Assembly (NCBI RefSeq): GCF_003008515.1
Contig: NZ_CP027668.1
Location: 2,844,001-2,908,000 of the forward strand
Origin: Phreatobacter cathodiphilus
GTDB taxonomy: Bacteria; Pseudomonadota; Alphaproteobacteria; Rhizobiales; Phreatobacteraceae
DNA length: 64,000 nucleotides
Direction: 5' to 3'
Below the pieces are notes generated by a model. That model made no database searches and was not told the DNA's origin. It saw only the letters and a list, made by a program, of their open reading frames with translations. Of the stretch, positions 1 to 64,000 are shown piece by piece. The position numbers were made by a program, and so were the translations under genes. Numbering within the stretch: the first letter of the stretch is position 1; the number at the start of each line of letters is the position of its first letter.

Positions 1-11
1 GTTCAGAAGGC

Positions 12-1349
12 TCACGACCGCTGGTCGCAGGTCTCGGTGCGGCGCGGCCAGCCGGCGTTGGCTTCCGCATACTTCTTCGCCGCATCCTCGATCAGCGGGC
101 GGACGACGTCGCGGATCGGCTCGATCCAGTCGCTGTCGCGCACGTAGCGGGTGCCGTCCCAGCGGGCGACGAAGACCCGGTTGTGGCCGTTGTGGTCGGC
201 GCAGGTGAGCCGCACGGGAGCCGCGAAGCCCTCCATGCCGATCTCCTTCAGCCGCGCCTCGGTGATGTTCATCGTCTCGAAGCCGCGGCGAACGTCCTCG
301 CCGGTGACCACCTTCTTGCCGGTGAGCTGCTGGGCGTGACGGATCGCCTCGACCATCAGCATCGAGTTGTAGACGCCGCGGTTGTAGAGGTTCTCGCCGA
401 CGCGCGAGCGCGCATCCACCCGCGACAGGTTCTTGTCGACCACGTGCTTCAGGATGTCCTGGATCACGGGGAACTCGGTGCCCGCCTGATGGAAGTTCAG
501 GCTGCGGTAGCCCGCCGCCTGGGCGCCGCCGGCACGGGCGTCGTCGTCACCGCCGGCCCACCAGACGCCGACGAGGCGGTCGATGGGGAAGTTGTTGCGG
601 ATCGCCTCACGCACCGCGGTGGGGTTCATCGCGCCCCAGCCCTGGTTGTAGAGGTAGTTCGGCCGGTCGCGGCGGATGTTGAGCCAGATGGCGCTCTGGT
701 TCTGCATGTCGGCGGCGGCCACCGGATAGAGCTTCAGAGTGAAGCCGTATTTCTCGGCCATGGCCTGCAGCACCGGGATCGGCTCCTTGCCGTAGGGCGC
801 GTCGAGGTGGATCAGGCCGAGGGTCTTGCCGCGCAGCTTGTCGAAGCCGCCCTCGCGCTGGGCCATGTAGGAGACCATGACCGAGGCGCCGTCCCAGTAG
901 GTGGCCGGCGGGTTGAAGATCCACGGGAAGGTGTTGCCGTCGGCCGAGGCCGAGAGGCCATAGGCCATGGACAGCATCGGGATCTTGTCGACGGCGGCGC
1001 GCGGGATGAGCTGCAGCGTGATGCCGGTGGAATAGGGGTTCACGACCACCGGATTGCGCGAGCGCAGCGAGTCGTAGCACTCCACGCCCTTCTTGGTATC
1101 GTAGCCCGTCTCGCATTCCTCGATGACGATCTTGACGCCGTTGATGCCGCCGTCACGCTGGTTGATCATCTCCAGGTAGTCGCGCATGCCATTGGCGATC
1201 GGGATGCCCGACGAGGCGAAGGGGCCCGTGCGGTAGCTGAGCAGCGGGATGAAGATGCTGTCCTGGGCCTGGGCCTTGGCCGGCATGGGCGCCGCCGAGG
1301 CGAGCCCTGCGGCGAAGGCGGCGGCCATCGTCCACTTGAAGCCTTTCAT
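12..1349 (-). CDS. ABC transporter periplasmic substrate-binding protein (branched-chain amino acid/HAAT type)
   Basis: This 445-aa protein has a clear signal peptide: a basic start (MKGFKW) and a hydrophobic Ala-rich core ending near AKAQAQ, around residue 28. The mature part reads as a type I periplasmic binding protein of the LivJ/LivK (Peripla_BP_6) family, with the usual opening in which the ligand region follows 'IPLLSYRTGPFASSGIP'. It is the last visible gene of a minus-strand operon with an acyl-CoA synthetase, livG, livH and livM, so it should deliver ligand to that importer. About 100 nt separate it from livM, and that gap holds a GC-rich stem-loop that could favour its transcript. 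The livF ATPase is not in the window and may lie just beyond the left edge. Ligand unknown; the linked CoA ligase suggests a carboxylate rather than a free amino acid (inference). Confidence 0.93.
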   Translation of the reverse strand: MKGFKWTMAAAFAAGLASAAPMPAKAQAQDSIFIPLLSYRTGPFASSGIPIANGMRDYLEMINQRDGGINGVKIVIEECETGYDTKKGVECYDSLRSRNPVVVNPYSTGITLQLIPRAAVDKIPMLSMAYGLSASADGNTFPWIFNPPATYWDGASVMVSYMAQREGGFDKLRGKTLGLIHLDAPYGKEPIPVLQAMAEKYGFTLKLYPVAAADMQNQSAIWLNIRRDRPNYLYNQGWGAMNPTAVREAIRNNFPIDRLVGVWWAGGDDDARAGGAQAAGYRSLNFHQAGTEFPVIQDILKHVVDKNLSRVDARSRVGENLYNRGVYNSMLMVEAIRHAQQLTGKKVVTGEDVRRGFETMNITEARLKEIGMEGFAAPVRLTCADHNGHNRVFVARWDGTRYVRDSDWIEPIRDVVRPLIEDAAKKYAEANAGWPRRTETCDQRS

Positions 1350-1404
1350 GGAAGTTCCTCCTTGGAAGTCCGGACGCCGTGGTCCGGGATCTCTTCTTGT
1401 CGTG

Positions 1405-1421
1405 CCCGCCTTGCCGGCGGG
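1405..1421 (-). other. Intercistronic stem-loop between livM and the binding-protein gene
   Basis: CCCGCC and GGCGGG pair across a 5-nt loop. No T-tract follows, so this looks like an mRNA-stabilising or partial-termination hairpin rather than a full terminator. Such hairpins often raise expression of the binding protein relative to the permeases; here that is inference. Confidence 0.45.
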
Positions 1422-1449
1422 TCTCGTGGGGATTGGTGCGGCCGGCCGG

Positions 1450-2529
1450 TCAGTAGGGGAACGGCCAGACGCGCAGTTTCTGCTTGGCGATCTGCCACAG
1501 TCGCGCGAGCCCGTGCGGCTCGACGATGAGGAAGAAGATGATGAGGGCGCCGACCATGATGTGGGTCAGGTGCTCGGCGAGCGCCCCGGTCAGTGGAATG
1601 CCGACGGCCGGCACGCCGAACTTCAGGATGGTCGGCAGGGTGGAGATGAAGAAGGCGCCGAGGAACGAGCCGATCAGGCTGCCGAGGCCGCCGATGATGA
1701 CCATGAACAGCACGATGAAGCTCTGGTTGACGTTGAAGGCGTCGTTGGCCTCGCCGCCGCCGTACCAGAGGAACATCATGCAGGCGCCGGCGACGCCGCA
1801 GTAGAAGGACGAGACGGCGAAGGCGAGGAGCTTCGTCGGCAGCAGTTTGATGCCCATCAGCTCGGCGGCGATGTCCATGTCGCGCACCGCCATCCAGGAG
1901 CGGCCGATGCGGCCGTGCACGAGGTTGGAGGCGATCCAGGTCAGGAACACGACGATGGAAAGGAGCACGAGGTAGCGCACCTCCGGCGAGGACCTGGCGC
2001 CGGTGATGGCGAGGCCGAACAGGGTGCGCTCCGGCACCTCGATCGCGCCCGAGGCGTTGTAGTTGTAGAGCCAGGGAATGCGGACGAAGCACCACTGCAG
2101 GAAGAACTGCGCGGCGAGCGTGGCGACGGCGAGGTAGAAGCCCTTGATCCTCAGGCTCGGCAGGCCGAAGACGACGCCGATGGCCGCCGAGAAGAAGCCC
2201 GAGACGATGATCCAGACGATGATGTTCACGCCGGGAAACAGCGTCGTCAGCTTGTAGCAGGCATAGGCGCCGACCCCCATGAAGGCGCCGGTGCCGAGCG
2301 AGATCAGCCCGGTATAGCCGGTGAGGATGTTGAGCCCGATCGCCGCCAGGGCGAAGACGAGGAAGGGCACCATCACCGACAGGATGATGAACTCGGAGGC
2401 GAAGAGCGGCACCGCCACGAAGGCGATGGCGAGGATGGCGATGATGCCGATGCGGTCCTGCAGCAGCGGGAAGACTGACATGTCGGCCTTGTAGGAGGTC
2501 TTGTACTGGCCGGCTTCACGGTAGAACAC
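1450..2529 (-). CDS. livM: Branched-chain amino acid-type ABC transporter permease LivM
   Basis: A 359-aa polytopic inner-membrane protein of the LivM family. After a hydrophilic leader (MFYREAGQYKTSY) it has about eight to ten hydrophobic segments. The GLNILTGYTGLISLGTGAFMGVGAYA region (residues about 65-90) is the LivM hallmark, and the EAA-like loop follows 'VRDMDIAAELMGIKLLPTKLLAF'. It forms the translocation pore with LivH, whose gene ends 12 nt upstream. The extended N-terminus is usual for this sub-group linked to acyl-CoA synthetases, which supports the chosen start. Substrate not deducible from the sequence. Confidence 0.94.
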   Translation of the reverse strand: MFYREAGQYKTSYKADMSVFPLLQDRIGIIAILAIAFVAVPLFASEFIILSVMVPFLVFALAAIGLNILTGYTGLISLGTGAFMGVGAYACYKLTTLFPGVNIIVWIIVSGFFSAAIGVVFGLPSLRIKGFYLAVATLAAQFFLQWCFVRIPWLYNYNASGAIEVPERTLFGLAITGARSSPEVRYLVLLSIVVFLTWIASNLVHGRIGRSWMAVRDMDIAAELMGIKLLPTKLLAFAVSSFYCGVAGACMMFLWYGGGEANDAFNVNQSFIVLFMVIIGGLGSLIGSFLGAFFISTLPTILKFGVPAVGIPLTGALAEHLTHIMVGALIIFFLIVEPHGLARLWQIAKQKLRVWPFPY

Positions 2530-2541
2530 GGGTGACGCTCC

Positions 2542-3648
2542 TCAGATCCGCTCGATGATCTTGTCGCCGAACAGGCCCTGCGGCCGGAACATCAGGAAGG
2601 CGAGCGCGATGACATAGGCGAGCCAGCTCTCGATGCCGTTGCCGAACAGGGGGCCCCAGTAGAACTCGCCGATCTTCTCGCCGATGCCGATGATGAGCCC
2701 GCCGACGATGGCGCCGGGCACCGAGGTGAAGCCGCCGAGGATGAGCACCGGCAGCGCCTTCAGGGCGATGGTCTGCAGGCCGAAGGACACGTCCGAGCGC
2801 GCGCCCCACATGATGCCGGTGATGAGCGCCACGATGCCGGCCGTGAACCAGACGATGATCCAGATCTGGTTCAGCGAGATGCCGACCGAGAGCGCCGCCT
2901 TGTGGCTGTCCGCCACCGCGCGCAGCGCCCGGCCGATACGGGTGTACTGGAAGAAGAAGGCGAGCACCGCGATCATCACGATGGCGATGACGGCGGCGGC
3001 GATGTCGAGCATCTGCAGGCTGACGCGCCCGCCGAGGATGGCGAGATCGATGGAACCCGAGGGCAGGCCGAGCTGGGCGGCGATCATCACCTTGGGCGAG
3101 CCGCCGAAGATCGTCTCGCCGAGGCCGATGAGCAGATAGGTGAGCCCGAAGGTCGCCATGAACAGGATGATGTCGGGCTGGTTGACCAGCGGCCTGAGCA
3201 CCACGCGTTCCACCGCGACCGCGAGCGCGAACATCACCGCCAGCGCGACGACGAGCGCGGCATAGGCGGCGAGCATGCCGGAGAAGCCGAAGGCTGCGAA
3301 CTTCTCGTAGACGCCGACGAGGGTGAGGCCGGCGAAGACCACCATGATGCCCTGGGCGAAGTTGAACACGCCGGAGGCCTTGAAGATCAGCACGAAGCCG
3401 AGGGCGATGAGCGCATAGAGCACCCCGCCGACGAAGCCCTCCCAGACCGTCTGCACGAAGAGGTCGGGGATCGTCACCATCTCGACGAAGGGGCCGATGA
3501 AGATCCGATAGGCCAGGGAGCCCTCGGGGATCAGGCCGGTGACGCCGCCGAGGACGATCAGAACGAGAGCCGCCGCGGCGGCGCCCCAGCCGATCAGGTC
3601 CTTGCGGAGCGGCTTGTCCGCGGCAGCGGGCAGGGTTGCGTCGGTCAT
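2542..3648 (-). CDS. livH: Branched-chain amino acid-type ABC transporter permease LivH
   Basis: A 368-aa membrane protein of the LivH family. It begins with about 30 cytoplasmic residues and one transmembrane segment, then the conserved core 'GVLYALIALGFVLIFKASG', the family's first-helix signature. The EAA-like loop lies near 'GRALRAVADSHKAALSVGI'. It pairs with LivM in the importer. It starts 10 nt after the livG stop codon and ends 12 nt before livM, so the genes are co-transcribed. It is longer than typical LivH (about 300 aa) because of the N-terminal extension. Confidence 0.93.
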   Translation of the reverse strand: MTDATLPAAADKPLRKDLIGWGAAAAALVLIVLGGVTGLIPEGSLAYRIFIGPFVEMVTIPDLFVQTVWEGFVGGVLYALIALGFVLIFKASGVFNFAQGIMVVFAGLTLVGVYEKFAAFGFSGMLAAYAALVVALAVMFALAVAVERVVLRPLVNQPDIILFMATFGLTYLLIGLGETIFGGSPKVMIAAQLGLPSGSIDLAILGGRVSLQMLDIAAAVIAIVMIAVLAFFFQYTRIGRALRAVADSHKAALSVGISLNQIWIIVWFTAGIVALITGIMWGARSDVSFGLQTIALKALPVLILGGFTSVPGAIVGGLIIGIGEKIGEFYWGPLFGNGIESWLAYVIALAFLMFRPQGLFGDKIIERI

Positions 3649-3658
3649 CGCCCGCTCC

Positions 3659-4459
3659 TCAATGCGCCACGCCGAGATAGGCGTCGATGACGGCCTGGTT
3701 GCGCTTCACCTCGTCCGGCGTGCCGTCGGCGATCTTGCGGCCGTATTCGAGCACGACGACCCGGTCGGAGAGGTCCATGACCACGCCCATGTCGTGCTCG
3801 ATCAGCGCGATCGTCGTGCCGTACTGGTTCGACACGTCGAGGATGAAGCGGCACATGTCCTCCTTCTCCTCGAGGTTCATGCCGGCCATGGGCTCGTCGA
3901 GCAGCAGCACCTCCGGCTCCATGGCGAGCGCGCGGCCGAGCTCGACGCGCTTCTGCAGGCCGTAGGGCAGCTTGCCGACCGGCACCTTGCGGATGTGCTG
4001 GATCTCGAGGAAGTCGATGATCTCCTCGACGAAGCGGCGATGGGCGATCTCCTCGTCCATCGCCGGCCCGTGGCGCAGCACCTGCCAGAAGAAGCTGCGA
4101 TTCATCTTCAGCGTGCGGCCGGCCATGATGTTGTCGAGCGTCGACATGCCCTTGAAGAGGGCGACGTTCTGGAAGGTGCGGGCGATGCCGCCGGCCGCCG
4201 CCTCGTGCGGGCGCATCTTCGGCCGCGTCTTGCCCTTGAAGGTGATGCGGCCCGAGGTCGGGTGGTAGAACCCGTTGATGCAGTTGAGCATCGAGGTCTT
4301 GCCGGCGCCGTTCGGGCCGATGATGGCGCGCACCTCGCCCTTCTTGATGTCGAAGGAGACGTCGGTCAGCGCCTTCACGCCGCCGAAGCCGAGCGAGACG
4401 TTGTCGACCGCGAGGATGACCTCGCCGGCGGCGATGTCGGTGGCGGACGGCGCCCTCAT
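3659..4459 (-). CDS. livG: Branched-chain amino acid-type ABC transporter ATP-binding protein LivG
   Basis: A 266-aa ATPase with all ABC motifs in order: Walker A GPNGAGKT near residue 42, a signature-like 'LPYGLQKRVELGRAL' near 165, and Walker B 'LLLDEPMAGM' with the H-loop 'IEHDMGVV'. The LivG-type inserted segment between Walker A and signature is present. The ATG was chosen because it overlaps the stop of the upstream acyl-CoA synthetase as ATGA, implying translational coupling. The reading frame stays open far upstream, but that part is the antisense frame of the synthetase. It powers LivHM, normally together with LivF, which is absent from this window. Confidence 0.94.
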   Translation of the reverse strand: MRAPSATDIAAGEVILAVDNVSLGFGGVKALTDVSFDIKKGEVRAIIGPNGAGKTSMLNCINGFYHPTSGRITFKGKTRPKMRPHEAAAGGIARTFQNVALFKGMSTLDNIMAGRTLKMNRSFFWQVLRHGPAMDEEIAHRRFVEEIIDFLEIQHIRKVPVGKLPYGLQKRVELGRALAMEPEVLLLDEPMAGMNLEEKEDMCRFILDVSNQYGTTIALIEHDMGVVMDLSDRVVVLEYGRKIADGTPDEVKRNQAVIDAYLGVAH

Positions 4460-6450
4460 TCCGCAGCCTCCCTGAAGGCTTGGCCGGCGACCGGATGGAC
4501 GGTCATGTCGATGATCTCCACGTCCCCCTCGATGACGCCCTTGCGGCCGTCCTCGAAGGTCACCTCGGTGCGGATGCGCCCGCGCTTCGAGCCGTCGTAG
4601 AGGGCCTCGACCAGCGGCAGGTAGCGCTCGGCGATGAAGCCGCGGCGCACCTTCTGGGTCCGCGTGAGCTCGCCGTCGTCGGCGTCGAGTTCCTTGTGCA
4701 GCACGAGGAAGCGGCGGATCTGCGCGCCGCCCATCAGCGGCTCCTCGGCCAGCGACCGGTTCACCTCGTCGACATGCTCTTTCAGCGTCTTCAGCACCTC
4801 GCGGTGGCCCGCCAGCTCCTGATAGGAGCCGTAGGAGACGTTGTTGCGCTCGGCCCAGGAACCGACCGCGGTGAGGTCGATGTTGAGGAAACAGGTGACG
4901 AAGTCGCGGTCCTGGCCGAAGGCCACCGCCTCCTTGATGTTCGGATAGAACTTCAGCTTGTTCTCGATGTATTTCGGCGCGAAGAGCGCGCCCGAGCGCA
5001 GCTTGCCGACGTCCTTGGCGCGGTCGATGATCTTCAGGTGCCCCGTCTTCGGGTCGAAGAAGCCGGCATCGCCGGAGCGCACCCAGCCGTCCGCCGTCTT
5101 GGTCTCGGCGGTCTTCTCCGGGTCCTTGAAGTATCCGAGGAAGACACCGGGAGAGCGGTAGAGCACCTCGCCGCTGTCGTCGATCTTCACCTCGACGTCG
5201 ATGTTCGGCTTGCCCACCGTGTCGGCATAGATCTCGCCGTCCGGCTGGGCGGTGATGTAGACGCTGGCTTCCGTCTGGCCGTAGAGCTGCTTCAGGTTGA
5301 TCCCGAGGGAGCGGAAGAACTTGAAGATCTCCGGCCCGATGGCCTCCCCCGCCGTGTAGCCGACGCGGATGTTGGTGAGGCCGAAGCGGTTCTTCAGCGG
5401 TCCGTAGACCAGCACCTCGCCCACCGCATAGCGCAGCCGCGCCCAGAGCGGCACCGGCTCCTTGTTGAGGATCTTCTCGCCCCACTGCTTGGCGACGCCG
5501 AGGAAGTAGTCGAACATCCTCTTCTTGAAGGGCCCGGCATCCTCCATGCGCACCATGGTCTGGGTGAGCAGGTTCTCATAGACGCGCGGCGGCGCGAACG
5601 CATAGGACGTGCCGATCTCGCGGCGGTCCTCCACCACGGTCTCGGCGCTCTCCGGGCAGTTGACGCAGAAGCCGAGCACATAGGACTGCGCGTAGGAGAA
5701 GATGTTGTCGCCGACCCAGGCCAGCGGCAGATAGGCGATGGTCTCCTCGGTCTCGGTCAGCCCGTCGAACAGCCCGCCGTTCTTCGCCGAGACGATGACG
5801 TTGTCGTTCGACAACATGACGCCCTTCGGCCGCCCGGTCGTGCCCGAGGTGTAGAGCATGATGGCGAGGTCGCCGCCCTTGCCCAGCGCGATCGCCTCCT
5901 CCAGCGCCTTCACCTTCGCGGGTTCGGCGCCGGCCTTGCGGCCGATCTCCTGAACCTCCTCGAAGGAATGCATGCGGGAGTGGTCGTAATCCCTCAGGCC
6001 CCGCGGCTCGTCATAGATCACATGGGCGAGGTGCGGCAGACGCTCGGAGACGGACAGCAGCTTGTCGACCTGCTCCTGGTCCTCGACCACCGCCATCGAG
6101 GCCTCGGCATGTTCGAGCACATAGGCCATCTCGTCGGCGACGGAGTCCGAATAGACCGGCACCGGCACGCCGCCCCAGGACTGGATCGCGGCCATCGACC
6201 AGTAGAGCTTCGGCCGGTTGCGTCCGACGATGGCGACCTTGTCGCCGCGCTTCAGGCCGAGCTCGCCGAGCCCCAGCGCGAAGTCGCGCACCTCCCGCGC
6301 CACCTCGGCCCAGGTCCAGGTGCGCCAGATGCCGAGATCCTTGTGGCGCATGGCCGGACGGTCGGCGAACCGCACGGCGTTGAGCGCCAGGTACTTCGGA
6401 AATGTATCGTGGACGCCGGTGACGGCGTTCGCGTCGGCGTGGTTGGCCAC
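4456..6450 (-). CDS. AMP-dependent acyl-CoA synthetase/ligase (long-chain fatty acid-CoA ligase type)
   Basis: This 664-aa adenylate-forming enzyme should activate a carboxylic acid with ATP and join it to CoA. The P-loop-like AMP-binding motif is 'MLYTSGTTGRPKGVMLS' near residue 218. The adenylation core signature 'LYGQTEASVYIT' lies around 390 and 'GWVRSGDAGFFD' around 455. The length and the insertions match the long-chain (FadD15-like) sub-group rather than acetyl-CoA synthetases. It is the first gene of the operon and overlaps livG by 4 nt. Coupling of a ligase to a HAAT importer suggests the imported compound is a carboxylic acid trapped as a CoA ester (inference). Confidence 0.92.
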   Translation of the reverse strand: MANHADANAVTGVHDTFPKYLALNAVRFADRPAMRHKDLGIWRTWTWAEVAREVRDFALGLGELGLKRGDKVAIVGRNRPKLYWSMAAIQSWGGVPVPVYSDSVADEMAYVLEHAEASMAVVEDQEQVDKLLSVSERLPHLAHVIYDEPRGLRDYDHSRMHSFEEVQEIGRKAGAEPAKVKALEEAIALGKGGDLAIMLYTSGTTGRPKGVMLSNDNVIVSAKNGGLFDGLTETEETIAYLPLAWVGDNIFSYAQSYVLGFCVNCPESAETVVEDRREIGTSYAFAPPRVYENLLTQTMVRMEDAGPFKKRMFDYFLGVAKQWGEKILNKEPVPLWARLRYAVGEVLVYGPLKNRFGLTNIRVGYTAGEAIGPEIFKFFRSLGINLKQLYGQTEASVYITAQPDGEIYADTVGKPNIDVEVKIDDSGEVLYRSPGVFLGYFKDPEKTAETKTADGWVRSGDAGFFDPKTGHLKIIDRAKDVGKLRSGALFAPKYIENKLKFYPNIKEAVAFGQDRDFVTCFLNIDLTAVGSWAERNNVSYGSYQELAGHREVLKTLKEHVDEVNRSLAEEPLMGGAQIRRFLVLHKELDADDGELTRTQKVRRGFIAERYLPLVEALYDGSKRGRIRTEVTFEDGRKGVIEGDVEIIDMTVHPVAGQAFREAAE

Positions 6451-6692
6451 GACCGGCGTCCTCCCTGTTCCTCGGCTGCCGCTCCCCGGGGGGCGCAGCG
6501 GCGTTCCCTCTCACGACCCGTTTTCGGGTTCTGTGTCGCCCCGGTCTCGCTCCATGGGAGCCAAACCGTGGTCGAGCGGATAGTTGAACGCACGGTCGAT
6601 GAAATCAAGAGGACCAAAGACGAAAGCCGGCTCGGCCGGACGGCGGATGGCGCGAGGGCCCGCTTTCGCGGCACCGCCTGCTGCCACCGCCA

Positions 6693-6712
6693 TGCCGATT
6701 TCCTTCAAGAAC
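6693..6712 (+). promoter_or_regulatory. 20-nt element upstream of the AraC regulator (copy 1)
   Basis: TGCCGATTTCCTTCAAGAAC lies 28 nt before the AraC-family start codon. An 18/20 identical copy lies 29 nt before azlC, downstream of the same regulator. The near-equal spacing to two start codons suggests a shared operator or promoter element. It contains the small dyad TTC-AA-GAA. The rest of the 290-nt gap upstream (6451-6740) shows no convincing gene. Confidence 0.55.
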
Positions 6713-6740
6713 GCCGCGCTCCGCGTGGTAGGGGTCGGGC

Positions 6741-7604
6741 ATGGACGATCTCGACCAGCGCGCCGCCATGAGCCTCGGCCCCCTCGCCAAGGGCGAGACG
6801 GCGCGCTTCTTCGCGGCATCGCGGCTCGAGGGCATCGACTGCCTGAGCGCCACGTTCCGCACGCACGTCTATCCCCCGCACATGCACGAGACCTACGTCG
6901 TCGGCACGATCGAGAGCGGCTGGGAGAAGGTGTCGGCGCTCGGCATGAAGGGCCGCGCCGGGCCGGGCGACCTCGTCTTCGTCATGCCGCAGGACGTCCA
7001 TGACGGGGCGCCGGCAGAGGGCGGCTATTCCTACCGCATGACCTATCCCGCCGAGGAATTCCTGCGCGACCTCGCCGAAGCGGTCAGTCGCCGCCCCGCA
7101 CCGGCAGCGCCCTTCTTCCGCAGTCCCGTCGTCCACGATCCCGAGGGCGCGCGGCTCTTCTCGGCCGCCCACGAGGCGCTGGAATCGGGCGTCGACGGTC
7201 TCGCCGGGGAGGAGCTGATGCTGCGCGCCTATGCCCGCGCCTTCGTGCTGCACGCAGGCGTTCCGCCCGCGCCGGCCGGCGAGGAGGCAGGGCCCGTCCA
7301 TCGCGTGCGCGACCTCATCGAGGCCCGCTATGCCGAGGACTTGAGCCTCGCCGAACTCGCCGCCGTCGCCGGCTTCTCGCGCGACCACCTGATCCGCGTC
7401 TTCCGCCGCAGCGTCGGGATCACGCCCCACGCCTACGTGGTCGACGTGCGCGTGCGCCGTGCCCAGGACCGGCTACGGGCGGGCCGGGCGCCGGCCGAGG
7501 TCGCGGCCGAGGTGGGCTTCGCCGACCAGGCGCATCTCACCCGCGCCTTCAAGGCCCGCATCGGGGTCGCCCCGGCCGCCTACCGCCGCGCGGTGGCCGC
7601 CTGA
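6741..7604 (+). CDS. AraC family transcriptional regulator with N-terminal cupin domain
   Basis: A 287-aa DNA-binding regulator. Residues about 25-130 form an AraC-type cupin ligand domain (for example 'HMHETYVVGTIESGWEKV'). Residues about 190-287 contain two helix-turn-helix units ending with the AraC signature region 'VAAEVGFADQAHLTRAFKARIGVAPAAYR'. It sits just upstream of azlCD on the same strand, and regulators of this class often control adjacent amino-acid exporters. Nearly identical elements precede both this gene and azlC, which fits self-regulation plus control of azlCD. The inducer is not deducible. Confidence 0.93.
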   Translation: MDDLDQRAAMSLGPLAKGETARFFAASRLEGIDCLSATFRTHVYPPHMHETYVVGTIESGWEKVSALGMKGRAGPGDLVFVMPQDVHDGAPAEGGYSYRMTYPAEEFLRDLAEAVSRRPAPAAPFFRSPVVHDPEGARLFSAAHEALESGVDGLAGEELMLRAYARAFVLHAGVPPAPAGEEAGPVHRVRDLIEARYAEDLSLAELAAVAGFSRDHLIRVFRRSVGITPHAYVVDVRVRRAQDRLRAGRAPAEVAAEVGFADQAHLTRAFKARIGVAPAAYRRAVAA

Positions 7605-7631
7605 GAGCGTTCGCACGCGGAACTTCGCGCG

Positions 7632-7651
7632 TGCCGGTTTCGTTCAAGAAC
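7632..7651 (+). promoter_or_regulatory. 20-nt element upstream of azlC (copy 2)
   Basis: TGCCGGTTTCGTTCAAGAAC matches the element before the AraC gene at 18 of 20 positions and lies 29 nt before the azlC ATG. It lies in the 76-nt gap between the regulator and the exporter genes, the expected place for an operator of that regulator. Confidence 0.55.
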
Positions 7652-7680
7652 CCGGCCCCCGCATGTGACAAGCAGGTGCG

Positions 7681-8394
7681 ATGTCCGACGTGCCTGCCTC
7701 CCCCGCCTCCGAATTCCGCGACGGTCTCGTCGAGCTTCTTCCCGCCATGGTCGCCGCGGCGCCCATCGCCCTGCTCTACGGCGCCATCGCCACGGGCAAG
7801 GGCCTGTCGCCGCTCGAGGTGACGCTGTCCTCCGCCCTGATCTTCGCCGGCGGCGCGCAGCTCGCCGCCATCGAACTGTGGACGGTCCCGGTGCCGATCG
7901 CCGCCCTCGTCCTCTCCACCTTCCTCATCAATGCCCGCTACATCCTGATGAGCGCCTCGCTGGCGCCGAAGGTCGCACACCTCCCCTTCGGCGGCAGGCT
8001 GCTGGCCTTCCATGTCCTCGCCGACGAGAATTGGGCGCTCGCCGAACGCCGCGCCGCCGGCCGTCGCATCACCGCCGCCTATTTCTTCGGGGCCGGCGCC
8101 GTCTTCTGGGTCAACTGGGTCGCCTGGTCCTGGGCCGGAACGGTGCTCGGGCCCCTCCTCGGCGACCCCCGCCGCTTCGGCGCCGACTTCGCCTTCACCG
8201 CCATCTTCATCGGCCTCGTCGCCGGCTTCGTGACCACCCGCCGCGCCGGCATCGTCGTTCTCGCCAGCGCCGCAGCGGCGACCGCGGCCCATCTTGTCCT
8301 CGGCTCGCCCTGGCACGTTCTGGCCGGCGCCTTCGCCGGCATGGCGGCGGCGGTCCTCGTCTGGCGTCCGGATGAGGAGGCGGCAACCCCATGA
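7681..8394 (+). CDS. azlC: AzlC family branched-chain amino acid exporter, large subunit
   Basis: A 237-aa membrane protein with about five or six hydrophobic helices. It carries AzlC family features: 'GAIATGKGLSPLEVTLSSALIFAGGAQ' (residues about 36-60) and 'STFLINARYILMSASLAP' (about 80-97). AzlC and the small AzlD subunit form an exporter of branched-chain or related amino acids. The stop overlaps the azlD start by 4 nt (ATGA). Probably controlled by the upstream AraC regulator. Confidence 0.92.
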   Translation: MSDVPASPASEFRDGLVELLPAMVAAAPIALLYGAIATGKGLSPLEVTLSSALIFAGGAQLAAIELWTVPVPIAALVLSTFLINARYILMSASLAPKVAHLPFGGRLLAFHVLADENWALAERRAAGRRITAAYFFGAGAVFWVNWVAWSWAGTVLGPLLGDPRRFGADFAFTAIFIGLVAGFVTTRRAGIVVLASAAAATAAHLVLGSPWHVLAGAFAGMAAAVLVWRPDEEAATP

Positions 8395-8693
8395 GCCTCG
8401 ACGCCATCACCCTCCTCGCCATCCTCGGCATGGCCGTCGCAACCTATGGCTGCCGCCTCACCGGGCTGCTGCTCGGCGGCAGGCTCGCCCTGTCCGGCCG
8501 GTCCAAGGCGGCGCTCGACGCCATCCCCCCGGCGGTGCTGACCGCCGTCATCGCCCCGACCCTGCTCGCCACCGGCTGGCCGGAGACCCTGGCGGGCGCC
8601 GTCACCATCCTCGCCGCGCTGCGCCTGCCCCTCATCGGGGTCATCGCCACCGGCGTCGCCGCCGTCGTCGTGCTGCGCATGCTGGCGGGCTGA
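8391..8693 (+). CDS. azlD: AzlD family small exporter subunit
   Basis: A 100-aa protein made of three hydrophobic helices with the AzlD opening 'LLAILGMAVATYGCRLTGLLL' and the central 'LDAIPPAVLTAVIAP'. It is the small partner of AzlC and is translationally coupled to it. Its stop lies only 8 nt from the convergent DMT transporter gene, leaving no room for a terminator between them. Confidence 0.92.
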   Translation: MSLDAITLLAILGMAVATYGCRLTGLLLGGRLALSGRSKAALDAIPPAVLTAVIAPTLLATGWPETLAGAVTILAALRLPLIGVIATGVAAVVVLRMLAG

Positions 8694-8701
8694 GGCAGCC
8701 T

Positions 8702-9580
8702 TCAGCCCTTCGGGCGCCCGAGCCCGGCGGCGATGGCGATGCCGGAGGCGACGATCAGGCCCATGCCGGTGAAGGTCACCGCGTCCGGCCGTTCGCCGAA
8801 GAACACCATGCCGATGACCAGGGCGAAGGCGGTCTTCGTGTAGTTAAAGGGCCCCACCTGCGAGACCGGTGCGATGCGGAAGGCCTGGATGATCGCCGCC
8901 TGCCCGCCGGCGAGGAGCAGGCCGGCGAGGCCGATCATCAGCGTCTGCTCGACGCCCATCGGCGCCAGGCCCTGCGCCGTCGCCAGCGCGAGGGCGGCGA
9001 CCATGACGACGCTGACGGTGGAGAAGGTCACGGTGCCCGAAGCGATGTGGGCAGGAAGGAACTTCACCGTGATGTCGCGGAAGACGAAACAGACCGTGGT
9101 GGCCAGCACCAGCCCGATCGCCGGATCGAAACCGGCGGAGAAGGGCCGCGCGACCAGCATGATGCCGACGAAACCGCAGGTCACCGCCAGCCACTGCACG
9201 GGGCTCACCTTCTCGCCGAGCACGAGAACCGCGATCGGCAGCAGGAACATCGGCATGGACTGGGAGACCGCCGTCACGTCGCCGATCGGCATGCGCCACA
9301 GCGCCTGGAACAGGAAGAACACCGCCAGCCCCTCCGCCAGCGACCGTCCCAGCACCAGCGGATGCCAGTAGCCGCGCAGCGAGAACCGCGTGCCGGAAAC
9401 GGCGAGCCAGGCGGCGACGCCGAGGGTGGCGAAGACGCCGCGCACGCCGAGCGCCTGCGCCACGCTCAGCGGACCCATATAGGCCTTCACGATGGCGTCG
9501 TTGGTAGCGAAGAGCAGCATGGCGAGGGTCATCAGCCCCATGCCGAGGCGCAGCCTGCGCGAGGGGTCCTGCCCGCTCAC
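8702..9580 (-). CDS. DMT superfamily (EamA) transporter
   Basis: A 292-aa protein with ten predicted transmembrane segments arranged as two EamA repeats (residues about 13-145 and 155-288), the normal size for a drug/metabolite exporter. The start is GTG and overlaps the kdsD stop as GTGA, so the two genes are coupled. Motifs near 'DVTAVSQSMPMFLLPIAVLVLGEKVS' and 'FNYTKTAFALVIGMVFFGERPD' are typical EamA helix 3-5 patterns. Substrate unknown. Confidence 0.9.
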   Translation of the reverse strand: MSGQDPSRRLRLGMGLMTLAMLLFATNDAIVKAYMGPLSVAQALGVRGVFATLGVAAWLAVSGTRFSLRGYWHPLVLGRSLAEGLAVFFLFQALWRMPIGDVTAVSQSMPMFLLPIAVLVLGEKVSPVQWLAVTCGFVGIMLVARPFSAGFDPAIGLVLATTVCFVFRDITVKFLPAHIASGTVTFSTVSVVMVAALALATAQGLAPMGVEQTLMIGLAGLLLAGGQAAIIQAFRIAPVSQVGPFNYTKTAFALVIGMVFFGERPDAVTFTGMGLIVASGIAIAAGLGRPKG

Positions 9581-10572
9581 GCCACGCCCGCGCGCAGGAG
9601 GTCGTGGACGTGCAGGATGCCGACCGGCCGCCCGTCCTCCACCGCGAAGAGCGCCGTGATCTTGGTGCGGTTCAAAAGGTCGAGAATCTCGCTCGCGAGC
9701 TGCTCGGGCCGCGCCGTCTTCGGCGAGCGGGTCATCACCGCCTCCACCGGCATGGCCAGGAGGTCGGACTTCATGTGGCGGCGCAGGTCGCCGTCGGTGA
9801 CGATGCCGGCGAGAGCCCCGTCTGGCTCGACGATGCCGCAGCAGCCGAAGCCCTTGGCGGTCATCTCGATCAGCACCTCGCTCATCGGCGTCCCGAGGGA
9901 TTTGAGCGGCAGCGCCGCGCCCTGGTGCATCACGTCGCGCACCTGGGCGAGCACGGCGCCGAGCTTGCCGCCGGGATGGAAGGTGCGGAAATCGGCGGCG
10001 GTGAAGCCGCGCTCCTCGAGCAGCGCCACGGCCAGCGCGTCGCCGATGGCGAGCTGCATCAGAGTGGAGGTGGTCGGCGCGAGGCCGTTGGGGCAGGCCT
10101 CTTCGGCCCGCGGCAGGCCGAGAACCACGTCCGCCGCCTTGCCGAGCGCCGATTCACCCGCCGAGGTGATGGCGACGAGGCCCACCCCGAAGCGGCGGGA
10201 GAAGGCGACGAGGTCGCGCAGTTCCACCGTCTCGCCGGACCACGACAGGGCGAGGATGGCGTCGTCCGAGGTCACCATGCCGAGATCGCCGTGGCTGGCT
10301 TCGCCCGGATGAACGAAGAAGGCCGGCGTGCCGGTCGAGGCCAGGGTCGCGGCGATCTTGCGGCCGACATGGCCGGATTTGCCCATGCCGGTGACGATGA
10401 CCCGTCCCTTGACGTCCTTGAGCAGGGCGACGGCTGCCGCGAAGGGCTCGCCGAGGCCGTTGGCGAGAGCCGCCTCGAGGGCGGCGAGCCCGGCGGCTTC
10501 CACCGACAGCGTGCGGAGCGCCGAGGCGATGGCGGTGGACCGAGGCTCGGGCGGGGATGCGTGTGATGCCAT
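9577..10572 (-). CDS. kdsD: KpsF/GutQ family arabinose-5-phosphate isomerase (SIS + two CBS domains)
   Basis: A 331-aa enzyme that interconverts D-ribulose-5-phosphate and D-arabinose-5-phosphate, the first committed step towards Kdo of lipopolysaccharide. The SIS domain covers residues about 45-190, with 'VIVTGMGKSGHVGRKIAATLASTG' and the conserved 'HPGEASHGDLGM'. Two CBS domains follow (about 215-270 and 280-331). The family's usual length is 320-330. Its stop overlaps the DMT permease start, so the permease is probably co-expressed. No other Kdo gene is in the window. Confidence 0.94.
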   Translation of the reverse strand: MASHASPPEPRSTAIASALRTLSVEAAGLAALEAALANGLGEPFAAAVALLKDVKGRVIVTGMGKSGHVGRKIAATLASTGTPAFFVHPGEASHGDLGMVTSDDAILALSWSGETVELRDLVAFSRRFGVGLVAITSAGESALGKAADVVLGLPRAEEACPNGLAPTTSTLMQLAIGDALAVALLEERGFTAADFRTFHPGGKLGAVLAQVRDVMHQGAALPLKSLGTPMSEVLIEMTAKGFGCCGIVEPDGALAGIVTDGDLRRHMKSDLLAMPVEAVMTRSPKTARPEQLASEILDLLNRTKITALFAVEDGRPVGILHVHDLLRAGVA

Positions 10573-10760
10573 GGCTCAGTGTCGAAGGCCGGACCGTCCG
10601 GCTGGAACCCGGCGCCGGCGGCGCTGGCGGAAGGCCGGTCCCCTTAGCATGACGCGGTGCGGGACGCATCCTCCACGACGGGCGCGGCCCGGCATCAACC
10701 TGACGTTAACCACGGCTCTTTACGTCTTGTTGAGGAAATCGGCGGGGAAAGAATCGGGTC

Positions 10761-12665
10761 TTGGGTCACATCGCCCGCAAGATGTTGGGTGTCGGCGCCC
10801 TCGCGCTCGTCCTGGGCGGGACGGGCTGGTCGGCGCACGCCCAGCGCCTGCGCACGGGAACCCCGCCCACCGCCACCGACGATGTCGGCCGCGACAACGG
10901 CTGGCAGGGCATCGGACCGGTGGATCCCCCCATCGCGGACACATTCTCCGCGCCCGCCAGCGATGCCGAGGCGGCGGGCCTGCGGCCGGCCGTTCCTCCC
11001 GCCCCTCCGGGAGAATCCCGCACACTCGGCGCCCAGCGCGACAGGATCAGGGCCGAGGCGCGCCGGTCGCCATGGTCCGCCCGTCCCGAGCGCCCAGGCG
11101 CGCTGCCGCCCGATGCCGGGGTCGCCGCGCCGCCCCCCGCCACACCCTCCTCCCTGCGTCCCTCGTCCCGCCCCGCGCCGATGGCGAACCGCCGCACCGG
11201 GCGGCTGCCGCCGCGTCCCGCCGCGCCCGCCTCGACCACCCGCCAGGGCGGCTTGCGCACCCTCGCTCCGGCGGCAGCGGGCGGGTCGACCGCCCTCGGC
11301 CCCAGCCGCGAGGACGCCCGCGCCCTCGACCGCGGGGTCCGCGGCGTCGCGCCACCGGTGCAGCCACGACGCCCCGTCGGCGTGCCCATCGTCACCGAGC
11401 GCAGCCAGCTCCCCTCCGGCCGCGTCCTGCCCAACGCCAATCCGCTGGGGCGCAACACCGTCATCGACCCGCGCACCGGCGAGGTGGTCTCCTACGACCG
11501 CCGCATCCAGCCGGAGGCCGACCCCTTCGCGCCGACCGGCATGCGCCTCGGCAGTTTCATCGTCACGCCGACGGTGGATGCGACGCTCGGTTACGATTCG
11601 AATCCGCGGCGCCTGTCCTCCGGCGGTTCCGGCTCGCTCTTCACCCAGTCCTACGGCGAGGTGCAGGCCCGCTCCGACTGGTCGCGCCACGAACTGACGG
11701 CGCGTCTGCGCGGCACCTATTCGGCCTATTTCTCCGATCCCGGCGTCAACCGGCCGGAGGTCAACGCTGTGGTCACGGGCCGCGTCGACGTGTCCCGCGA
11801 CACCCGGCTCGAGAGCGAGGCGCGCTACCTCCTCAACACCAATTCGCCGGGCTCGTCGAACCTGCCCTCATCGCCCGACGGACTGCGCAACCTGCCGCTC
11901 ATCCACCAGACCGGCGGCACCCTCGGCGTGGTCCAGGACATCGGCCGCCTGCAGCTCAGCCTGCGCGGGACCTTCGACCGCTACGTCTACGCCGACGCCG
12001 TCACCAATGCCGGCACGGTCCTGCCGCAGGGCGAGCGCAACTACAACGCCGTGGGCGCCCGCCTGCGCGCCTCCTACGAGCTGACACCGGGCCTCAGGCC
12101 CTTCGTCGAGGCCGCCATCGACCAGCGCCGCTTCGACCAGCGGGTGTCGTCGGGCGGCACCTTGCAGGGCTCGACGGCGACCACCTATCGCGTCGGCTCG
12201 ACCTTCGAGCTGACGCGGCTGCTGACCGGCGAAATCTCCGCCGGCTACCTCGTCCGCGACAATCTCGAGCCGACCTTCGGCGACATCGCCGTACCGGTCT
12301 TCGACGCCTCGCTGGTCTGGACCGCCACCGCACTCACCACGGTCCGCCTCAACGCCAAGTCCGCCATCGACGAGAGCTTCACCACCGGCGCCTCCGGCAT
12401 CGAGCGGCGGGACGTCTCGGTGGAGCTGGAACATGCCTTCCGCCGCTGGCTCGTGGGCACGGCGAAACTCGCCTACGGCCACGACACCTATCGCGGCACG
12501 TCGCGCGTCGACCAGCGCACGGTCGCCTCCCTCAGCCTCATCTACCGAGCCTCGCGCAACCTGCAGATCCGCGGCGAGATGCGCCGCGAGACGTTGCAGT
12601 CGAACGAGGCCGGGCAGAGCTACTCGGCCAACGTGGTGCTGTTCGGGGTCCGGCTGCAGCGCTGA
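10761..12665 (+). CDS. Large outer-membrane beta-barrel protein with disordered N-terminal half
   Basis: A 634-aa exported protein. The signal peptide is MGHIARKMLGVGALALVLGG, cleaved near SAHAQ. Residues about 30-240 are rich in Pro, Arg and Ala and look disordered. From about 260 to the end the sequence alternates polar and hydrophobic residues in barrel-like strands and ends in 'NVVLFGVRLQR', resembling the outer-membrane beta-barrel family seen beside exopolysaccharide genes. The chosen start is TTG, because the only nearby ATG (10782) would give a signal peptide without positive residues. It stands alone, followed by palindromic repeats. Exact function unknown. Confidence 0.75.
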   Translation: MGHIARKMLGVGALALVLGGTGWSAHAQRLRTGTPPTATDDVGRDNGWQGIGPVDPPIADTFSAPASDAEAAGLRPAVPPAPPGESRTLGAQRDRIRAEARRSPWSARPERPGALPPDAGVAAPPPATPSSLRPSSRPAPMANRRTGRLPPRPAAPASTTRQGGLRTLAPAAAGGSTALGPSREDARALDRGVRGVAPPVQPRRPVGVPIVTERSQLPSGRVLPNANPLGRNTVIDPRTGEVVSYDRRIQPEADPFAPTGMRLGSFIVTPTVDATLGYDSNPRRLSSGGSGSLFTQSYGEVQARSDWSRHELTARLRGTYSAYFSDPGVNRPEVNAVVTGRVDVSRDTRLESEARYLLNTNSPGSSNLPSSPDGLRNLPLIHQTGGTLGVVQDIGRLQLSLRGTFDRYVYADAVTNAGTVLPQGERNYNAVGARLRASYELTPGLRPFVEAAIDQRRFDQRVSSGGTLQGSTATTYRVGSTFELTRLLTGEISAGYLVRDNLEPTFGDIAVPVFDASLVWTATALTTVRLNAKSAIDESFTTGASGIERRDVSVELEHAFRRWLVGTAKLAYGHDTYRGTSRVDQRTVASLSLIYRASRNLQIRGEMRRETLQSNEAGQSYSANVVLFGVRLQR

Positions 12666-12696
12666 GGCACGGACTTCTCCGCCTGCACGGATGAAG

Positions 12697-12770
12697 TGCG
12701 TCCTTCGAGGCCCACCATAGCGAGAGGCGTTCGCCTCTCGCTATGCGCTCGCACCTCAGGATGAGGAGGG
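12697..12770 (-). repeat. Palindromic intergenic repeat, copy A (inverted)
   Basis: Read on the minus strand it starts CCTCATCCTGAGGTGCGAGC and ends GCCTCGAAGGACGCAC, as do copies B and C. Its middle differs: a perfect 14-bp hairpin with a TT loop spans 12716-12745. Copies A and B lie head to head in the gap between the barrel protein and galU. This class of mobile palindromic repeat is common in Hyphomicrobiales genomes. Confidence 0.8.
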
Positions 12771-12837
12771 TGGTGCTCTGCATCCGTGTCGGCTGAGACG
12801 GGCCCGTCACGCATCGTCACCTATGTGCGGGACACCA

Positions 12838-12911
12838 CCCTCCTCATCCTGAGGTGCGAGCCCCCGGCGAGGCGCCAGCATCGTCCGGAGGCGAGCCTCG
12901 AAGGACGCACT
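12838..12911 (+). repeat. Palindromic intergenic repeat, copy B
   Basis: It begins with the CCTCATCCTGAGGTGCGAGC motif and ends with CCTCGAAGGACGCACT, enclosing a GC-rich middle (GGCGAGGCGCCAGCATCGTC). It closely matches copy C near 47.5 kb and shares its ends with copy A in inverted orientation. The surrounding 12666-12949 gap holds no recognisable gene. Confidence 0.8.
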
Positions 12912-12949
12912 CCCGAGATGCAGGCCCCGACCCCTGGTCCGGGCAGTCG

Positions 12950-13834
12950 TCAGACCTTGAGCCGCGCGATCTCCTGGCGCAGCGGCCCCGACAGCTCCTC
13001 GCGCCGCAGCGCATAGGCGAGGTTGGCGGTGAGGAAGCCGAGCTTGGTGCCGGTGTCGTGGATCTCGCCGTCGAAGGTGAAGCCGAAGAAAGGCTGCTGG
13101 CTCTTCAGCTTCAGCATGCCGTCGGTGAGCTGGATCTCGCCGCCGGCGCCGCGCTCCTGGGTCTCCAGGATGCGGAAGATCTCCGGCTGCAGGATGTAGC
13201 GGCCGGAAATGGCGACGTTGGACGGCGCCGTGCCCTTCGGCGGCTTCTCGACCATCTCGCCGATCTCGTAGGCGCCGCCCGCGGCCGGTTTGCCCTTGCC
13301 GATGATGCCGTACTGGTGCGTCTCGCTGTCGGGCACCTCGTAGCCGGCGACGAAATTGCCGCCGGTCTCGTTGTAGGCCTCGATCATCGCGGCGATGCAG
13401 CCCTTCGCGCCGGGCTTCGCCAGATGCAGCATGTCGGGCAGCAGCAGCGCGAAGGGCTCGTCGCCGACGATGTCGCGGGCGCACCACACGGCATGGCCGA
13501 GGCCCAGCGGCTCCTGCTGGCGGGTGAATGAGGTGGCGCCCGCCGCCGGCAGGTCGCGCTTGAGCTCGTCCAGCGCCGCCGTCTTCGACCGCGCGGCAAG
13601 CGTCGTGTCGAGCTCGAAGGACTTGTCGAAATGGTCCTCGATCACCTGCTTGTTGCGGCCGGTGACGAAGACGAAATGCTCGATCCCCGCCTCGCGCGCC
13701 TCGTCCACCACATGCTGGATCACCGGCCGGTCGACGACGGTGAGCATCTCCTTCGGGATCGCCTTGGTGGCGGGCAGGAAGCGGGTGCCGAGGCCGGCGA
13801 CGGGGAACACAGCCTTGCGGATGCGACGAACCAT
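12950..13834 (-). CDS. galU: UTP--glucose-1-phosphate uridylyltransferase
   Basis: A 294-aa nucleotidyltransferase making UDP-glucose from UTP and glucose-1-phosphate. The N-terminal nucleotide-binding motif '[21 protein letters not shown]' (residues about 12-32) and '[11 protein letters not shown]' (about 107) are diagnostic. The length is standard for bacterial GalU. UDP-glucose is the donor for the periplasmic glucan synthase encoded 2 kb upstream on the same strand, a plausible functional link. A 13-nt perfect dyad lies about 45 nt upstream of its start. Confidence 0.95.
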
Positions 13835-13878
13835 GAAGGAAAACCTCGAAGAGGACGAAGACGCGGCAAAGACCTAAA

Positions 13879-13891
13879 TCAGCAATGCTGA
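13879..13891. promoter_or_regulatory. Perfect dyad upstream of galU
   Basis: TCAGCA-A-TGCTGA, centred about 50 nt before the galU start codon in a locally AT-richer stretch. It could be an operator or a short hairpin; no factor is assigned. Confidence 0.3.
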
Positions 13892-13949
13892 ACGCAGGGT
13901 GAGTGCCGCGGTTCCCTGAAACCGTTGCGACGCACCGGCAACCGCACTT

Positions 13950-14912
13950 TCATTTGTCGATGGCCGGCGCGGCGAGTTGCGGCGGCGCGGCCCGGAAGGC
14001 GTTGAACACCATGTCGGGCGCCGAGGTGTTGTGGCGCGAGGCGACGAGCCGACCGGCCCAGAGGTCGGTGGCGTTGGCCCGGCGGAACGGCATGATGGGC
14101 TCCTCTCGCCAGCCCGGCGCGTCCTTCTCGCGCACGGCGATGCGGGCGACGTCGGCGTTGAACTCGGTGACGTACATCGAGCGCAGCGCCGCGAAGGGGC
14201 CGCCGGCGATGGGACGGGCGAAGGCGACGTCGAGACCGATCATCTCCTGGTTCAGCGTCGAGAGCCGCACCGTGGCGCTGTTGCCGTCGGGATAGGTGAG
14301 GGTGAAGGTTTTGGTCGCCGGGTCGAAGGCGACCTCCTTGATCTTCACGATGGGACGGCCCTCCACCACGACGGGGCCGATGAGGAAGGACGAGCCGTAG
14401 GCGGTCCACCGGAGGTTGGAGGGCGGCAGCGGCCGGGCGCGCCAGTAACCGTCGGTCGGATAGAGGACCAGCACCTCCTCGGCCCGGTCGCGATAGCGGT
14501 ACCAGATCTGCAGGAGGTGGATGTTGCGCTCCGTGCGCTCGCCGATCTTCACCGTCGTGTCGGAGGGTCGCCAGAAGCCCTGCTCGCGATAGCCGACCAC
14601 CTGCCACTCCACCGTCTCGTAGAGCGTGATGCGCTGTGGCATCGGCTGGGCGAGCGCCTCCTCCTTCATGGGGCAGGCGGTCCAGTCGGGCGCGAAGCGG
14701 TCGACGGCCAGCGAGCCGATATAGGCGGGGTGGGCGGCCTCGATGCGGAAGGCGCGCACCTGCGGATTCGTCAGGTTCAGCGTGACGTTGTCCTTCTCCG
14801 CGCAGAGCACCGGCTCGGAGGCGTTGGTGACCTCCACCGGCAGGCCGTCGAGGGAGGCGGCGTGGGCGGCGGCGCTCAGGAGGAGCGCGGCCGCGACGAG
14901 GGCGAGACGCAT
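13950..14912 (-). CDS. Conserved secreted protein of unknown function
   Basis: A 320-aa protein with an N-terminal signal peptide (MRLALVAAALLLSAAAHAAS). No catalytic family was recognised. The mature part is rich in beta-type alternation with repeated Tyr/Trp (for example 'IHLLQIWYRYRDRAEEVLVLYPTDGYWRARP'), suggesting a periplasmic beta-sandwich. It starts 3 nt after the FkbM methyltransferase stop and so belongs to the mdoH-fkbM operon. A role in handling or modifying periplasmic glucans is suggested by context only. Confidence 0.8.
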   Translation of the reverse strand: MRLALVAAALLLSAAAHAASLDGLPVEVTNASEPVLCAEKDNVTLNLTNPQVRAFRIEAAHPAYIGSLAVDRFAPDWTACPMKEEALAQPMPQRITLYETVEWQVVGYREQGFWRPSDTTVKIGERTERNIHLLQIWYRYRDRAEEVLVLYPTDGYWRARPLPPSNLRWTAYGSSFLIGPVVVEGRPIVKIKEVAFDPATKTFTLTYPDGNSATVRLSTLNQEMIGLDVAFARPIAGGPFAALRSMYVTEFNADVARIAVREKDAPGWREEPIMPFRRANATDLWAGRLVASRHNTSAPDMVFNAFRAAPPQLAAPAIDK

Positions 14913-14915
14913 CGA

Positions 14916-15677
14916 TCAGTCCTTCGCGAGCACCGCATAGACATCGCCGGAATTGGCGGCGTGGGGAAGACCCGCCAGATGGGCGGTCATCGTCGCCTGG
15001 TCGACGAAACGGCCGAAGGTCAGGTTCTGGCTTTCCCCCAGCGCCAGGTCGAAGCCGTAGGCGCCGAGCCCCGCCAGCCTGTCGAGGCATTCGAAGGCCA
15101 CCTCGCGCTGGATGGTGGTGAACTCGAAGGAGAGGGCCGGAATAGGCTGCGACAACCCCTCCAGCACGTCGGCCTCGAAGCCCTCCACGTCGATCTTGGC
15201 GAAGTTCGGCACGCCGTAATCCGCCACCAGCCGGTCGAGGGTGAGGCAGGGCACGGTGATCTCGCGGTCCCAGACCTGGCCGTGCCAGCCCTCCGCCCCC
15301 GCCGCCGAGGCGACGAAGGCGTGGGAGGCGGTGCTGACCGTCGGGTTGGCGGTGTTGATGCTGAGCTTGAGTTCGCCCTCGGCGCCCCCGCAGGCGGCGC
15401 GCAGCAGCGTCACCCGCGAGTCACCCTCGAACAGCCGGGCGATGACGTCGGCCGGGCCCGGCTGCGGCTCCAGCGCCACAACCCGCGCACCCAGGCGGCG
15501 GAAGCTGGCGACGCGGTCGCCGACATGGCTGCCGATGTCGAAGGCGAGGCCGCCCTGCGGCACGAAGCGCCGGTAGAGCGCGTCCATGGCGGCGCCCTTG
15601 GCGGTGTCGCCGTGATAGGTGACGACCGACTTCGCCACGGCCACGGCTTCGGCGATGCGCTGGTCGAGGGACATCAT
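14916..15677 (-). CDS. FkbM family SAM-dependent methyltransferase
   Basis: A 253-aa class I methyltransferase. The SAM-binding motif 'LAFDIGSHVGDRVASFRRLG' lies near residues 43-62, the acidic motif II 'VVALEPQP' follows, and the FkbM signature 'VDVEGFEADVLEGL' appears here as 'IDVEGFEADVLEGL' near 175. FkbM enzymes usually O-methylate sugars or polyketides. The ATGATG start overlaps the mdoH stop, so the two proteins are coupled. A glycan substrate made by OpgH is an attractive but unproven idea. Confidence 0.88.
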   Translation of the reverse strand: MMSLDQRIAEAVAVAKSVVTYHGDTAKGAAMDALYRRFVPQGGLAFDIGSHVGDRVASFRRLGARVVALEPQPGPADVIARLFEGDSRVTLLRAACGGAEGELKLSINTANPTVSTASHAFVASAAGAEGWHGQVWDREITVPCLTLDRLVADYGVPNFAKIDVEGFEADVLEGLSQPIPALSFEFTTIQREVAFECLDRLAGLGAYGFDLALGESQNLTFGRFVDQATMTAHLAGLPHAANSGDVYAVLAKD

Positions 15678-17470
15678 GACGCGCGCGCCCGGGCGATCTC
15701 GTCCGGCATGGCGAACTCCTCGGGAATGCCGCAGAAGCGGGTGGCGACGAAGAGCCGGCCGAGGCGCGGCGAGGCCGTGATCACGGCGAAGGGCACCGCG
15801 ACGAGGAATCCGGCGGTGAGCGGCAGCGACCAGAGCGCCGCGGCGGGCGAGGCGCCCCACAGCAGGCCGAAGACCACCAGGCCGAAGGCCATCTGCGGCC
15901 AGAAGGCGTCCCAGGCCTCGCGCCAGGTCAGCGCCATGGCGTCGCGCTGCTGGCCGCCCCAGACCACCGACTTGCCGAAGGCGAGGCCGATCATGAAGAC
16001 GGTGATGCGGAAGGAGGTGAGCGCTCCGAGCAGGAAGGAGAAGACGAGTTCCGTCGCCGCCGCCGTGAGGAAGCGCAGCCGCCCGCCATAGCGGGCCGTG
16101 CCGCCGTCGCTCATCAGCACGTCGGCGAAACCCGCGATCTTGGGCATCAGGTACATCAGGAAGAAGACCACATAGACCGTCGCCGCGAAGCCGACGGGGA
16201 AAGCCTCGCGGCTCGGCCCGTGCCAGGCGAGGAAGGGCGAGAGCGCGATCATCAGCGTCCAGGCCGGCACGCCGACGAACATCAGGATAGCCCAGACGAG
16301 CTGGAAGCGGCTGATCGGCTTCAGGCCCGGCTGGTCCAGGAGCTTCACGTACTGCATGTTGCCCTGGCACCAGCGCACGTCGCGGCGCGAGAATTCGAGG
16401 ATGGTCGGCGGGTTCTCCTCCCAGGAGCCCTCCTCCACCGGCAGCACCCGCACCTCGTAGCCGGCGCGTCGCATGAAGGTCGCCTCCACCTGGTCGTGGG
16501 AGAGGATGTGGCCGCCGAGCGGCGGAGAACCGCCGAGCACCGGCAGGTGACAGTCCTCCATGAAGGGGCGGATGCGCACCAGCGCATTGTGCCCCCAGAA
16601 CGGACCGCAATCGCCCACCCACCAGGCCTGGCCCATGGTGTAGGCGCGCATGCCCTGGCGCATGCCGAACTGGAAGATGCGGGCGAAGGCCGAGGCCGAG
16701 GGCATGCCCACCACGAGGCTCTGCAGGATGCCGATCCGCGGATGGGCCTGCATCATGCGCACATGCTTCACGATGGTGGCGCCGGCCATCAGGCTGTCGG
16801 CGTCCAGCGGCAGCATCAGCTCGTAGCGCGAGCCCCAGCGGTCGAGGAAGTCGCGCACGTTGCCCGCCTTGAAGCCGGCATTGTCGGTGCGGCGGCGATA
16901 GACCACCCGCCCCTCGCCGGCGAGCGAGGCGAAGGCGGCGGCCGCCTTCTCCTCACGCTCGGCGATCTCGGGCCGGTTGGTGTCGGAGAGGATGAAATAG
17001 TCGAACTGGCCGCCCTCGCCGGTGGCGTCGATGCTCTCCTTGACGATGGCGAGGCGGCCGATGGCACGCTCGGGATCCTCGTTGCGCAGCGTCATGAACA
17101 CGGCGGTGCGGATGGCGAGGGACGTAGGCACGTTGCCGGCGACCGCGAAGGGCGCGACCTCCGCCATGGCGTTGCCGTCCCGATGCAGCAGCCAGAGGCC
17201 GATCAGCGCGTTCCAGAAGCCGAGGACCGTCCACGGCGTGGCGATGGCGAAGGCGAGCGCCAGCACGACGTCGACCGGCGTCCAGCCGCCCGTGCCGAGG
17301 ATCGACCAGGCCGCGCCGTTCAGCAGAAGCCAGGTGACGACGTTCAGCGCGACGACGAGGAGCCGCCGCCGGCGCAATTCTGCCGTGGACTGGACACCCG
17401 TCGGCGTCGTAGAGCCCTGCTGCGAGGCGGTGCCGCCGGTCGTTGCCGGAAACGGCGAGAGATCAGTCAT
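15674..17470 (-). CDS. mdoH: Glucans biosynthesis glucosyltransferase MdoH/OpgH
   Basis: A 598-aa inner-membrane GT2 enzyme that polymerises glucose from UDP-glucose into osmoregulated periplasmic glucan. There is an N-terminal pair of membrane segments (residues about 38-95). The glycosyltransferase domain has 'PLDADSLM' (the DxD acidic pair, about 215) and the product-binding (R/Q)xxRW motif as 'RRDVRWCQGN' (about 365). Four or more C-terminal membrane helices follow. It is shorter than E. coli OpgH (847 aa) but similar to other alphaproteobacterial forms. The open frame upstream of the ATG overlaps the divergent ADH-like gene and is not coding. Its usual partner opgG lies 11 kb away. Confidence 0.93.
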   Translation of the reverse strand: MTDLSPFPATTGGTASQQGSTTPTGVQSTAELRRRRLLVVALNVVTWLLLNGAAWSILGTGGWTPVDVVLALAFAIATPWTVLGFWNALIGLWLLHRDGNAMAEVAPFAVAGNVPTSLAIRTAVFMTLRNEDPERAIGRLAIVKESIDATGEGGQFDYFILSDTNRPEIAEREEKAAAAFASLAGEGRVVYRRRTDNAGFKAGNVRDFLDRWGSRYELMLPLDADSLMAGATIVKHVRMMQAHPRIGILQSLVVGMPSASAFARIFQFGMRQGMRAYTMGQAWWVGDCGPFWGHNALVRIRPFMEDCHLPVLGGSPPLGGHILSHDQVEATFMRRAGYEVRVLPVEEGSWEENPPTILEFSRRDVRWCQGNMQYVKLLDQPGLKPISRFQLVWAILMFVGVPAWTLMIALSPFLAWHGPSREAFPVGFAATVYVVFFLMYLMPKIAGFADVLMSDGGTARYGGRLRFLTAAATELVFSFLLGALTSFRITVFMIGLAFGKSVVWGGQQRDAMALTWREAWDAFWPQMAFGLVVFGLLWGASPAAALWSLPLTAGFLVAVPFAVITASPRLGRLFVATRFCGIPEEFAMPDEIARARAS

Positions 17471-17518
17471 CGATGAGCCTCCGTCGCCCGAAGCGGGCGG
17501 CGAAACGGGAGAAGCAGC

Positions 17519-18499
17519 ATGGCGGCGAATGCCCGAGCCCTCTGGTACGTCTCGCGCCGGACGGTAGACCTGCGCGACACAACGCTGGATGAACGCGGAC
17601 CTTCGGATGCCGAAATACGCATGATCTATAGCGGTGTCAGCCGTGGCACGGAAAGACTCGTCTTCAACGGCCTTGTCGCCGCACCGGAACGCGAGCGGAT
17701 GCGCTGTCCGATGCAGGAGGGAGACTTTCCCTTCCCGGTGAAATACGGCTACTGCGCCGTCGGCGAGGTGGAGGCCGGCCCGGACCATCTCGTCGGCCGC
17801 ACCGTCTTCACCCTGGCGCCGCACCAGACCCGCCTCCTCGCCCCCACCGACCGCGTCTCGGTCGTGCCGGTGCCCGAGGCCGTCCCCGCCCGCCGCGCCA
17901 TCCTCGCCGCCAATATGGAAACGGCGCTGAACGCGGTCTGGGATTCGGGCGTCGGCCCCGGCGACCGCGTCGTGGTGGTCGGCGGCGGCGTGCTCGGCCT
18001 GCTCGTCACCTTCATCGTCTCGCAGATCCCGGGCACCGAGGTGACGTTGGTCGACCCCGAACCCTCCCGCCGCGATTTCGCGAAGCTCTTCGGCGTCAAG
18101 TTCAGCAAGCCGCTGGACGGCCCGGCAGACTGCGACGTCGCCTTCCATGCCTCCGCCACGTCCGCGGGCCTCGCCTGCGCCCTCGCCTGCTGCGGCGACG
18201 AGGCGACCGTCGTCGAGCTCTCCTGGTTCGGCGACCAGGACCCGGCGGTGCCGCTCGGCGCCGGCTTCCATTCGAAGCGGCTGAAGCTGATCTCCTCGCA
18301 GGTGGGCATGGTCGCCACATCCAGGCGGCCGCGCTGGTCCTATGCGCGGCGGTTGGAAAAGGCGCTGAGCCTCCTCGCCGACGACCGCCTCGACCAGCTC
18401 ATCACCGCCGAGGTAGCCTTCGGCGACCTGCCAGCCGCCCTGCCGACAATCCTCGAGCCCGGCGCGCCCGGGCTCATGACGGCGGTGCGCTATGGCTGA
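17519..18499 (+). CDS. Alcohol dehydrogenase-like MDR-family reductase
   Basis: A 326-aa protein of the medium-chain dehydrogenase fold. Residues about 20-120 resemble the GroES-like domain, and about 140-270 the Rossmann domain with 'VVVVGGGVLGLLVTFIV' (GxGxxG). The usual catalytic-zinc GHE motif is not visible, so it may act without zinc or on an unusual substrate. It heads a five-gene operon divergent from mdoH (48 nt between the starts). Its 3' end overlaps the next gene by 8 nt. A redox step on the product of the pterin-synthase-like protein is inferred from context only. Confidence 0.82.
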   Translation: MAANARALWYVSRRTVDLRDTTLDERGPSDAEIRMIYSGVSRGTERLVFNGLVAAPERERMRCPMQEGDFPFPVKYGYCAVGEVEAGPDHLVGRTVFTLAPHQTRLLAPTDRVSVVPVPEAVPARRAILAANMETALNAVWDSGVGPGDRVVVVGGGVLGLLVTFIVSQIPGTEVTLVDPEPSRRDFAKLFGVKFSKPLDGPADCDVAFHASATSAGLACALACCGDEATVVELSWFGDQDPAVPLGAGFHSKRLKLISSQVGMVATSRRPRWSYARRLEKALSLLADDRLDQLITAEVAFGDLPAALPTILEPGAPGLMTAVRYG

Positions 18500-18953
18500 T
18501 CAGGCCGCGGATCGGGAGTTCGTCCCACCGCTCGTTCCGGAACTGGTGGTGACGGATCTCGACCGCAGCCTCGCCTTCTGGCTGGACGTCATGGGATTCC
18601 GCATCCGCTATCAGCGCCCGGAGCACCGCTTCGCCTATCTGATGCGCGGTGCCGCCCACGTCATGCTGGTCGAGCGGCGCCCGCCCGATCACGCCCGCGG
18701 CGAGACCTGGACGGGCGGCGCCCTCGAACCGCCATTCGGCCGCGGCATCAACTTTCAGATACAGGTCGACGACGTCGGTCCGGCGCTCGCCCTCCTCGCG
18801 CAGAAGAACTGGCCCCTGTTCCGTGAGCCGAGGGACGCCTGGTATCGTAAGGATGATGTCGAAGTGGGCCAGCGCGAGGTGATGTTCCAGGATCCGGACG
18901 GCTATCTCGTTCGTTTCGGTCAGTTCCTGGGCCAACGCCCTCTCTCCGCCTGA
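18492..18953 (+). CDS. VOC superfamily protein (bleomycin resistance/glyoxalase-like)
   Basis: A 153-aa protein with the vicinal-oxygen-chelate fold: 'PELVVTDLDRSLAFWLDVMGF' at the start (residues about 18-38) and 'VMFQDPDGYLVRFGQFLGQRP' at the end. The length and pattern match bleomycin-resistance-like proteins, which bind small aromatic ligands and often lack catalysis. It overlaps the reductase gene by 8 nt and precedes the pterin-synthase-like gene by 17 nt, so it is embedded in the operon. It could be a passenger, a ligand-binding/self-protection protein, or an enzyme of the pathway. Confidence 0.85.
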   Translation: MADQAADREFVPPLVPELVVTDLDRSLAFWLDVMGFRIRYQRPEHRFAYLMRGAAHVMLVERRPPDHARGETWTGGALEPPFGRGINFQIQVDDVGPALALLAQKNWPLFREPRDAWYRKDDVEVGQREVMFQDPDGYLVRFGQFLGQRPLSA

Positions 18954-18970
18954 CAGTCTTGGAGACACCC

Positions 18971-19381
18971 ATGTATTCCGTCGAAGTCCGCGACCGCATC
19001 ATGATCGCCCATTCCCTGCCCGATCCCTTCTTCGGGCCGGCCCAGGGCAAGCACGGCGCGAGCTTCGTGGTCGACGTGGCCTTTTTCCGCGAGACGCTGA
19101 CCGCGCAGAACGTCGTCGTCGACATCGGCGCGGCGCTGGACGTGCTCGGCAAGACGCTGAAGCGGCTCGCCTACCAGGACCTCGACACGCTGCCCGAATT
19201 CGCCGGCCAGCTCACGACCACCGAATTCCTCTGCAAATACGTCTTCGACCGCATGGCCGAGGCGGCGGCCTCGGGCGCGCTCGGGGCGGACGCCGCGGGC
19301 CTCGCCAAGATCCGCGTCACCCTCCACGAACACGACCTCGCCCGCGCCACCTTCGAGGCGCCGCTTGCCCGGCGGGCCTGA
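18971..19381 (+). CDS. 6-carboxytetrahydropterin/6-pyruvoyl-tetrahydropterin synthase-like protein, degenerate active site
   Basis: A 136-aa protein of the PTPS/QueD fold. The first zinc-ligand His is H14 in 'IMIAHSLPDPF', and the family's HGH motif appears as 'GKHGASF' (H28 kept, second His replaced by A30). The catalytic Cys that normally lies four residues before H28 is an Ala (A24). The C-terminal 'TLHEHDLARATFE' matches the family's substrate-binding Glu region. The ATG at 18971 is preferred over an in-frame TTG 12 nt earlier because GGAG lies at good spacing before it. Loss of Cys and a zinc ligand argues against normal PTPS or QueD activity. It sits with a glycosyltransferase and a methyltransferase. 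Confidence 0.85.
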   Translation: MYSVEVRDRIMIAHSLPDPFFGPAQGKHGASFVVDVAFFRETLTAQNVVVDIGAALDVLGKTLKRLAYQDLDTLPEFAGQLTTTEFLCKYVFDRMAEAAASGALGADAAGLAKIRVTLHEHDLARATFEAPLARRA

Positions 19382-19408
19382 TCCCGTGCGGCTTCGCGGG
19401 CGCCTGAC

Positions 19409-20497
19409 ATGACCCGGGCGGTCTTCGCCATTCCCGGCGACCTCGCGACGCCGACCGGCGGCTATCGCTATGACCGGGAGGTGCTGGCGAGAGCCGGCAC
19501 CAGCGGCGTCGACCTCGTCCACCTCGCCCTGCCCGGCAGCTATCCCAACCCTTCGGCCGACGATCTCCTGCGGACTGCCGGCGCCCTCGTCTCGCTGCCC
19601 GCCGGCGACGTCCTGCTCATCGACGGCCTCGCCTACGGCGCCCTGCCCGAAAGCATCTGCCTCTCGATCAAGAGCCCCATCGTGGCGCTGGTCCACCATC
19701 CCCTGGCGCTGGAGAGCGGCATTCCGCCGGAGGCGGCTGCGCGGCTCCGTGCCAGCGAGCGCACGGCCCTCGCCCATGCCCGCGCCGTCATCGTCACCAG
19801 CCGCTCCACCGCCCGCATTCTCGCCGAAGACTACGACGTCGCGCCCGACCGCATCACGGTGGCGGAACCCGGCACCGAACCGGTCCCGCGCGCCGGCGGC
19901 TCGGGCGAGCCGGCTCCCGTGATCCTGGCGGTCGGCGCGCTCTCGCCGCGCAAGGGTTACGACGTCCTAGTCGAGGCGCTCGCCCGGCTCGGGGGCGAAG
20001 CCTGGCGCCTGGTGATCGCCGGCGCCCGCGACCGCAGCCCCGACACCGACGCGGCCTTGCAGGCCGCCGTCGCCCGCCACGGGCTCGCCCGGCGGATCAC
20101 CCTCGCCGGGGCCGTCAGCGACGCCGAACTCGACCGTCTCTACGACGGCGCCGACATCTTCGTCCTGCCCTCGCGCTACGAGGGCTACGGCATGGTGCTT
20201 GGCGAGGCCATGGCGCGCGGCCTTCCCATCGTCACCACCACCGGCGGCGCCGCTGCCGAGACCGTGCCCGAAGGCGCGGCCATCAAGGTGCCGCCCGGCG
20301 ACGCCCGGGCGCTCGCCTCCGGCCTCTCCCGCCTCATCGCCAGCCGCCGCCTGCGCGCCGACTACGCCGACCGGGCCTTCAGGGCCGGCGAGGCCCTGCC
20401 CGGCTGGGACGACACGGCGCGCATCGTCGCCGGTGTCCTCGCCCGCGCCGGTGCCGACCCGGGCCATCCCGCGACGCAGGAAGGATCCTCTCGATGA
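19409..20497 (+). CDS. GT4 family glycosyltransferase
   Basis: A 362-aa GT-B fold glycosyltransferase. The C-terminal half carries the GT4 donor-site motif 'PSRYEGYGMVLGEAMARGLPIV' (residues about 253-274) with the ExxxxxxxE pattern. 'VGALSPRKGYDVLVEAL' near 172 is the usual start of the second domain. No membrane segment is seen, so it is probably cytosolic. It lies 27 nt after the pterin-synthase-like gene and overlaps the methyltransferase as ATGA. In this operon it may glycosylate a small molecule rather than a polysaccharide (inference). Confidence 0.9.
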   Translation: MTRAVFAIPGDLATPTGGYRYDREVLARAGTSGVDLVHLALPGSYPNPSADDLLRTAGALVSLPAGDVLLIDGLAYGALPESICLSIKSPIVALVHHPLALESGIPPEAAARLRASERTALAHARAVIVTSRSTARILAEDYDVAPDRITVAEPGTEPVPRAGGSGEPAPVILAVGALSPRKGYDVLVEALARLGGEAWRLVIAGARDRSPDTDAALQAAVARHGLARRITLAGAVSDAELDRLYDGADIFVLPSRYEGYGMVLGEAMARGLPIVTTTGGAAAETVPEGAAIKVPPGDARALASGLSRLIASRRLRADYADRAFRAGEALPGWDDTARIVAGVLARAGADPGHPATQEGSSR

Positions 20498-21330
20498 GCT
20501 TCTCACCCGAATGGCTCGCCCTGCGCGAGCCGGCGGACCACGCCGCCCGCTCGACCGACCTCATGGCCCGCCTCGCTCGACACTTTGCCGGCCGGGACCG
20601 CATCAACGTCGTCGACCTCGGCTGCGGAGCAGGCTCGAACCTGCGCGGCACCTTCGCCGCCCTGCCGGACGTGCAGGACTGGCGCCTCGTCGACTATGAT
20701 CCCGCCCTTCTCGCCGCCGCCCGCGCCCGCCTTGCCGCCTGGGCCGACGAGGCCCACGCCGACGGCGACCGCCTCCTGCTGCGCAAGGACGGCAAGGCCC
20801 TCTCGGTCGCCTTCCACCAGGCCGACCTCACCCGCGATCTCGCGACGGCGCTCCCCGAGAGCGCCGACCTCGTCACCGCCGCGGCGCTCTTCGACCTCGT
20901 CTCGCCCACCTGGATCGACGGCTTCGTCGCCCACCTCGCGCGCCGGCGCCTGCCGCTCTACACCGTGCTGACCTATGACGGCACCGAGCGCTGGGACCCG
21001 CCCCATCCGGCAGACGCGGCCATGCTGGCGGCCTTCCACGCCCACCAGGCGACCGACAAGGGCTTCGGGCCCGCCGCCGGCCCGAAGGCCACCCGGGCCA
21101 TGGCCGAGGCCTTCGCGGCCGCCGGCTACGACGTCGCCCGCGCACCGAGCCCGTGGGAGCTCGGGCCCGCCTTCGCCGATCTCGCGCGCGAGCTGGTGAC
21201 CGGCTTCGCCGGCGCCGTCCGCGAGACCGGCCGCGTTCCGGAGGCGGACATTGCCGGCTGGCTCGCCGCCCGCAGGACCCGCGTCACCTGCCATGTCGGC
21301 CACGAGGATCTCTTCGCCGTTCCGCGCTGA
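20494..21330 (+). CDS. Class I SAM-dependent methyltransferase
   Basis: A 278-aa protein with the SAM-binding motif 'NVVDLGCGAGSNLRGTFAAL' near residues 35-54 and acidic motif II 'WRLVDYDPALLAAARARL' near 60-77. It is the last gene of the operon, coupled to the GT4 gene and followed directly by a strong hairpin terminator. The acceptor is unknown. The ordered set reductase, VOC, PTPS-like, GT and methyltransferase suggests tailoring of a glycosylated, methylated metabolite. Confidence 0.88.
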   Translation: MSFSPEWLALREPADHAARSTDLMARLARHFAGRDRINVVDLGCGAGSNLRGTFAALPDVQDWRLVDYDPALLAAARARLAAWADEAHADGDRLLLRKDGKALSVAFHQADLTRDLATALPESADLVTAAALFDLVSPTWIDGFVAHLARRRLPLYTVLTYDGTERWDPPHPADAAMLAAFHAHQATDKGFGPAAGPKATRAMAEAFAAAGYDVARAPSPWELGPAFADLARELVTGFAGAVRETGRVPEADIAGWLAARRTRVTCHVGHEDLFAVPR

Positions 21331-21343
21331 CGCCCGGACGCAC

Positions 21344-21372
21344 GAAAGCCCCGGTGCATGGCCGGGGCTTTC
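21344..21372 (+). terminator. Hairpin terminator of the PTPS-like operon
   Basis: A perfect 11-bp stem, GAAAGCCCCGG with CCGGGGCTTTC, and a 7-nt loop, only 13 nt after the methyltransferase stop. The AAAG/CTTT ends make it potentially active in both directions. Confidence 0.8.
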
Positions 21373-21418
21373 ATCTGACGAGGCCTGGAGGGAAGCCCCG
21401 CAGATCGGGGGTCTGCGA

Positions 21419-21679
21419 TCACTCGCAGACGCGGACGGTGCGGCGCTCCGGGCCGTAGGGGCCGTCGACCCAGCGGCGGGTCAGGTAGCAGTCGGAGGCG
21501 TAGGCGCGGGAGTTGGCGGCGGCGATGGCCCCGCCGACGATGAGGCCGGTGGCGAGGGCACCGACGCCGAAGCCGATGTGGCGGCGGTGGAACGGGCCGG
21601 CCTCGGCCTGGGAAGCGACGCCGACCGACATGGTGGCGACGGCGAGGGCGGCGATGGCGAAGGTCTTGAAGCGGTTCAT
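21419..21679 (-). CDS. Small secreted/surface protein with glycine-rich hydrophobic segment
   Basis: An 86-aa protein with a signal peptide (MNRFKTFAIAALAVATMSVG, cleavage near AEAG). A short His/Arg patch follows, then a Gly/Ala-rich hydrophobic stretch (GFGVGALATGLIVGGAIAAA) and a C-terminal part with two Cys and 'YGPERRTVRVCE'. This pattern is common in small hypothetical proteins of Hyphomicrobiales. AGGGGA lies 7 nt before the ATG. Function unknown. Confidence 0.75.
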   Translation of the reverse strand: MNRFKTFAIAALAVATMSVGVASQAEAGPFHRRHIGFGVGALATGLIVGGAIAAANSRAYASDCYLTRRWVDGPYGPERRTVRVCE

Positions 21680-21755
21680 GGCAGGTCCCCTTGGGTCCGG
21701 TGTGGGGCTCGTTGCGCCCCGATATCCATGGGTCGCGGCCTGCCGGAAAAAGGTT

Positions 21756-21791
21756 CGGGCCCGCCGCGTTTTTTTTTTCGCAGCGGGCCCG
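21756..21791 (-). terminator. Stem-loop after fabI
   Basis: CGGGCCCGC and GCGGGCCCG form a perfect 9-bp stem around an 18-nt loop that contains a run of ten T (plus strand) at 21769-21778. On the minus strand the stem is followed by AACCTTTTT, so it can end the fabABI transcript. The unusually large A10 loop is odd for a terminator. Confidence 0.5.
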
Positions 21792-21818
21792 AGGATGGAA
21801 ACGGTGGTGCGCGAGTCG

Positions 21819-22676
21819 CTACTCGGCGGCTTCGCCAGAGCGGCGGCCCGCCGCGTCCTCCACCGCCTGTTCGGCGGCGTCCAGCGTCTTCAGCGCCTCG
21901 GGGCGCGGCATGGAGATGATGTTGTAGCCGGAATCGACGTGGTGGATCTCACCGGTCACCCCGCCGGAGAGATCCGACAGGAGGTAGAGGGCCGAGCCGC
22001 CGATGTCGTCCAGCGACACGGTCTTGCGCAGCGGCGCATGGCGCTTCTGGAAATTGAACATCAGCCGCGCATCGGAAATACCGGCTCCCGCCAGCGTCCT
22101 CACGGGACCTGGCGACAGCGCGTTGACGCGGATGCCGAGCGGGCCGTAATCGGCGGCGAGATAGCGCACCGAGGCCTCGAGCCCCGCCTTGGCGACGCCC
22201 ATGACGTTGTAGTTCGGCATGACGCGCGTCGAGCCGCCATAGGTCAGCGTCAGCATGGTGCCGCCCGGCTGCATCAGCGCCGCCGCCCGCTTGGCGATCT
22301 CCGTGAAGGAGAAGCAGGAGATCACCATGGTGCGCGAGAAGTTCTCGCGGGTGGTGTCGGCATAGCGGCCCTTGAGCTCGTTCTTGTCGGAAAAGCCGAT
22401 GGCGTGGACGACGAAGTCGAGCCCGCCCCAGGTCTCCGCCAGACGGGCGAAGGTGGCGTCGACGCTGGCGATGTCCTCGACATCGCAGGGAATCACCAGC
22501 GGCGTCCCCAGGCTCTCCGCCAGCGGCTTGACGCGCTTGCCGAGCGCCTCGCCCTGATAGGTGAAGGCGAGTTCCGCGCCGTGGGCCGCGAGCGTGCGCG
22601 CGATCCCCCAGGCGATGGAATGGTCGTTGGCCACTCCCATGATCAGGCCGCGGCGGCCCTTCATCAATGCGGTCAC
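21819..22676 (-). CDS. fabI: Enoyl-[acyl-carrier-protein] reductase (NADH)
   Basis: A 285-aa SDR-fold enzyme reducing trans-2-enoyl-ACP in fatty acid elongation. The FabI start motif 'GLIMGVANDHSIAWGIA' binds NADH, and the catalytic Tyr-x6-Lys is seen as 'YNVMGVAK' near residue 158. The GTG start is chosen because GAGGAGG lies at ideal distance before it and the resulting N-terminus (MTALMKGRRG) matches alphaproteobacterial FabI. An ATG four codons further in is the alternative. It is the last gene of fabA-fabB-fabI; a 154-nt gap separates it from fabB. Confidence 0.94.
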   Translation of the reverse strand: MTALMKGRRGLIMGVANDHSIAWGIARTLAAHGAELAFTYQGEALGKRVKPLAESLGTPLVIPCDVEDIASVDATFARLAETWGGLDFVVHAIGFSDKNELKGRYADTTRENFSRTMVISCFSFTEIAKRAAALMQPGGTMLTLTYGGSTRVMPNYNVMGVAKAGLEASVRYLAADYGPLGIRVNALSPGPVRTLAGAGISDARLMFNFQKRHAPLRKTVSLDDIGGSALYLLSDLSGGVTGEIHHVDSGYNIISMPRPEALKTLDAAEQAVEDAAGRRSGEAAE

Positions 22677-22830
22677 GCGTGACCTCCTCGCTTCATTGTC
22701 GGCGTCCGGGCCGCGAGCGACGACCCGCAGATGGGGATGCGCGAAACGGTCTGTCCACATGGGCGTCCCTTGCGAGGTGACGGGTCCACGAGGCTTGCCA
22801 TTCTTCTGCGACCGTCCGGTGACGGCGCGC

Positions 22831-24057
22831 TCATGCGTCCACGTGCTTGAGAACGATGGTGGCGTTGGTGCCGCCGAAACCGAAGGAGTTCGACAGGACC
22901 ACGCCGAGCTTCGCATCGTCGATGCGCTTGCGCACGATGTTCATGTCGGCGACCTCCGGGTCGATCTCCTCGATATGGGCGCTCTCGCAGATGAAGCCGT
23001 TGTTCATCATCAAGAGCGAGTAGATCGCCTCCTGAACGCCGGTGGCGCCCAGCGAATGGCCGGTGAGCGACTTCGTCGCCGAGATCGGCGGGCTCTTGTC
23101 GGCACCGCCGAAGACTTCGCGGATCGCCTCGATCTCCTTGAGGTCGCCGACCGGCGTGGAGGTGCCGTGCGGGTTGATGTAGTCGACCTTCGGGCCGACG
23201 CCCTGGAGCGCCATCTTCATGCAGCGCACCGCGCCCTCGCCCGAGGGGGCCACCATGTCGTAGCCGTCGGAGGTCGCGCCATAGCCGGCGATTTCGGCAT
23301 AGATCTTCGCGCCGCGCGCCTTGGCGTGCTCGTACTCCTCCAGCACCACGACGCCGGCGCCGCCGGCGATGACGAAACCGTCGCGGTTGGCGTCATAGGC
23401 GCGCGAGGCGGTGGAGGGCCGGTCGTTATACTTGGACGACATGGCGCCCATGGCGTCGAACAGCACGGAGAGCGTCCAGTCGAGCTCCTCGCAGCCGCCG
23501 GCGAACACCACGTCCTGCTTGCCCCACTGGATCATCTCGTAGGCGTTGCCGATGCAGTGATTCGAGGTCGCGCAGGCCGAGGAAATCGAATAGTTCACGC
23601 CCTTGATCTTGAACCAAGTGGCGAGAGTCGCCGAGGCCGTCGACGACATGGCCTTCGGCACGGCGAAGGGGCCGACGCGCTTGGAATTGCCGCTCTCCTT
23701 GGCCTTCTCGTAGGCGTCGATGAGGGCGCGGGTGGACGGGCCGCCCGAGCCCATGATGATGCCGGTCCGCTCGTTGGAGATGTCCGACTGCTCGAGGCCC
23801 GAATCGAGGATCGCCTGGTCCATCGCGACGTGATTCCAGCCGGAGCCGCCGCCGTGGAAGCGCATGGCGCGACGGTCGAGGATGGAGGCCGGATCGAGCG
23901 TCGGCGCGCCCGAGACCTGCGAGCGGAAACCGTGCTCGACGAAGGCGGGATCGAGCGCGATACCGCTCTTGGCTTCGCGGAGCGAGGCCAGGACCTCGTT
24001 GGTGTTGTTGCCGATGGACGACACGATGCCCATTCCGGTGACGACGACGCGGCGCAT
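22831..24057 (-). CDS. fabB: 3-oxoacyl-ACP synthase I (FabB)
   Basis: A 408-aa condensing enzyme. The start '[33 protein letters not shown]' follows E. coli FabB closely. The catalytic triad is visible: Cys in '[12 protein letters not shown]', His in '[11 protein letters not shown]' and His in '[11 protein letters not shown]'. FabB elongates the cis-3-decenoyl-ACP made by FabA and so is needed for unsaturated fatty acids. The ATG has AGAGG upstream. It follows fabA after 55 nt. Confidence 0.95.
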
Positions 24058-24112
24058 GGGGGCCTCTTGCGTTGCGGACCGCGGGGCGGCCCTGGAATCT
24101 CGGTGCGGGCGA

Positions 24113-24625
24113 TCAGGCGGCCGTGGTGAAGAGGCCGACCCGCATGTCCTTGACCTCATATATGCGCTTGCCGTCCGCCTCCAACCACCCGTCGGCGATG
24201 CCGAGCACCAGCTTCGACTTGAAGACGCGCTTGAAGTCGACGCCGTAGACCACCTTCTTCGTGGTCGGCAGCACCTGTTCGGAGAATTTCACCTCGCCGA
24301 CGCCGAGCGCGCGGCCGCGTCCCGGCAGGCCGAGCCAGCCGAGGTGGAAACCGGTGAGCTGCCACAGCGCGTCGAGGCCGAGGCAGCCCGGCATGACCGG
24401 GTCGCCCTTGAAGTGGCAGGGGAAGAACCAGAGGTCCGGCCGGATGTCGAACTCGGCGACCACATGGCCCTTGTTGTTCGCCCCCCCGGTCTCGCCGATC
24501 GAGGTGATACGGTCGAACATCAGCATGGGGGGCAGGGGAAGCTGGGCGTTTCCGGGACCGAACAGCTCGCCCCGGCCACAGGCCAGGAGCTCTTCGTAGG
24601 TGAAACTCGACTTGCGTTCGGTCAT
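24113..24625 (-). CDS. fabA: 3-hydroxydecanoyl-ACP dehydratase/isomerase
   Basis: A 170-aa hot-dog-fold enzyme that dehydrates 3-hydroxydecanoyl-ACP and isomerises the double bond, the entry to unsaturated fatty acids. The active-site region '[24 protein letters not shown]' carries the catalytic His and Asp, and the start '[21 protein letters not shown]' is typical. The ATG at this position gives the standard family length; longer in-frame starts do not fit. It is first in fabA-fabB-fabI and divergent from irr across 196 nt. Confidence 0.95.
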
Positions 24626-24786
24626 TGCGTGCAGGATCCGCCTTGTGTCGGCCGGTCTCCCGGCGCCGATCGGGCTGCTGTCTAACACAGGGGTTCAGGA
24701 GGGGCAAAAGGCCTGCCGGCTCCGCCTGAGGGGGGAGACGGCCGTCCGGAACCACCCGCCTCGCCGCCCGCGCCGGCGCGGGCGTC

Positions 24787-24803
24787 TTGCGAACAGATCG
24801 CAA
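24787..24803. promoter_or_regulatory. Perfect inverted repeat upstream of irr
   Basis: TTGCGA-ACAGA-TCGCAA is a perfect 6+6 dyad ending 18 nt before the irr start codon, in the intergenic region shared with fabA. It differs from the published Irr (ICE) consensus, so the factor is uncertain; a Fur-family regulator or autoregulation are candidates. Confidence 0.5.
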
Positions 24804-24821
24804 TGTTCCTAGAATGGCATC

Positions 24822-25346
24822 ATGACTGTCCGAACCCTCATCGACGTGACCTATCAGGACGCCGTACCGCCCGCGGACGGCAAGCTGTCGGCGCATGACC
24901 GCGTCAGCCTGCTGCAGAAGACGGGCTGCCCCATCCACGACGTGCGCACCATGCTGCGCGAGGTGGGCCTGCGCCCGACCCGCCAGCGCATGGCGCTCGG
25001 CTGGATCCTCTTCGCCAAGGGTGACCGGCACGTCACCGCCGAGATGCTCTACGACGAGGCCACCAAGGCGCGCGTGCCCGTCTCGCTGGCCACCGTCTAC
25101 AACACGCTGCACCAGTTCACCGAGGCCGGCCTGCTGCGCGAGATCGCGGTGGACGGGTCCAAGGCCTATTTCGACACCAACCTGTCCGACCATCACCACT
25201 TCATCGTGGAAGGCGAGACGACGGTCTTCGACATTCCCGGCCCGCACGTGGCTGTGGACAAGCTGCCCCAGGCCCCCGAGGGCTACGAGGTGGCACGCGT
25301 CGACGTGGTGGTGCGCCTGCGCCGCAAGGACGGCCAGGACAACTGA
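24822..25346 (+). CDS. irr: Iron response regulator Irr (Fur superfamily) with haem regulatory motif
   Basis: A 174-aa Fur-family regulator. 'GCPIHDVRTMLREVGLRPTRQRMALGW' (residues about 35-61) keeps the Cys-Pro haem regulatory motif known from Bradyrhizobium Irr, where haem binding triggers degradation. The DNA-recognition helix region is 'VSLATVYNTLHQFTEAGLL'. 'DHHHFIVEGE' carries the histidine cluster that forms the second haem site. In Hyphomicrobiales Irr controls iron uptake and haem synthesis. It is divergent from fabA and followed by a strong terminator, so it is monocistronic. Confidence 0.93.
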   Translation: MTVRTLIDVTYQDAVPPADGKLSAHDRVSLLQKTGCPIHDVRTMLREVGLRPTRQRMALGWILFAKGDRHVTAEMLYDEATKARVPVSLATVYNTLHQFTEAGLLREIAVDGSKAYFDTNLSDHHHFIVEGETTVFDIPGPHVAVDKLPQAPEGYEVARVDVVVRLRRKDGQDN

Positions 25347-25371
25347 TCACCCTTCCGGGTTTGCCGACCGA

Positions 25372-25402
25372 GGGCCACCGCCACGGGCGCGTGGCCCTTT
25401 TT
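25372..25402 (+). terminator. Rho-independent terminator of irr
   Basis: GGGCCAC and GTGGCCC pair around a GC-rich loop and are followed at once by TTTTT, 26 nt after the irr stop. Confidence 0.8.
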
Positions 25403-25416
25403 CGTGCGGGTCTGCG

Positions 25417-26166
25417 TCAGGCCTCGGCGGCGATCAGCGCGGCGCCCACCGACAGCGGAACCGTCAGGGCGAGGTAGCCTGCGGCCTTGGCCAGCGCCGC
25501 CGCGATGATCGGCGGTCCGAGTTCGGCCAGGCCGAGGAGCCGGGTGGCGGCGATGGCGGCCGCCGTGCCCAGCACCATCGCCGTGCAGATGACGGCCGTG
25601 GTCCGCTCCGAGCGGCGGAACAGTTCGCGCCCGGCGGCGGCGAAGCCCACCGCGCCGCCGAGGGCCGAGGCGGCCAGCGCCGTCGCCGCGGCGAGCATCA
25701 CCACCAACACGGTGAGCCCGGCCAGGGTGGCGATGGCACGCAGCAGGGTGGCCGGCCAGCGGGCGCCGCTCTCCGGCTCCACCGTGGCGATGCCGATGTC
25801 CAGCGCGCCGACGAGGGCGAGCGCCGCCAGCAGCCCGACCAGCGCCATGACGGCGCTCTCGGCGCTGATCCGCGCGGTCATGGCGAGGAGGTGGCGGATC
25901 GGGGCGAGGGTCCTGCCCGTGCGGCCGGCGAGCCGGAGCGTCGAGACATGGGTGCCGAGCAGCACGGCGAGATAGAGGCTCGCCAGCGCCAGCGCGGCGA
26001 GCGGCAGCTTCCAGAGGACGGCGAGCCGCACCTGCAGCATGCCCTCGGTGATGACGCCACAGGCCAGCGCATAGGGCAGGACGTGCAGCGCGACACGCCA
26101 GCCCGCATCCCCCGACAGGCGGAGGAAGCGGGCGGCGAAGGAGGATGGCGCGGTGGTCCCGGTCAC
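25417..26166 (-). CDS. Polytopic membrane protein of unknown function
   Basis: A 249-aa Ala/Leu-rich protein with about six predicted transmembrane helices (around residues 30-50, 52-75, 105-125, 142-165, 190-212 and 218-246). No known transporter motif was recognised. A cytoplasmic loop with 'RRSERTTAV' separates the last helices. It lies between the irr terminator and a ThDP-dependent enzyme gene on the same strand, 40 nt after that gene, so it may be co-transcribed with it. Function unknown. Confidence 0.65.
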   Translation of the reverse strand: MTGTTAPSSFAARFLRLSGDAGWRVALHVLPYALACGVITEGMLQVRLAVLWKLPLAALALASLYLAVLLGTHVSTLRLAGRTGRTLAPIRHLLAMTARISAESAVMALVGLLAALALVGALDIGIATVEPESGARWPATLLRAIATLAGLTVLVVMLAAATALAASALGGAVGFAAAGRELFRRSERTTAVICTAMVLGTAAAIAATRLLGLAELGPPIIAAALAKAAGYLALTVPLSVGAALIAAEA

Positions 26167-26206
26167 GCCGTCATCATGACCAAAAGGCCGCCGCGAGGCG
26201 AGGCGC

Positions 26207-27763
26207 TCAGAGCAGCACCTCGATGAGGAACGGACCCTTTCGGCGGTTGGCCGCGGCGAAGGCGTCGGCGAAACCCTCCGCCGTGTCGACCCGCGTCGCC
26301 TCCACGCCCATGCCGCCGGCGAGCTTCACCCAGTCGAGGTTGGGATCGCCGAGCGAGAGCATGTCATGCGCCTTCCGGCCGGGATTCTCGGCGCCGACAT
26401 TGGCGAGCTCGCCCTTGAGGATGGCGTAGGTCCGGTTGGCCCAGATGCAGACCGTGACGTCGAGGCGCTCGCGCGCCATGGTCCACAGCGCCTGCAGCGA
26501 GTACATGCCCGAGCCGTCCGCCTGCAGGGCGACGACCTTGCGGTCGGGGCAGGCCACCGCCGCGCCGACGGCGAGCGGCAGACCCTCGCCGATGGCGCCG
26601 CCGGTCAGCGACAGCCAGTCGTGCGGCGCCGCGCCGTGGGTGTCCTTGAAGAAGTTGCGCCCCGTGGTGACCGATTCGTCGGTGACGATGGCGTTCTCCG
26701 GCAGCAGATGACCGAGAACCGCCGCGATCGAATCCTGGTTGAGCGCGCCGGTCGGCAGGTCCGGCCGCTTCGGCGTGTTGAGGACCGGCGTCGCCTTGTC
26801 GGCGCCGAGGCGCTCGGCGAGGCGGGCGAGCGCATCCTCGGCGTCCTCGCCCGGCGTCGCCAGCGTCACGACCTCGGCCTCCGGCGGATAGAGGATCGAG
26901 GGCTTGTTCGGATAGGCGAAGAAGGCGACCGGGGCCTTGGCTCCGACCAGGATCAGATGCGTGACACCCTTGGTGGCGGCGAGCGCCACGTCCACCGGAT
27001 AGGGCACGCGCTCCAGCGCCATGCGGCCGACGCCGCGCTCGATGCGGCCGTTCGAGCCCTCGGCACGGATCTGCGCGCCGGTCTTGGCGACGATCTTCGC
27101 CGCATGGACCATCGGCTTCTCGCGCACCGCCCAGGTGCCCATGACGATCAGCGGCTTGCCGCCCGCCTCGATGGCCCGTGCGGCGGCCTCGACGGCATCC
27201 TCGGACACCTTGGCGGGGGCCGCGACCGGAGCGGTCTTGGCCGGGCCGGTGCCCTCGGTCCAGGCCGTATCGGCCGGCAGGATGAGGGTGGCGATCTGCC
27301 CCGGTGCCTGCATGGCGACGTTGATCGCCTCGGCGCCGTCGGCCGCCACGTCCTTGGCGGACATGGAGGTCTTGACCCAGTGCGACATGGTGCCGGCGAT
27401 GCCCTCGATGTCGGAGGTCAGCGGCGCGTCGAATTCGCGGTGATAGGTGGCGTGTTCGCCGACGATGTTGACCACGCCCGAGCGCGCGCGCTTCAGGTTG
27501 TGCAGGTTGGCCAGCGCATTGCCGAGGCCGGGGCCGAGATGCAGCAGGGTCGAGGCGGGCTTGTTGGTCATGCGCCAGTAGCCGTCGGCGGCGCCCGTCG
27601 TCACCGTCTCGTGCAGGCAGAGCACGCAACGCATGCCGTCGACCCGGTCGAGGGCGGCGACGAAATGCATCTCCGACGTGCCGGGATTGGTGAAGGCCAC
27701 CGTCACGTCACCGGCAACGAGGGTGCGCACGAGGCTCTCGGCCCCGTTCATCGACTTGGTCAT
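26207..27763 (-). CDS. ThDP-dependent enzyme, acetolactate synthase/benzoylformate decarboxylase-like
   Basis: A 518-aa thiamine diphosphate enzyme with the three usual domains: N-terminal Pyr domain with the catalytic Glu in 'LCLHETVTTGAADGYWR' (about residue 50), central Rossmann-like domain (about 190-330), and C-terminal PP domain with the cofactor motif as 'LQADGSGMYSLQALW...N' (about 418-455). It is shorter than true acetolactate synthase large subunits (about 570). No small regulatory subunit is nearby, so a catabolic decarboxylase/lyase is more likely than isoleucine/valine biosynthesis. It follows the NIPSNAP and SDR genes on the same strand, only 10 nt after the NIPSNAP stop. Substrate unknown. 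Confidence 0.85.
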   Translation of the reverse strand: MTKSMNGAESLVRTLVAGDVTVAFTNPGTSEMHFVAALDRVDGMRCVLCLHETVTTGAADGYWRMTNKPASTLLHLGPGLGNALANLHNLKRARSGVVNIVGEHATYHREFDAPLTSDIEGIAGTMSHWVKTSMSAKDVAADGAEAINVAMQAPGQIATLILPADTAWTEGTGPAKTAPVAAPAKVSEDAVEAAARAIEAGGKPLIVMGTWAVREKPMVHAAKIVAKTGAQIRAEGSNGRIERGVGRMALERVPYPVDVALAATKGVTHLILVGAKAPVAFFAYPNKPSILYPPEAEVVTLATPGEDAEDALARLAERLGADKATPVLNTPKRPDLPTGALNQDSIAAVLGHLLPENAIVTDESVTTGRNFFKDTHGAAPHDWLSLTGGAIGEGLPLAVGAAVACPDRKVVALQADGSGMYSLQALWTMARERLDVTVCIWANRTYAILKGELANVGAENPGRKAHDMLSLGDPNLDWVKLAGGMGVEATRVDTAEGFADAFAAANRRKGPFLIEVLL

Positions 27764-27773
27764 GGGTCTTGGT

Positions 27774-28088
27774 TCACTTCATCGGAGAGAAGGCGGTGGG
27801 AACCAGGATTCGGTTTTCCATCCGCAGGAGCAGCGGCGTCGCCGCGTCGAGATAGTCGCCCCAGTTGGGAGCGACCGCCAGCTTGGCGCGCCGCTGCTCG
27901 CGGTCCGCCATGCTGTCGTATTTCCACAGGTGCACGACCTGGTTGAGCGTGCCGATCTCGGTCACGAAGAAGCCGACGGGATCGCCGAGGATCGGCCACT
28001 GGATCGGCTTGGCCAGCCTCTCGTAAACCTCGAGGAAGGCCTTCACCTTGCCCGGATGCGTCGTGTAGGTGCGCTCGTCGATGATCAT
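27774..28088 (-). CDS. NIPSNAP family protein
   Basis: A 104-aa protein with the NIPSNAP ferredoxin-like fold: 'IIDERTYTTHPGKVKAFLEVYE' at the start, and 'GFFVTEIGTLNQVVHLWKYDS' in the middle, a signature of the family. Bacterial members are often found in catabolic clusters, but their chemical role is poorly defined. The ATG fits the family start exactly; the frame upstream is antisense to the SDR gene. It lies between the SDR (23 nt) and the ThDP enzyme (10 nt), a probable three-gene operon. Confidence 0.85.
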   Translation of the reverse strand: MIIDERTYTTHPGKVKAFLEVYERLAKPIQWPILGDPVGFFVTEIGTLNQVVHLWKYDSMADREQRRAKLAVAPNWGDYLDAATPLLLRMENRILVPTAFSPMK

Positions 28089-28111
28089 GGACGTGTCTCC
28101 CCGGAAATGTG

Positions 28112-28891
28112 TCAGGACCCGCGCAGGCCGATGCGCTGGCCGCCGTCGACGGTGACCGTCGTGCCGGTCATGAAGGCGCCGGCTTCCGACAGCAGCAGCA
28201 ACAGCGCGCCATCGAGATCCTGCTCGCGGCCGAAGCGGCCGACGGGGATCTCCTTGGTCATCTCGGCGCCCTTGCCCGAGGTGAGGTAGTCGCGGTTGAT
28301 GTCGGTGACGACGTAGCCCGGCGCGATGGCGTTCACCCGGATGCCCTTGAAGGCCCATTCCAGCGCCAGCGCCTGGGTCATCTGGATCACCGCCGCCTTG
28401 GAGACCGCGTACGACGCGTTGCCCTTGCCGACCCCGTAGCCGAGGATCGAGGCGATGTTGACGATGGCGCCGTGCTTGCCGGCCTTGAGCAGGCGCTGCG
28501 CCGCCTCGCGTGCCGTGAAGAAGACGCCGTCGAGGTTGGTCGCCATGGTCTTACGCCAGTCCTCGTCGGAAATCTCCGCGGCCCGTCCCGGCACGGCGAT
28601 GCCGGCATTGGCGACGACGGCGTCGACGGTGCCAAAAGCCTTCTCGGCGGCGTCGAACGCGGCGGCGATGGAGGCGGTGTCCGTGACGTCGCCGGAGACG
28701 GCGATCGCCTGTCCGTCGTCGCGGCGGATGGCCTCGGCCACCCCCTCGACCTTCTCCGCCCGGCGGGCGACGGCGACGACCGATGCGCCGTGCTCGGCGA
28801 GGGCCATGCAGAAGCGCGCGCCGAGTCCGGTGCCGGCACCGGTGACGAGAGCGACGCGCCCACTCATGTCCAGAATGTTCTTCGGCGCCAT
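28112..28891 (-). CDS. Short-chain dehydrogenase/reductase (SDR family)
   Basis: A 259-aa classical SDR. The NAD(P)-binding motif TGAGTGLGARF lies near residue 17, the NAG motif as 'VVANAGIA' near 92, and the catalytic Ser-Tyr-Lys in 'ASILGYG...ASYAVSKAA' (about 145-165). It ends with 'TVDGGQRIGLRG', typical of 3-oxoacyl reductase-like SDRs. It heads the operon with NIPSNAP and ThDP enzymes. Its start faces opgG across 184 nt that should contain two divergent promoters. Substrate unknown. Confidence 0.9.
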   Translation of the reverse strand: MAPKNILDMSGRVALVTGAGTGLGARFCMALAEHGASVVAVARRAEKVEGVAEAIRRDDGQAIAVSGDVTDTASIAAAFDAAEKAFGTVDAVVANAGIAVPGRAAEISDEDWRKTMATNLDGVFFTAREAAQRLLKAGKHGAIVNIASILGYGVGKGNASYAVSKAAVIQMTQALALEWAFKGIRVNAIAPGYVVTDINRDYLTSGKGAEMTKEIPVGRFGREQDLDGALLLLLSEAGAFMTGTTVTVDGGQRIGLRGS

Positions 28892-29075
28892 GTCTGCGTC
28901 TCCCCTGGTCGGCGCGCACACTGGCAAGGTGACACCGCGCCCGCAAGCGGGCCGGGCGGAGGACAGCGATGCACGGACTCCAGGCCGCAGGGCGGGCCTC
29001 TTGACGTCGCGCGCGTGAAGGCCGCATGTCGCCATGCTGCCCCGCGGCAGCGCGTACCGAAGTACCAGAGGCTTC

Positions 29076-30668
29076 ATGCGACTGCCGACTTTCGCCCGCC
29101 GTGACGCGCTCAAACTCATCGCCGCCGCCGGGGTGTCGTGGCCCGCGCTGGCGCAGGCGCAGCAGCCGCCCGCCGGCCAGCCGCAGGCCGCCTCGCCCCA
29201 GCCGCAGGCCCGCTTCGGCTTCGAGGAGGTGGAGCGCCGCGCCCGCGACCTCGCCGCCCTTCCCTACGAGGCCCCGCGTCCGGACCTGCCACAGTCCCTG
29301 ACGGCGATGAACTTCGACCAGTACCGCGACCTGCGCTTCCGCCCCGAGCGGTCGCTGCTGCAGCAGGGCGGTGGCGCCTTCCGCATGCAGATGTTCCACC
29401 TCGGCTTCATCTACCGCACGCCGGTGGTGGTGAACGTCATCCGCGACGGCATCTCGACCCCCGTGCCCTATGCCGCCGCCCTGTTCGATTACGGCCGCAA
29501 CCGCTTCGAGCGGCCGCTGCCCATCGACCTCGGCTTCGCCGGCTTCCGCATCCACCACCCGCTCAACGACCCGCGCATCCACGACGAGCTCATCTCCTTC
29601 CTCGGCGCGAGCTATTTCCGTTTCCTCGGCCGGGGACAGAAATACGGCCTCTCGGCCCGCGGCATCGCCGTCAACACGGCGGGGCCCGGCCAGGAGGAGT
29701 TCCCGATCTTCCGCGAGTTCTGGGTCGACACGCCCCCGGCCGAAGCCCAGTCCTGCCACATCTACGCCCTGCTCGACGGCGAGAGCCTCACGGGTGCCTT
29801 CCGCTTCACCGTCTTCCCGGCTCAGGAGACCGTGCTCGACATCCGCTGCACGCTGTTTCCGCGGCGGCCGATCCCGAAGCTCGGCGTCGCGCCGCTCACC
29901 TCCATGTTCTTCTATGCGGAGAACGACCGGCGCTCCTTCGACGACTTCCGCCCCGAGCTGCACGATTCCGACGGCCTGCTGATCCATTCCGATACGGGCG
30001 AGTGGCTCTGGCGCCCGTTGCGCAACCCGCGCCAGGTCGAAGTCTCGCAATTCGTCGACCGCCAGGTGCGCGGCTTCGGCCTCATGCAGCGCGACCGCAC
30101 CTTCGAGCACTACCAGGACCTCGACCTGAACTATGAGCTCAGGCCGAGCTACTGGGTGGAGCCGCGCGAGGGCTTCAGCGAGGGTCGCGTCGAGCTCGTC
30201 GAGATCCCCACCACCGACGAGACCAACGACAACATCGTCGCCTATTGGGTGCCCAACCGGCCGGTGGAAGCCGGCCAGACCCTCACCTTCTCCTATCGCC
30301 TGGTCTCGACCATGAACGAGGCGCGCCTGCATCCCGGCGGCTTCGCGCTCAACACCTTCCGAACCCGCCCCGTCGCGCTGGGTTCAGGGGAACAGGCCCC
30401 GCCCAACGCCGCGCGCTTCATCGTCGACTTCGCCGGCGGCGACCTCGAATATCACCTGAGCCAGCCGGACGCGGTGCAGGTCGTGCCCTCAGCCAGCAAT
30501 GCGCGGATCACCCGCACCTTCCTCATTCCCAATCCGCAGACCCGCGGCTTCCGCGCCGGCATCGACGTCGTCGGCGACCCCGGCCAGACCGCCGATCTGC
30601 GGGCCTTCCTGCGCACGGGCAACAGGGCGCTGACCGAGACCTGGACCTTCCCCTGGAAGGTCGACTGA
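29076..30668 (+). CDS. opgG: Periplasmic glucan biosynthesis protein OpgG/MdoG
   Basis: A 530-aa periplasmic protein needed for osmoregulated periplasmic glucan backbone formation. The N-terminus has a Tat-like leader (FARRDALKLIAAAGVSW) with cleavage near LAQAQ. The mature part begins 'FGFEEVERRARDLAALPYEAP', the start of the MdoG beta-sandwich domain. The second, Ig-like domain ends with 'RTGNRALTETWTFPWKVD'. The ATG at 29076 has AGAGG at good spacing; an earlier in-frame ATG (29034) would hide the leader. Unlike enterobacteria, opgH is not adjacent (15.7-17.5 kb, other strand). Confidence 0.93.
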   Translation: MRLPTFARRDALKLIAAAGVSWPALAQAQQPPAGQPQAASPQPQARFGFEEVERRARDLAALPYEAPRPDLPQSLTAMNFDQYRDLRFRPERSLLQQGGGAFRMQMFHLGFIYRTPVVVNVIRDGISTPVPYAAALFDYGRNRFERPLPIDLGFAGFRIHHPLNDPRIHDELISFLGASYFRFLGRGQKYGLSARGIAVNTAGPGQEEFPIFREFWVDTPPAEAQSCHIYALLDGESLTGAFRFTVFPAQETVLDIRCTLFPRRPIPKLGVAPLTSMFFYAENDRRSFDDFRPELHDSDGLLIHSDTGEWLWRPLRNPRQVEVSQFVDRQVRGFGLMQRDRTFEHYQDLDLNYELRPSYWVEPREGFSEGRVELVEIPTTDETNDNIVAYWVPNRPVEAGQTLTFSYRLVSTMNEARLHPGGFALNTFRTRPVALGSGEQAPPNAARFIVDFAGGDLEYHLSQPDAVQVVPSASNARITRTFLIPNPQTRGFRAGIDVVGDPGQTADLRAFLRTGNRALTETWTFPWKVD

Positions 30669-30685
30669 GAGCGCAGACGACAAAA

Positions 30686-30707
30686 CGCCCGGCACGATGG
30701 CCGGGCG
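30686..30707 (-). terminator. Hairpin between opgG and the convergent DUF1236 gene
   Basis: CGCCCGGC and GCCGGGCG form an 8-bp stem with a 6-nt loop, 17 nt after the opgG stop. Read on the minus strand it is followed by TTTTG, so it can serve the DUF1236 gene and probably both. Confidence 0.65.
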
Positions 30708-30732
30708 CTGCATGTCCGTGACGGAGAGTCCG

Positions 30733-31098
30733 TCAGCGAATGATGTGGACGACGCGACGGTCGGTGGGGTTCACCAGGTAGAGGTTGTCGCCGACCACCA
30801 CGTAGCGATACTCGGTCATGCCGACATTGGCGGGGAACGACCGGAGTTCGACGGTGCCAGGCAGGACGGTGCCGCGGTCGACCGTCATGCCGTTCGGCAG
30901 GACGACGGCGGCCGGACGCTGCGACTGCCAGTAGGAGCGGATCATGCGCTGCTGCTCCTGGTTCGGAGCATTGATGTTGCCGGTGTTGCGGGGCGCATTG
31001 GCGTCCGGACGGCCACCCGGCGCGCTGCCGCCGGTCTGGGCGTAGGCGGCGGTGCTGGCGGCGAGAGCGATGGCGGAAGCCATGATCAGTTTCTTCAT
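30733..31098 (-). CDS. DUF1236 domain secreted protein
   Basis: A 121-aa exported protein with signal peptide MKKLIMASAIALAASTAAYAQ. The C-terminal half 'VELRSFPANVGMTEYRYVVVGDNLYLVNPTDRRVVHIIR' is the DUF1236 domain, widespread in Hyphomicrobiales and of unknown function. The linker is rich in Asn, Gly and Pro. The ATG follows GAGACGCTTCC. Function unknown; a periplasmic or envelope role is inferred. Confidence 0.88.
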   Translation of the reverse strand: MKKLIMASAIALAASTAAYAQTGGSAPGGRPDANAPRNTGNINAPNQEQQRMIRSYWQSQRPAAVVLPNGMTVDRGTVLPGTVELRSFPANVGMTEYRYVVVGDNLYLVNPTDRRVVHIIR

Positions 31099-31298
31099 GG
31101 AAGCGTCTCCATTGGTGGGCCTGGGGGCGTGAATCCCGGCCGCGTTGAGGGGAATGAGGACCGCATCTCCCGATCGTCGGGAGCAGCGGGGCCGTCGCTT
31201 CATCAACGTGGGGTCGCTTCCGGAGTTCCGGTTTCAAATGTGACCATACCGCGGCGGAAGGCACGCCGACTTGGCGCTCTGCCCGGCCGGCGGCGCCG

Positions 31299-32624
31299 TC
31301 ACGCGGCGTCGCGCTGCCGCATGGGGCCGCGCCGAAGGGTGCCGACGAAGTCGTGGACCTCGGTGGCGAGGCGGCCGGCCTCGTCCGACAGTCCGGCGGA
31401 GGCCTGACGGGTCGTCTCAGCCAGTGTCTCGGTCTCGGCGGCATTGTGGGTGACGCCCTCGACGTCGCTGCCGATGCCGCGGATGCCTTCCACCGCCTCC
31501 TCGATATGGGCCGCGATACCCTGGGTGGCGCGGGCCTGGGCGTCGACCGCGGCGGCGACGTCGCGGGTGATCTCGTCGACCTCGGCGATGATCCGCCCGA
31601 CTTCCGAGATCGCCTCGACGGCTGCGCGGGTCGCGCCCTGCACGTCGGCGATATGGTCCGAGATCTGGCTGGTCGCCTTTGCCGTCTGGCCGGCCAGCGA
31701 CTTCACCTCTGAGGCGACCACGGCGAAGCCCCGCCCGGCTTCGCCCGCGCGCGCGGCCTCGATGGTGGCGTTGAGCGCGAGGAGATTGGTCTGGGCGGCG
31801 ATGGAGGTGATCAGCTCCACCACCTGGCCGATGCGCTCGCCTGCCTCGCTCATGTGGCTGATGGTGCTGGACGCCTGCGACGCCCTGTCGACGGCCATCC
31901 GTGCGATCTCGGCGGATCGGCCCACCTGATCGCCGACGCTGCGGGCGGAATCGGTCAGCTCCGCGGTGGCCGAGGCGACCTTTTCCATCGTGTCCGTCGC
32001 CGCCTGCGAGACCTCGGCGACCGAAACGGCGCGCGCTCGCGTCTCGCCGGCGCCCGCGATCAACCGCCCCGCAGTCTCGCCCATGGCGTTGGAGGCCGCC
32101 GAGACGCTGCCGACGATGGAGGCGATCATCGTCTCGAACTTGCCGGTCTCCACGGCGAAGCCGCCGACCCGCGCCTGGATTGCCACCATCGCCTCGTTGA
32201 TGGTGCGGGCGGCCTGCAGCAGAGCGCCGTGCAGGCCTTCCTCGCGGATGCGGCGGAAATATTTGTTGGCGCGCACCGCCTGCATGGCCGCTGCCGATTC
32301 CCGCACATAGGCGTCGCAGCAGTCGATCATGCGGTTGGCGCCATGCATCATCCGGCCCACGGCGCCGCGGTCGGTGACGTGCAGAACGCGGGCCTCGAAG
32401 TCTCCCCGAGACACTGCTTCCATCACCGCGGCCGTGCGCAGGATGTCCCGCCGCAGGGCGGCGAGGAACCAGCCGGTGCCCGCCAGGGCTGCGAGAGCGA
32501 GGATGCCCGCGCCACGAGCGGCCGTCTCCGCCCCCAACCATGTCAGCACCAGGCCGGCGAGCACGGCCGCGCCGGCCACACCGGCCGAAACGGCGATCCT
32601 AGAGAGCGAGGACGAGTTCATCAT
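31299..32624 (-). CDS. Methyl-accepting chemotaxis protein (CetA-like signalling partner)
   Basis: A 441-aa receptor. Two N-terminal transmembrane helices (residues about 8-58) carry almost no periplasmic domain. A HAMP-like segment follows ('LRTAAVMEAVSRGDFEARV'), then the signalling domain with the conserved hairpin tip 'SIAAQTNLLALNATIEAARAGE' (about 300-322). The start overlaps the upstream PAS gene by 26 nt in another frame. With no sensor domain of its own, it probably takes its signal from the PAS protein. This mirrors the split energy-taxis pair CetA/CetB and, fused, E. coli Aer. Confidence 0.9.
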   Translation of the reverse strand: MMNSSSLSRIAVSAGVAGAAVLAGLVLTWLGAETAARGAGILALAALAGTGWFLAALRRDILRTAAVMEAVSRGDFEARVLHVTDRGAVGRMMHGANRMIDCCDAYVRESAAAMQAVRANKYFRRIREEGLHGALLQAARTINEAMVAIQARVGGFAVETGKFETMIASIVGSVSAASNAMGETAGRLIAGAGETRARAVSVAEVSQAATDTMEKVASATAELTDSARSVGDQVGRSAEIARMAVDRASQASSTISHMSEAGERIGQVVELITSIAAQTNLLALNATIEAARAGEAGRGFAVVASEVKSLAGQTAKATSQISDHIADVQGATRAAVEAISEVGRIIAEVDEITRDVAAAVDAQARATQGIAAHIEEAVEGIRGIGSDVEGVTHNAAETETLAETTRQASAGLSDEAGRLATEVHDFVGTLRRGPMRQRDAA

Positions 32625-33120
32625 AGCCCACGGCCTTCGAGGTGACGAAATCCGCCAGCGCCCTGGAACTGGCCGCCAGCGCTTCCTTGCCGTTGCGATG
32701 GCTCGCCTCGAGGCGCAGCAGGTCGGCATAGATCGGAGCGATGGTGTCGATGACGGAGCGGCGGGGGACGCGCCGGTTCGAATGGAAGGCGACCAGTCGG
32801 CCCTGCGCATCGTAGGAGGGCGTCACATGGGCGAAGACCCAGTAGTGGTCGCCGCTCTTGGCCATGTTCTTCACGTAGGCGAAGACCTCCTCACCCTGGA
32901 ACAGCATGTCCCAGAGGAGCTTGAACACCGCCCGCGGCATGTCCGGATGGCGGATGACGCTGTGCGGCTGGCCGAGGAGCTCGGCCTCGCTGTAGCCGGC
33001 TATGGCGAGGAAAACGTCGTTGGCATAGGTGATCCGCCCCTTCGTGTCGGTCTTGGACACGATGATGTCGGCGGGATCGAAGAAGACCTCACGCCCGGTG
33101 GGCTTGATGTCTCTGACCAT
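32599..33120 (-). CDS. PAS-domain sensor protein (CetB/Aer-PAS-like)
   Basis: A 173-aa cytosolic protein that is essentially one PAS domain. 'DIIVSKTDTKGRITYANDVFLAIAGYSEAELLGQPHSVIRHPDMP' (residues about 18-62) is strikingly like the E. coli Aer FAD-binding PAS, including the PHxxIRHPDMP motif. The FAD-contact Trp region appears as 'SGDHYWVFAHVTPSYD'. A helical tail follows. It ends inside the start of the MCP gene, so the two are coupled. It likely reports redox or energy state to that receptor; FAD binding is inferred. Confidence 0.9.
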   Translation of the reverse strand: MVRDIKPTGREVFFDPADIIVSKTDTKGRITYANDVFLAIAGYSEAELLGQPHSVIRHPDMPRAVFKLLWDMLFQGEEVFAYVKNMAKSGDHYWVFAHVTPSYDAQGRLVAFHSNRRVPRRSVIDTIAPIYADLLRLEASHRNGKEALAASSRALADFVTSKAVGYDELVLAL

Positions 33121-33250
33121 GGAACGAGACTCCGGTGAGGCCCCATGACTAGGGCCGCAACGGTGAATTCCCGGTTACCGGATGGTATTCACGTGCGCGA
33201 AACACCGAAGGGCCGCGACGCGCCCCCGGTCCGCGGGGCGGCGCGCCGCG

Positions 33251-34366
33251 TCAGCCTGAGATTTTTTCGAAGCCCTTGCGGATCTTGTCGATGGGCAGGT
33301 CCCGGCCGATGAAGACGAGACGGCTTTCGCGCTTCTCGTCGGCCTTCCAGTCGCGCTGGTGGTCGCCGTCGAGGATCATGTGCACGCCCTGGAAGACGAA
33401 GCGCTGCGGATCGTCCTTGAAGGCGACGATGCCCTTGCAGCGCAGGATCTTGGCGCCCTCGACCTGCGTCAGGTCCTGAATCCAGGGGAAGAATGTGTCC
33501 GGGTCGAGCGGCTTGTCCGTCCTCAACGACACCGACTGCATGTGCTCGTCGTGATAGTGCTTCAGGCCGTGGCTCGGATGGTCGCAATCCGGCCCGGTAT
33601 GGTCATGGTCATGATGGTGATGATCGTGGCCGTGGTCATGGCCGTGATGATGATGGTCGTGGCCATGATCGTGATCGTGGTGATGGCCGTCGTCCTTCTG
33701 CAGGAAGGCCGGCTCGATCTCCAGGATGCGCTCGAGGTCGAAGGCGCCGCGCGACAGCACGGCGTCCAGCGGCACCGCGCACTTCTGCGTCTTGTGCAGC
33801 ACCGCATAGGGATTGATGGCGCGGATGCGGGCCTCCACCTCGCGCAATTGCGCCGGGGTCACGAGGTCGGTCTTGTTCAGGAGGATGACGTCGGCGAAGG
33901 CGATCTGGTTCTTCGCCTCGGGAGCGTCCTTCAGCCTGTCGAGGAGCCACTTGGCGTCGGCCACCGTCACCACGGCGTCGAGCGCGGTGCGCGAGCCCAC
34001 CGCCTCGTCGACGAAGAAGGTCTGCGCGACGGGGGCGGGATCGGCGAGGCCGGTGGTCTCCACGATGATCGCGTCGAACTTGCCCTTGCGCCGCATCAGG
34101 CCCTCGATGATGCGGATGAGATCGCCGCGCACGGTGCAGCAGATGCAGCCGTTGTTCATCTCGAAGACTTCCTCGTCGGCGCCGACGACGAGGTCGTTGT
34201 CGATGCCGATCTCGCCGAACTCGTTGACGATGACGGCGAAGCGCTTGCCGTGGTTCTCGGTGAGGATGCGGTTGAGAAGCGTCGTCTTGCCGGCGCCGAG
34301 ATAGCCGGTCAGCACGGTCACCGGGATCTTCTGAAGGGCGGCGGTGGTGGGGGACGCGTCGGTCAT
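33251..34366 (-). CDS. COG0523 (CobW/ZigA-type) GTPase metallochaperone, histidine-rich
   Basis: A 371-aa G3E GTPase. The P-loop is '[11 protein letters not shown]' at residues 21-31 and the metal-binding CxCC motif is 'GCICC' (C74, C76, C77). A long His/Asp-rich insert with over twenty His (about residues 226-280) precedes the CobW C-terminal domain. It is the last gene of the zinc-uptake set, 68 nt after znuA, which strongly suggests a zinc chaperone rather than a cobalamin enzyme. Probably Zur-regulated with znuA. Confidence 0.92.
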
Positions 34367-34434
34367 GGTCGTTCCATCGGCCTGAAGGGGTCTGCGCTCA
34401 TATAGGCGAGCGGCGGTCGCTGCGGAATGGGCGA

Positions 34435-35361
34435 TCAGCCCTGCGCCATGGCGCCGGCGATCTGGCGGGCGTTGTGGCGCATCATATCCACATAGGTGGC
34501 CGCCGGCCCGCCGGCGTCCGACAGCGCGTCGGAATAGAGCTTGCCGCCGATCTTCGCCCCCGTCTCCGCCGATATGCGCTGGATGGCGCGCGGATCGGAG
34601 ATGTTCTCCATGAACAGCGCCTTCACGTTGCCCTGGCGGATCTGGCGGATCAGCGCCGCGATCTGCCGCGCCGAGGGTTCGGAATCCGCCGACACGCCGC
34701 GCACGGCGAGCACGTCCACCTCATAGGCCTTGGCGAAATAGCGGAAGGCGTCGTGGGTCGTCAGCAGCCGGCGCTGAGCGCGCGGGATGGCGCCGATCGC
34801 CGCCCGGATCTCGGCGTCGAGCGCCGCCAGCGTCGCGTCATAGGCCGCCGCGTTGCGGGCGAAGGCCTCCGCCTGGGCCGGTGCCGCCTCCGTCAGGCCG
34901 CTCGCGATGGCCTTCACGTAGAGCCGCGCATTGGCGACGCTCTGCCAGGCGTGGGGATCGTTGGCGCCGTGCGCATGGTCGTGGGAATGCCCGTGTCCGT
35001 GGGCTGCCTCGGCCTTCAGCGGCGTCACCCCGGTGGAGGCGGTGGCGACCTTGGCGCGCGTGCCGGAGGAGCGCACCAGCCGTGTCATCCAGCCCTCGAA
35101 GCCGAGCCCGTTGACGACCACCAGCCGGGCCGCCGCCAGCGCCCGCGCATCCGCCGGGGTCGGCGCATAGGAATGGGCGTCGCCGTCGGGTCCGACCAGC
35201 GCGGTGACGGCGACATGGTCGCCGCCCACCTGCCGCACCATGTCGGCGAGGATCGAGAAGCTCGCCGTCACCGGCAGGGGCGTCGATCCCTGGGCCAGGG
35301 CCTGCCGCACGCCGAAGGGCGCGGCGAGAAGAAGGGAGACGGCGTGACGACGGGTGACCAT
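34435..35361 (-). CDS. znuA: Zinc ABC transporter periplasmic binding protein ZnuA
   Basis: A 308-aa cluster A-I metal-binding protein with a leader ([24 protein letters not shown]). Zinc ligands are visible: H63 in 'DAHSYAPTP', H137 in 'NDPHAWQ' and a third His in '[11 protein letters not shown]'. A His-rich loop at residues 121-131 ([11 protein letters not shown]) marks zinc- rather than manganese-type proteins. It lies 24 nt after the znuB stop. A near-perfect Zur-box-like palindrome 150 nt upstream, inside znuB, could give it its own promoter. Confidence 0.93.
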
Positions 35362-35385
35362 GCGAAGCGTCCTCTGATCGGGACT

Positions 35386-36252
35386 TCAGGCCTCGCGGTG
35401 CCGGGCCGGCCAGTAGGTGGGCACCAGACCACCATGAGGGCCGAAGACGAGCGACACCAGATAGACCACCCCCGCCATGAGGACGATCGAAGGGCCCGAA
35501 GGTGTCTCCATGTTATAAGATAACACCAAGCCTGCATAGCCCGAAGCGATGCCGAAGCCGACCGCGATCGCCGCCAGGGAGGTGACGTCGCGGCCCCAGA
35601 AGCGCGCGGCGATCGCCGGCAGCATCATGAGGCCCACGGCCAGAAGCGTGCCGAGGGCATGGAAGCCGGCCACGAGGTTCAGCACGACGAGGCCGAGGAA
35701 GACGAGATGCGACGGCGCGCCCGAGCGCGACACCGATCGCAGGAAGCCCGGATCGACGGAATCGAGCACCAGCGGTCGCCACAGCAGCGCCAGCGCCACC
35801 AGCGTCACCGTGGTGATGCCGGCGAGGAGGTAGAGCGTAGGATCGTCGAGCGCCAGAACGGAGCCGAAGAGGACGCGGAACAGGTCGACGTTGGAGCCGC
35901 GCATGGAGACGATGATGACCCCCAGCGCCAGCGAGATGAGGTAGAAGGCCGCCAGCGAGGCGTCCTCCTTCAGCATGGTGAAGCGCGCCACCAGACCCGC
36001 AGTCAGCGCCACGGCGAAACCGGCGGCGATGCCGCCCATGGTCATGGGAACCAGGGCCAGGCCGAAGAGGAGATAACCTGCCGCCGCGCCCGGCAGGATG
36101 GCGTGGGCCATGGCGTCGCCCATCAGCGACATCCGCCGCAGCATGAGGAAGACGCCGACCGGCGCGCCGCCCAGCGACAGCGCGATGGCGCCGACGAGAG
36201 CGCGGCGCATGAACTCGAATTCGACGAAGGGGCCTATGAAGACGTCATACAT
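35386..36252 (-). CDS. znuB: Zinc ABC transporter permease ZnuB
   Basis: A 288-aa ABC-3 family permease with about eight transmembrane helices. Conserved regions include 'LMLRRMSLMGDAMAHAILPG' (residues about 37-56) and 'GTLLAVGLMMLPAIAARFW' (about 200-218). It works with ZnuC and ZnuA. Near its 3' end four codons for LSYN (TTA TCT TAT AAC) form most of a Zur-box-like palindrome; TTA and TCT are rare in this GC-rich sequence. It follows znuC after 45 nt. Confidence 0.93.
   Translation of the reverse strand: MYDVFIGPFVEFEFMRRALVGAIALSLGGAPVGVFLMLRRMSLMGDAMAHAILPGAAAGYLLFGLALVPMTMGGIAAGFAVALTAGLVARFTMLKEDASLAAFYLISLALGVIIVSMRGSNVDLFRVLFGSVLALDDPTLYLLAGITTVTLVALALLWRPLVLDSVDPGFLRSVSRSGAPSHLVFLGLVVLNLVAGFHALGTLLAVGLMMLPAIAARFWGRDVTSLAAIAVGFGIASGYAGLVLSYNMETPSGPSIVLMAGVVYLVSLVFGPHGGLVPTYWPARHREA
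35511..35525. promoter_or_regulatory. Zur-box-like palindrome inside znuB, upstream of znuA
   Basis: TGTTAT-AAG-ATAACA is a perfect 6+6 dyad and matches 14 of 15 positions of the alphaproteobacterial Zur pattern TGTTATAwTATAACA as I recall it. It is an AT-rich island in a GC-rich gene and lies 150 nt before the znuA start, so it may control an internal promoter for znuA and the metallochaperone. Confidence 0.65.
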
Positions 36253-36297
36253 GCCGGGGACGGGCTCCGGCCGGCCGTTCGGGGGAGCGCATCGCCG

Positions 36298-37035
36298 TCA
36301 CGCCGCCTCGGTGCAGATGCCGGCATGGTCGTCGAAGGCCTCCGTCATGCGCCGGGCCGCCAGCAGGTTCTCCGGCGTCAGCACCTCGTCGGTCGGCCCC
36401 CAGGCGATGGCGCGGCGCGCCAGCAGCAGCGATTGCGGGAAGGCCTGGCGCACCGTCTCCATGTCGTGGAGCACGGCGACCACGGTGCGCTGCTCCGAAT
36501 TCCAGCGGCGCACGAGGTCGAGGAGGTCGGCGCAGGTCTTGGCGTCGATGGCGGTAAAGGGCTCGTCGAGCAGGATCAGCCGGGCGTCCTGCACCAGCAG
36601 GCGGGCGAAGAGCATGCGCTGCAGCTGGCCGCCGGAGAGCGTGCCGATGGTCCGCGCCTCGAAGCCCGTCAGCCCGACGGCGGCGAGCGCCTGCTCGATC
36701 GCCTGGCGGTCGGCCTTCGACAGCCCGCCGAACAGACCCGTGCGGCGCCACAGGCCCATGGCGACCAGTTCGAAGACGGTGATGGGGAAGCTGCGGTCGA
36801 TCTCCGCCGCCTGCGGCAGATAGGCGATGGCGTGCCGGTCGGACCGGGTCATCTCCACCGCCCCGCTCAGCGGGCTGATCGCGCCGGCGAGGCCCTTGAG
36901 AAGGGTCGACTTGCCGGCCCCGTTCGGGCCGACGACGGCGAGCATGGCGCCCGCCTCGATCCGCCCGTCCAGATGGTGGACGGCGGGATGGCGGTCGTAG
37001 CCGAGGGTGAGGTTGCGGATCGTGACGGCTGACAT
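36298..37035 (-). CDS. znuC: Zinc ABC transporter ATP-binding protein ZnuC
   Basis: A 245-aa ABC ATPase: Walker A 'GPNGAGKSTL' near residue 37, Q-loop around 'AYLPQAAEID', signature 'LSGGQLQRMLFARLL' near 137 and Walker B 'LILLDEPFTAID'. The H-loop is 'VVAVLHDMETV'. It powers ZnuB. It starts 7 nt after the stop of the small His-rich membrane peptide, which suggests co-transcription from a promoter near 37.3 kb. Confidence 0.93.
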   Translation of the reverse strand: MSAVTIRNLTLGYDRHPAVHHLDGRIEAGAMLAVVGPNGAGKSTLLKGLAGAISPLSGAVEMTRSDRHAIAYLPQAAEIDRSFPITVFELVAMGLWRRTGLFGGLSKADRQAIEQALAAVGLTGFEARTIGTLSGGQLQRMLFARLLVQDARLILLDEPFTAIDAKTCADLLDLVRRWNSEQRTVVAVLHDMETVRQAFPQSLLLARRAIAWGPTDEVLTPENLLAARRMTEAFDDHAGICTEAA

Positions 37036-37042
37036 GGCGTGC

Positions 37043-37390
37043 TCAGGTCATCGCCCAGAGGGCGAGCAGCCACAGCGTCGCCGCCATGGCACCGGCGGCG
37101 AGAAGCCGCCCGGGCGCCGAGAGGGTCAGGGCCGAAACCACCCGGAGCGCCGGACGCGGCGGCGCCGCATGGGCATGCGCCTGAGCGTGATCGTGCGAAT
37201 GGGCATGGGCATGGTCGTGACCGCCTCCATGGACGTGCGCATGGGCATGGTCGTGCGCATGGGCCTCGCGGCGGCTGACGGTGACGGGTTGGGCGGCCAA
37301 GGGCGTGGAGGTCCGGGTCTCGGTGAGCGACAAGTTATATAGTAGCAGCGGGGCGGCGTCCAACGGCTGCGGTTCCGGGAGCGGCTGCAT
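37043..37390 (-). CDS. Small histidine-rich single-pass membrane protein at the head of the zinc operon
   Basis: A 115-aa reading frame with about 20 His, mostly HAH and HDH repeats (residues about 43-73), followed by one C-terminal membrane helix (LLAAGAMAATLWLLALWAM). It ends 7 nt before znuC and should be co-transcribed with it. The start is uncertain: the ATG used here puts a Zur-box-like site inside the coding region and has a weak ribosome site, so a later non-ATG start is possible. A metal-binding role at the membrane is inferred from composition and context. Confidence 0.55.
   Translation of the reverse strand: MQPLPEPQPLDAAPLLLYNLSLTETRTSTPLAAQPVTVSRREAHAHDHAHAHVHGGGHDHAHAHSHDHAQAHAHAAPPRPALRVVSALTLSAPGRLLAAGAMAATLWLLALWAMT
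37333..37347. promoter_or_regulatory. Degenerate Zur-box-like site at the head of the znuCBA operon
   Basis: AGTTATATAGTAGCA matches 11 of 15 positions of the Zur pattern TGTTATAwTATAACA and is a clear AT-rich island. It lies about 300 nt upstream of znuC and near the start of the small His-rich gene, the expected site for the operon's main operator. Confidence 0.45.
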
Positions 37391-37482
37391 GATGAACGGT
37401 CTCTGCCGGCGCCCTGCCGGGCAACCTTTCCGCGGGTGGAGCGTTGAGAACCGAGCCCTCTCATCAGACCCGGAGATCCCCC

Positions 37483-37977
37483 ATGACCCGCTCACTCGCG
37501 CTCGCAGGCGCCGCCTGTCTGGCCGCCGGCCTCGCCGTCCCGACAGCCGCCGAGGCCCAGCAGAGGCCGACCCGCGTCGGCGTCCTCACCTGCAACGTCG
37601 CTCCCGCCGTCGGCTTCATCGTCGGCTCGCGGCGCGACATGAGCTGCGTGTTCCAGCCGGATCGTCGCGGCCGCCGCGAGGGCTATGTCGGCACCTTCAC
37701 GCGCGTCGGCCTCGATGTCGGCATCACCGGCCGCGGCGTCCTCGCCTGGACGGTCTTCGCGCCCACCCGCCGCACCTCTCCCTATCAGCTCGCCGGCAGC
37801 TATTCCGGCGCCAGCGCCCAGGCGACGGTGGCCGTCGGCCTCGGCGCCAATGCTCTGGTCGGCGGTTCGCGCGACACGGTCGCGCTCCAGCCGCTCTCGG
37901 TACAGGCGCAGACGGGCGTCAATCTGGCGCTCGGCGTCGGCAACCTGACGCTGCGCCGGGCGCCGCTCCGTCGCTGA
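37483..37977 (+). CDS. DUF992 domain secreted protein
   Basis: A 164-aa exported protein with signal peptide MTRSLALAGAACLAAGLAVP (cleavage near AEAQQ). The mature part 'VGVLTCNVAPAVGFIVGSRRDMSCVF' and the ending 'VALQPLSVQAQTGVNLALGVGNLTLR' are the DUF992 pattern, with one conserved Cys pair. DUF992 is a lipid-barrel-like (Ysc84-like) family of unknown role, common in Hyphomicrobiales. GGAG precedes the ATG, supporting this start. It is followed by a strong terminator. Confidence 0.9.
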   Translation: MTRSLALAGAACLAAGLAVPTAAEAQQRPTRVGVLTCNVAPAVGFIVGSRRDMSCVFQPDRRGRREGYVGTFTRVGLDVGITGRGVLAWTVFAPTRRTSPYQLAGSYSGASAQATVAVGLGANALVGGSRDTVALQPLSVQAQTGVNLALGVGNLTLRRAPLRR

Positions 37978-37995
37978 TCCCGCGCGGCCACGACG

Positions 37996-38027
37996 AAAAA
38001 GCCGGCTCCCGACGGGGCCGGCTTTTT
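37996..38027 (+). terminator. Bidirectional terminator between the DUF992 gene and sciP
   Basis: AAAAAGCCGGC pairs with GCCGGCTTTTT around a 10-nt loop. A-tract and T-tract flank the stem, so it can end both the DUF992 gene and the convergent sciP. Confidence 0.9.
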
Positions 38028-38048
38028 GCGTCGGGAAAGACGAGGCGC

Positions 38049-38324
38049 CTACTGGCGGTACTGCTGGATTCGGGTGGTGCGCAGGCCGGCGAGACCATGC
38101 CGATCGATCGAGGCCTGCCAGTTGAGAAATTCCTCGACGGTCAGGGTATAGCGCTTGCAGGCCTCTTCGAGGCTGAGGAGCCCACCGCGCACGGCGGCGA
38201 CCACTTCGGCTTTGCGCCGGATCACCCAGCGGTGGGTGTCGGGCGGAGGGAGATCAGCGATCGTCAGCGGACTGCCGTCCGGCCCGATCACGTATTTCAC
38301 CCTGGGACGCATGGGCTCGGTCAT
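38049..38324 (-). CDS. sciP: SciP-like CtrA inhibitor (DUF1153)
   Basis: A 91-aa helix-turn-helix protein of the DUF1153 family. 'MRPRVKYVIGPDGSPLTIADLPPPDTHRWVIRRKAEVVAAVRGGLLSLEEACKRYTLT' (given in outline; residues about 5-62) matches SciP of Caulobacter, which binds CtrA and blocks its activation of cell-cycle and flagellar genes. The ATG used here gives the family length. A CtrA-box-like site lies 62 nt upstream, and flgD-fliK are the next genes on the same strand, 191 nt away. Confidence 0.93.
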   Translation of the reverse strand: MTEPMRPRVKYVIGPDGSPLTIADLPPPDTHRWVIRRKAEVVAAVRGGLLSLEEACKRYTLTVEEFLNWQASIDRHGLAGLRTTRIQQYRQ

Positions 38325-38385
38325 ACTTACTCTCACACAACGCACGCGACTGACCACGTCATGGGATGAGAATACCGGCAGGACG

Positions 38386-38400
38386 TTAAATTTGGCCTAA
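38386..38400. promoter_or_regulatory. CtrA-box-like site upstream of sciP
   Basis: TTAA-ATTTGGC-CTAA differs by one base from the CtrA consensus TTAA-N7-TTAA. It lies 62 nt before the sciP start codon. It fits the known loop in which CtrA drives sciP and SciP restrains CtrA. Confidence 0.55.
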
Positions 38401-38515
38401 ATGAGAAATGACAATGAAAACCAATGTTTCCGACGTTCGACCGCCCCCGTGCGGGGTGTGACGGGGCGTTTCGGGGCACGGGCCGATGGGGGCGCATGGG
38501 CCGCTCCGTGACCGG

Positions 38516-39166
38516 TCAGAGGGCGATGCCGAGAATGCGCGCGAGCGGAATGTTGAGGGTGCCGACGGTGACGCGCGGCGTTCCGGTCGACATGTCCACG
38601 GCCGAGACCTGGCCCTTGTGGGTGACCGCGACCTGGGTCGTCGCGGTGCCGGTGCCGCTGTAGAGCTCCATCGTGTAGGGCTGGCTGCCCATGGTCTGGC
38701 CGTCGGAGCGCTTGCCGTCCCACTTGTATTCGCTCGCCTGGTTGGCCGTCAGCGAGATCTTCTTCTCCTGCACCACCACGCCGTTGCTGTCGCGGATGCG
38801 CACCGTGTAGTCGCCGCCCTGCGTCGGCGTGAAGGTCCAGGTCGCCCCCGTCGCGGTCGGCGACACGGTGCTGGCGTCGTAGGTGACGGTCTTGCCGAGA
38901 TAGCCGAGCGAGGTCGTGGTCTGATTGCCGGTGAAGGCGGCGATCATGTTGTCGAGCTTGGAGTTCGTGGCGATCTGCTGCTCGACCTGGGAATATTGCA
39001 CCAGCTGCTGGGTGAACTGGTTGGCGTCCATCGGCTGGGTGGGGTCCTGGTTCTTCAGCTGCGTGGTGAGCAGCTGCAGGAACGTGTCGAAATTGTTCGA
39101 CAGCCGGGTCGAGGCGGTCGAAGTCGTGCTGGTCGAGGTCGTCGAGACGGAAGAGGTGGTGGCCAT
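38516..39166 (-). CDS. flgD: Flagellar hook assembly (capping) protein FlgD
   Basis: A 216-aa protein. After a Ser/Thr-rich tail (residues 1-24) comes the FlgD N-terminal signature 'DTFLQLLTTQLKNQDPTQPMDANQFTQQLVQYS' (about 27-60, cited in outline). FlgD-type Tudor/Fn3-like domains follow, with 'VVVQEKKISLTANQASEYKWDGKRSDGQ'. It caps the growing hook and is exported by the flagellar type III system. It starts 14 nt after fliK on the same strand. Confidence 0.94.
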   Translation of the reverse strand: MATTSSVSTTSTSTTSTASTRLSNNFDTFLQLLTTQLKNQDPTQPMDANQFTQQLVQYSQVEQQIATNSKLDNMIAAFTGNQTTTSLGYLGKTVTYDASTVSPTATGATWTFTPTQGGDYTVRIRDSNGVVVQEKKISLTANQASEYKWDGKRSDGQTMGSQPYTMELYSGTGTATTQVAVTHKGQVSAVDMSTGTPRVTVGTLNIPLARILGIAL

Positions 39167-39180
39167 CGCGCGCCGTCCTT

Positions 39181-40572
39181 TCAGATACGGATGTCGACGC
39201 CGCCGCGCATGGCGGCGGAGCGGGCATAGGTCGCCGCGCTGGCCTGGAGGGCCGCGACGGTGTCGGGATCCTCGACCACCACCTGGTGGCGCGAGGCCTG
39301 CTGTTCCGGCTGGCGCTCGCGCGCGTTCTGGCCGCCCTGGTCCTTCAGGGAGAATTCGAGGCTGCCCTCGCTCGTCTGCACGCCGGCCTGGGCCAGCGCG
39401 CGCTCGAGGTTGCGCTGGTCGCGCTGCAGGAGATCGAGCGTCTCCTGCTTTTCCACCACGAGTTTGGACTTCACGCTCCCCTCGCGGTCGACGGTGAGCT
39501 GCACGTCGATGCGGCCGAGTTCGGCGGGGTCGAGACGAATGTCGAAGCGGGTCGTGCCGGCATTGGCGCGGGCCGCGATCGTCACGGCGAGGGCGTGGAC
39601 GGGCACGGGGGATCCGGGTGCCGGCGCCTGGGCGGTCTTCTGCGCCACCTCGGTGCCGAAGGCGGAGGGGCTGGCGGGGGCCTGCGTCGCCCCCTGAGGA
39701 AGCACGTCCTGCTGCGGGGTCGCATCGACCGCCGCGGCGGTCGCGGCCGGCGTCTCCGGGGCCGCGGCGGGTGCCTGTTGTTCCGCCCCGGCCGCCTCGG
39801 CCGGTTTGCCGGAGGTGGCTGCCGGCTTCTCGGCCGTCTGCCGGGGCGCTGCGGCGGCCGGGGCGTCGGTGGCCCCCTCCTTGGTCGTCGGCGCGGCCTC
39901 GGCAGCCTTGTCGGCTCCGGAGGCGGCGGACGTCGACGCTTCTGCCTTGCCTTCCGGCTTCGCGCCGGCTGCCGCGGCGAGGGCGGGAGCCGCCTCGGCT
40001 TCCGCGGTCCCTTCGCCCTCCGCCGGTGCCGACGCTGCGGCTGCGGCCGCAGCGGAATCGATGGCTGCGACCGGAGCGGCGGCGACCTCGCCCTCACCGG
40101 CGGCTTCCGTCGGCACGGTCGCCGGCGCGGCGGCCTGCGGTATCGCCGCAGGCGTCTGGACGGGGGGCTGGGGCTGTGCCTCGGCGACGACCGCCTCCTG
40201 CGTCTCGCCCTCGCCGGGGGCTTTGCCTTCGACCTCGGGATTTCCCTCGTCCTTGGCGGGCTTCGCCTTGCCCTCGGCGATCTTGCCCTCGGCGCCGACC
40301 ACGGCGGCCTCCGTGGGTCGCGCCGCCTCGCCCTGAGGCGCGGCCTGGTCGATGGCGGGCGCCGTCTCGGCGGCGGGCTTGCCGGCCAGGCTCCGCGCAG
40401 GACGGTGGGCGCGCACCGGCTCGCCGAGCTGGCGCTCCATGGCGTCCAGTGCCTCCGCGAACGAGGTGGACGCGCCGGACTGCCGCGACGCCTGGCTGGA
40501 CCGGGCCGCCTGGGACGTCTGGTGCGCGCTGCTGATGGAGGAAGCCGACGAGCCTGCCACGAAATGCCTCAT
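39181..40572 (-). CDS. fliK: Flagellar hook-length control protein FliK
   Basis: A 463-aa protein. The long middle (residues about 60-330) is Ala/Pro/Glu-rich and low-complexity, as expected for the ruler part. The conserved C-terminal FliK domain spans about 345-430, with 'RFDIRLDPAELGRIDVQLTV' and 'LLQRDQRNLERALAQAGVQ'. It sets hook length and triggers the export switch. It is upstream of flgD and its 5' end faces otnK across 199 nt. Confidence 0.9.
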   Translation of the reverse strand: MRHFVAGSSASSISSAHQTSQAARSSQASRQSGASTSFAEALDAMERQLGEPVRAHRPARSLAGKPAAETAPAIDQAAPQGEAARPTEAAVVGAEGKIAEGKAKPAKDEGNPEVEGKAPGEGETQEAVVAEAQPQPPVQTPAAIPQAAAPATVPTEAAGEGEVAAAPVAAIDSAAAAAAASAPAEGEGTAEAEAAPALAAAAGAKPEGKAEASTSAASGADKAAEAAPTTKEGATDAPAAAAPRQTAEKPAATSGKPAEAAGAEQQAPAAAPETPAATAAAVDATPQQDVLPQGATQAPASPSAFGTEVAQKTAQAPAPGSPVPVHALAVTIAARANAGTTRFDIRLDPAELGRIDVQLTVDREGSVKSKLVVEKQETLDLLQRDQRNLERALAQAGVQTSEGSLEFSLKDQGGQNARERQPEQQASRHQVVVEDPDTVAALQASAATYARSAAMRGGVDIRI

Positions 40573-40771
40573 GCGATCGAAAACGACCTGTCGACAGCGT
40601 CAGCAAGGGTCGGGCCACGCCGAAGGGTTCGAAAATACCAGCGATTCCAAGGGCGCCCGGTGCGACGGCGGTGCGGCCGGAGCGGAAAACCCTGCCCTGC
40701 GCGGCAAGATTTGCCGGGTCGGCGTCAAACCGCTAGACCTTCAGCCAACCATGAGAATTCAGGGTGGATTC

Positions 40772-42028
40772 ATGCTTCTCGGCTGCATCGCGGACGACTT
40801 CACGGGAGCGAGCGACCTCGCCAACACGCTGGCCAAGGGCGGCATGGCGACCATGCAGTTTGTCGGCATTCCCGACGGAGCCGCTCCGGCGGATTGCGAG
40901 GCCGGCGTCGTAGCCCTGAAGAGCCGGACCGTCCCGGTGGCCGATGCCGTCGCCCAGTCGCTCGCCGCCTGCGAGTGGCTGCTGGCCCAGGGCTGCACGC
41001 AGATCCTCTTCAAGTATTGCTCGACGTTCGACTCCACCAAGGAGGGCAATATCGGCCCCGTCGCCGAGGCCCTCGTCGAGCGGCTCGGTGCCGACGTGGC
41101 GGTGGTCTGCCCGGTCTTCCCCGCGACGGGACGCACGCTGTTCAACGGCCACCTTTTCGTCGGCGGCGTCCTGCTCAGCGAGAGCGGCATGCAGAACCAT
41201 CCGCTGACCCCCATGACAGACCCCGACATCCGTCGCTGGCTGTCGCACCAGACGAAGGGCGAGGTCGGTCTCGTGCCCTTCTCCGTCGTCCGCCAGGGCT
41301 TCGACGCCATCCAGCTCGCTCTCGCGGACGAGGCAAAGGCCGGCCGCCGCCTCGCCGTGGTCGATGCGGTGGCCGACGACGATCTCCTCGCCATCGGCGG
41401 CGCCATCGGCGGGGCGAAGCTCGTCACCGGCGGTTCGGGCATCGCCCTCGGCCTGCCGGAGAACTTCCGCAAGAAGGGCCTGCTCTCCGGTCGCGGCACC
41501 GGGTTTACGCCGGGGCGGGGATCGGCAGCCGTCATCTCCGGCTCCTGCTCCACCCAGTCGCGCGCGCAGGTGAAGGCCTACACCGCCCGCCATCCCGGCC
41601 TCGCCGTCATGCCGGACGAGGTGATGGGCGGCGCCATGACCGCGAAGAAGGCCTTCGACCACGTCATGGAACGCATCGGCCACGCCCCCATGGTCTATTC
41701 CTCCGCCGATCCCGCCGAGGTGAAGGCCGCGCAGGAACGCTACGGCAAAGCCGAGGTCGCCGAGGCCATCGAAGGCTTCTTCGGCGAACTCGCCGTCATG
41801 CTGGCGGATGCCGGCATCGCCCGCCTCGTGGTCGGCGGCGGCGAGACCTCGGGCGCCGTCGTCACGGCCCTGGAGGTCGAGCGCTTCCACATCGGCCCGG
41901 AGATCGATCCCGGCGTGCCGGCGCTGGCGGCCGAGGGCCCCCGCCCCATCCGCCTCGCGCTGAAGAGCGGCAATTTCGGCGCCCTCGACTTCTACGACAA
42001 GGCGCTCGCCGCCCTCGGTGACGCATGA
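40772..42028 (+). CDS. otnK: 3-oxo-tetronate kinase OtnK (DUF1537 family)
   Basis: A 418-aa four-carbon acid sugar kinase. The N-terminal domain starts 'LLGCIADDFTGASDLANTLA', the family hallmark. The C-terminal nucleotide-binding domain has 'ISGSCSTQSRAQV' and 'RLVVGGGETSGAVVTAL'. It phosphorylates 3-oxo-tetronates at C4. The ATG at 40772 is preferred because a GGTGG-type ribosome site precedes it and the N-terminus fits; an in-frame ATG at 40751 is possible. It overlaps otnC by 4 nt. Confidence 0.93.
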   Translation: MLLGCIADDFTGASDLANTLAKGGMATMQFVGIPDGAAPADCEAGVVALKSRTVPVADAVAQSLAACEWLLAQGCTQILFKYCSTFDSTKEGNIGPVAEALVERLGADVAVVCPVFPATGRTLFNGHLFVGGVLLSESGMQNHPLTPMTDPDIRRWLSHQTKGEVGLVPFSVVRQGFDAIQLALADEAKAGRRLAVVDAVADDDLLAIGGAIGGAKLVTGGSGIALGLPENFRKKGLLSGRGTGFTPGRGSAAVISGSCSTQSRAQVKAYTARHPGLAVMPDEVMGGAMTAKKAFDHVMERIGHAPMVYSSADPAEVKAAQERYGKAEVAEAIEGFFGELAVMLADAGIARLVVGGGETSGAVVTALEVERFHIGPEIDPGVPALAAEGPRPIRLALKSGNFGALDFYDKALAALGDA

Positions 42029-42669
42029 GCGGCGAGGAGAAGAAGGCCCGCGAGGGGCTGGTCCGCTGGGGAAAGTCCCTGTTCGACCGCGGCCTGACGC
42101 CGGGCTCATCCGGCAATCTCAGCGTCCGGCTCGACGACGGCTATCTCTTCACGCCGACCAATTCCTGCCTCGGCTTCCTCGACGCCGACCGCCTGTCGAA
42201 ACTCGACGGCGAGGGCCGGCTCGTCGCCGGCGACCCGCCCACCAAGGAACTGCCGCTGCACTTCGCCTTCTATCAGGCGCGACCCTTGGCCCGCGCGGTG
42301 GTGCACCTCCACTCCACCCACGCCACCGCCCTCTCCTGCCTCGCCGACACCGATCCGGACGACGCCATCCCGCCGATCACCCCCTATGTGGTCATGCGCG
42401 TCGGCAAGGTGCCGATCGTGCCCTATACGCGGCCCGGCTCGGCCGACGTCGCCCCTCTGATCCGCGACAAGGCGCCGGACCATCCGGCCATCCTCCTCGG
42501 CAACCACGGACCCGTCGTCGCCGGGGCGAGCCTGGAGGCGGCCGTCTTCGCCATGGAGGAACTGGAGGAGACGGCGCGCCTCGTCCTCCTCACCCGCGGC
42601 ATGAAGGTCCGCCACCTCGCATCACAAGAGATCGCCGACCTCGAGGCGACGTTCAAACTCAGGGGATAG
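42025..42669 (+). CDS. otnC: 3-oxo-tetronate 4-phosphate decarboxylase OtnC (class II aldolase fold)
   Basis: A 214-aa class II aldolase/adducin-family protein. 'GLTPGSSGNLSVRL' (residues about 27-40) and the zinc-binding 'VVHLHSTHATALSCL' (about 92-106) are diagnostic, with a further His in 'ILLGNHGPVVAG'. It removes CO2 from 3-oxo-tetronate 4-phosphate to give dihydroxyacetone phosphate. ATGA overlap with otnK; otnI follows after 7 nt. Confidence 0.92.
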   Translation: MSGEEKKAREGLVRWGKSLFDRGLTPGSSGNLSVRLDDGYLFTPTNSCLGFLDADRLSKLDGEGRLVAGDPPTKELPLHFAFYQARPLARAVVHLHSTHATALSCLADTDPDDAIPPITPYVVMRVGKVPIVPYTRPGSADVAPLIRDKAPDHPAILLGNHGPVVAGASLEAAVFAMEELEETARLVLLTRGMKVRHLASQEIADLEATFKLRG

Positions 42670-42676
42670 GACACCC

Positions 42677-43462
42677 ATGCCGCGCTTTTCCGCCAATCTC
42701 GGCTTCCTGTGGCAGGGCATGCCGCTTCTCGACCAGATCGAGGCCGCCGCGAAGGCGGGCTTCCGCGCCGTGGAGATGCACTGGCCCTACGACACCGACC
42801 CGCAAGCGGTGCGGGCCGCCTGCGAGCGCCTCGGGCTCACCATGCTCGGCGTCAACACCGTGAAGGGCGACACGGCGAAGGGCGAGAACGGCCTCGGCGC
42901 CCTGCCCGGCCGCGAGGCGGAATTCCAGGCCGCCATCGACCAGGCCATCGCCTGGCAGGTCGCCGCCGGCGGCAAGGCGATCCACGCCATGGCCGGCATG
43001 GTGAAGCCGTCCGACCGGCCCGCGGCCACCGGCGTGCTCGTCGAGAACCTGTCCATCGCCGCCGACAAGGCCGCCGCCCACGGCATCACCCTGCTGCTCG
43101 AGCCGCTGAGCCCGCGCGCCGCGCCCGGCTATTTCTATTCCACGCTGCGCGGCGCCGGCGAAATCATCGCCCGGGTCGGCAAGCCCAACGTCAAGATCAT
43201 GTTCGACGTCTTCCACGTCGGTTGCGCCGAGGGCGACGTGCTGACCAACCTCTCCACCTGGTGGCCCCATATCGGCCACGTCCAGATCGCCGCCGTGCCC
43301 AGCCGCGCCGAGCCGGACGAGGGCGAGATCCACTTCCCCTCGATCTTCAAAGCCCTGGACGAGAAGGGCTATGCCGGCTGGGTCGGGGCGGAGTACCGGC
43401 CCCGCGGCGACACCGACGCCGGGCTCGCCTGGGTGAAGGCTCTCGGCGTGAGCCTCGGCTGA
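42677..43462 (+). CDS. otnI: 2-oxo-tetronate isomerase OtnI (hydroxypyruvate isomerase family)
   Basis: A 261-aa TIM-barrel isomerase. 'FSANLGFLWQGMPLLDQIEAAAKAGFRAVEMHWPYD' opens it (residues about 3-38), with a metal-site Glu in 'LLLEPLSPRAAPGYF', Asp/His in 'MFDVFHVG', and 'GWVGAEYRPRGDT' near the end. It converts 2-oxo- to 3-oxo-tetronate, which OtnK then phosphorylates. The three-gene order matches described otn cassettes, though the upstream dehydrogenase and a transporter are not adjacent here. Confidence 0.92.
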   Translation: MPRFSANLGFLWQGMPLLDQIEAAAKAGFRAVEMHWPYDTDPQAVRAACERLGLTMLGVNTVKGDTAKGENGLGALPGREAEFQAAIDQAIAWQVAAGGKAIHAMAGMVKPSDRPAATGVLVENLSIAADKAAAHGITLLLEPLSPRAAPGYFYSTLRGAGEIIARVGKPNVKIMFDVFHVGCAEGDVLTNLSTWWPHIGHVQIAAVPSRAEPDEGEIHFPSIFKALDEKGYAGWVGAEYRPRGDTDAGLAWVKALGVSLG

Positions 43463-43510
43463 CGCCGCCCGTCTCGCAGGCGCGAACATTCCTTGTGCAG
43501 CGCAGCAGAA

Positions 43511-43549
43511 ACGCCTTTGGCGTCAAGCTGTTGCGCAATCTCGTTGCGC
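43511..43549. promoter_or_regulatory. Cluster of short repeats upstream of the indolepyruvate oxidoreductase gene
   Basis: The 219-nt gap before the gene contains a perfect ACGCC-TTT-GGCGT dyad, the palindrome TTGCGCAA and a second TTGCGC 13 nt later. They look like an operator region; the factor is unknown. Confidence 0.35.
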
Positions 43550-43681
43550 CCGCCCTGCCGAGAACGAAATCGACAGAACCATTCCAATGTGACAGCGTTC
43601 TTGACCTAAGGGCGCCGGCACCGGCCGCCCTCCACATCCCGATGGCGAGACTTCGGTCCCGCCGGTCAAGAGGAGCGCGCG

Positions 43682-46600
43682 ATGGCGAAGGTTCCCCCCG
43701 CATCCGCCGATCTCGCCAATTCCATCCGTTTCGACGACGTCTCGCTCGACGACAAATACGATCTCGCCAAGGAGCGCGTGTTCCTGACCGGCGTCCAGGC
43801 GCTCGTCCGCCTGACGTTGATGCAGAAGGAGCGCGACCGCCGCGCCGGGCTCAACACCGCCGGCTTCGTCTCCGGCTATCGCGGCTCGCCCCTCGGCGGC
43901 CTCGACCAGGCCTTCTTCAAGGCCCAGCGCAACCTCCTCGCCAGTGACGTGATCTTCACGCCCGGCCTCAACGAGGATCTCGCCGCCACCGCCGTCTGGG
44001 GCACCCAGCAGGCCGAGATGCGCGGCGAAGGCAGGTTCGACGGCGTCTTCGGCGTCTGGTACGGCAAGGGCCCGGGCGTCGACCGCTCGGGCGACGTCTT
44101 CCGCCACGCCAATCTCGCGGGCACCTCGCCGCACGGCGGCGTCCTCGCCCTCATGGGCGACGACCACACGGCGGAATCCTCCACCGTCGCCCACCAGTCG
44201 GAATTCCACTTCGTCGACGTGATGATGCCGATCCTGAACCCCGCCGGGGCGCAGGAGATCCTCGACTACGGCCTCTACGGCTGGGCGATGTCGCGCTATG
44301 CCGGCGTGTGGACGGCGCTGAAATGCATGAAGGACACGGTGGAATCCACCGGCGTCGTCGACGGTGCGGTCGACCGCATCAACATCGTCCTGCCCGGCGA
44401 CGAGGACTTCGTCATGCCGCCCGGCGGCGTCTCCATCCGGCCGAACGACGACCGGCACGAGCAGGAGATGCGCCTGCACATGTACAAGCGGGCCGCCGCC
44501 CTCGCCTTCATCAAGGCGAACAAGCTGAACCGGATCATCACCTCCGGCGGCCGCCAGCCGAAGATCGGCATCATCACCACCGGCAAGAGCTATCTCGACG
44601 TCCGCCAGGCCTTCGACGAGCTCGGCATCGACGAGGTGAAAGCCAACGATCTCGGCATCCGCCTGTTCAAGATCGCCTGCCCCTGGCCGCTCGACCCGGC
44701 GGAGCTGCGCGCCTTCGTCACCGGTCTCGACCTCGTCGTCGTCGTCGAGGAGAAGCGCTCGCTCATCGAGGTGCAGGTCCGCGAGGAGCTCTACGGCCAC
44801 GCCCACCAGCCCATCGTCATCGGCAAGAAGGACGAGAAGGGCGAGTGGCTCTTCCCCGTCCACGGGGCGCTCGATTCCAACGACGTCGCCATCTGCATCG
44901 GCGAGCGCGTTCTGAAGCATGTCGGCCACAACGAGCAGGTCGCCGCCAACGTCGCCCGCCTGAAGGGCGCCCAGGAGGTGCTGAAGACCACGCCGATCAT
45001 CGCCACGCGCATTCCCTATTTCTGCTCGGGCTGCCCGCACAACACCTCGACCGTCGTGCCGGAGGGCATGCGCGCCTATGCCGGCATCGGCTGCCACTAC
45101 ATGGCGCTGTGGATGGACCGGAACACGGAGGGCTTCACCCAGATGGGCGGCGAAGGCGCCAACTGGGTCGGCGAGGCGCCGTTCTCGAAGCGCGGCCACG
45201 TCTTCCAGAACCTCGGCGACGGCACCTACAACCACTCGGGCTCGCTGGCGATCCGCTTCGCCGTCGCCTCGAAGGTCAACATCACCTACAAGATCCTCTT
45301 CAACGACGCGGTCGCCATGACCGGGGGCCAGCGCCACGAGGGCGGCCTCACCATGCCGATGATCGCCGCGCAGATGCGCGCCGAGGGCGTCGAGCGCATC
45401 GCCATCGTCACCGACGAGCCCGGCAAATATGCCGGCCACGGCGTCGCCTTCCCGACCGGCACCTCCATCGACCACCGCGACGACCTCGACCAGATCCAGC
45501 GCGAGCTGTCGGCGGTGCCGGGCGTCTCCGTGCTCATTTACGACCAGACCTGCGCCGCCGAGAAGCGCCGCCGCCGCAAGCGCGGCACTTATCCCGACCC
45601 GGTCAAGCGGGTCATCATCAACGAAGCCGTCTGCGAGGGCTGCGGCGATTGCGGTGTCGTCTCCAACTGCGTTTCCGTGCAGCCTCTGGAGACCGAGTTC
45701 GGCCGCAAGCGCACCATCGACCAGTCGTCCTGCAACAAGGACTTCTCCTGCGTGAAGGGCTTCTGCCCGAGCTTCGTCACCGTCCACGGCGCCGAGCCGA
45801 AGAAGGGCCAGGCCATGGCGGTGGAGGCCGACATCTCAAGCCTTCCCGACCCGGTGCTGCCCACCATCGAGCACACCTACAACGTGCTGATCGAGGGCGT
45901 CGGCGGCACGGGCATCGTCACCGTCGGCGCCATTCTCGGCATGGCCTGCCACCTCGAGAAGAAGGGCGTCGGCCTCATCGACATGGCCGGCCTCGCCCAG
46001 AAGGGCGGCGAGGTCTTCTCCCACATGCGCATCGCCCGCGTGCCGGAGGACATCCATTCCATCCGCGTCCATGCCGGCTCGGCCGACCTCGTCCTCTCCG
46101 GCGACATCGTCATCGCCGGCGGCAAGAAATCCCTCGCCGGCATGAAGAAGACCACCAAGGTCGTGGTGAACACGGTGGAGAGCCTGCCGGGCCAGTTCAC
46201 CCGCGACGCCAATTTCTCCCTGCCCTCGGAGCGGCTGAAGCGGGCCATCATCTCCCACGCCAGCCGCGAGACCACCCATCTCGTGGACGCCCAGCGGCTC
46301 GCCACGGCGCTGATGGGCAATTCCATCGCCACCAACCTCTTCCTCGTCGGCTACGCCTTCCAGATCGGCGGCCTGCCGCTCACCGCCGCCGCCATCGAGC
46401 GGGCGATCGAGCTCAACGGCGAGGCGGTGAAGATGAACATCACCGCTTTCCGCTGGGGCCGGCTCTGCGCCCACGACCGCGCCGCGGTCGAGGCTCTCGT
46501 CGCGCCGGTGACGGCGCCGAGCGGGGTGGAGAAGCTGTCCTCCTCGCTGGAGGAGATCATCGCCCGCCGGGTCGACCAGCTCACCCGCTACCAGAACGCC

Positions 46601-47212
46601 GCCTATGCGGCGCGCTACCAGGGCATCGTCGACACCGTCCGCAGGGCGGAGGCGGAGAAGGCGCCGGGCAAGCAGGGCCTCACCGAGGCGGTGGCGCGTT
46701 ATCTCTACAAGCTGATGGCCTACAAGGACGAGTACGAGGTCGCCCGGCTCTACACGGATGGCAATTTCCTGAAGCAGGTGGCCAAGACCTTCGACGGCAA
46801 GGACCTGACCTTCGAATTCCACCTGGCGCCGCCGCTGCTCGCCAAGGCCGATCCGCAGACCGGCGTTCCGCGCAAGATGAGCTTCGGTCCCTGGATGATG
46901 ACCGCCTACCGCGTCCTCGCCTCGCTCAAGGGCCTGCGCGGCACCGCCTTCGACGTCTTCGGCTACACCCACGAACGGCGCACCGAGCGGCAGCTGATCA
47001 AGGACTACGAGGCGCTGGTCGCCGAGATCGTCGCCAAGCTGACGCCCGACAACCACGCTCTCGCGGTCGGTCTCGCCGCGATCCCGGAGAAGATCCGCGG
47101 CTTCGGCCATGTGAAGGCGCGCCATCTCGATGTGGCCAAGAAGGAAGAGGCAGCGCTCCTCGCCGACTTCCGCGCCGGTCCGAAGCCGGAGGTCAAGCTC
47201 GCGGCGGAGTGA
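43682..47212 (+). CDS. Fused indolepyruvate ferredoxin oxidoreductase (IorA-IorB type)
   Basis: A 1176-aa enzyme that oxidatively decarboxylates aryl-pyruvates to aryl-acetyl-CoA, joining subunits that are separate in archaea. In order: Pyr-binding domain (residues about 40-230), ThDP-binding domain with the GDG...N motif as 'NLGDGTYNHSGSLAIRFAVASKVN' (about 510), and an iron-sulfur region with 'CEGCGDCGVVSNC' and a second Cys set 'CNKDFSCVKGFC' (about 648-695). The gamma-subunit domain starts 'VLIEGVGGTGIVTVGAI' (about 735). Aromatic amino-acid breakdown is the usual role and fits the nearby HPPD and aminotransferase. Confidence 0.92.
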   Translation: MAKVPPASADLANSIRFDDVSLDDKYDLAKERVFLTGVQALVRLTLMQKERDRRAGLNTAGFVSGYRGSPLGGLDQAFFKAQRNLLASDVIFTPGLNEDLAATAVWGTQQAEMRGEGRFDGVFGVWYGKGPGVDRSGDVFRHANLAGTSPHGGVLALMGDDHTAESSTVAHQSEFHFVDVMMPILNPAGAQEILDYGLYGWAMSRYAGVWTALKCMKDTVESTGVVDGAVDRINIVLPGDEDFVMPPGGVSIRPNDDRHEQEMRLHMYKRAAALAFIKANKLNRIITSGGRQPKIGIITTGKSYLDVRQAFDELGIDEVKANDLGIRLFKIACPWPLDPAELRAFVTGLDLVVVVEEKRSLIEVQVREELYGHAHQPIVIGKKDEKGEWLFPVHGALDSNDVAICIGERVLKHVGHNEQVAANVARLKGAQEVLKTTPIIATRIPYFCSGCPHNTSTVVPEGMRAYAGIGCHYMALWMDRNTEGFTQMGGEGANWVGEAPFSKRGHVFQNLGDGTYNHSGSLAIRFAVASKVNITYKILFNDAVAMTGGQRHEGGLTMPMIAAQMRAEGVERIAIVTDEPGKYAGHGVAFPTGTSIDHRDDLDQIQRELSAVPGVSVLIYDQTCAAEKRRRRKRGTYPDPVKRVIINEAVCEGCGDCGVVSNCVSVQPLETEFGRKRTIDQSSCNKDFSCVKGFCPSFVTVHGAEPKKGQAMAVEADISSLPDPVLPTIEHTYNVLIEGVGGTGIVTVGAILGMACHLEKKGVGLIDMAGLAQKGGEVFSHMRIARVPEDIHSIRVHAGSADLVLSGDIVIAGGKKSLAGMKKTTKVVVNTVESLPGQFTRDANFSLPSERLKRAIISHASRETTHLVDAQRLATALMGNSIATNLFLVGYAFQIGGLPLTAAAIERAIELNGEAVKMNITAFRWGRLCAHDRAAVEALVAPVTAPSGVEKLSSSLEEIIARRVDQLTRYQNAAYAARYQGIVDTVRRAEAEKAPGKQGLTEAVARYLYKLMAYKDEYEVARLYTDGNFLKQVAKTFDGKDLTFEFHLAPPLLAKADPQTGVPRKMSFGPWMMTAYRVLASLKGLRGTAFDVFGYTHERRTERQLIKDYEALVAEIVAKLTPDNHALAVGLAAIPEKIRGFGHVKARHLDVAKKEEAALLADFRAGPKPEVKLAAE

Positions 47213-47629
47213 GGCGAGTCTTGCGGCTCGTCGCGCGTTGCACCGCAGAGCATGGAGAGACACGCCTCCCGTCACCCCCGGCGAGCGAAGCGAGGGAAGG
47301 GGGTCCAGGAGCCAAAGCGCGACGATCCAAGCGCCTGAAAAGCTGTTCGGCGCGAGAGCCCTGTCACCCCGGGATCCCCTTCCCTCGCTTCGCTCGCCAG
47401 GGATGACGGTGGAGGTTCCCCGAGCGTGGCCTCGCGCAGAGCTCTACCGCCTCATCCTGAGGTGCGAGCCCCGGCGATGCGGCAGCATCGTCCGGTGGCG
47501 AGCCTCGAAGGACGCACTTCCCTGATGCAGCCGTCCGCCGCGGTGCAAGGCACCACCCCGGCGGGCCGCTACCGCGCCTCCCTGTTTCATGGCAGAGACA
47601 AAGTCCTGCCCGTCACACCCGGATCCGCC
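47213..47629. repeat. Repeat-rich 0.4-kb gap without a gene
   Basis: This stretch holds a perfect 23-bp inverted repeat (arms 47280-47302 and 47376-47398, 73 nt apart) and then a copy of the palindromic repeat also found at 12.7-12.9 kb. Apart from these I see only a short leader before the serine hydrolase; reading frames crossing it lack coding character. Confidence 0.75.
47447..47521 (+). repeat. Palindromic intergenic repeat, copy C
   Basis: It runs from CCTCATCCTGAGGTGCGAGC to CCTCGAAGGACGCACTT and its middle (CCCGGCGATGCGGCAGCATC) is close to copy B, 34 kb away. This shows a dispersed repeat family in the genome. Confidence 0.8.
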
Positions 47630-48754
47630 ATGACCTCGACCTTCACCCCCTCGCCCGTCGCCTCCGGCTGGGAGACCGCAGCCCCCGCCGAACTCGGCTT
47701 CGATCCGGCGAAGCTGAAGGCCGCCACCGCCTTCGCCGAACAGGCCGAGAGCCCCTGGCCGATGAGCCTCTACTATCCCGACGGCCGCTATGTCGGCATC
47801 GTCGAGTGGAACGAGACGGGCCCCTGGAGCGCCATCGTCGGGCCGGTGATCCCGCGCGGCAAGCCGGCTGGCGTCGTGGTCCGCGGCGGCAAGGTGGCGG
47901 CGACCTGGGGCGAGGTGGCCCGCGTCGACATGACCTTCTCCATCGCTAAGAGCTATCTCGCCGTCCTCGCCGGCATCGCCTCCGACGACGGCCTCATCGC
48001 CATCGACGATCCCGTCTCGAAGACCGTGGACGACCCGCATTTCTCCGGCGAGCGCAATGCCCGCATCACCTGGCGCCACCTCCTCCACCAGTCCAGCGAA
48101 TGGGAGGGGGTGATCTTCGACAAGTCCGACCAGGTCGACCACAACCGCCAGATCGGCGCCGGTGCCGACAACAGCCGCAAGGGCGAGAAGCGCGCCCTGA
48201 AGGCGCCCGGCACCCACTACGAATACAACGACGTGCGGGTGAACGTGCTCTCCTACGCCCTGCTGCGCCGCTTCGGCCGCGCCCTGCCGGAGGTGCTGAA
48301 GGAGCGGATCATGGACCCGATCGGCGCCTCCGACACCTGGAAGTGGCACGGCTACGAGACCTCCTGGGTCGAGATCGGCGGCCGCAAGGTGCAGTCGGTG
48401 CCTGGCGGCGCCCACTGGGGCGGCGGCATCTTCATCTCCGCCCTCGACCATGCCCGCCTCGGGATGCTGATCGGCCGCAACGGCGCGTGGAACGGCCGCC
48501 AGCTCCTGTCGAAGGGCTGGATCGCCGACATGCTGACCCCCTCCCCCACCAATCCGGACTACGGCTACCTCTGGTGGCTGAACCGCGGGCGCAGCCGATT
48601 CTCCAACGCCTCGGAGGGAAGCGTCTTCGCGCTCGGTGCCGGCTCCAACATCATCTGGGTCGATCCGGAAAACGACATGGTGGTGGTCGCGCGCTGGATG
48701 GATCAGACGAAGTTCAACGCCTTCTTCGGCCACGTGATGGCGGCGCGCACCTGA
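47630..48754 (+). CDS. Serine hydrolase (class C beta-lactamase/esterase family)
   Basis: A 374-aa penicillin-binding-protein-like hydrolase. The catalytic SxxK is S104-I-A-K107 in 'MTFSIAKSYLAVL'. The Tyr motif lies in 'GTHYEYNDVRVNVLSYAL' (about 197) and the third-strand region near 'GAHWGGGIFISALDHARLG'. There is no signal peptide, so it is probably cytosolic and more likely an esterase or peptidase than a true beta-lactamase. The ATG was chosen at the start of the homologous region; the upstream part of the frame is repeat sequence. Confidence 0.87.
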   Translation: MTSTFTPSPVASGWETAAPAELGFDPAKLKAATAFAEQAESPWPMSLYYPDGRYVGIVEWNETGPWSAIVGPVIPRGKPAGVVVRGGKVAATWGEVARVDMTFSIAKSYLAVLAGIASDDGLIAIDDPVSKTVDDPHFSGERNARITWRHLLHQSSEWEGVIFDKSDQVDHNRQIGAGADNSRKGEKRALKAPGTHYEYNDVRVNVLSYALLRRFGRALPEVLKERIMDPIGASDTWKWHGYETSWVEIGGRKVQSVPGGAHWGGGIFISALDHARLGMLIGRNGAWNGRQLLSKGWIADMLTPSPTNPDYGYLWWLNRGRSRFSNASEGSVFALGAGSNIIWVDPENDMVVVARWMDQTKFNAFFGHVMAART

Positions 48755-48848
48755 GAAGGCGCCGACCGCGGGGCTTGCCGAGACTTGATCGGCGCCCCAT
48801 TTCACGCCACAACATGCGTCGAATGCACGCGCGTCGATAGGACACCCG

Positions 48849-49082
48849 ATGGCCGCAGCCGGAACCACCAACTGGACCAACGTCGTGAACGTGCTCGGCG
48901 CGACGGCCATCGTCGGGTCCGAAGCCGTCGGCGCGGGCGGCGCCACCGGCTGGGCTCTGGCCAGCCTGATGAAACTCGGCGACCAGGCGGTGCTCGTGGC
49001 GACGCTGGTCGGCGTCGCCATCGGCCTGGTGGCGACGGTGGCCTTCCTGCGCTCCGCCTACCGGGCCGAGCCCTTCAGCTGA
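48849..49082 (+). CDS. Small two-helix membrane protein
   Basis: A 77-aa protein with two hydrophobic segments (residues about 12-38, Gly/Ala-rich, and 45-67). AGGA lies before the ATG. No family recognised. It is separated from the serine hydrolase by 94 nt and is convergent with the double-GNAT gene. Confidence 0.6.
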   Translation: MAAAGTTNWTNVVNVLGATAIVGSEAVGAGGATGWALASLMKLGDQAVLVATLVGVAIGLVATVAFLRSAYRAEPFS

Positions 49083-49101
49083 TCCCGCACGGGCCTCGGC
49101 T

Positions 49102-50250
49102 TCAGGCGTAGTCCTTCCGCATATACTGGACCTTGCGGTCCTCCATCTCCTTCACGAAGGTGCGCGCGAAGCCTTGGCGCGCATACCATTCGATCCGCTG
49201 TGTCAGCCTGGAATTGGTGTAGAGCGTGATGAACGAAGCGCCGAGGTCCCGCAGGCGACGCTCGGAAAAGTTCAGGATGGCGGCGCCGTAACGCTTCCCG
49301 TGATGACGGGGATGAACCGCCAGAGAGACGATCACAGGCTCCTCCCCCATCTCGATCACGGCACAGGCTGAAAGCCCGTCGCCGTCCTCCGCCACCCAGA
49401 TTTCCTGTGTCGCGATGGATTCGGCATAGTCCACCATGCGCGGAAACGAGACACTGCCGGTCGTTGTCTCGTTCGGCAGATAGGCCGCTTCCTTCAGGGC
49501 GGTGATCGCCGGCACGTCCCGCAGGGTCGCGCGGCGCAGCGCGAGGCCGCCCTCCTCTGCCCGCGTCGCGTTCATCACCGCGAGGCTCACCTTCTGCCGG
49601 CCCTCGGCGTCGAAATTGTCGGGGGAGAGCCAGCGCGTGAAGGCGAGGCGCCGCTGCGGCCATTCGCAGTCGAGCATGGAATACCAGGCGGTGTCGCGGT
49701 TGGCGCCCTTGGCGATCATGTGCTGGCGGAACAGGCCCTCGAAGGTGAAGCCGAAGCGCACCGCCGCCTTCTTGGAGGGGGCGTTGAGGTCGTTGCACTT
49801 CCACTCGTAGCGGCGGTAGCCGAGCGTCTCGAAGACGTGGCGCATCAGCAGGAACTGCGCCTCCGTCGCCGCCGGAGTGCGCTGCAGGGCCGGCGTGTAG
49901 AGGATCGAGCCGACCTCGATGACCCGGTGGGTCGTATCGATACGCATCAGCGACAGCCAGCCGATGGCGCGGTCGTCCCTGTCGGCGATGGCCCAGTAGA
50001 CCGGGTCCGTGGTGCCGGCGGCAATCTTCGCCACATGGGCGGCGAAGTCCGCCTTGTCCGCATAGGGGCCGGAAAAGAGATAGGCCCACTGCCAGGCGGC
50101 CTCGGGTCCATGGGACAGGGCGTAGAGGCCGTCCGTGTCGCGGGCCGGGTCGAGCGGCCGGAGGCGGCAATGGCGCCCTTCGAGGACGACATGGGTCGGG
50201 CGGGGCGCCGGCGTCGTGTCGACGGCGAAGCCGAATTCAGGGGCACTCAA
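49102..50250 (-). CDS. Tandem double-GNAT acetyltransferase
   Basis: A 382-aa protein made of two GNAT folds. The first (residues about 20-200) is RimJ/RimL-like, with 'RCRLRPLDPARDTDGLYAL' style opening and 'RRYEWKCNDLNAPSKKAAVRFGFTFEG'. The second (about 235-380) is a compact GNAT whose acetyl-CoA motif is 'LAVHPRHHGKRYGAAIL', ending 'GFARTFVKEMEDRKVQYMRKDY'. The start is TTG, with GGAG 7 nt before it; no nearby ATG fits. Such fusions are uncommon. The next gene upstream ends 14 nt away. Substrates unknown. Confidence 0.83.
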   Translation of the reverse strand: MSAPEFGFAVDTTPAPRPTHVVLEGRHCRLRPLDPARDTDGLYALSHGPEAAWQWAYLFSGPYADKADFAAHVAKIAAGTTDPVYWAIADRDDRAIGWLSLMRIDTTHRVIEVGSILYTPALQRTPAATEAQFLLMRHVFETLGYRRYEWKCNDLNAPSKKAAVRFGFTFEGLFRQHMIAKGANRDTAWYSMLDCEWPQRRLAFTRWLSPDNFDAEGRQKVSLAVMNATRAEEGGLALRRATLRDVPAITALKEAAYLPNETTTGSVSFPRMVDYAESIATQEIWVAEDGDGLSACAVIEMGEEPVIVSLAVHPRHHGKRYGAAILNFSERRLRDLGASFITLYTNSRLTQRIEWYARQGFARTFVKEMEDRKVQYMRKDYA

Positions 50251-50264
50251 GGGGGATGCTCCGG

Positions 50265-51098
50265 TCAGGCCTTGGGATGATGGGTGCGGAAGAAGCTGTT
50301 GAGCGCCCCGAAGGGCTCGGCGGTCGCGAGCGCGTCGAAGCTGCCCTCGCCGGCGATCTGGCGGGCAGCCTGCAGGAAGCCGCCCCAGGCGGCCCGCGCC
50401 AGCGCCGAGCCGACCGAGATGCGGCGGACGCCGAGCGCCGCGGCATCCGCCACGCTGAGGCCGACGGGCGCGGAGATCAGCAGATTGACAGGCTTCGGCG
50501 CCACCGCCGCCACCACCTCGCGGATCTGCTCCGCCGTTCTCAGGCCCGGCGCATAGAGCACGTCGGCACCCGCCTCCGCATAGGCGACGAGCCGCTTCAG
50601 CACCGTCGCCTGCGCACCGGGCAGTCCGAAGAGATGCGCCTCGCAGCGGGCCGTCAGCAGCACGCCGGTGCCCTTCAGCGCCTCGGCGGCGGCGCGGATG
50701 CGGTCCACCGCGAGCGCGAAGGGATAGATCACCTCCTCCGCCGTATCGCCATGGTCCTCGATGGAGAGGCCGGCGACACCCGTCGCGGCGCACAGCCGGC
50801 AGCTCTCGGCGACCCCTTCGGGATCGCGCGCATAGCCCGATTCGAAATCGGCGTTCACCGGCAGGTCCGTCGCCCGCACGATCTCGGCGATATGGGCGAG
50901 CGCCATGTCGCGCGGCACCGCCCAGTCGGTGTCGGGCAGGCCGCGCGAGAAGGAAAAACCGGACGACGTCGTGGCGAGCGCCTTGAACCCGAGATGCTTC
51001 AGCATCATCGCCGTGCCGATGTCCCAGGGATTGGGAATGACGAAGCAGCCGCTCTCGTGCAGGCGGCGGAAGGCGGCGCGTTGCGGCGATGGGTCCAT
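50265..51098 (-). CDS. Isocitrate lyase/PEP mutase family enzyme (oxaloacetate decarboxylase-like)
   Basis: A 277-aa TIM-barrel protein. 'FVIPNPWDIGTAMMLKHLGFKALATTSSGFSFSRGLPD' opens it (residues about 19-56), with the metal-binding Asp/Glu in 'LPVNADFESGYA' and 'GLSIEDHG'. The isocitrate-lyase Cys motif is replaced here by 'LTARCEAHLFG', as in the short PEP mutase-like sub-group. The reaction is likely cleavage of a C-C or C-P bond in a 2-oxoacid-type substrate. It lies 14 nt before the GNAT gene. A terminator upstream separates it from the dehydratase gene. Confidence 0.88.
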   Translation of the reverse strand: MDPSPQRAAFRRLHESGCFVIPNPWDIGTAMMLKHLGFKALATTSSGFSFSRGLPDTDWAVPRDMALAHIAEIVRATDLPVNADFESGYARDPEGVAESCRLCAATGVAGLSIEDHGDTAEEVIYPFALAVDRIRAAAEALKGTGVLLTARCEAHLFGLPGAQATVLKRLVAYAEAGADVLYAPGLRTAEQIREVVAAVAPKPVNLLISAPVGLSVADAAALGVRRISVGSALARAAWGGFLQAARQIAGEGSFDALATAEPFGALNSFFRTHHPKA

Positions 51099-51124
51099 GG
51101 CTCGTCCCCCCGAGGGTCGGAATG

Positions 51125-51153
51125 AAAAAGTCGCGCGGCGGGAACCGCGCGAC
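51125..51153 (-). terminator. Rho-independent terminator of the dehydratase gene
   Basis: A perfect 9-bp stem (GTCGCGCGG/CCGCGCGAC) with a 6-nt loop, followed on the minus strand by TTTTT. It lies 47 nt after the dehydratase stop. Confidence 0.85.
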
Positions 51154-51199
51154 AATCGCGTTTTGGTGATGGCGAGGATCGACGGAGGCGATGGGACCG

Positions 51200-53002
51200 T
51201 CAGTGGTTGTCCCGCGGAATGCCCCGCTTCTGCGCGATCTTCTGGTATTTCACCGCCGGCTTCAGCACCATGCCGTCGGCGAGCTGGCTCACCATCGAGC
51301 GCTGGATCTCCTGCCACGGCGTCTGGCTCTTGGGCACCTTGTAGCCGCCGTTCGCCTTCAGCTCCGCCATGCGCGCCGCGTAGTCCTCCTCGGAAATGAG
51401 AATGTTCGCCGAGCGCTTCCTCAGGTCGATGCGCACCCTGTCTCCCGTCTTCAACACGGCGAGCCCGCCATTGGCGCCCGCCTCCGGCGAGGCGTTGAGG
51501 ATGGAGGGCGAGCCCGACGTGCCGGACTGGCGGCCGTCGCCGATGCAGGGCAGGTCGCGGATGCCCTTCTTCAGGAGGGCCGCCGGCGGCTGCATGTTCA
51601 CCACCTCCGCCGAGCCGGGATAGCCGAGCGGGCCGACGCCGCGCACGAAGAGCACGCAGGTCTCGTCGATGGCGAGCGAAGGATCGTCGATGCGGTGGTG
51701 ATAGTCCTCCGGCCCGTCGAAGACGATGGCGCGGCCCTCGAAGGCGTCAGGGTCCTTCGGGTTCGACAGATAGCGCTTGCGGAAGTCGGCGGAGATGACG
51801 CTCGTCTTCATGATGGCGCTGTCGAACAGATTGCCCTTCAGCACGATGAAGCCGGCATCCTTGACCAGCGGCTTGTCGTAGGGGCGGATGACGTCCTCGT
51901 CGGTGATGACGGCATTCTGGACGTTCTCGGCCATGGTCTTGCCGTTGGCGGTGATGGCGTCGCCATGGATCCGGCCGGCCTTCAGGAGCTGGTTCATCAC
52001 CGCGGGCAGGCCGCCGGCCCGGAAGTACTCCTCGCCGAGATAGGCGCCCGCCGGCTGCATGTTGACCAGCAGCGGCACCTCGTGGCCGACCTTCTCCCAG
52101 TCGTCGATGTCCAGCTTCACGCCGATATGTTTGGCGATGGCGTTGATGTGGATGGGCGCGTTGGTCGAGCCGCCGATGGCGGAATTGGCCACGATGCAGT
52201 TCTCGAAGGCCTGGCGGGTGAGGATGTCGGAGGGCTTGAGGTCCTCCCACACCATCTCCACGATTCGCCGCCCGGTCGCGTAGGAGATCTGGCCGCGCTC
52301 GCGATAGGGCGCGGGGATGGCCGCGCAGGAGGGCAGCGACATGCCCAGCGCCTCGGCGAGGCCGTTCATCGTCGAGGCGGTGCCCATGGTGTTGCAGTGG
52401 CCGATGGAGGGCGCCGACTTGGTGACGACGTCGATGAACTCCTCGTAGGTGATCGTGCCGTCGGCCTGCAGCTTGCGTGCCTCCCAGACGACGGTGCCCG
52501 AGCCGGCGCGCTTGCCGTTCCACCAGCCGTTGAGCATCGGCCCGCCGGAGAGCACGATGGCGGGGATGTTCACCGTCGCGGCGCCCATGACCATCGCCGG
52601 CATGGTCTTGTCGCAGCCGGTCATCAGCACGACGCCGTCCATCGGATAGCCGTAGAGGATCTCCACCAGCGACAGGTATTGCAGGTTGCGGTCGAGGGCC
52701 GCCGTCGGACGCTTCAGCGTCTCCTGGATCTGGTGGACGGGGAACTCCAGCGGAATGCCGCCGGCGTCGCGGATGCCGTCGCGCACGCGCTGGGCGAGTT
52801 CGATGTGATGGCGGTTGCAGGGCGAGATGTCGGACCCGGTCTGGGCGATGCCGATGATCGGCTTGCCGGAGCGCAGCTCCTCCACCGTCAGGCCCCAGTT
52901 GACCGTCCGCTCCAGATAGATCGCGGTCATGCCCGGATTGTCCGGATTGTCGAACCACTGCCGCGAACGCAGGTTCTGGGGCTTCATCTTCCGGCGGGCC
53001 AT
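51200..53002 (-). CDS. IlvD/Edd family dehydratase, sugar-acid (pentonate) type
   Basis: A 600-aa iron-sulfur dehydratase. Three cysteines sit at C62 ('DISPCNRHH'), C130 ('[10 protein letters not shown]') and C203 ('[10 protein letters not shown]'). This spacing (68 and 73) matches the [2Fe-2S] pentonate dehydratases, so an L-arabinonate/D-xylonate-type substrate is more likely than dihydroxyvalerate. The C-terminal catalytic loop has '[21 protein letters not shown]', including the base Ser region. It is monocistronic, with its own terminator, and is divergent from the small-ORF/aminotransferase operon. It could feed the otn or KDPG routes in this window. Confidence 0.9.
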
Positions 53003-53125
53003 GCCCTTCCTCCCATGTTGCGCTGCGAAGCGTTCAAATCGATTGAAGTGCCTGCCGCGTCGTCAGTTTCTTGGATTTGAACGCGCCGCAGGGCGGATTG
53101 CAACGGCAAAAGAGGGGGAGGCGAC

Positions 53126-53392
53126 ATGCGGGCGAACGGAGGGCGCGACTTGCCAAACGCCCGAACCCGTTCGATTCTCGCCAGACAACGCATGGGGTGC
53201 ACCATGGTCATGCGAATTCGTGGTCGAGCCGCACGGCGTGTCCGATGCCTCGCCGCGCAGTGGCGAATGACGCCCGAAGAGGTGATCGAGGTGGTGGTCA
53301 CCCGGTATGCCGCTCAGCTTGGCATTGACCTGTCCTCCACTGACGACGCTTCTGCCCAGCACCCGTCGCATACGGGGGCAGGCCCGGGTTGA
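53126..53392 (+). CDS. Small ORF of unknown function, coupled to the next gene
   Basis: An 88-aa basic reading frame with a strong ribosome-binding site (GGGGGAGG, 5 nt before the ATG). It overlaps the following secreted-protein gene as TTGA. The C-terminal part 'MTPEEVIEVVVTRYAAQLGIDL' could form a helix; the N-terminal part is Arg-rich. No family recognised. The 53003-53125 stretch before it shows no gene and should hold the promoters of this operon and the divergent dehydratase. Confidence 0.4.
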   Translation: MRANGGRDLPNARTRSILARQRMGCTMVMRIRGRAARRVRCLAAQWRMTPEEVIEVVVTRYAAQLGIDLSSTDDASAQHPSHTGAGPG

Positions 53393-53715
53393 TTAGGCAT
53401 GTCTTTGCAGTGCTTCTCTGGCTCTGCTTCACAGCATCCGGATGGTCACTGGCCGTTGCACAGCCTCAGGGATGTCCCGACCTTCCACCGTGCCAAGGTT
53501 GCGGCTGTCGCGGCGGGCCGGGCTATCGTGGTCCGGACAACCGTTGTGTTGGTTTCCGGCAGTTGGACCGCGTTTGCGGAGTTCCTCCAACGACGCGTTG
53601 CACGTTCGAGGGCTCCAGTCCCAACACCGGGATGAATGCCGAATGTGCCTTGCAGCCGAGACAGAACAACGCCAGAAGTCGCTCAAGACAAGAAAGTCCC
53701 GGAAACGCCCCATGA
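53389..53715 (+). CDS. Small cysteine-rich secreted protein
   Basis: A 108-aa protein with a convincing signal peptide (MIRHVFAVLLWLCFTASGWS, cleavage near AVAQ) and seven Cys in the mature part, clustered in 'GCPDLPPCQGCGCRGG'. The start is TTG. The stop overlaps the aminotransferase ATG as ATGA, and its own start overlaps the previous ORF, so translation of all three is probably coupled. No family recognised; metal binding or disulfide stabilisation is possible. Confidence 0.6.
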   Translation: MIRHVFAVLLWLCFTASGWSLAVAQPQGCPDLPPCQGCGCRGGPGYRGPDNRCVGFRQLDRVCGVPPTTRCTFEGSSPNTGMNAECALQPRQNNARSRSRQESPGNAP

Positions 53716-54893
53716 CCCTTCAGACCGTCGCCAATTTCGACCGCATCGGCGAGGAGAATGCCTTCGCGGTCCTCGCCCGCGCCACCGCGCTGATGCGGGC
53801 CGGCAAGGACGTCATCAATCTCGGCATCGGCCAGCCGGATTTCGCGACCCCTGAGAACATCACCGAGGCGGCCATCAAGGCGATCCGAGACGGCCATCAC
53901 GGCTACACGCCCGCCAACGGAATCCTGCCCCTGCGCGAGGCTGTCGCCGCCGATCTCGACCGGCGCTTCAAGGTCTCCGTCTCGCCCGAGGAGGTGATGA
54001 TCGTGCCCGGCGGCAAGGTCACCATGTTCATGGCGATCCTGATGTTCGGCGAGCCGGGCGCGGAAATCCTCTATCCGGATCCGGGCTTTCCCATCTACCG
54101 CTCGATGATCGAATACACGGGGGCCACGCCGATCCCGGTGCCGATCCGCGAGGAGAACGGCTTCGCCTTCTCGGCGGACGAGCTCCTCTCGCTCATCACG
54201 CCGAAGACCCGCCTCGTCATCGTCAATTCGCCGGCCAATCCCACCGGCGGCGTGACGCCGAAGGCCGAGATCGACAAGCTCGTCGCCGGCATGGAGCGCT
54301 TTCCCGACGTCGCCATCATGTCCGACGAGATCTACGACCAGATGGTCTATGACGGCGAGGAGCATGTCTGCCTCCTCTCCTATCCCTCCATCCGCGACCG
54401 CACGATCCTGCTCAACGGCTGGTCCAAGACCTACGCCATGACCGGCTGGCGTCTCGGCTACTCCATCTGGCCGGGTAAGCTCTACGAATACGCGCGCAAG
54501 CTGGCGGTGAACTCCTTCTCCTGCGTCAACGCGCCCTCGCAGTTCGCGGCGCTCGAAGCGCTCACCGGCCCACAGGACGCGGTGGGCAAGATGGTCGCCG
54601 AGTTCGACGCCCGCCGGAAGCTCGTCGTCGAAGGGCTGAACAAGCTGCCCGGCGTCTCCTGCATCGTGCCGAAGGGCGCCTTCTACGCCTTCCCCAACAT
54701 CAGCCAGACCGGCTGGAAGGCGAAGCCGCTGGCCTCGGCCCTGCTGGAGGACGCCGGCGTCGCCACCATCGGCGGACCTGACTTCGGCGTTCACGGCGAA
54801 GGCTATATCCGGCTGAGCTATGCCAACTCGTCGGAGAACATCCTCAAGGCGCTGGATCGCATGAAGGGATTCTTGGAGCGGCGGAACAGCTGA
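53712..54893 (+). CDS. PLP-dependent class I/II aminotransferase (aspartate/aromatic type)
   Basis: A 393-aa fold-type I aminotransferase. The PLP Lys lies in 'NGWSKTYAMTGWRLGY' (about residue 240) and the substrate-carboxylate Arg in 'YIRLSYANS' near the end. 'INLGIGQPDFATPENI' opens the domain and 'SPANPTGGV' contains the Asn contact. Typical of aspartate or aromatic aminotransferases of the I-gamma group. It is translationally coupled to a small secreted protein upstream. It could supply aryl-pyruvates to the HPPD and indolepyruvate oxidoreductase encoded nearby. Confidence 0.9.
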   Translation: MTLQTVANFDRIGEENAFAVLARATALMRAGKDVINLGIGQPDFATPENITEAAIKAIRDGHHGYTPANGILPLREAVAADLDRRFKVSVSPEEVMIVPGGKVTMFMAILMFGEPGAEILYPDPGFPIYRSMIEYTGATPIPVPIREENGFAFSADELLSLITPKTRLVIVNSPANPTGGVTPKAEIDKLVAGMERFPDVAIMSDEIYDQMVYDGEEHVCLLSYPSIRDRTILLNGWSKTYAMTGWRLGYSIWPGKLYEYARKLAVNSFSCVNAPSQFAALEALTGPQDAVGKMVAEFDARRKLVVEGLNKLPGVSCIVPKGAFYAFPNISQTGWKAKPLASALLEDAGVATIGGPDFGVHGEGYIRLSYANSSENILKALDRMKGFLERRNS

Positions 54894-54954
54894 GGGCCTG
54901 AAGTCCGGCATTGCGGTTCAGCAAGCCGCTGTCCGGGCGTCCACCGACCCATCC

Positions 54955-54983
54955 GTCATGGCCGGGCTTGTCCCGGGCATGAC
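54955..54983. repeat. Imperfect palindrome, dispersed-repeat type
   Basis: GTCATGGCCGGG, then CTTG, then TCCCGGGCATGAC forms an imperfect stem between two convergent genes. Sequences of this kind are dispersed in many alphaproteobacterial genomes and may work as a terminator. Confidence 0.5.
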
Positions 54984-55006
54984 GAGAAACGGGGCCACGT
55001 ATCGCC

Positions 55007-55510
55007 CTACCCCCGCCCCGTCAGCAGCATCACCCCCAGCGCGGTGAGGATCGGCAGCGGCAGCGAAGCCGCCACCCTCAGCCAGACCACCCGCGTCGGC
55101 ATGACCGGCAGCTCCCACACGATCAGCCGCTGGAAGGCGAAGAGCGCCCAGGCGGTCACGTAGGTCATCACCGCGAGATAGCCGGCGCCGCTCTTCAGCG
55201 CCGAGGCCCCGATGGCGAAGCCGATCACCGGCCCGCCCGGCGTGATGGCCCCCGCGAGCGTCGCCAGCAAGAGGCCGGTGATGCCGGACTCCGGCCCGAG
55301 CCATGAGCGCACCACGTCCTGCGGCAGCAGGGCGGCGAGGAAGCCCGCACCGATCACGCCGATGGCGAGACGCGGGATGAGGTAGAGGAAGTCGAGAAGG
55401 CCGCTGCGGCTCGCTTCCTTCAGCACGGGGACCCCCTTGCGCCAGGCGACGAGCGCCAGCACGGCGGTGATCACCCAGAGCGACAGGCTGACGGCGAGGG
55501 TGGCGCTCAT
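55007..55510 (-). CDS. Half-size permease (COG0701/ArsP-like), C-terminal-type half
   Basis: A 167-aa membrane protein with about four helices and the motif 'LLATLAGAITPGGPVIGFAIG' (residues about 77-97), the family's APGGP-type permease signature. The full-length family has two such halves in one chain of about 300 aa. Here the other half is encoded by the gene upstream, overlapping as ATGA, so the two products probably assemble together. Substrate unknown; related full-length proteins are linked to metalloid or metal export. Confidence 0.8.
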   Translation of the reverse strand: MSATLAVSLSLWVITAVLALVAWRKGVPVLKEASRSGLLDFLYLIPRLAIGVIGAGFLAALLPQDVVRSWLGPESGITGLLLATLAGAITPGGPVIGFAIGASALKSGAGYLAVMTYVTAWALFAFQRLIVWELPVMPTRVVWLRVAASLPLPILTALGVMLLTGRG

Positions 55511-56064
55511 CGCGGCCCGCCCGGCACGATCCGCGCCAGCCAATGGGCCAGGAGCCCGGCGACGATCGGCAGCGGCAACGACACCAGCATGCGAGTCGTG
55601 ACGAAGTCGACGCCGAGGAAGGGCGCCTCCCAGATGATCGCCCGGTTGAGGCCGATCAGCGTCCAGCTCGTCACGAAGGCGACGGCGGGGCCGACGCCCG
55701 CGCCGACGGCGAGCAGCGCCCCCGCCAGCGGGTAGATGGTGAAGGGCCCGCCCGGCATGATCGCCCCGACGGCCGTGGCGATGACGAGGCCGGTGACGCC
55801 GGAATCGCCGCCGATCCAGCGCGAGACGAATTCGCGCGGCAGGACCGCCGCCACGAAGGCGCCGATCAGACAGCCGGCGAGCACCTTCGGCAGGATGTCG
55901 AGGAAGAGCCAGGAATCCTCGGCGAGGATGTGCAGGACGCCGGGCCAGCCATCCCGCACCAGCACGAATCCCGCCCCGGCGAGGACGAGGGCCAGCACGA
56001 ACAGCGTCGAGCCGTCGACGAGGGTGCGGGGCTTCTTCTGCGAGGATTCAGGCTGCGATGACAA
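55507..56064 (-). CDS. Half-size permease (COG0701/ArsP-like), N-terminal-type half
   Basis: A 185-aa membrane protein: a short polar N-terminus, one helix (residues about 20-40), then about four more with the signature 'VIATAVGAIMPGGPFTIYPLAG' (about 93-114). It is homologous in pattern to the overlapping downstream gene, including W-x-GG/GP-xSG-ITGL repeats ('WIGGDSGVTGLV' here, 'WLGPESGITGLL' there). Likely subunits of one transporter. Substrate unknown. Confidence 0.8.
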   Translation of the reverse strand: MSSQPESSQKKPRTLVDGSTLFVLALVLAGAGFVLVRDGWPGVLHILAEDSWLFLDILPKVLAGCLIGAFVAAVLPREFVSRWIGGDSGVTGLVIATAVGAIMPGGPFTIYPLAGALLAVGAGVGPAVAFVTSWTLIGLNRAIIWEAPFLGVDFVTTRMLVSLPLPIVAGLLAHWLARIVPGGPR

Positions 56065-56175
56065 ATGCGGGGCCGGGCAGGATCGACGGGGGTCCCGCGA
56101 GGGACCCGATCACCATAGGGCCCGGCCCGCTGCGCCGGAACCATCGCTCCGGCGCATCAGGCGTGCGCGGCCGGG

Positions 56176-57153
56176 TCAGGCCGCCGCGGAGGCCTTCGCT
56201 TCGGCTGCGGCCTGGTCGAGATGGGCGACCAGCGAGGCCTCGAGGCCGAGGGCCTGGGCGAAGTCCTTGAGGAACTTCGCCTCCGCCGCCGTGTCGACGT
56301 TCATGCCGAGATGGGCGGCGATATAGGCCTGCGCCTTCATCTCGTCGGTGGTGCACGACGCCGCGAGGATCTTGATGCTCACGGGCGCGGCCAGAACCCC
56401 GTCGAGGAAGCTCTTCTCCGCCTGACCGAGGCCCATGGAATCGAGCTGGCCGACGATCATCGCCCGCTCGTCGGGGCTCATCTCGCCGTCCGCATAGGCG
56501 GCCGCCACCATGGCGCGCAGCAGGATCTCGGCCGTGTCCTCGATGGTGCCGCCGGCTTCGGCGAAGCCCTCCGGCGCCTTGCCCATGCCGAGGAGCGAGG
56601 AGACGTCGTCGATCGTGCCCTGCACCACCGGCTTGCCCTGCTGGTAGTTGCGCAGCGCCACATAGGCGAGGCCGCCGATGGCCGCGAGACCGCCGAGCCG
56701 CGCCGCCGTGCCGGCGATCTGCCGTCCCGCGCCGGTGCCGAGCAGCAGGCCTGCGAGGGTCCCCGCCGCGGCGCCGCCGGCAAATCCGCCCGCATTCTTC
56801 TGCAGCACCTCGGTCGCCTGGCCGAGCAGCCCGCCGAGCCCGCCAGCCCCGCCCTGCGCCTGGGCGCTGCGGAGCGTCCCCATGAGCTGGTCGAGGAGAT
56901 TGCCGCCACCGGCGCCCGGGGCCGCCGGCGCTGCCGGCTGGGCCGTGGCCGGCACGCTCCCACCCTGCTGCTGCGCGTTGCGGAGCACGGCACCGAGCTG
57001 GTCCATCAGGCCGCCGCCGGATGCGCCCGGGCCGCCGGATGCGCCCTGGCCGCGCTGCGCCATTTCGGCAAGCTGGCCAAGAAGCCCGCCCGAGCCGCCC
57101 TGCTGCCGGCCGCCCGAAAGGACGGAGGTCAGAATCCTGGAAATGTCGGTCAA
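56176..57153 (-). CDS. DUF533 (YebE/TerB-like) membrane protein
   Basis: A 325-aa protein. The first 110 residues are Gly/Gln/Ala-rich low complexity with repeated 'LLGQLAEMAQ'- and 'LLDQLMGTLR'-like segments. A Gly-rich membrane stretch follows (about 118-155), and the C-terminal TerB-like helical domain (about 200-320) has 'AMVAAAYADGEMSPDERAMI'. The start is TTG with GGGAGG 5 nt before it, clearly better than the GTG/ATG options upstream. DUF533 proteins have no defined biochemical role. Confidence 0.85.
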   Translation of the reverse strand: MTDISRILTSVLSGGRQQGGSGGLLGQLAEMAQRGQGASGGPGASGGGLMDQLGAVLRNAQQQGGSVPATAQPAAPAAPGAGGGNLLDQLMGTLRSAQAQGGAGGLGGLLGQATEVLQKNAGGFAGGAAAGTLAGLLLGTGAGRQIAGTAARLGGLAAIGGLAYVALRNYQQGKPVVQGTIDDVSSLLGMGKAPEGFAEAGGTIEDTAEILLRAMVAAAYADGEMSPDERAMIVGQLDSMGLGQAEKSFLDGVLAAPVSIKILAASCTTDEMKAQAYIAAHLGMNVDTAAEAKFLKDFAQALGLEASLVAHLDQAAAEAKASAAA

Positions 57154-57240
57154 AGCGTCCTCCCTGAAGTGCCGCCACGATCTATGCATGGCTCACCGCG
57201 CAGCAAGTGCGACAAGGTGGCCGATTTCGTGGCGCAACCG

Positions 57241-57870
57241 TCAGGGGCGAAGCGCCCGCGCCGCCCGCGCCAGGGCGGTAATGCGGTCGTAGTCGCCCGC
57301 CGCCAGCGCGTCGTCCGGCACGATCCACGACCCGCCGACCGCCCCGACATTGGCCAGCGCCAGATAGGTCGGGGCCTTGGCTGCATCGATCCCCCCGGTG
57401 GGGCAGAAGACGAGGCCCGGCAGGGGGCCGGACAGGCTCTTCAGGAAGGCCGCGCCGCCCGAGGGCTCGGCGGGAAAGAACTTGAGGGCGGTGAAGCCGC
57501 GGGCGGCCAGCGCCATGGCCTCCGTCACCGTCGCGCAGCCCGGCAGGACCGGGATCGGCATGGCGGCGAGCGCGTCGGCGAGAGCCGGCGGCGTACCGGG
57601 CGAGACGAGGAAGCGCGCGCCCGCAGCCGTCGCCACCTGGATGTCCTCGATCCGCGTGATGGTGCCGGCCCCCACCAGCGCCTCGGGCACCTCCCGCGCG
57701 ATGGCGCGGATGGCGTCCGCCGCCTGCGGCGTCCTGAGCGTCACCTCGATGACCGAGAGGCCGCCCGCTGCCAGCGCCCGCGCCAGCGGCACCGCTTGCC
57801 GGACGTCCCGGATGGTCAGGACCGGGATGACCGGAGCGAGTTCGAGAAGCGGGCGGGCGTCGGGAAGCAT
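57241..57870 (-). CDS. eda: 2-dehydro-3-deoxy-phosphogluconate (KDPG) aldolase
   Basis: A 209-aa class I aldolase cleaving KDPG to pyruvate and glyceraldehyde-3-phosphate (Entner-Doudoroff pathway), or KDPGal in related routes. The catalytic Glu is in 'VIEVTLRTP', the Schiff-base Lys in 'GFTALKFFPAE' and the phosphate loop in 'FCPTGGIDA' and 'GGSWIVP'. The ATG gives the family length; an in-frame GTG 27 nt upstream is possible. Edd is not adjacent. It stands alone, so it may serve several sugar-acid routes. Confidence 0.93.
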   Translation of the reverse strand: MLPDARPLLELAPVIPVLTIRDVRQAVPLARALAAGGLSVIEVTLRTPQAADAIRAIAREVPEALVGAGTITRIEDIQVATAAGARFLVSPGTPPALADALAAMPIPVLPGCATVTEAMALAARGFTALKFFPAEPSGGAAFLKSLSGPLPGLVFCPTGGIDAAKAPTYLALANVGAVGGSWIVPDDALAAGDYDRITALARAARALRP

Positions 57871-57937
57871 GGGGTGTCTCTCGTCTGTCGCAGACACCTA
57901 GCACCTGCCTGCCCGCGCGGAAACGCCGGAGAAAGCC

Positions 57938-58300
57938 TCAGCGCGTCGTCGCGGGGTCGTAGAAGAAGCGCTCCGTCACGATCTCCTCGCCCCGCCAGGT
58001 CTGCAGCGCCATCTCGTCGAAGCGGCGGGTGGAGCCGTCGGGCAGGGTGAAGTCGAAGATCCAGTGGATCGCCACCTGGTCGCCGTCCACCAGAAGGGTC
58101 TTCACCTTGTGGGTATGGACCGAGGCCACACGGGCCAGCGCCGCCTTCTCGTGGGCGATCAGCATCGCCTTGCCGACCCGCGGCGGTGCCAGATTCTCCT
58201 GCATCGAGGCGTCCTCGGCATAGAAGGCCTCGATCGCCCCGACATGATCGCCGGACTCGACCAGGGCGACGAAGCGCTCGACCGTACTGCGCGCGGGCAT
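57938..58300 (-). CDS. SnoaL-like/NTF2 fold protein
   Basis: A 120-aa protein with the NTF2-like pattern: '[35 protein letters not shown]' (residues about 5-39, cited in outline) and '[40 protein letters not shown]'. Members act as isomerases, hydratases or ligand-binding proteins. No catalytic assignment can be made. It is 67 nt upstream of eda on the same strand and may be co-transcribed. Confidence 0.85.
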
Positions 58301-58375
58301 GACGTCTCTCCATCCGGAACAGCTTCCCGTGGCATAAACGCGCCCGCGCCCGATTGCGTCAGGAGACGGCCCCCC

Positions 58376-58900
58376 TCAGTTGCGGTTGGCGAGGCCGTTG
58401 GCGACGCGCTGGGCACGGATGCTCTCCCGCTGCGCGACGATCTGGGCACGGAATCGCTCCATGCCGTCGCGCACCGAGCGGCTCGCCTGCGCATAGCGGT
58501 CGGGCGGCGTGAAGGCGTCGGGATGGGCGGCGTCATAGGCGAGCACCGCCTTGAGGGTGCGCTCGAGCGCCGGAATATCGCCGAAGGCATATTCGTTCAC
58601 CGGTCTGCCCACCACCTCCGACAGCGAGGCGAAGGCCGCGGCGTCGCGGTCGCGGGGCAGGTCGGGCCGCGCCGCCAGATGGGTGCGGTAGCGGAGCTGG
58701 CCGAGATAGAAGACGAAGACCGCCTCGTCCCGCTGTCCCGCCCGGAAGAGATCGGCGGCGCGGCGATAGTAGCCGGCGGGGTGATCGCCCTCGAGGCCGC
58801 GGAGGAGCCGCGCCTCGTCGGCGGCGGCGGGGCTCACCAGCGCGGCGACGAGGAGAGTAAGGGCGGAGCGGCGGGAGAGGGCGGAAGCGACGACGGGCAT
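58376..58900 (-). CDS. Small secreted protein of unknown function
   Basis: A 174-aa protein with an N-terminal leader ([29 protein letters not shown]). The mature part is mostly helical, with a tetratricopeptide-like opening '[29 protein letters not shown]' and an Arg/Gln-rich C-terminus. No known family recognised. An earlier in-frame ATG (58939) would place charged residues before the leader, so the later ATG is preferred. Confidence 0.7.
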
Positions 58901-58954
58901 GGCAGGCGGGTCCGATGGATGATGCGGAGGAGGTCGCATCGCCGCATTTCGCTT

Positions 58955-59467
58955 TCATCGCGCCGGCGCGACCGTCCCGTATCCGCCCGTCCGCGGCGAC
59001 AGCGGCAGGAGGGCCTGGTCCTTCAGCGTCTCCAGCACGATGGAGGAGCGCACCCGTGCCACGCTCTCGTGGGGCAGCAGCACCTCGTTGACGAGGGTCG
59101 ACAGCCCCTTGAGGTCGCGCACCACGAGCTTCAGGAGATAATCCGCGTCGCCCGTCATGGCGTGGGCCTCCTGCACCTCCGGCATGGCACGGACGAGATC
59201 GCCGAAGCGCTTGGCGTTGAGCCCCGAATGGGTGGCGAGCGAGACGAAGATGTAGACCGTGACGCCGAAGCCGAGCCGGGCGGCGTCGAGATCGGCGCGG
59301 TAGCGGCGGATGAGCCCCTCCTCCTCCAGCCGCTGGCGACGGCGCGACACCTGGCTCGCCGACAGGCGGACGATGTCGGCGAGTTGCTGGTTGGTCCGTG
59401 CGCCATCCTCCTGCAGCGCGTCCAGCAGGCGCAGGTCGAAGCCGTCGACGGAGACACTTTCGTTCAT
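58955..59467 (-). CDS. Lrp/AsnC family transcriptional regulator
   Basis: A 170-aa regulator. The N-terminal winged HTH is '[44 protein letters not shown]' (residues about 10-53, cited in outline) and the C-terminal RAM ligand domain follows, with '[16 protein letters not shown]'. It is divergent from the 4-hydroxyphenylpyruvate dioxygenase gene, and a perfect dyad lies 15 nt before its start. Control of hpd in response to an aromatic amino acid is the likely role (inference). Confidence 0.92.
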
Positions 59468-59481
59468 GTCGGCATCACATC

Positions 59482-59498
59482 ATGCACCAGATGTGCAT
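59482..59498. promoter_or_regulatory. Perfect dyad between the Lrp regulator and hpd
   Basis: ATGCAC-CAGAT-GTGCAT is a perfect 6+6 inverted repeat in the 123-nt divergent region, 15 nt from the regulator's start and 92 nt from hpd. Its size fits an Lrp/AsnC dimer site. Confidence 0.5.
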
Positions 59499-59590
59499 GC
59501 AACTGGTGGAGTGGCGCCTCCTTCTCACGCTCCGTGCGCCGAATCCGCACGATAATCGAGCCTCCAACGACACCACCAGAGGATGACGCC

Positions 59591-60721
<1,131 letters not shown>

Positions 60722-60758
60722 CGTCGCCCCTCGTCGTCGCGGGCGTCGATTGCGCGCC

Positions 60759-60788
60759 GGCCCGGCATTCGATAGGTCTTGCCGGGCC
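60759..60788 (+). other. Stem-loop after hpd
   Basis: GGCCCGGCA and TGCCGGGCC form a perfect 9-bp stem with a 12-nt loop, 37 nt after the hpd stop. No T-tract follows, so termination is uncertain. Confidence 0.4.
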
Positions 60789-60812
60789 CCTCCAGCATGC
60801 CCCCCGCCCGCG

Positions 60813-61940
60813 ATGAACGTCCTGAACCACCTCGACCGAATCATATTTTCGTGGTCGCGCCGCAGATTTCTGACCGCCATCTTCTTGGCGATGTTCGTGA
60901 AGACTGGCCTATGGCACATTCCGAACCTCGACTCTTCGGCGCGGATCGCACAAAATCCATTTATACTTTGGGAACCGCGCCCTTCCGAGCAGTATATTTT
61001 CACGAGCTGGCTCGGCCCCTTCATCGCGTGGTCGATCGGGGCCACGAACGAAGCCCTGTTCCTGCTGCTGCATCTGGCCTTCGCCCTGGTGTTCTCGGCG
61101 ACCGTGGTCTGGATCGCGTTCTCGCGGCTCAAGGAAGACCAGGCACGGCTGGCGGTCATCATTTTCGTGTGCCTGCCGGCATCGGCCAATCCCTATTTCT
61201 GGGCCGGCAATGACGGATTGACCCTGCTCCTCTTCGCTGCCGCGCTGGCGTTGCGGGAGCGTCCGCTCGGCGCAGGCACCGTCGGTGTTCTCATCGGCCT
61301 GCAGCATTTCGAGCAGGGCCTGTTCGGCTTCGCAGCCCTCGCCGCCGCCAGTTGGGCCACCCCACGCTTCGGCGGGCCGACGGTCTTCCCGTGGCGTTCC
61401 GCGGCAGCGACACTGGTCGGGATCCTCCTCGGCAAAGCCCTGCTCACGCTGATCTTCAAACTCAACGGCATGGCCGTCGTCGGGCGTGAGGGCTGGCTGT
61501 GGGAATACCTCCCCGACATGCTGGCGCAGTTCTGGTTCCGCAGCCAGTACATCCTCTTCACGGCCCTCGGCCTGGGGTGGCTGGTGGCCGTCCGCTATGC
61601 CGACAACGGGCGGGCAGCCCTGCCGTTTTTCGTCTGCCTGCTGGGCCTCATGCCGCTCGTCATGATCGTCAACGACCAGACGCGCGTCATCGGCAATGTC
61701 ACGTTTCCCCTCCTCTTCGCCTTCTGGCTGACCAATGCCCACTTCCTCGGCGGCGTCGGGCGGCGCGAGGCGGCGGCTCTCCTCCTGATCTGGCTGGTGG
61801 TGCCGTGGAGCTGGGCCTTCGAGGGCCTGCCCACCTGGTCGGTTCTCCCCTATGACCTGGTCTATGTGGCCAACAAGCTGTTCGGCTGGTTCCAAGTGCC
61901 GGATACGTTCGTGTCGATGTGGCCGTTCCGTCGGCGCTGA
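60813..61940 (+). CDS. Polytopic membrane protein of unknown function (A)
   Basis: A 375-aa protein with about nine transmembrane helices (for example residues 18-34, 88-112, 117-140, 145-160, 200-222, 248-268, 272-295, 318-335). The N-terminal loop 'SARIAQNPFILWEPRPSEQYIFTSWLGPF' faces the periplasm and resembles the layout of polymerase- or mannosyltransferase-like glycan proteins, but no family motif was recognised. It is convergent with another polytopic protein, 40 nt away. Function unknown. Confidence 0.7.
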   Translation: MNVLNHLDRIIFSWSRRRFLTAIFLAMFVKTGLWHIPNLDSSARIAQNPFILWEPRPSEQYIFTSWLGPFIAWSIGATNEALFLLLHLAFALVFSATVVWIAFSRLKEDQARLAVIIFVCLPASANPYFWAGNDGLTLLLFAAALALRERPLGAGTVGVLIGLQHFEQGLFGFAALAAASWATPRFGGPTVFPWRSAAATLVGILLGKALLTLIFKLNGMAVVGREGWLWEYLPDMLAQFWFRSQYILFTALGLGWLVAVRYADNGRAALPFFVCLLGLMPLVMIVNDQTRVIGNVTFPLLFAFWLTNAHFLGGVGRREAAALLLIWLVVPWSWAFEGLPTWSVLPYDLVYVANKLFGWFQVPDTFVSMWPFRRR

Positions 61941-61980
61941 TCCCGGGACGGGATCGGTGCCGGTCGGCCGCCGGGGGCGA

Positions 61981-63135
61981 TCAGATCAGCGGGTAGACCA
62001 CGCCGACCCAGGGAAGCGCGGCGGTGGCGAGAGCCGCCGCCACCACCTTCGGGTTCGTGGCGTCGATGTCGGACGAATCGTCCTCCCCGCGCCCGCCATG
62101 GGCGGCGATCTGCGCCAGCGCCAGCAGCAGGAAGCACATGGCGAGATTGCCGAGGTGGCGGGCATAGTCGAAGGTGATGACGTTGGTCACCAGGAAGCCG
62201 CCCAGAACCACGACACAGACCACGAGCCAAGCCGGTCCCAGGCCCGGGTGCTCGGCCTGGACCCGCTGCTGGCGGCGCGCGAAAAACGCGATGACCGGCC
62301 AGTGGATGAGGATGATGGCCGCGTAGACCGGAAGCCGCGCCAGATGGCCGGGCAGCACGGCGAAGGTGCGCGGCAGTTCGTCGGCGAGCGAAGCGTACCA
62401 CATGAAGGATTGCTCGTCGCCGACGTGCTGGACCGCCCGCGCGCGGATGTGGTCGAGGAACACCTCGACCGGCACTTTCGGAACGGCGGCGAAGAGAAGG
62501 TAGAGGAACAGCGAGGCGAGGACCGCCAGGGAAGCCGCCAGCAGCGCGCCGTCGCGCAGGGCAAGCCCTCCCGGCTGCGCGACCATCCGCAGGAGCAGAA
62601 TCCCGTAGATGGTCGGCACGTAGATGGTGGCGTGGATGTGGTGGACGAGGAGCAACGCGGCACTGGCGAGCCCGACGAGCACGACCGTCGCGAGCCTGAG
62701 CGGCAACAGGATCGCCAGCATGGCGACGATGGCGCCGAGAACGTCGAACTTGCCGAGATTGCCGATGAAGTTCTTGAACAGCAGCGGTGAGCCGAAGATC
62801 AGGCAGCCCAGCGCGAACACGTCCGCCTGCCGTCCGCGGATGCACCGACGGAAGAGGAGCATCGCCAGCCCGAAGCAGACGGCGACGGCGACCATGCCCT
62901 CGACGCGCACCACCCACGGCGCCACCTGGTCGGTGAAGCGCGCATAGATGTCGCCGACCAGCGCTCTCCGCAGCAGCCCGCCCTCGTAGGTGACCAGGCG
63001 GTGGACATATTCCGATCCGGGAAGCGGCGTCAGCCAGCGGTGCATGACGACGATCGCGAACGCGATCGCGTTCACGCAGGCCACGCCCAGATAAGCAGCC
63101 CTCGCGTCGACCCGACGCAGGGTGATCGACGTCAT
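61981..63135 (-). CDS. Polytopic membrane protein of unknown function (B)
   Basis: A 384-aa protein with about ten transmembrane helices. A conserved-looking periplasmic segment 'YVHRLVTYEGGLLRRALVGDIYARF' (residues about 44-68) resembles loops in EpsG- or Wzy-like polymerases and in some GT-C proteins, but I cannot assign a family. 'LLLVHHIHATIYVPTIYG' contains a His pair. Its start faces an AT-rich stretch of about 119 nt. With the convergent gene it may form a pair of cell-surface glycan proteins (inference only). Confidence 0.7.
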   Translation of the reverse strand: MTSITLRRVDARAAYLGVACVNAIAFAIVVMHRWLTPLPGSEYVHRLVTYEGGLLRRALVGDIYARFTDQVAPWVVRVEGMVAVAVCFGLAMLLFRRCIRGRQADVFALGCLIFGSPLLFKNFIGNLGKFDVLGAIVAMLAILLPLRLATVVLVGLASAALLLVHHIHATIYVPTIYGILLLRMVAQPGGLALRDGALLAASLAVLASLFLYLLFAAVPKVPVEVFLDHIRARAVQHVGDEQSFMWYASLADELPRTFAVLPGHLARLPVYAAIILIHWPVIAFFARRQQRVQAEHPGLGPAWLVVCVVVLGGFLVTNVITFDYARHLGNLAMCFLLLALAQIAAHGGRGEDDSSDIDATNPKVVAAALATAALPWVGVVYPLI

Positions 63136-63200
63136 CGTCCCCTCCAGCCCCGGAGAGGACGTGTAACAATCTGTTTCAACACCCGCAATGCAGGAAACCG

Positions 63201-63239
63201 GACCCTACGGTATTCCTTTAAGGTTGCAGGGTCTTTTTT
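63201..63239 (+). other. AT-rich stretch with stem and T6 tract
   Basis: GACCCT and AGGGTC pair across 21 nt and are followed by TTTTTT on the plus strand, although no plus-strand gene ends here. The surrounding 63136-63254 segment is the promoter region of membrane protein B. Confidence 0.3.
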
Positions 63240-63254
63240 GCGTCGACGGCCGGC

Positions 63255-64000
63255 TCACGCCGCCAGCCGCCCCTCGGTGACGGCGTGGCAGGCGACCGTC
63301 CCGTATTCGTCCGTCACCGACGCCGGCACTTCCGCGCGGCAGCGCCCGTTGGCGAGAGGGCAGCGCGGGTTGAACGGGCAGCCAGCCGGCGGCGTGATCG
63401 GGTTCGGGATCTCGCCGAGCACCGGCTTGCGCGCGCGCCCCGTCATGTCGAGGTCCGGCACCGCGTCGAGCAGCATGCGCGTATAGGGATGGCGCGGCGC
63501 GGCGAAGAGCTGCCGCCCCGGCGCCACCTCCACCAGGCGGCCGAGATACATGACGCCGATCCGCGTCGCCATGTGCCGGACCACCGCGAGATTGTGCGAG
63601 ATGAAGAGATAGGTCAGCCCGAACTCGTCCTGCAGGTCGCGCATCAGGTTGAGGATCTGCGCCTGGACCGAGACGTCGAGCGCCGAGGTCGGCTCGTCGC
63701 AGACGATGAACTCCGGCCGCGAGGCGAGCGCCCGGGCGATGGCGACGCGCTGGCGCTGGCCCCCGGAGAATTCGTGCGGATATTTCGCGCCGTCGGCGGG
63801 GTCGAGGCCGACGGTCCGGAGCAGGCGTCCCACCTCCGCCTCGATCTCTCGGGCGTCCCTCATCAGTCCGAAGGCGCGGATCGGCTCGGCGACGATCCGG
63901 TCCACCCGCCAGCGCGGATTGAGCGAGGCATAGGGCGACTGGAAGATCATCTGGATCTTGCGCCGAACCTCCGTTCGCCGCGCCGCGTCGCCGGCCTTCG
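63255..64000 (-). CDS. Oligopeptide/dipeptide ABC transporter ATP-binding protein (OppF/DppF type), 5' end cut off
   Basis: The last 248 codons of an ABC ATPase; the gene continues past the right edge, and the Met at 63950 is internal. Visible are the Q-loop 'MIFQSPYASLNPRW', signature 'FSGGQRQRVAIARALA', Walker B 'FIVCDEPTSALDVS', H-loop 'LFISHNLAVV', and the C-terminal oligopeptide/HPY motif 'PPAGCPFNPRCPLANGRC'. Walker A lies outside the window. This type pairs with a second ATPase (OppD) and two permeases, probably encoded further right. Confidence 0.92.
   Translation of the reverse strand, partial: KAGDAARRTEVRRKIQMIFQSPYASLNPRWRVDRIVAEPIRAFGLMRDAREIEAEVGRLLRTVGLDPADGAKYPHEFSGGQRQRVAIARALASRPEFIVCDEPTSALDVSVQAQILNLMRDLQDEFGLTYLFISHNLAVVRHMATRIGVMYLGRLVEVAPGRQLFAAPRHPYTRMLLDAVPDLDMTGRARKPVLGEIPNPITPPAGCPFNPRCPLANGRCRAEVPASVTDEYGTVACHAVTEGRLAA

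Follow-up and report, generated by a model that had tools for sequence, protein, structure and literature searches.

A conserved gene unit around a PTPS-IV protein in Phreatobacter cathodiphilus and a candidate route to a glycosylated pterin-like compound

Background

The closest described relatives of the locus studied here belong to the PTPS-IV/SCO6650 group, for which a crystal structure became available in 2008 and a named signature in 2016-2017. SCO6650, an actinobacterial protein from Streptomyces coelicolor, was reportedly described in 2008 as a protein without zinc and without PTPS activity; its PDB label is 'uncharacterized'. The PTPS-IV section of the 2017 AGeNNT paper (PMC5445326) gives FGPAQ as the PTPS-IV signature and a gene neighbourhood with PF00925, labelled in that paper as GTP cyclohydrolase I/FolE2, and PF01872, and names no ADH, GT4, methyltransferase or MdoH and no pathway or product. 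The signature is credited there to PMC5041015, although those letters do not appear in the available portion of that text.

Two other systems are relevant. Pterin glycosylation is known in bacteria, namely Chlorobium and cyanobacteria, from the available parts of PMC5683033 and PMC13259868, where the substrate of the Chlorobium pteridine glycosyltransferase is tetrahydrobiopterin, a product of GTP cyclohydrolase (GCH) I; the co-conserved cyclohydrolase of the present cluster is of type II, and the likeness lies in pterin glycosylation. The OpgH/MdoH proteins of osmoregulated periplasmic glucans share the NF003963 model with a membrane protein encoded beside our locus. Our literature search returned no published pathway or product for bacterial PTPS-IV/SCO6650 members, and no report of this OpgH paralogue or of the module that replaces it in other lineages.

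A first-pass annotation of a 64,000-nucleotide stretch of the P. cathodiphilus genome (here, the window) had proposed that five genes around a degenerate PTPS-like protein form an undescribed pathway. The word undescribed does not hold for the subfamily, which was already named (PTPS-IV, FGPAQ; SCO6650) and whose neighbourhood with cyclohydrolase and RibD_C genes is likewise in print. In this paper, we compare the locus with its relatives and favour, with moderate confidence, the reading that it represents, in Phreatobacter, a PTPS-IV biosynthetic unit of wide distribution, which would make a pterin-like (2-amino-4-oxopyrimidine-derived) compound from GTP via GCH II, not GCH I, the compound then being glycosylated, methylated and passed to a membrane enzyme.

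Methods

The genome sample comprised 101 genomes, 33 with the PTPS-like gene and 68 without, some of them fragmented drafts, and the searches score the best first-look candidates only. Subfamily cut-offs were placed at gaps in bit score after the tables had been viewed: RibD_C above 225 (next 135), RibA-like above 400, MdoH above 771 (next 494) and ADH above 400 (next 189). The RibA-like gene was counted as absent in genome G074 (294) and, as a short form, in G063 (178). The genomes are not independent, and genus-level counts are given beside genome counts. The named loci are the best 80 of at least 581 confirmed loci found by peptide patterns. An eight-row RibA alignment excludes one member (L043) of another cyclohydrolase family. 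Six PTPS-family proteins from related genomes served as QueD yardsticks, of which the five with CxxxHGH were aligned; the sixth (L184), having HGH but no Cys four places ahead, was left out.

Results

Layout of the locus

The plus-strand run opens with an MDR-type (polyol/alcohol dehydrogenase-like) oxidoreductase, here ADH (17519..18499), followed by a VOC/glyoxalase-fold protein (18492..18953), a PTPS-IV-type (FGPAQ) T-fold protein resembling SCO6650 (18971..19381), a GT4 glycosyltransferase (19409..20497) and a class I SAM methyltransferase (20494..21330). The ORF map gave the spacings as first claimed, with overlaps of 8 nt (ADH/VOC) and 4 nt (GT4/methyltransferase) and gaps of 17 nt (VOC/PTPS) and 27 nt (PTPS/GT4). 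Three of the assignments rest on Pfam families above cut-off, namely Glyoxalase PF00903 for the VOC gene, Glycos_transf_1 PF00534 for GT4 and Methyltransf_25 PF13649 for the methyltransferase, whose best match among solved structures reached only E 0.63. No Pfam family scored above cut-off for the ADH-like protein (best 18.4 bits); its predicted fold is that of a medium-chain dehydrogenase, and a structure search placed it nearest to zinc-type MDR enzymes, including L-idonate and sorbitol dehydrogenases, with polyol dehydrogenases one group among the MDR enzymes that it resembles.

A GC-rich hairpin 3' of the last gene (21344..21372, plus strand) may mark the 3' end of the transcript. The 61-nt stretch that holds it folds at -30.5 kcal/mol (z -3.4), and to that extent the strong terminator of the first-pass annotation stands; its terminator character is only partly upheld because the T-run sits within the stem and the hairpin is not among the matches of the terminator scan.

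Upstream, a divergent intergenic stretch of 48 bp in the ORF map (17471..17518), in which the promoter scan found no sigma-70-type match, separates the operon from a minus-strand MdoH/OpgH paralogue (15674..17470), a GT2 membrane glucosyltransferase identified by NCBIfam and genome search. Downstream of this gene, also on the minus strand, lie an FkbM-family methyltransferase (14916..15677) and a conserved protein of a family without Pfam match (13950..14912), frequent neighbours present in 29 and 24, respectively, of the 80 named loci (the best 80 of at least 581). Rfam and tRNA scans of the window gave no matches.

A conserved core of four genes

The order ADH-PTPS-GT4-methyltransferase is kept in all 30 distinct Hyphomicrobiales loci, one each from 30 of the 33 positive genomes, and this recurrence argues that the arrangement is not due to chance. 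The same core order is found on plasmids of Streptomyces, Microbacterium, Thiodictyon and Agrobacterium (one gene of the Agrobacterium record, labelled sulfatase, had no Pfam match). The ADH subfamily (above 400 bits) occurs in exactly those 33 of the 101 genomes that bear the PTPS-like gene. The homologues thus keep company, and the operon proposed at first is borne out by both the ORF map and the recurrence of four of its genes. It is in the count of five that the proposal has to be amended: the VOC gene was found in only three of the 30 loci (G000, G001 and G006) and is a local insertion, rejected as a core member. The association has exceptions, since two Streptomyces plasmids carry a PTPS-IV gene without the cluster, and several Rhodobacteraceae have no GT4 gene adjoining it among the best 80 of at least 581 named loci.

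GTP cyclohydrolase II and RibD_C partners

The first-pass annotation had suggested a search for co-conserved cyclohydrolase and reductase genes, and both were found. A RibA-like paralogue of GCH II occurs in 23 of the 33 PTPS-IV genomes and in two of the 68 others (by genus, 10/19 versus 1/55), and a stand-alone RibD_C-like subfamily in 21 of the 33 and none of the 68 (17/19 versus 0/55 genera). Among the best 80 of at least 581 named loci, the RibA gene adjoins the PTPS-IV gene in 35 and the RibD_C gene in 48. At one such locus, L112 of Ancylobacter vacuolatus, the RibA-like, RibD_C, ADH and PTPS-IV genes all sit side by side. A cluster member of the RibA-like type (L034) scored 168.4 bits for PF00925 (cut-off 23.3), and Cys237, Cys248, Cys250 and Tyr271 are invariant in the eight-row alignment; the three Cys and the Tyr are presumably the residues with known roles in GCH II. 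On family membership and these residues, the partner is a predicted GCH II.

Whereas the PTPS-IV genes in the relevant section of PMC5445326 have PF00925 and PF01872 as neighbours, the window genome carries its RibA-like gene elsewhere (C1:1622883-1623950, with the same Cys set and Tyr), and the genome search found no dedicated RibD_C gene in it. A dedicated RibD_C is likewise absent from eight of the 11 other genomes of the genus, and a full-length RibA-like gene is missing in 10 of the 33 PTPS-IV genomes; neither is therefore strictly needed as a separate gene. Under the pathway we propose, the reductase would have to be replaced in the window genome by the housekeeping RibD or by a reaction that proceeds spontaneously. 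In one plasmid relative, from Streptomyces fungicidicus, MdoH is absent and the neighbouring genes encode a CDP-alcohol phosphotransferase, a GCH II of shorter length and a creatininase. The idea that this GCH II makes a formylated product which the creatininase deformylates was dropped, since the enzyme keeps the motif Tyr and the sequence offers the idea no support.

Membrane partners and a possible glycan role

The conserved unit extends beyond 17519-21330 to take in the divergent MdoH/OpgH paralogue, which in the window scored 906 bits for NF003963 (cut-off 884). MdoH proteins of this class (771-980 bits) are found in 29 of the 33 PTPS-IV genomes and one of the 68 others (16/19 versus 0/55 genera), and in 29 of 30 cases no more than 3 kb separates the gene from the PTPS gene. 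Other lineages usually have, in place of MdoH, a CDP-alcohol phosphotransferase and an LPG-synthase-type membrane protein (LPG_synthase_TM). Among 71 stretches of at least 15 kb, 45 held MdoH only, 13 only the pair or one of the pair, one both kinds and 12 neither, and the two modules largely exclude each other. In these co-occurrence data the dehydrogenase is the constant member of the enzyme set; GCH II and RibD_C usually accompany it, as does, in most cases, one of the two membrane modules.

Such partners would also suit an envelope-glycan locus. In that case periplasmic glucans, or a different glycan of the cell surface, would be decorated by the OpgH paralogue together with the GT4, methyltransferase and FkbM proteins, and the PTPS-like protein would have been recruited to a non-pterin role. 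Besides the frequency of the MdoH paralogue and the membrane pair of the other architecture, this explanation can draw on an MdoG/OpgD-like gene in the window (29034-30668), the nearest to the MdoH paralogue at 11.6 kb; in eight of 12 Phreatobacter genomes, the contig that bears the cluster MdoH also holds an MdoG homologue, at a distance of 11-34 kb, so that a glucan role may hold there. However, the cluster MdoH differs in class from that of the glucan systems: proteins of the other class score 311-495 bits and adjoin mdoG in 48 of 49 cases, and none of the 30 of the cluster class lies within 1 kb of an MdoG match. Six genomes carry the cluster MdoH with no MdoG match at all; among these, G053 and G091 have a listed completeness of 100%, and G034 and G081 are fragmented. 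The strong co-occurrence of GCH II and RibD_C, which glycan synthesis does not need, also speaks against an envelope glycan, and we regard it as a doubtful possibility.

Subfamily and active site of the PTPS-like protein

The PTPS-like protein matches PTPS PF01242 with 61.4 bits (cut-off 22.4). FGPAQ is invariant in all 23 alignment rows, the window protein among them, and occurs in 88 of 90 named loci, of which 80 (the best 80 of at least 581) were recovered with peptide patterns, and FGPAQ itself formed part of one such pattern. By this signature, the protein is a PTPS-IV (COG0720) member at the sequence level. SCO6650 (PDB 3d7j) is close to it in sequence and structure (53% identity, TM-score 0.93, rmsd 1.0 Å over 131 columns).

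Aligned with the five CxxxHGH-bearing QueD-type proteins, the window protein keeps His14, His28 and the conserved Glu120. The Cys nucleophile and the third zinc His, by contrast, are each replaced by Ala, and the catalytic His by Tyr. The description of the protein as degenerate was apt. At the CxxxHGH position (PTPS-I/QueD) the aligned residues read AQGKHGA; the PTPS-II motif CxxxxxHGH is absent, there being no HGH and no Cys ahead of the His, and QxxHGA stands in place of the PTPS-III motif ExxHGH. These motifs led us to reject a classical folate or biopterin PTPS, and they do not support public naming after queuosine or biopterin enzymes.

With such a site, the PTPS-IV protein may be a binding protein, not an enzyme, acting as a non-catalytic pterin-binding scaffold or sensor, while other enzymes make the pterin-like compound from housekeeping riboflavin or folate intermediates. 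The loss of catalytic residues with retention of the Glu fits this explanation, as does the existence of genomes without dedicated RibA-like and RibD_C genes; the strict co-occurrence of ADH and the conserved gene order suggest instead an obligate pathway step, and we hold a scaffold or sensor to be rather unlikely.

A role in the synthesis of the deazaflavin cofactor F420 has in its favour that deazaflavin precursors are supplied by RibD_C and GCH II. The F420 ligase PF01996 (CofE), however, was found in two of the 33 PTPS-IV genomes against nine of the 68 others, with no match in the window genome, and for this want of co-occurrence the role was rejected as highly improbable; it is stated without data for archaeal PTPS-IV in PMC5041015. 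An ordinary QueD of preQ0/queuosine synthesis, as the public annotation of most annotated plasmid relatives ('6-carboxytetrahydropterin synthase') would have it, a finding that could have told against the first-pass annotation, is extremely improbable and was rejected, since the TIGR03367 score is 23.9 against a cut-off of 89.25, CxxxHGH is absent with its Cys and third zinc His replaced, and eight of the 33 PTPS-IV genomes carry a second PTPS-family protein as well.

Discussion

Our preferred reading of the PTPS-IV unit as a GCH II-dependent route to a pterin-like compound builds on computed gene conservation, co-occurrence, family membership and loss of catalytic residues, from which we infer which reactions take place and in what sequence, what is made and where it ends up. 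The RibA-like GCH II would open the ring of GTP and remove formate, and the stand-alone RibD_C, which has no deaminase domain, would convert the ribose to a ribityl chain while leaving the 2-amino group in place. The MDR dehydrogenase might then oxidise a hydroxyl of that chain. PTPS-IV would bind the 2-amino-4-oxopyrimidine through the kept Glu and could help to close the ring or take part in reactions of the side chain, dispensing with the usual Cys/His catalysis. A sugar would be attached by the GT4 enzyme and a methyl group by the methyltransferase; delivery of the product to or across the membrane would fall to the OpgH paralogue (elsewhere the CDP-alcohol phosphotransferase with the LPG-synthase-type membrane protein). 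We know of no metabolite, enzyme assay or mutant for the cluster, which counts against this explanation.

A more specific version, which we put forward as a speculation and consider quite unlikely, is a second pterin route in which GCH II, the stand-alone RibD_C and a polyol-type dehydrogenase would together do the work of the Amadori step in GCH I, first reducing the ribose and then re-oxidising the chain to a ketone. A PTPS-IV with a reduced metal site would close or trim the ring, and the dedicated OpgH paralogue would take over the glycosylated, methylated pterin. Many Proteobacteria would then have a pterin glycoconjugate in the envelope or periplasm, and Actinobacteria a related version of it.

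The gene set probably makes a sugar-bearing metabolite from GTP, and its co-occurrence pattern narrows the enzyme set enough for the pathway to be reconstituted in a laboratory host and its product searched for.

Conserved gene core and dehydrogenase

The operon lies in a complete genome of 4.49 Mb, of which the window covers bases 2844001-2908000. Our reading of the open reading frames agreed throughout with the overlaps and gaps given for the five genes in the first-pass annotation, and Pfam domains were matched for PTPS, glyoxalase/VOC, GT4 and class I methyltransferase. The dehydrogenase has no Pfam domain above cut-off; its predicted model (mean pLDDT 91) shows a medium-chain dehydrogenase (MDR) fold, and nearest to it, each with 12-21% identity, are structures of zinc-type MDR enzymes, including L-idonate 5-dehydrogenase, sorbitol dehydrogenase and threonine dehydrogenase. 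The strong terminator described earlier was borne out in part, as folding gave a strong hairpin 3' of the last gene but the output of a simple terminator scan did not include it.

The PTPS-like protein was found in 33 of the 101 genomes searched (the window's own and 100 relatives). Thirty distinct loci were retrieved, one per genome from 30 of the 33 PTPS-positive genomes (the stretches L001 and L002 being a single locus), and every one kept the order dehydrogenase-PTPS-like-GT4-methyltransferase. The dehydrogenase subfamily occurred in exactly the same 33 genomes when the sets were checked for equality across the 101, with coordinates adjoining the PTPS-like gene in each. Since the VOC gene was present in only 3/30 loci, all of one genus, it is a local insertion, and the supposed five-gene operon is therefore a four-gene core. 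Further afield, the PTPS-like gene was detected in 45/385 genomes drawn from the class (E up to 1e-10) and 27/398 drawn from the phylum (E up to 1e-15).

Subfamily of the PTPS-like protein

The predicted model of the PTPS-like protein is confident (mean pLDDT 94), and its best structural match was SCO6650 of Streptomyces coelicolor (3d7j; 53% identity, rmsd 1.0 A), followed by E. coli QueD (19-22% identity, 2.4-3.8 A). A 2008 paper reportedly described SCO6650 as lacking zinc and PTPS activity, yet potentially able to bind a pterin. Aligned with five proteins of related genomes that bear CxxxHGH (a sixth lacked the Cys and was left out), the PTPS-like protein has Ala24 for the nucleophile Cys, Ala30 for the third zinc His and Tyr68 for the catalytic His, and keeps His14, His28 and Glu120, the roles named being those of the residues in QueD. 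His14, Ala24, His28, Ala30 and Glu120 were invariant in 23/23 rows of the family alignment and Tyr68 nearly so. In 90 named loci, 80 of them found by peptide patterns, each of the six residues was kept in 89 or 90 and FGPAQ in 88; the design of the scan accounts for part of this conservation.

The FGPAQ motif has been published as the signature of subfamily PTPS-IV, whose neighbourhood is described in the same paper as holding PF00925 and PF01872 (PMC5445326). The motifs of PTPS-I, PTPS-II and PTPS-III, as set out in PMC5041015, all failed to fit the protein. That paper also asserts a role for PTPS-IV in archaeal F420 synthesis, citing unpublished work; such a role does not fit here, because an F420 ligase was matched in 2/33 PTPS-positive genomes and not in the window's genome. 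A genome search gave no second PTPS-family match in the window's genome. Searches of full-text literature, which included few subscription journals, found no paper on the gene set or its product other than PMC5445326 and PMC5041015, both for the subfamily. The passages covered of a 2026 review of pterin signalling (PMC13259868) do not mention PTPS, RibD or GTP cyclohydrolase II.

Partner genes

Partners were sought by comparing the window with longer stretches from 20 genomes, with identities assigned by NCBIfam and Pfam. The neighbours that recurred were an MdoH-type protein encoded divergently, a GTP cyclohydrolase II (GCH II) of RibA-like type whose N-terminal part is long, a RibD_C reductase that stands alone and has no deaminase domain, and cytochrome b561; often there were also an unnamed protein and a methyltransferase of the FkbM type. 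A protein of unknown family at 13950-14912 (reverse strand) recurs beside FkbM and MdoH genes in 24/80 named loci (the best 80 of at least 581); it has no Pfam match, and its relative in the stretch L040 no NCBIfam match.

Profile searches of PTPS-positive versus PTPS-negative genomes detected RibD_C-like proteins in 21/33 versus 0/68 (p 1.4e-13; by genus 17/19 versus 0/55), full-length RibA-like proteins in 23/33 versus 2/68 (p 6.6e-13; 10/19 versus 1/55) and cluster-type MdoH in 29/33 versus 1/68 (p 6.7e-20; 16/19 versus 0/55), the genome-level p-values being too small because the genomes are related. MdoG, which partners ordinary MdoH in glucan synthesis, occurred in 25/33 versus 23/68 (p 1e-4 when counted by genome and 0.03 when counted by genus), a link weaker than those of the partners but not absent. 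Two PTPS-negative genomes of family f30 (G040 and G082) have a full-length RibA-like protein and another, G085, a cluster-type MdoH; these may be relics or serve other uses.

In the window's genome the RibA-like gene (1622883-1623950; L052 8845-9975, equal to genome 1622844-1623974) adjoins cytochrome b561 more than 1.2 Mb from the operon, and its product has the Cys set and the Tyr. Elsewhere in the genus, G003, G007 and G008 retain a RibD_C gene between cytochrome b561 and the RibA-like gene. Profile search matched no dedicated RibD_C in the window's genome and eight others of the genus, and in the four of them whose RibA region was read (G000, G002, G005 and G006) no such gene lay between the two. 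We take the best RibD_C matches in genomes without the dedicated gene, at about 100 bits, for the housekeeping enzyme. Hence in the window's genome the reductase step, if real, would have to be performed by housekeeping RibD or bypassed.

The MdoH/OpgH paralogue and alternative membrane modules

The MdoH/OpgH-type glucosyltransferase gene (15674-17470) is divergent from the operon and starts 48 bp upstream of it. The MdoH search split cleanly into 30 proteins at 771-980 bits and 49 at 311-495 bits. The higher class lay less than 3 kb from the PTPS gene in PTPS-positive genomes in 29/30 cases and within 1 kb of an MdoG match in 0/30; the lower class was beside mdoG in 48/49, the remaining one being at a contig end. 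The window's genome holds one of each (2859665-2861431 in the cluster and 1521657-1523342 beside mdoG). Cluster-type MdoH occurred with no MdoG match in six PTPS-positive genomes, two of them listed as 100% complete (G053 and G091) and two fragmented (G034 and G081). The cluster MdoH is a separate paralogue. Counting against this reading are nearby MdoG homologues: an MdoG/OpgD-like gene at 29034-30668 (forward strand), with an apparent twin-arginine leader, lies 11.6 kb from the cluster MdoH, and 8/12 Phreatobacter genomes have a homologue 11-34 kb from it on the same contig. The window's genome has three MdoG homologues, and the one at 29034-30668 is not beside the other mdoH copy.

Among the 80 named loci (the best 80 of at least 581, some on short contigs), PTPS was found in 80, the methyltransferase in 75, GT4 in 73, the dehydrogenase in 72, MdoH in 53, RibD_C in 48, b561 in 43 and RibA in 35; the closest named relatives among those listed were Phreatobacter, which bears out the placement in Hyphomicrobiales, and several Rhodobacteraceae had no GT4 next to the PTPS gene. 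Plasmid records with the PTPS-like gene came from Streptomyces, Microbacterium, Thiodictyon, Methylosinus, Neorhizobium and Agrobacterium. In one of these records, a conjugative plasmid of Neorhizobium (L178 5098-10272), the same run opens with mdoH, 2 bp before the dehydrogenase, which points to transfer of the unit as a whole. The PTPS gene stands without the cluster on two Streptomyces plasmids (L172 9001-9911 and L179 9001-9399), and on one of them a MEKHLA-domain gene comes after it.

Of 88 stretches (80 named loci and 8 of 10 plasmid loci fetched, the two Streptomyces plasmids being left out), 71 reached a length of 15 kb, and architectures were counted in these. MdoH alone was present in 45, a CDP-alcohol phosphotransferase and/or LPG_synthase_TM without MdoH in 13, both kinds in 1 and neither in 12 (p 1e-6, uncorrected for kinship), so one and the same core seems to hand over to two different membrane modules.

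Proposed pathway

By established riboflavin chemistry the product of GCH II is 2,5-diamino-6-ribosylamino-4(3H)-pyrimidinone 5'-phosphate, and a reductase without deaminase leaves the 2-amino group in place. In the PTPS fold, a 2-amino-4-oxopyrimidine is bound by the conserved Glu. We infer every reaction of the pathway proposed here. The polyol-type dehydrogenase would convert the ribityl chain to a ketone, which would close a ring with the 5-amino group and so yield a dihydropterin. Completing the molecule would fall to GT4 and the methyltransferase, and the membrane module would take it over. Any single order of these steps is far less probable than the general reading, which we favour by a little, that the gene set makes a pterin-like product which is supplied through GCH II and carries a sugar and a methyl group.
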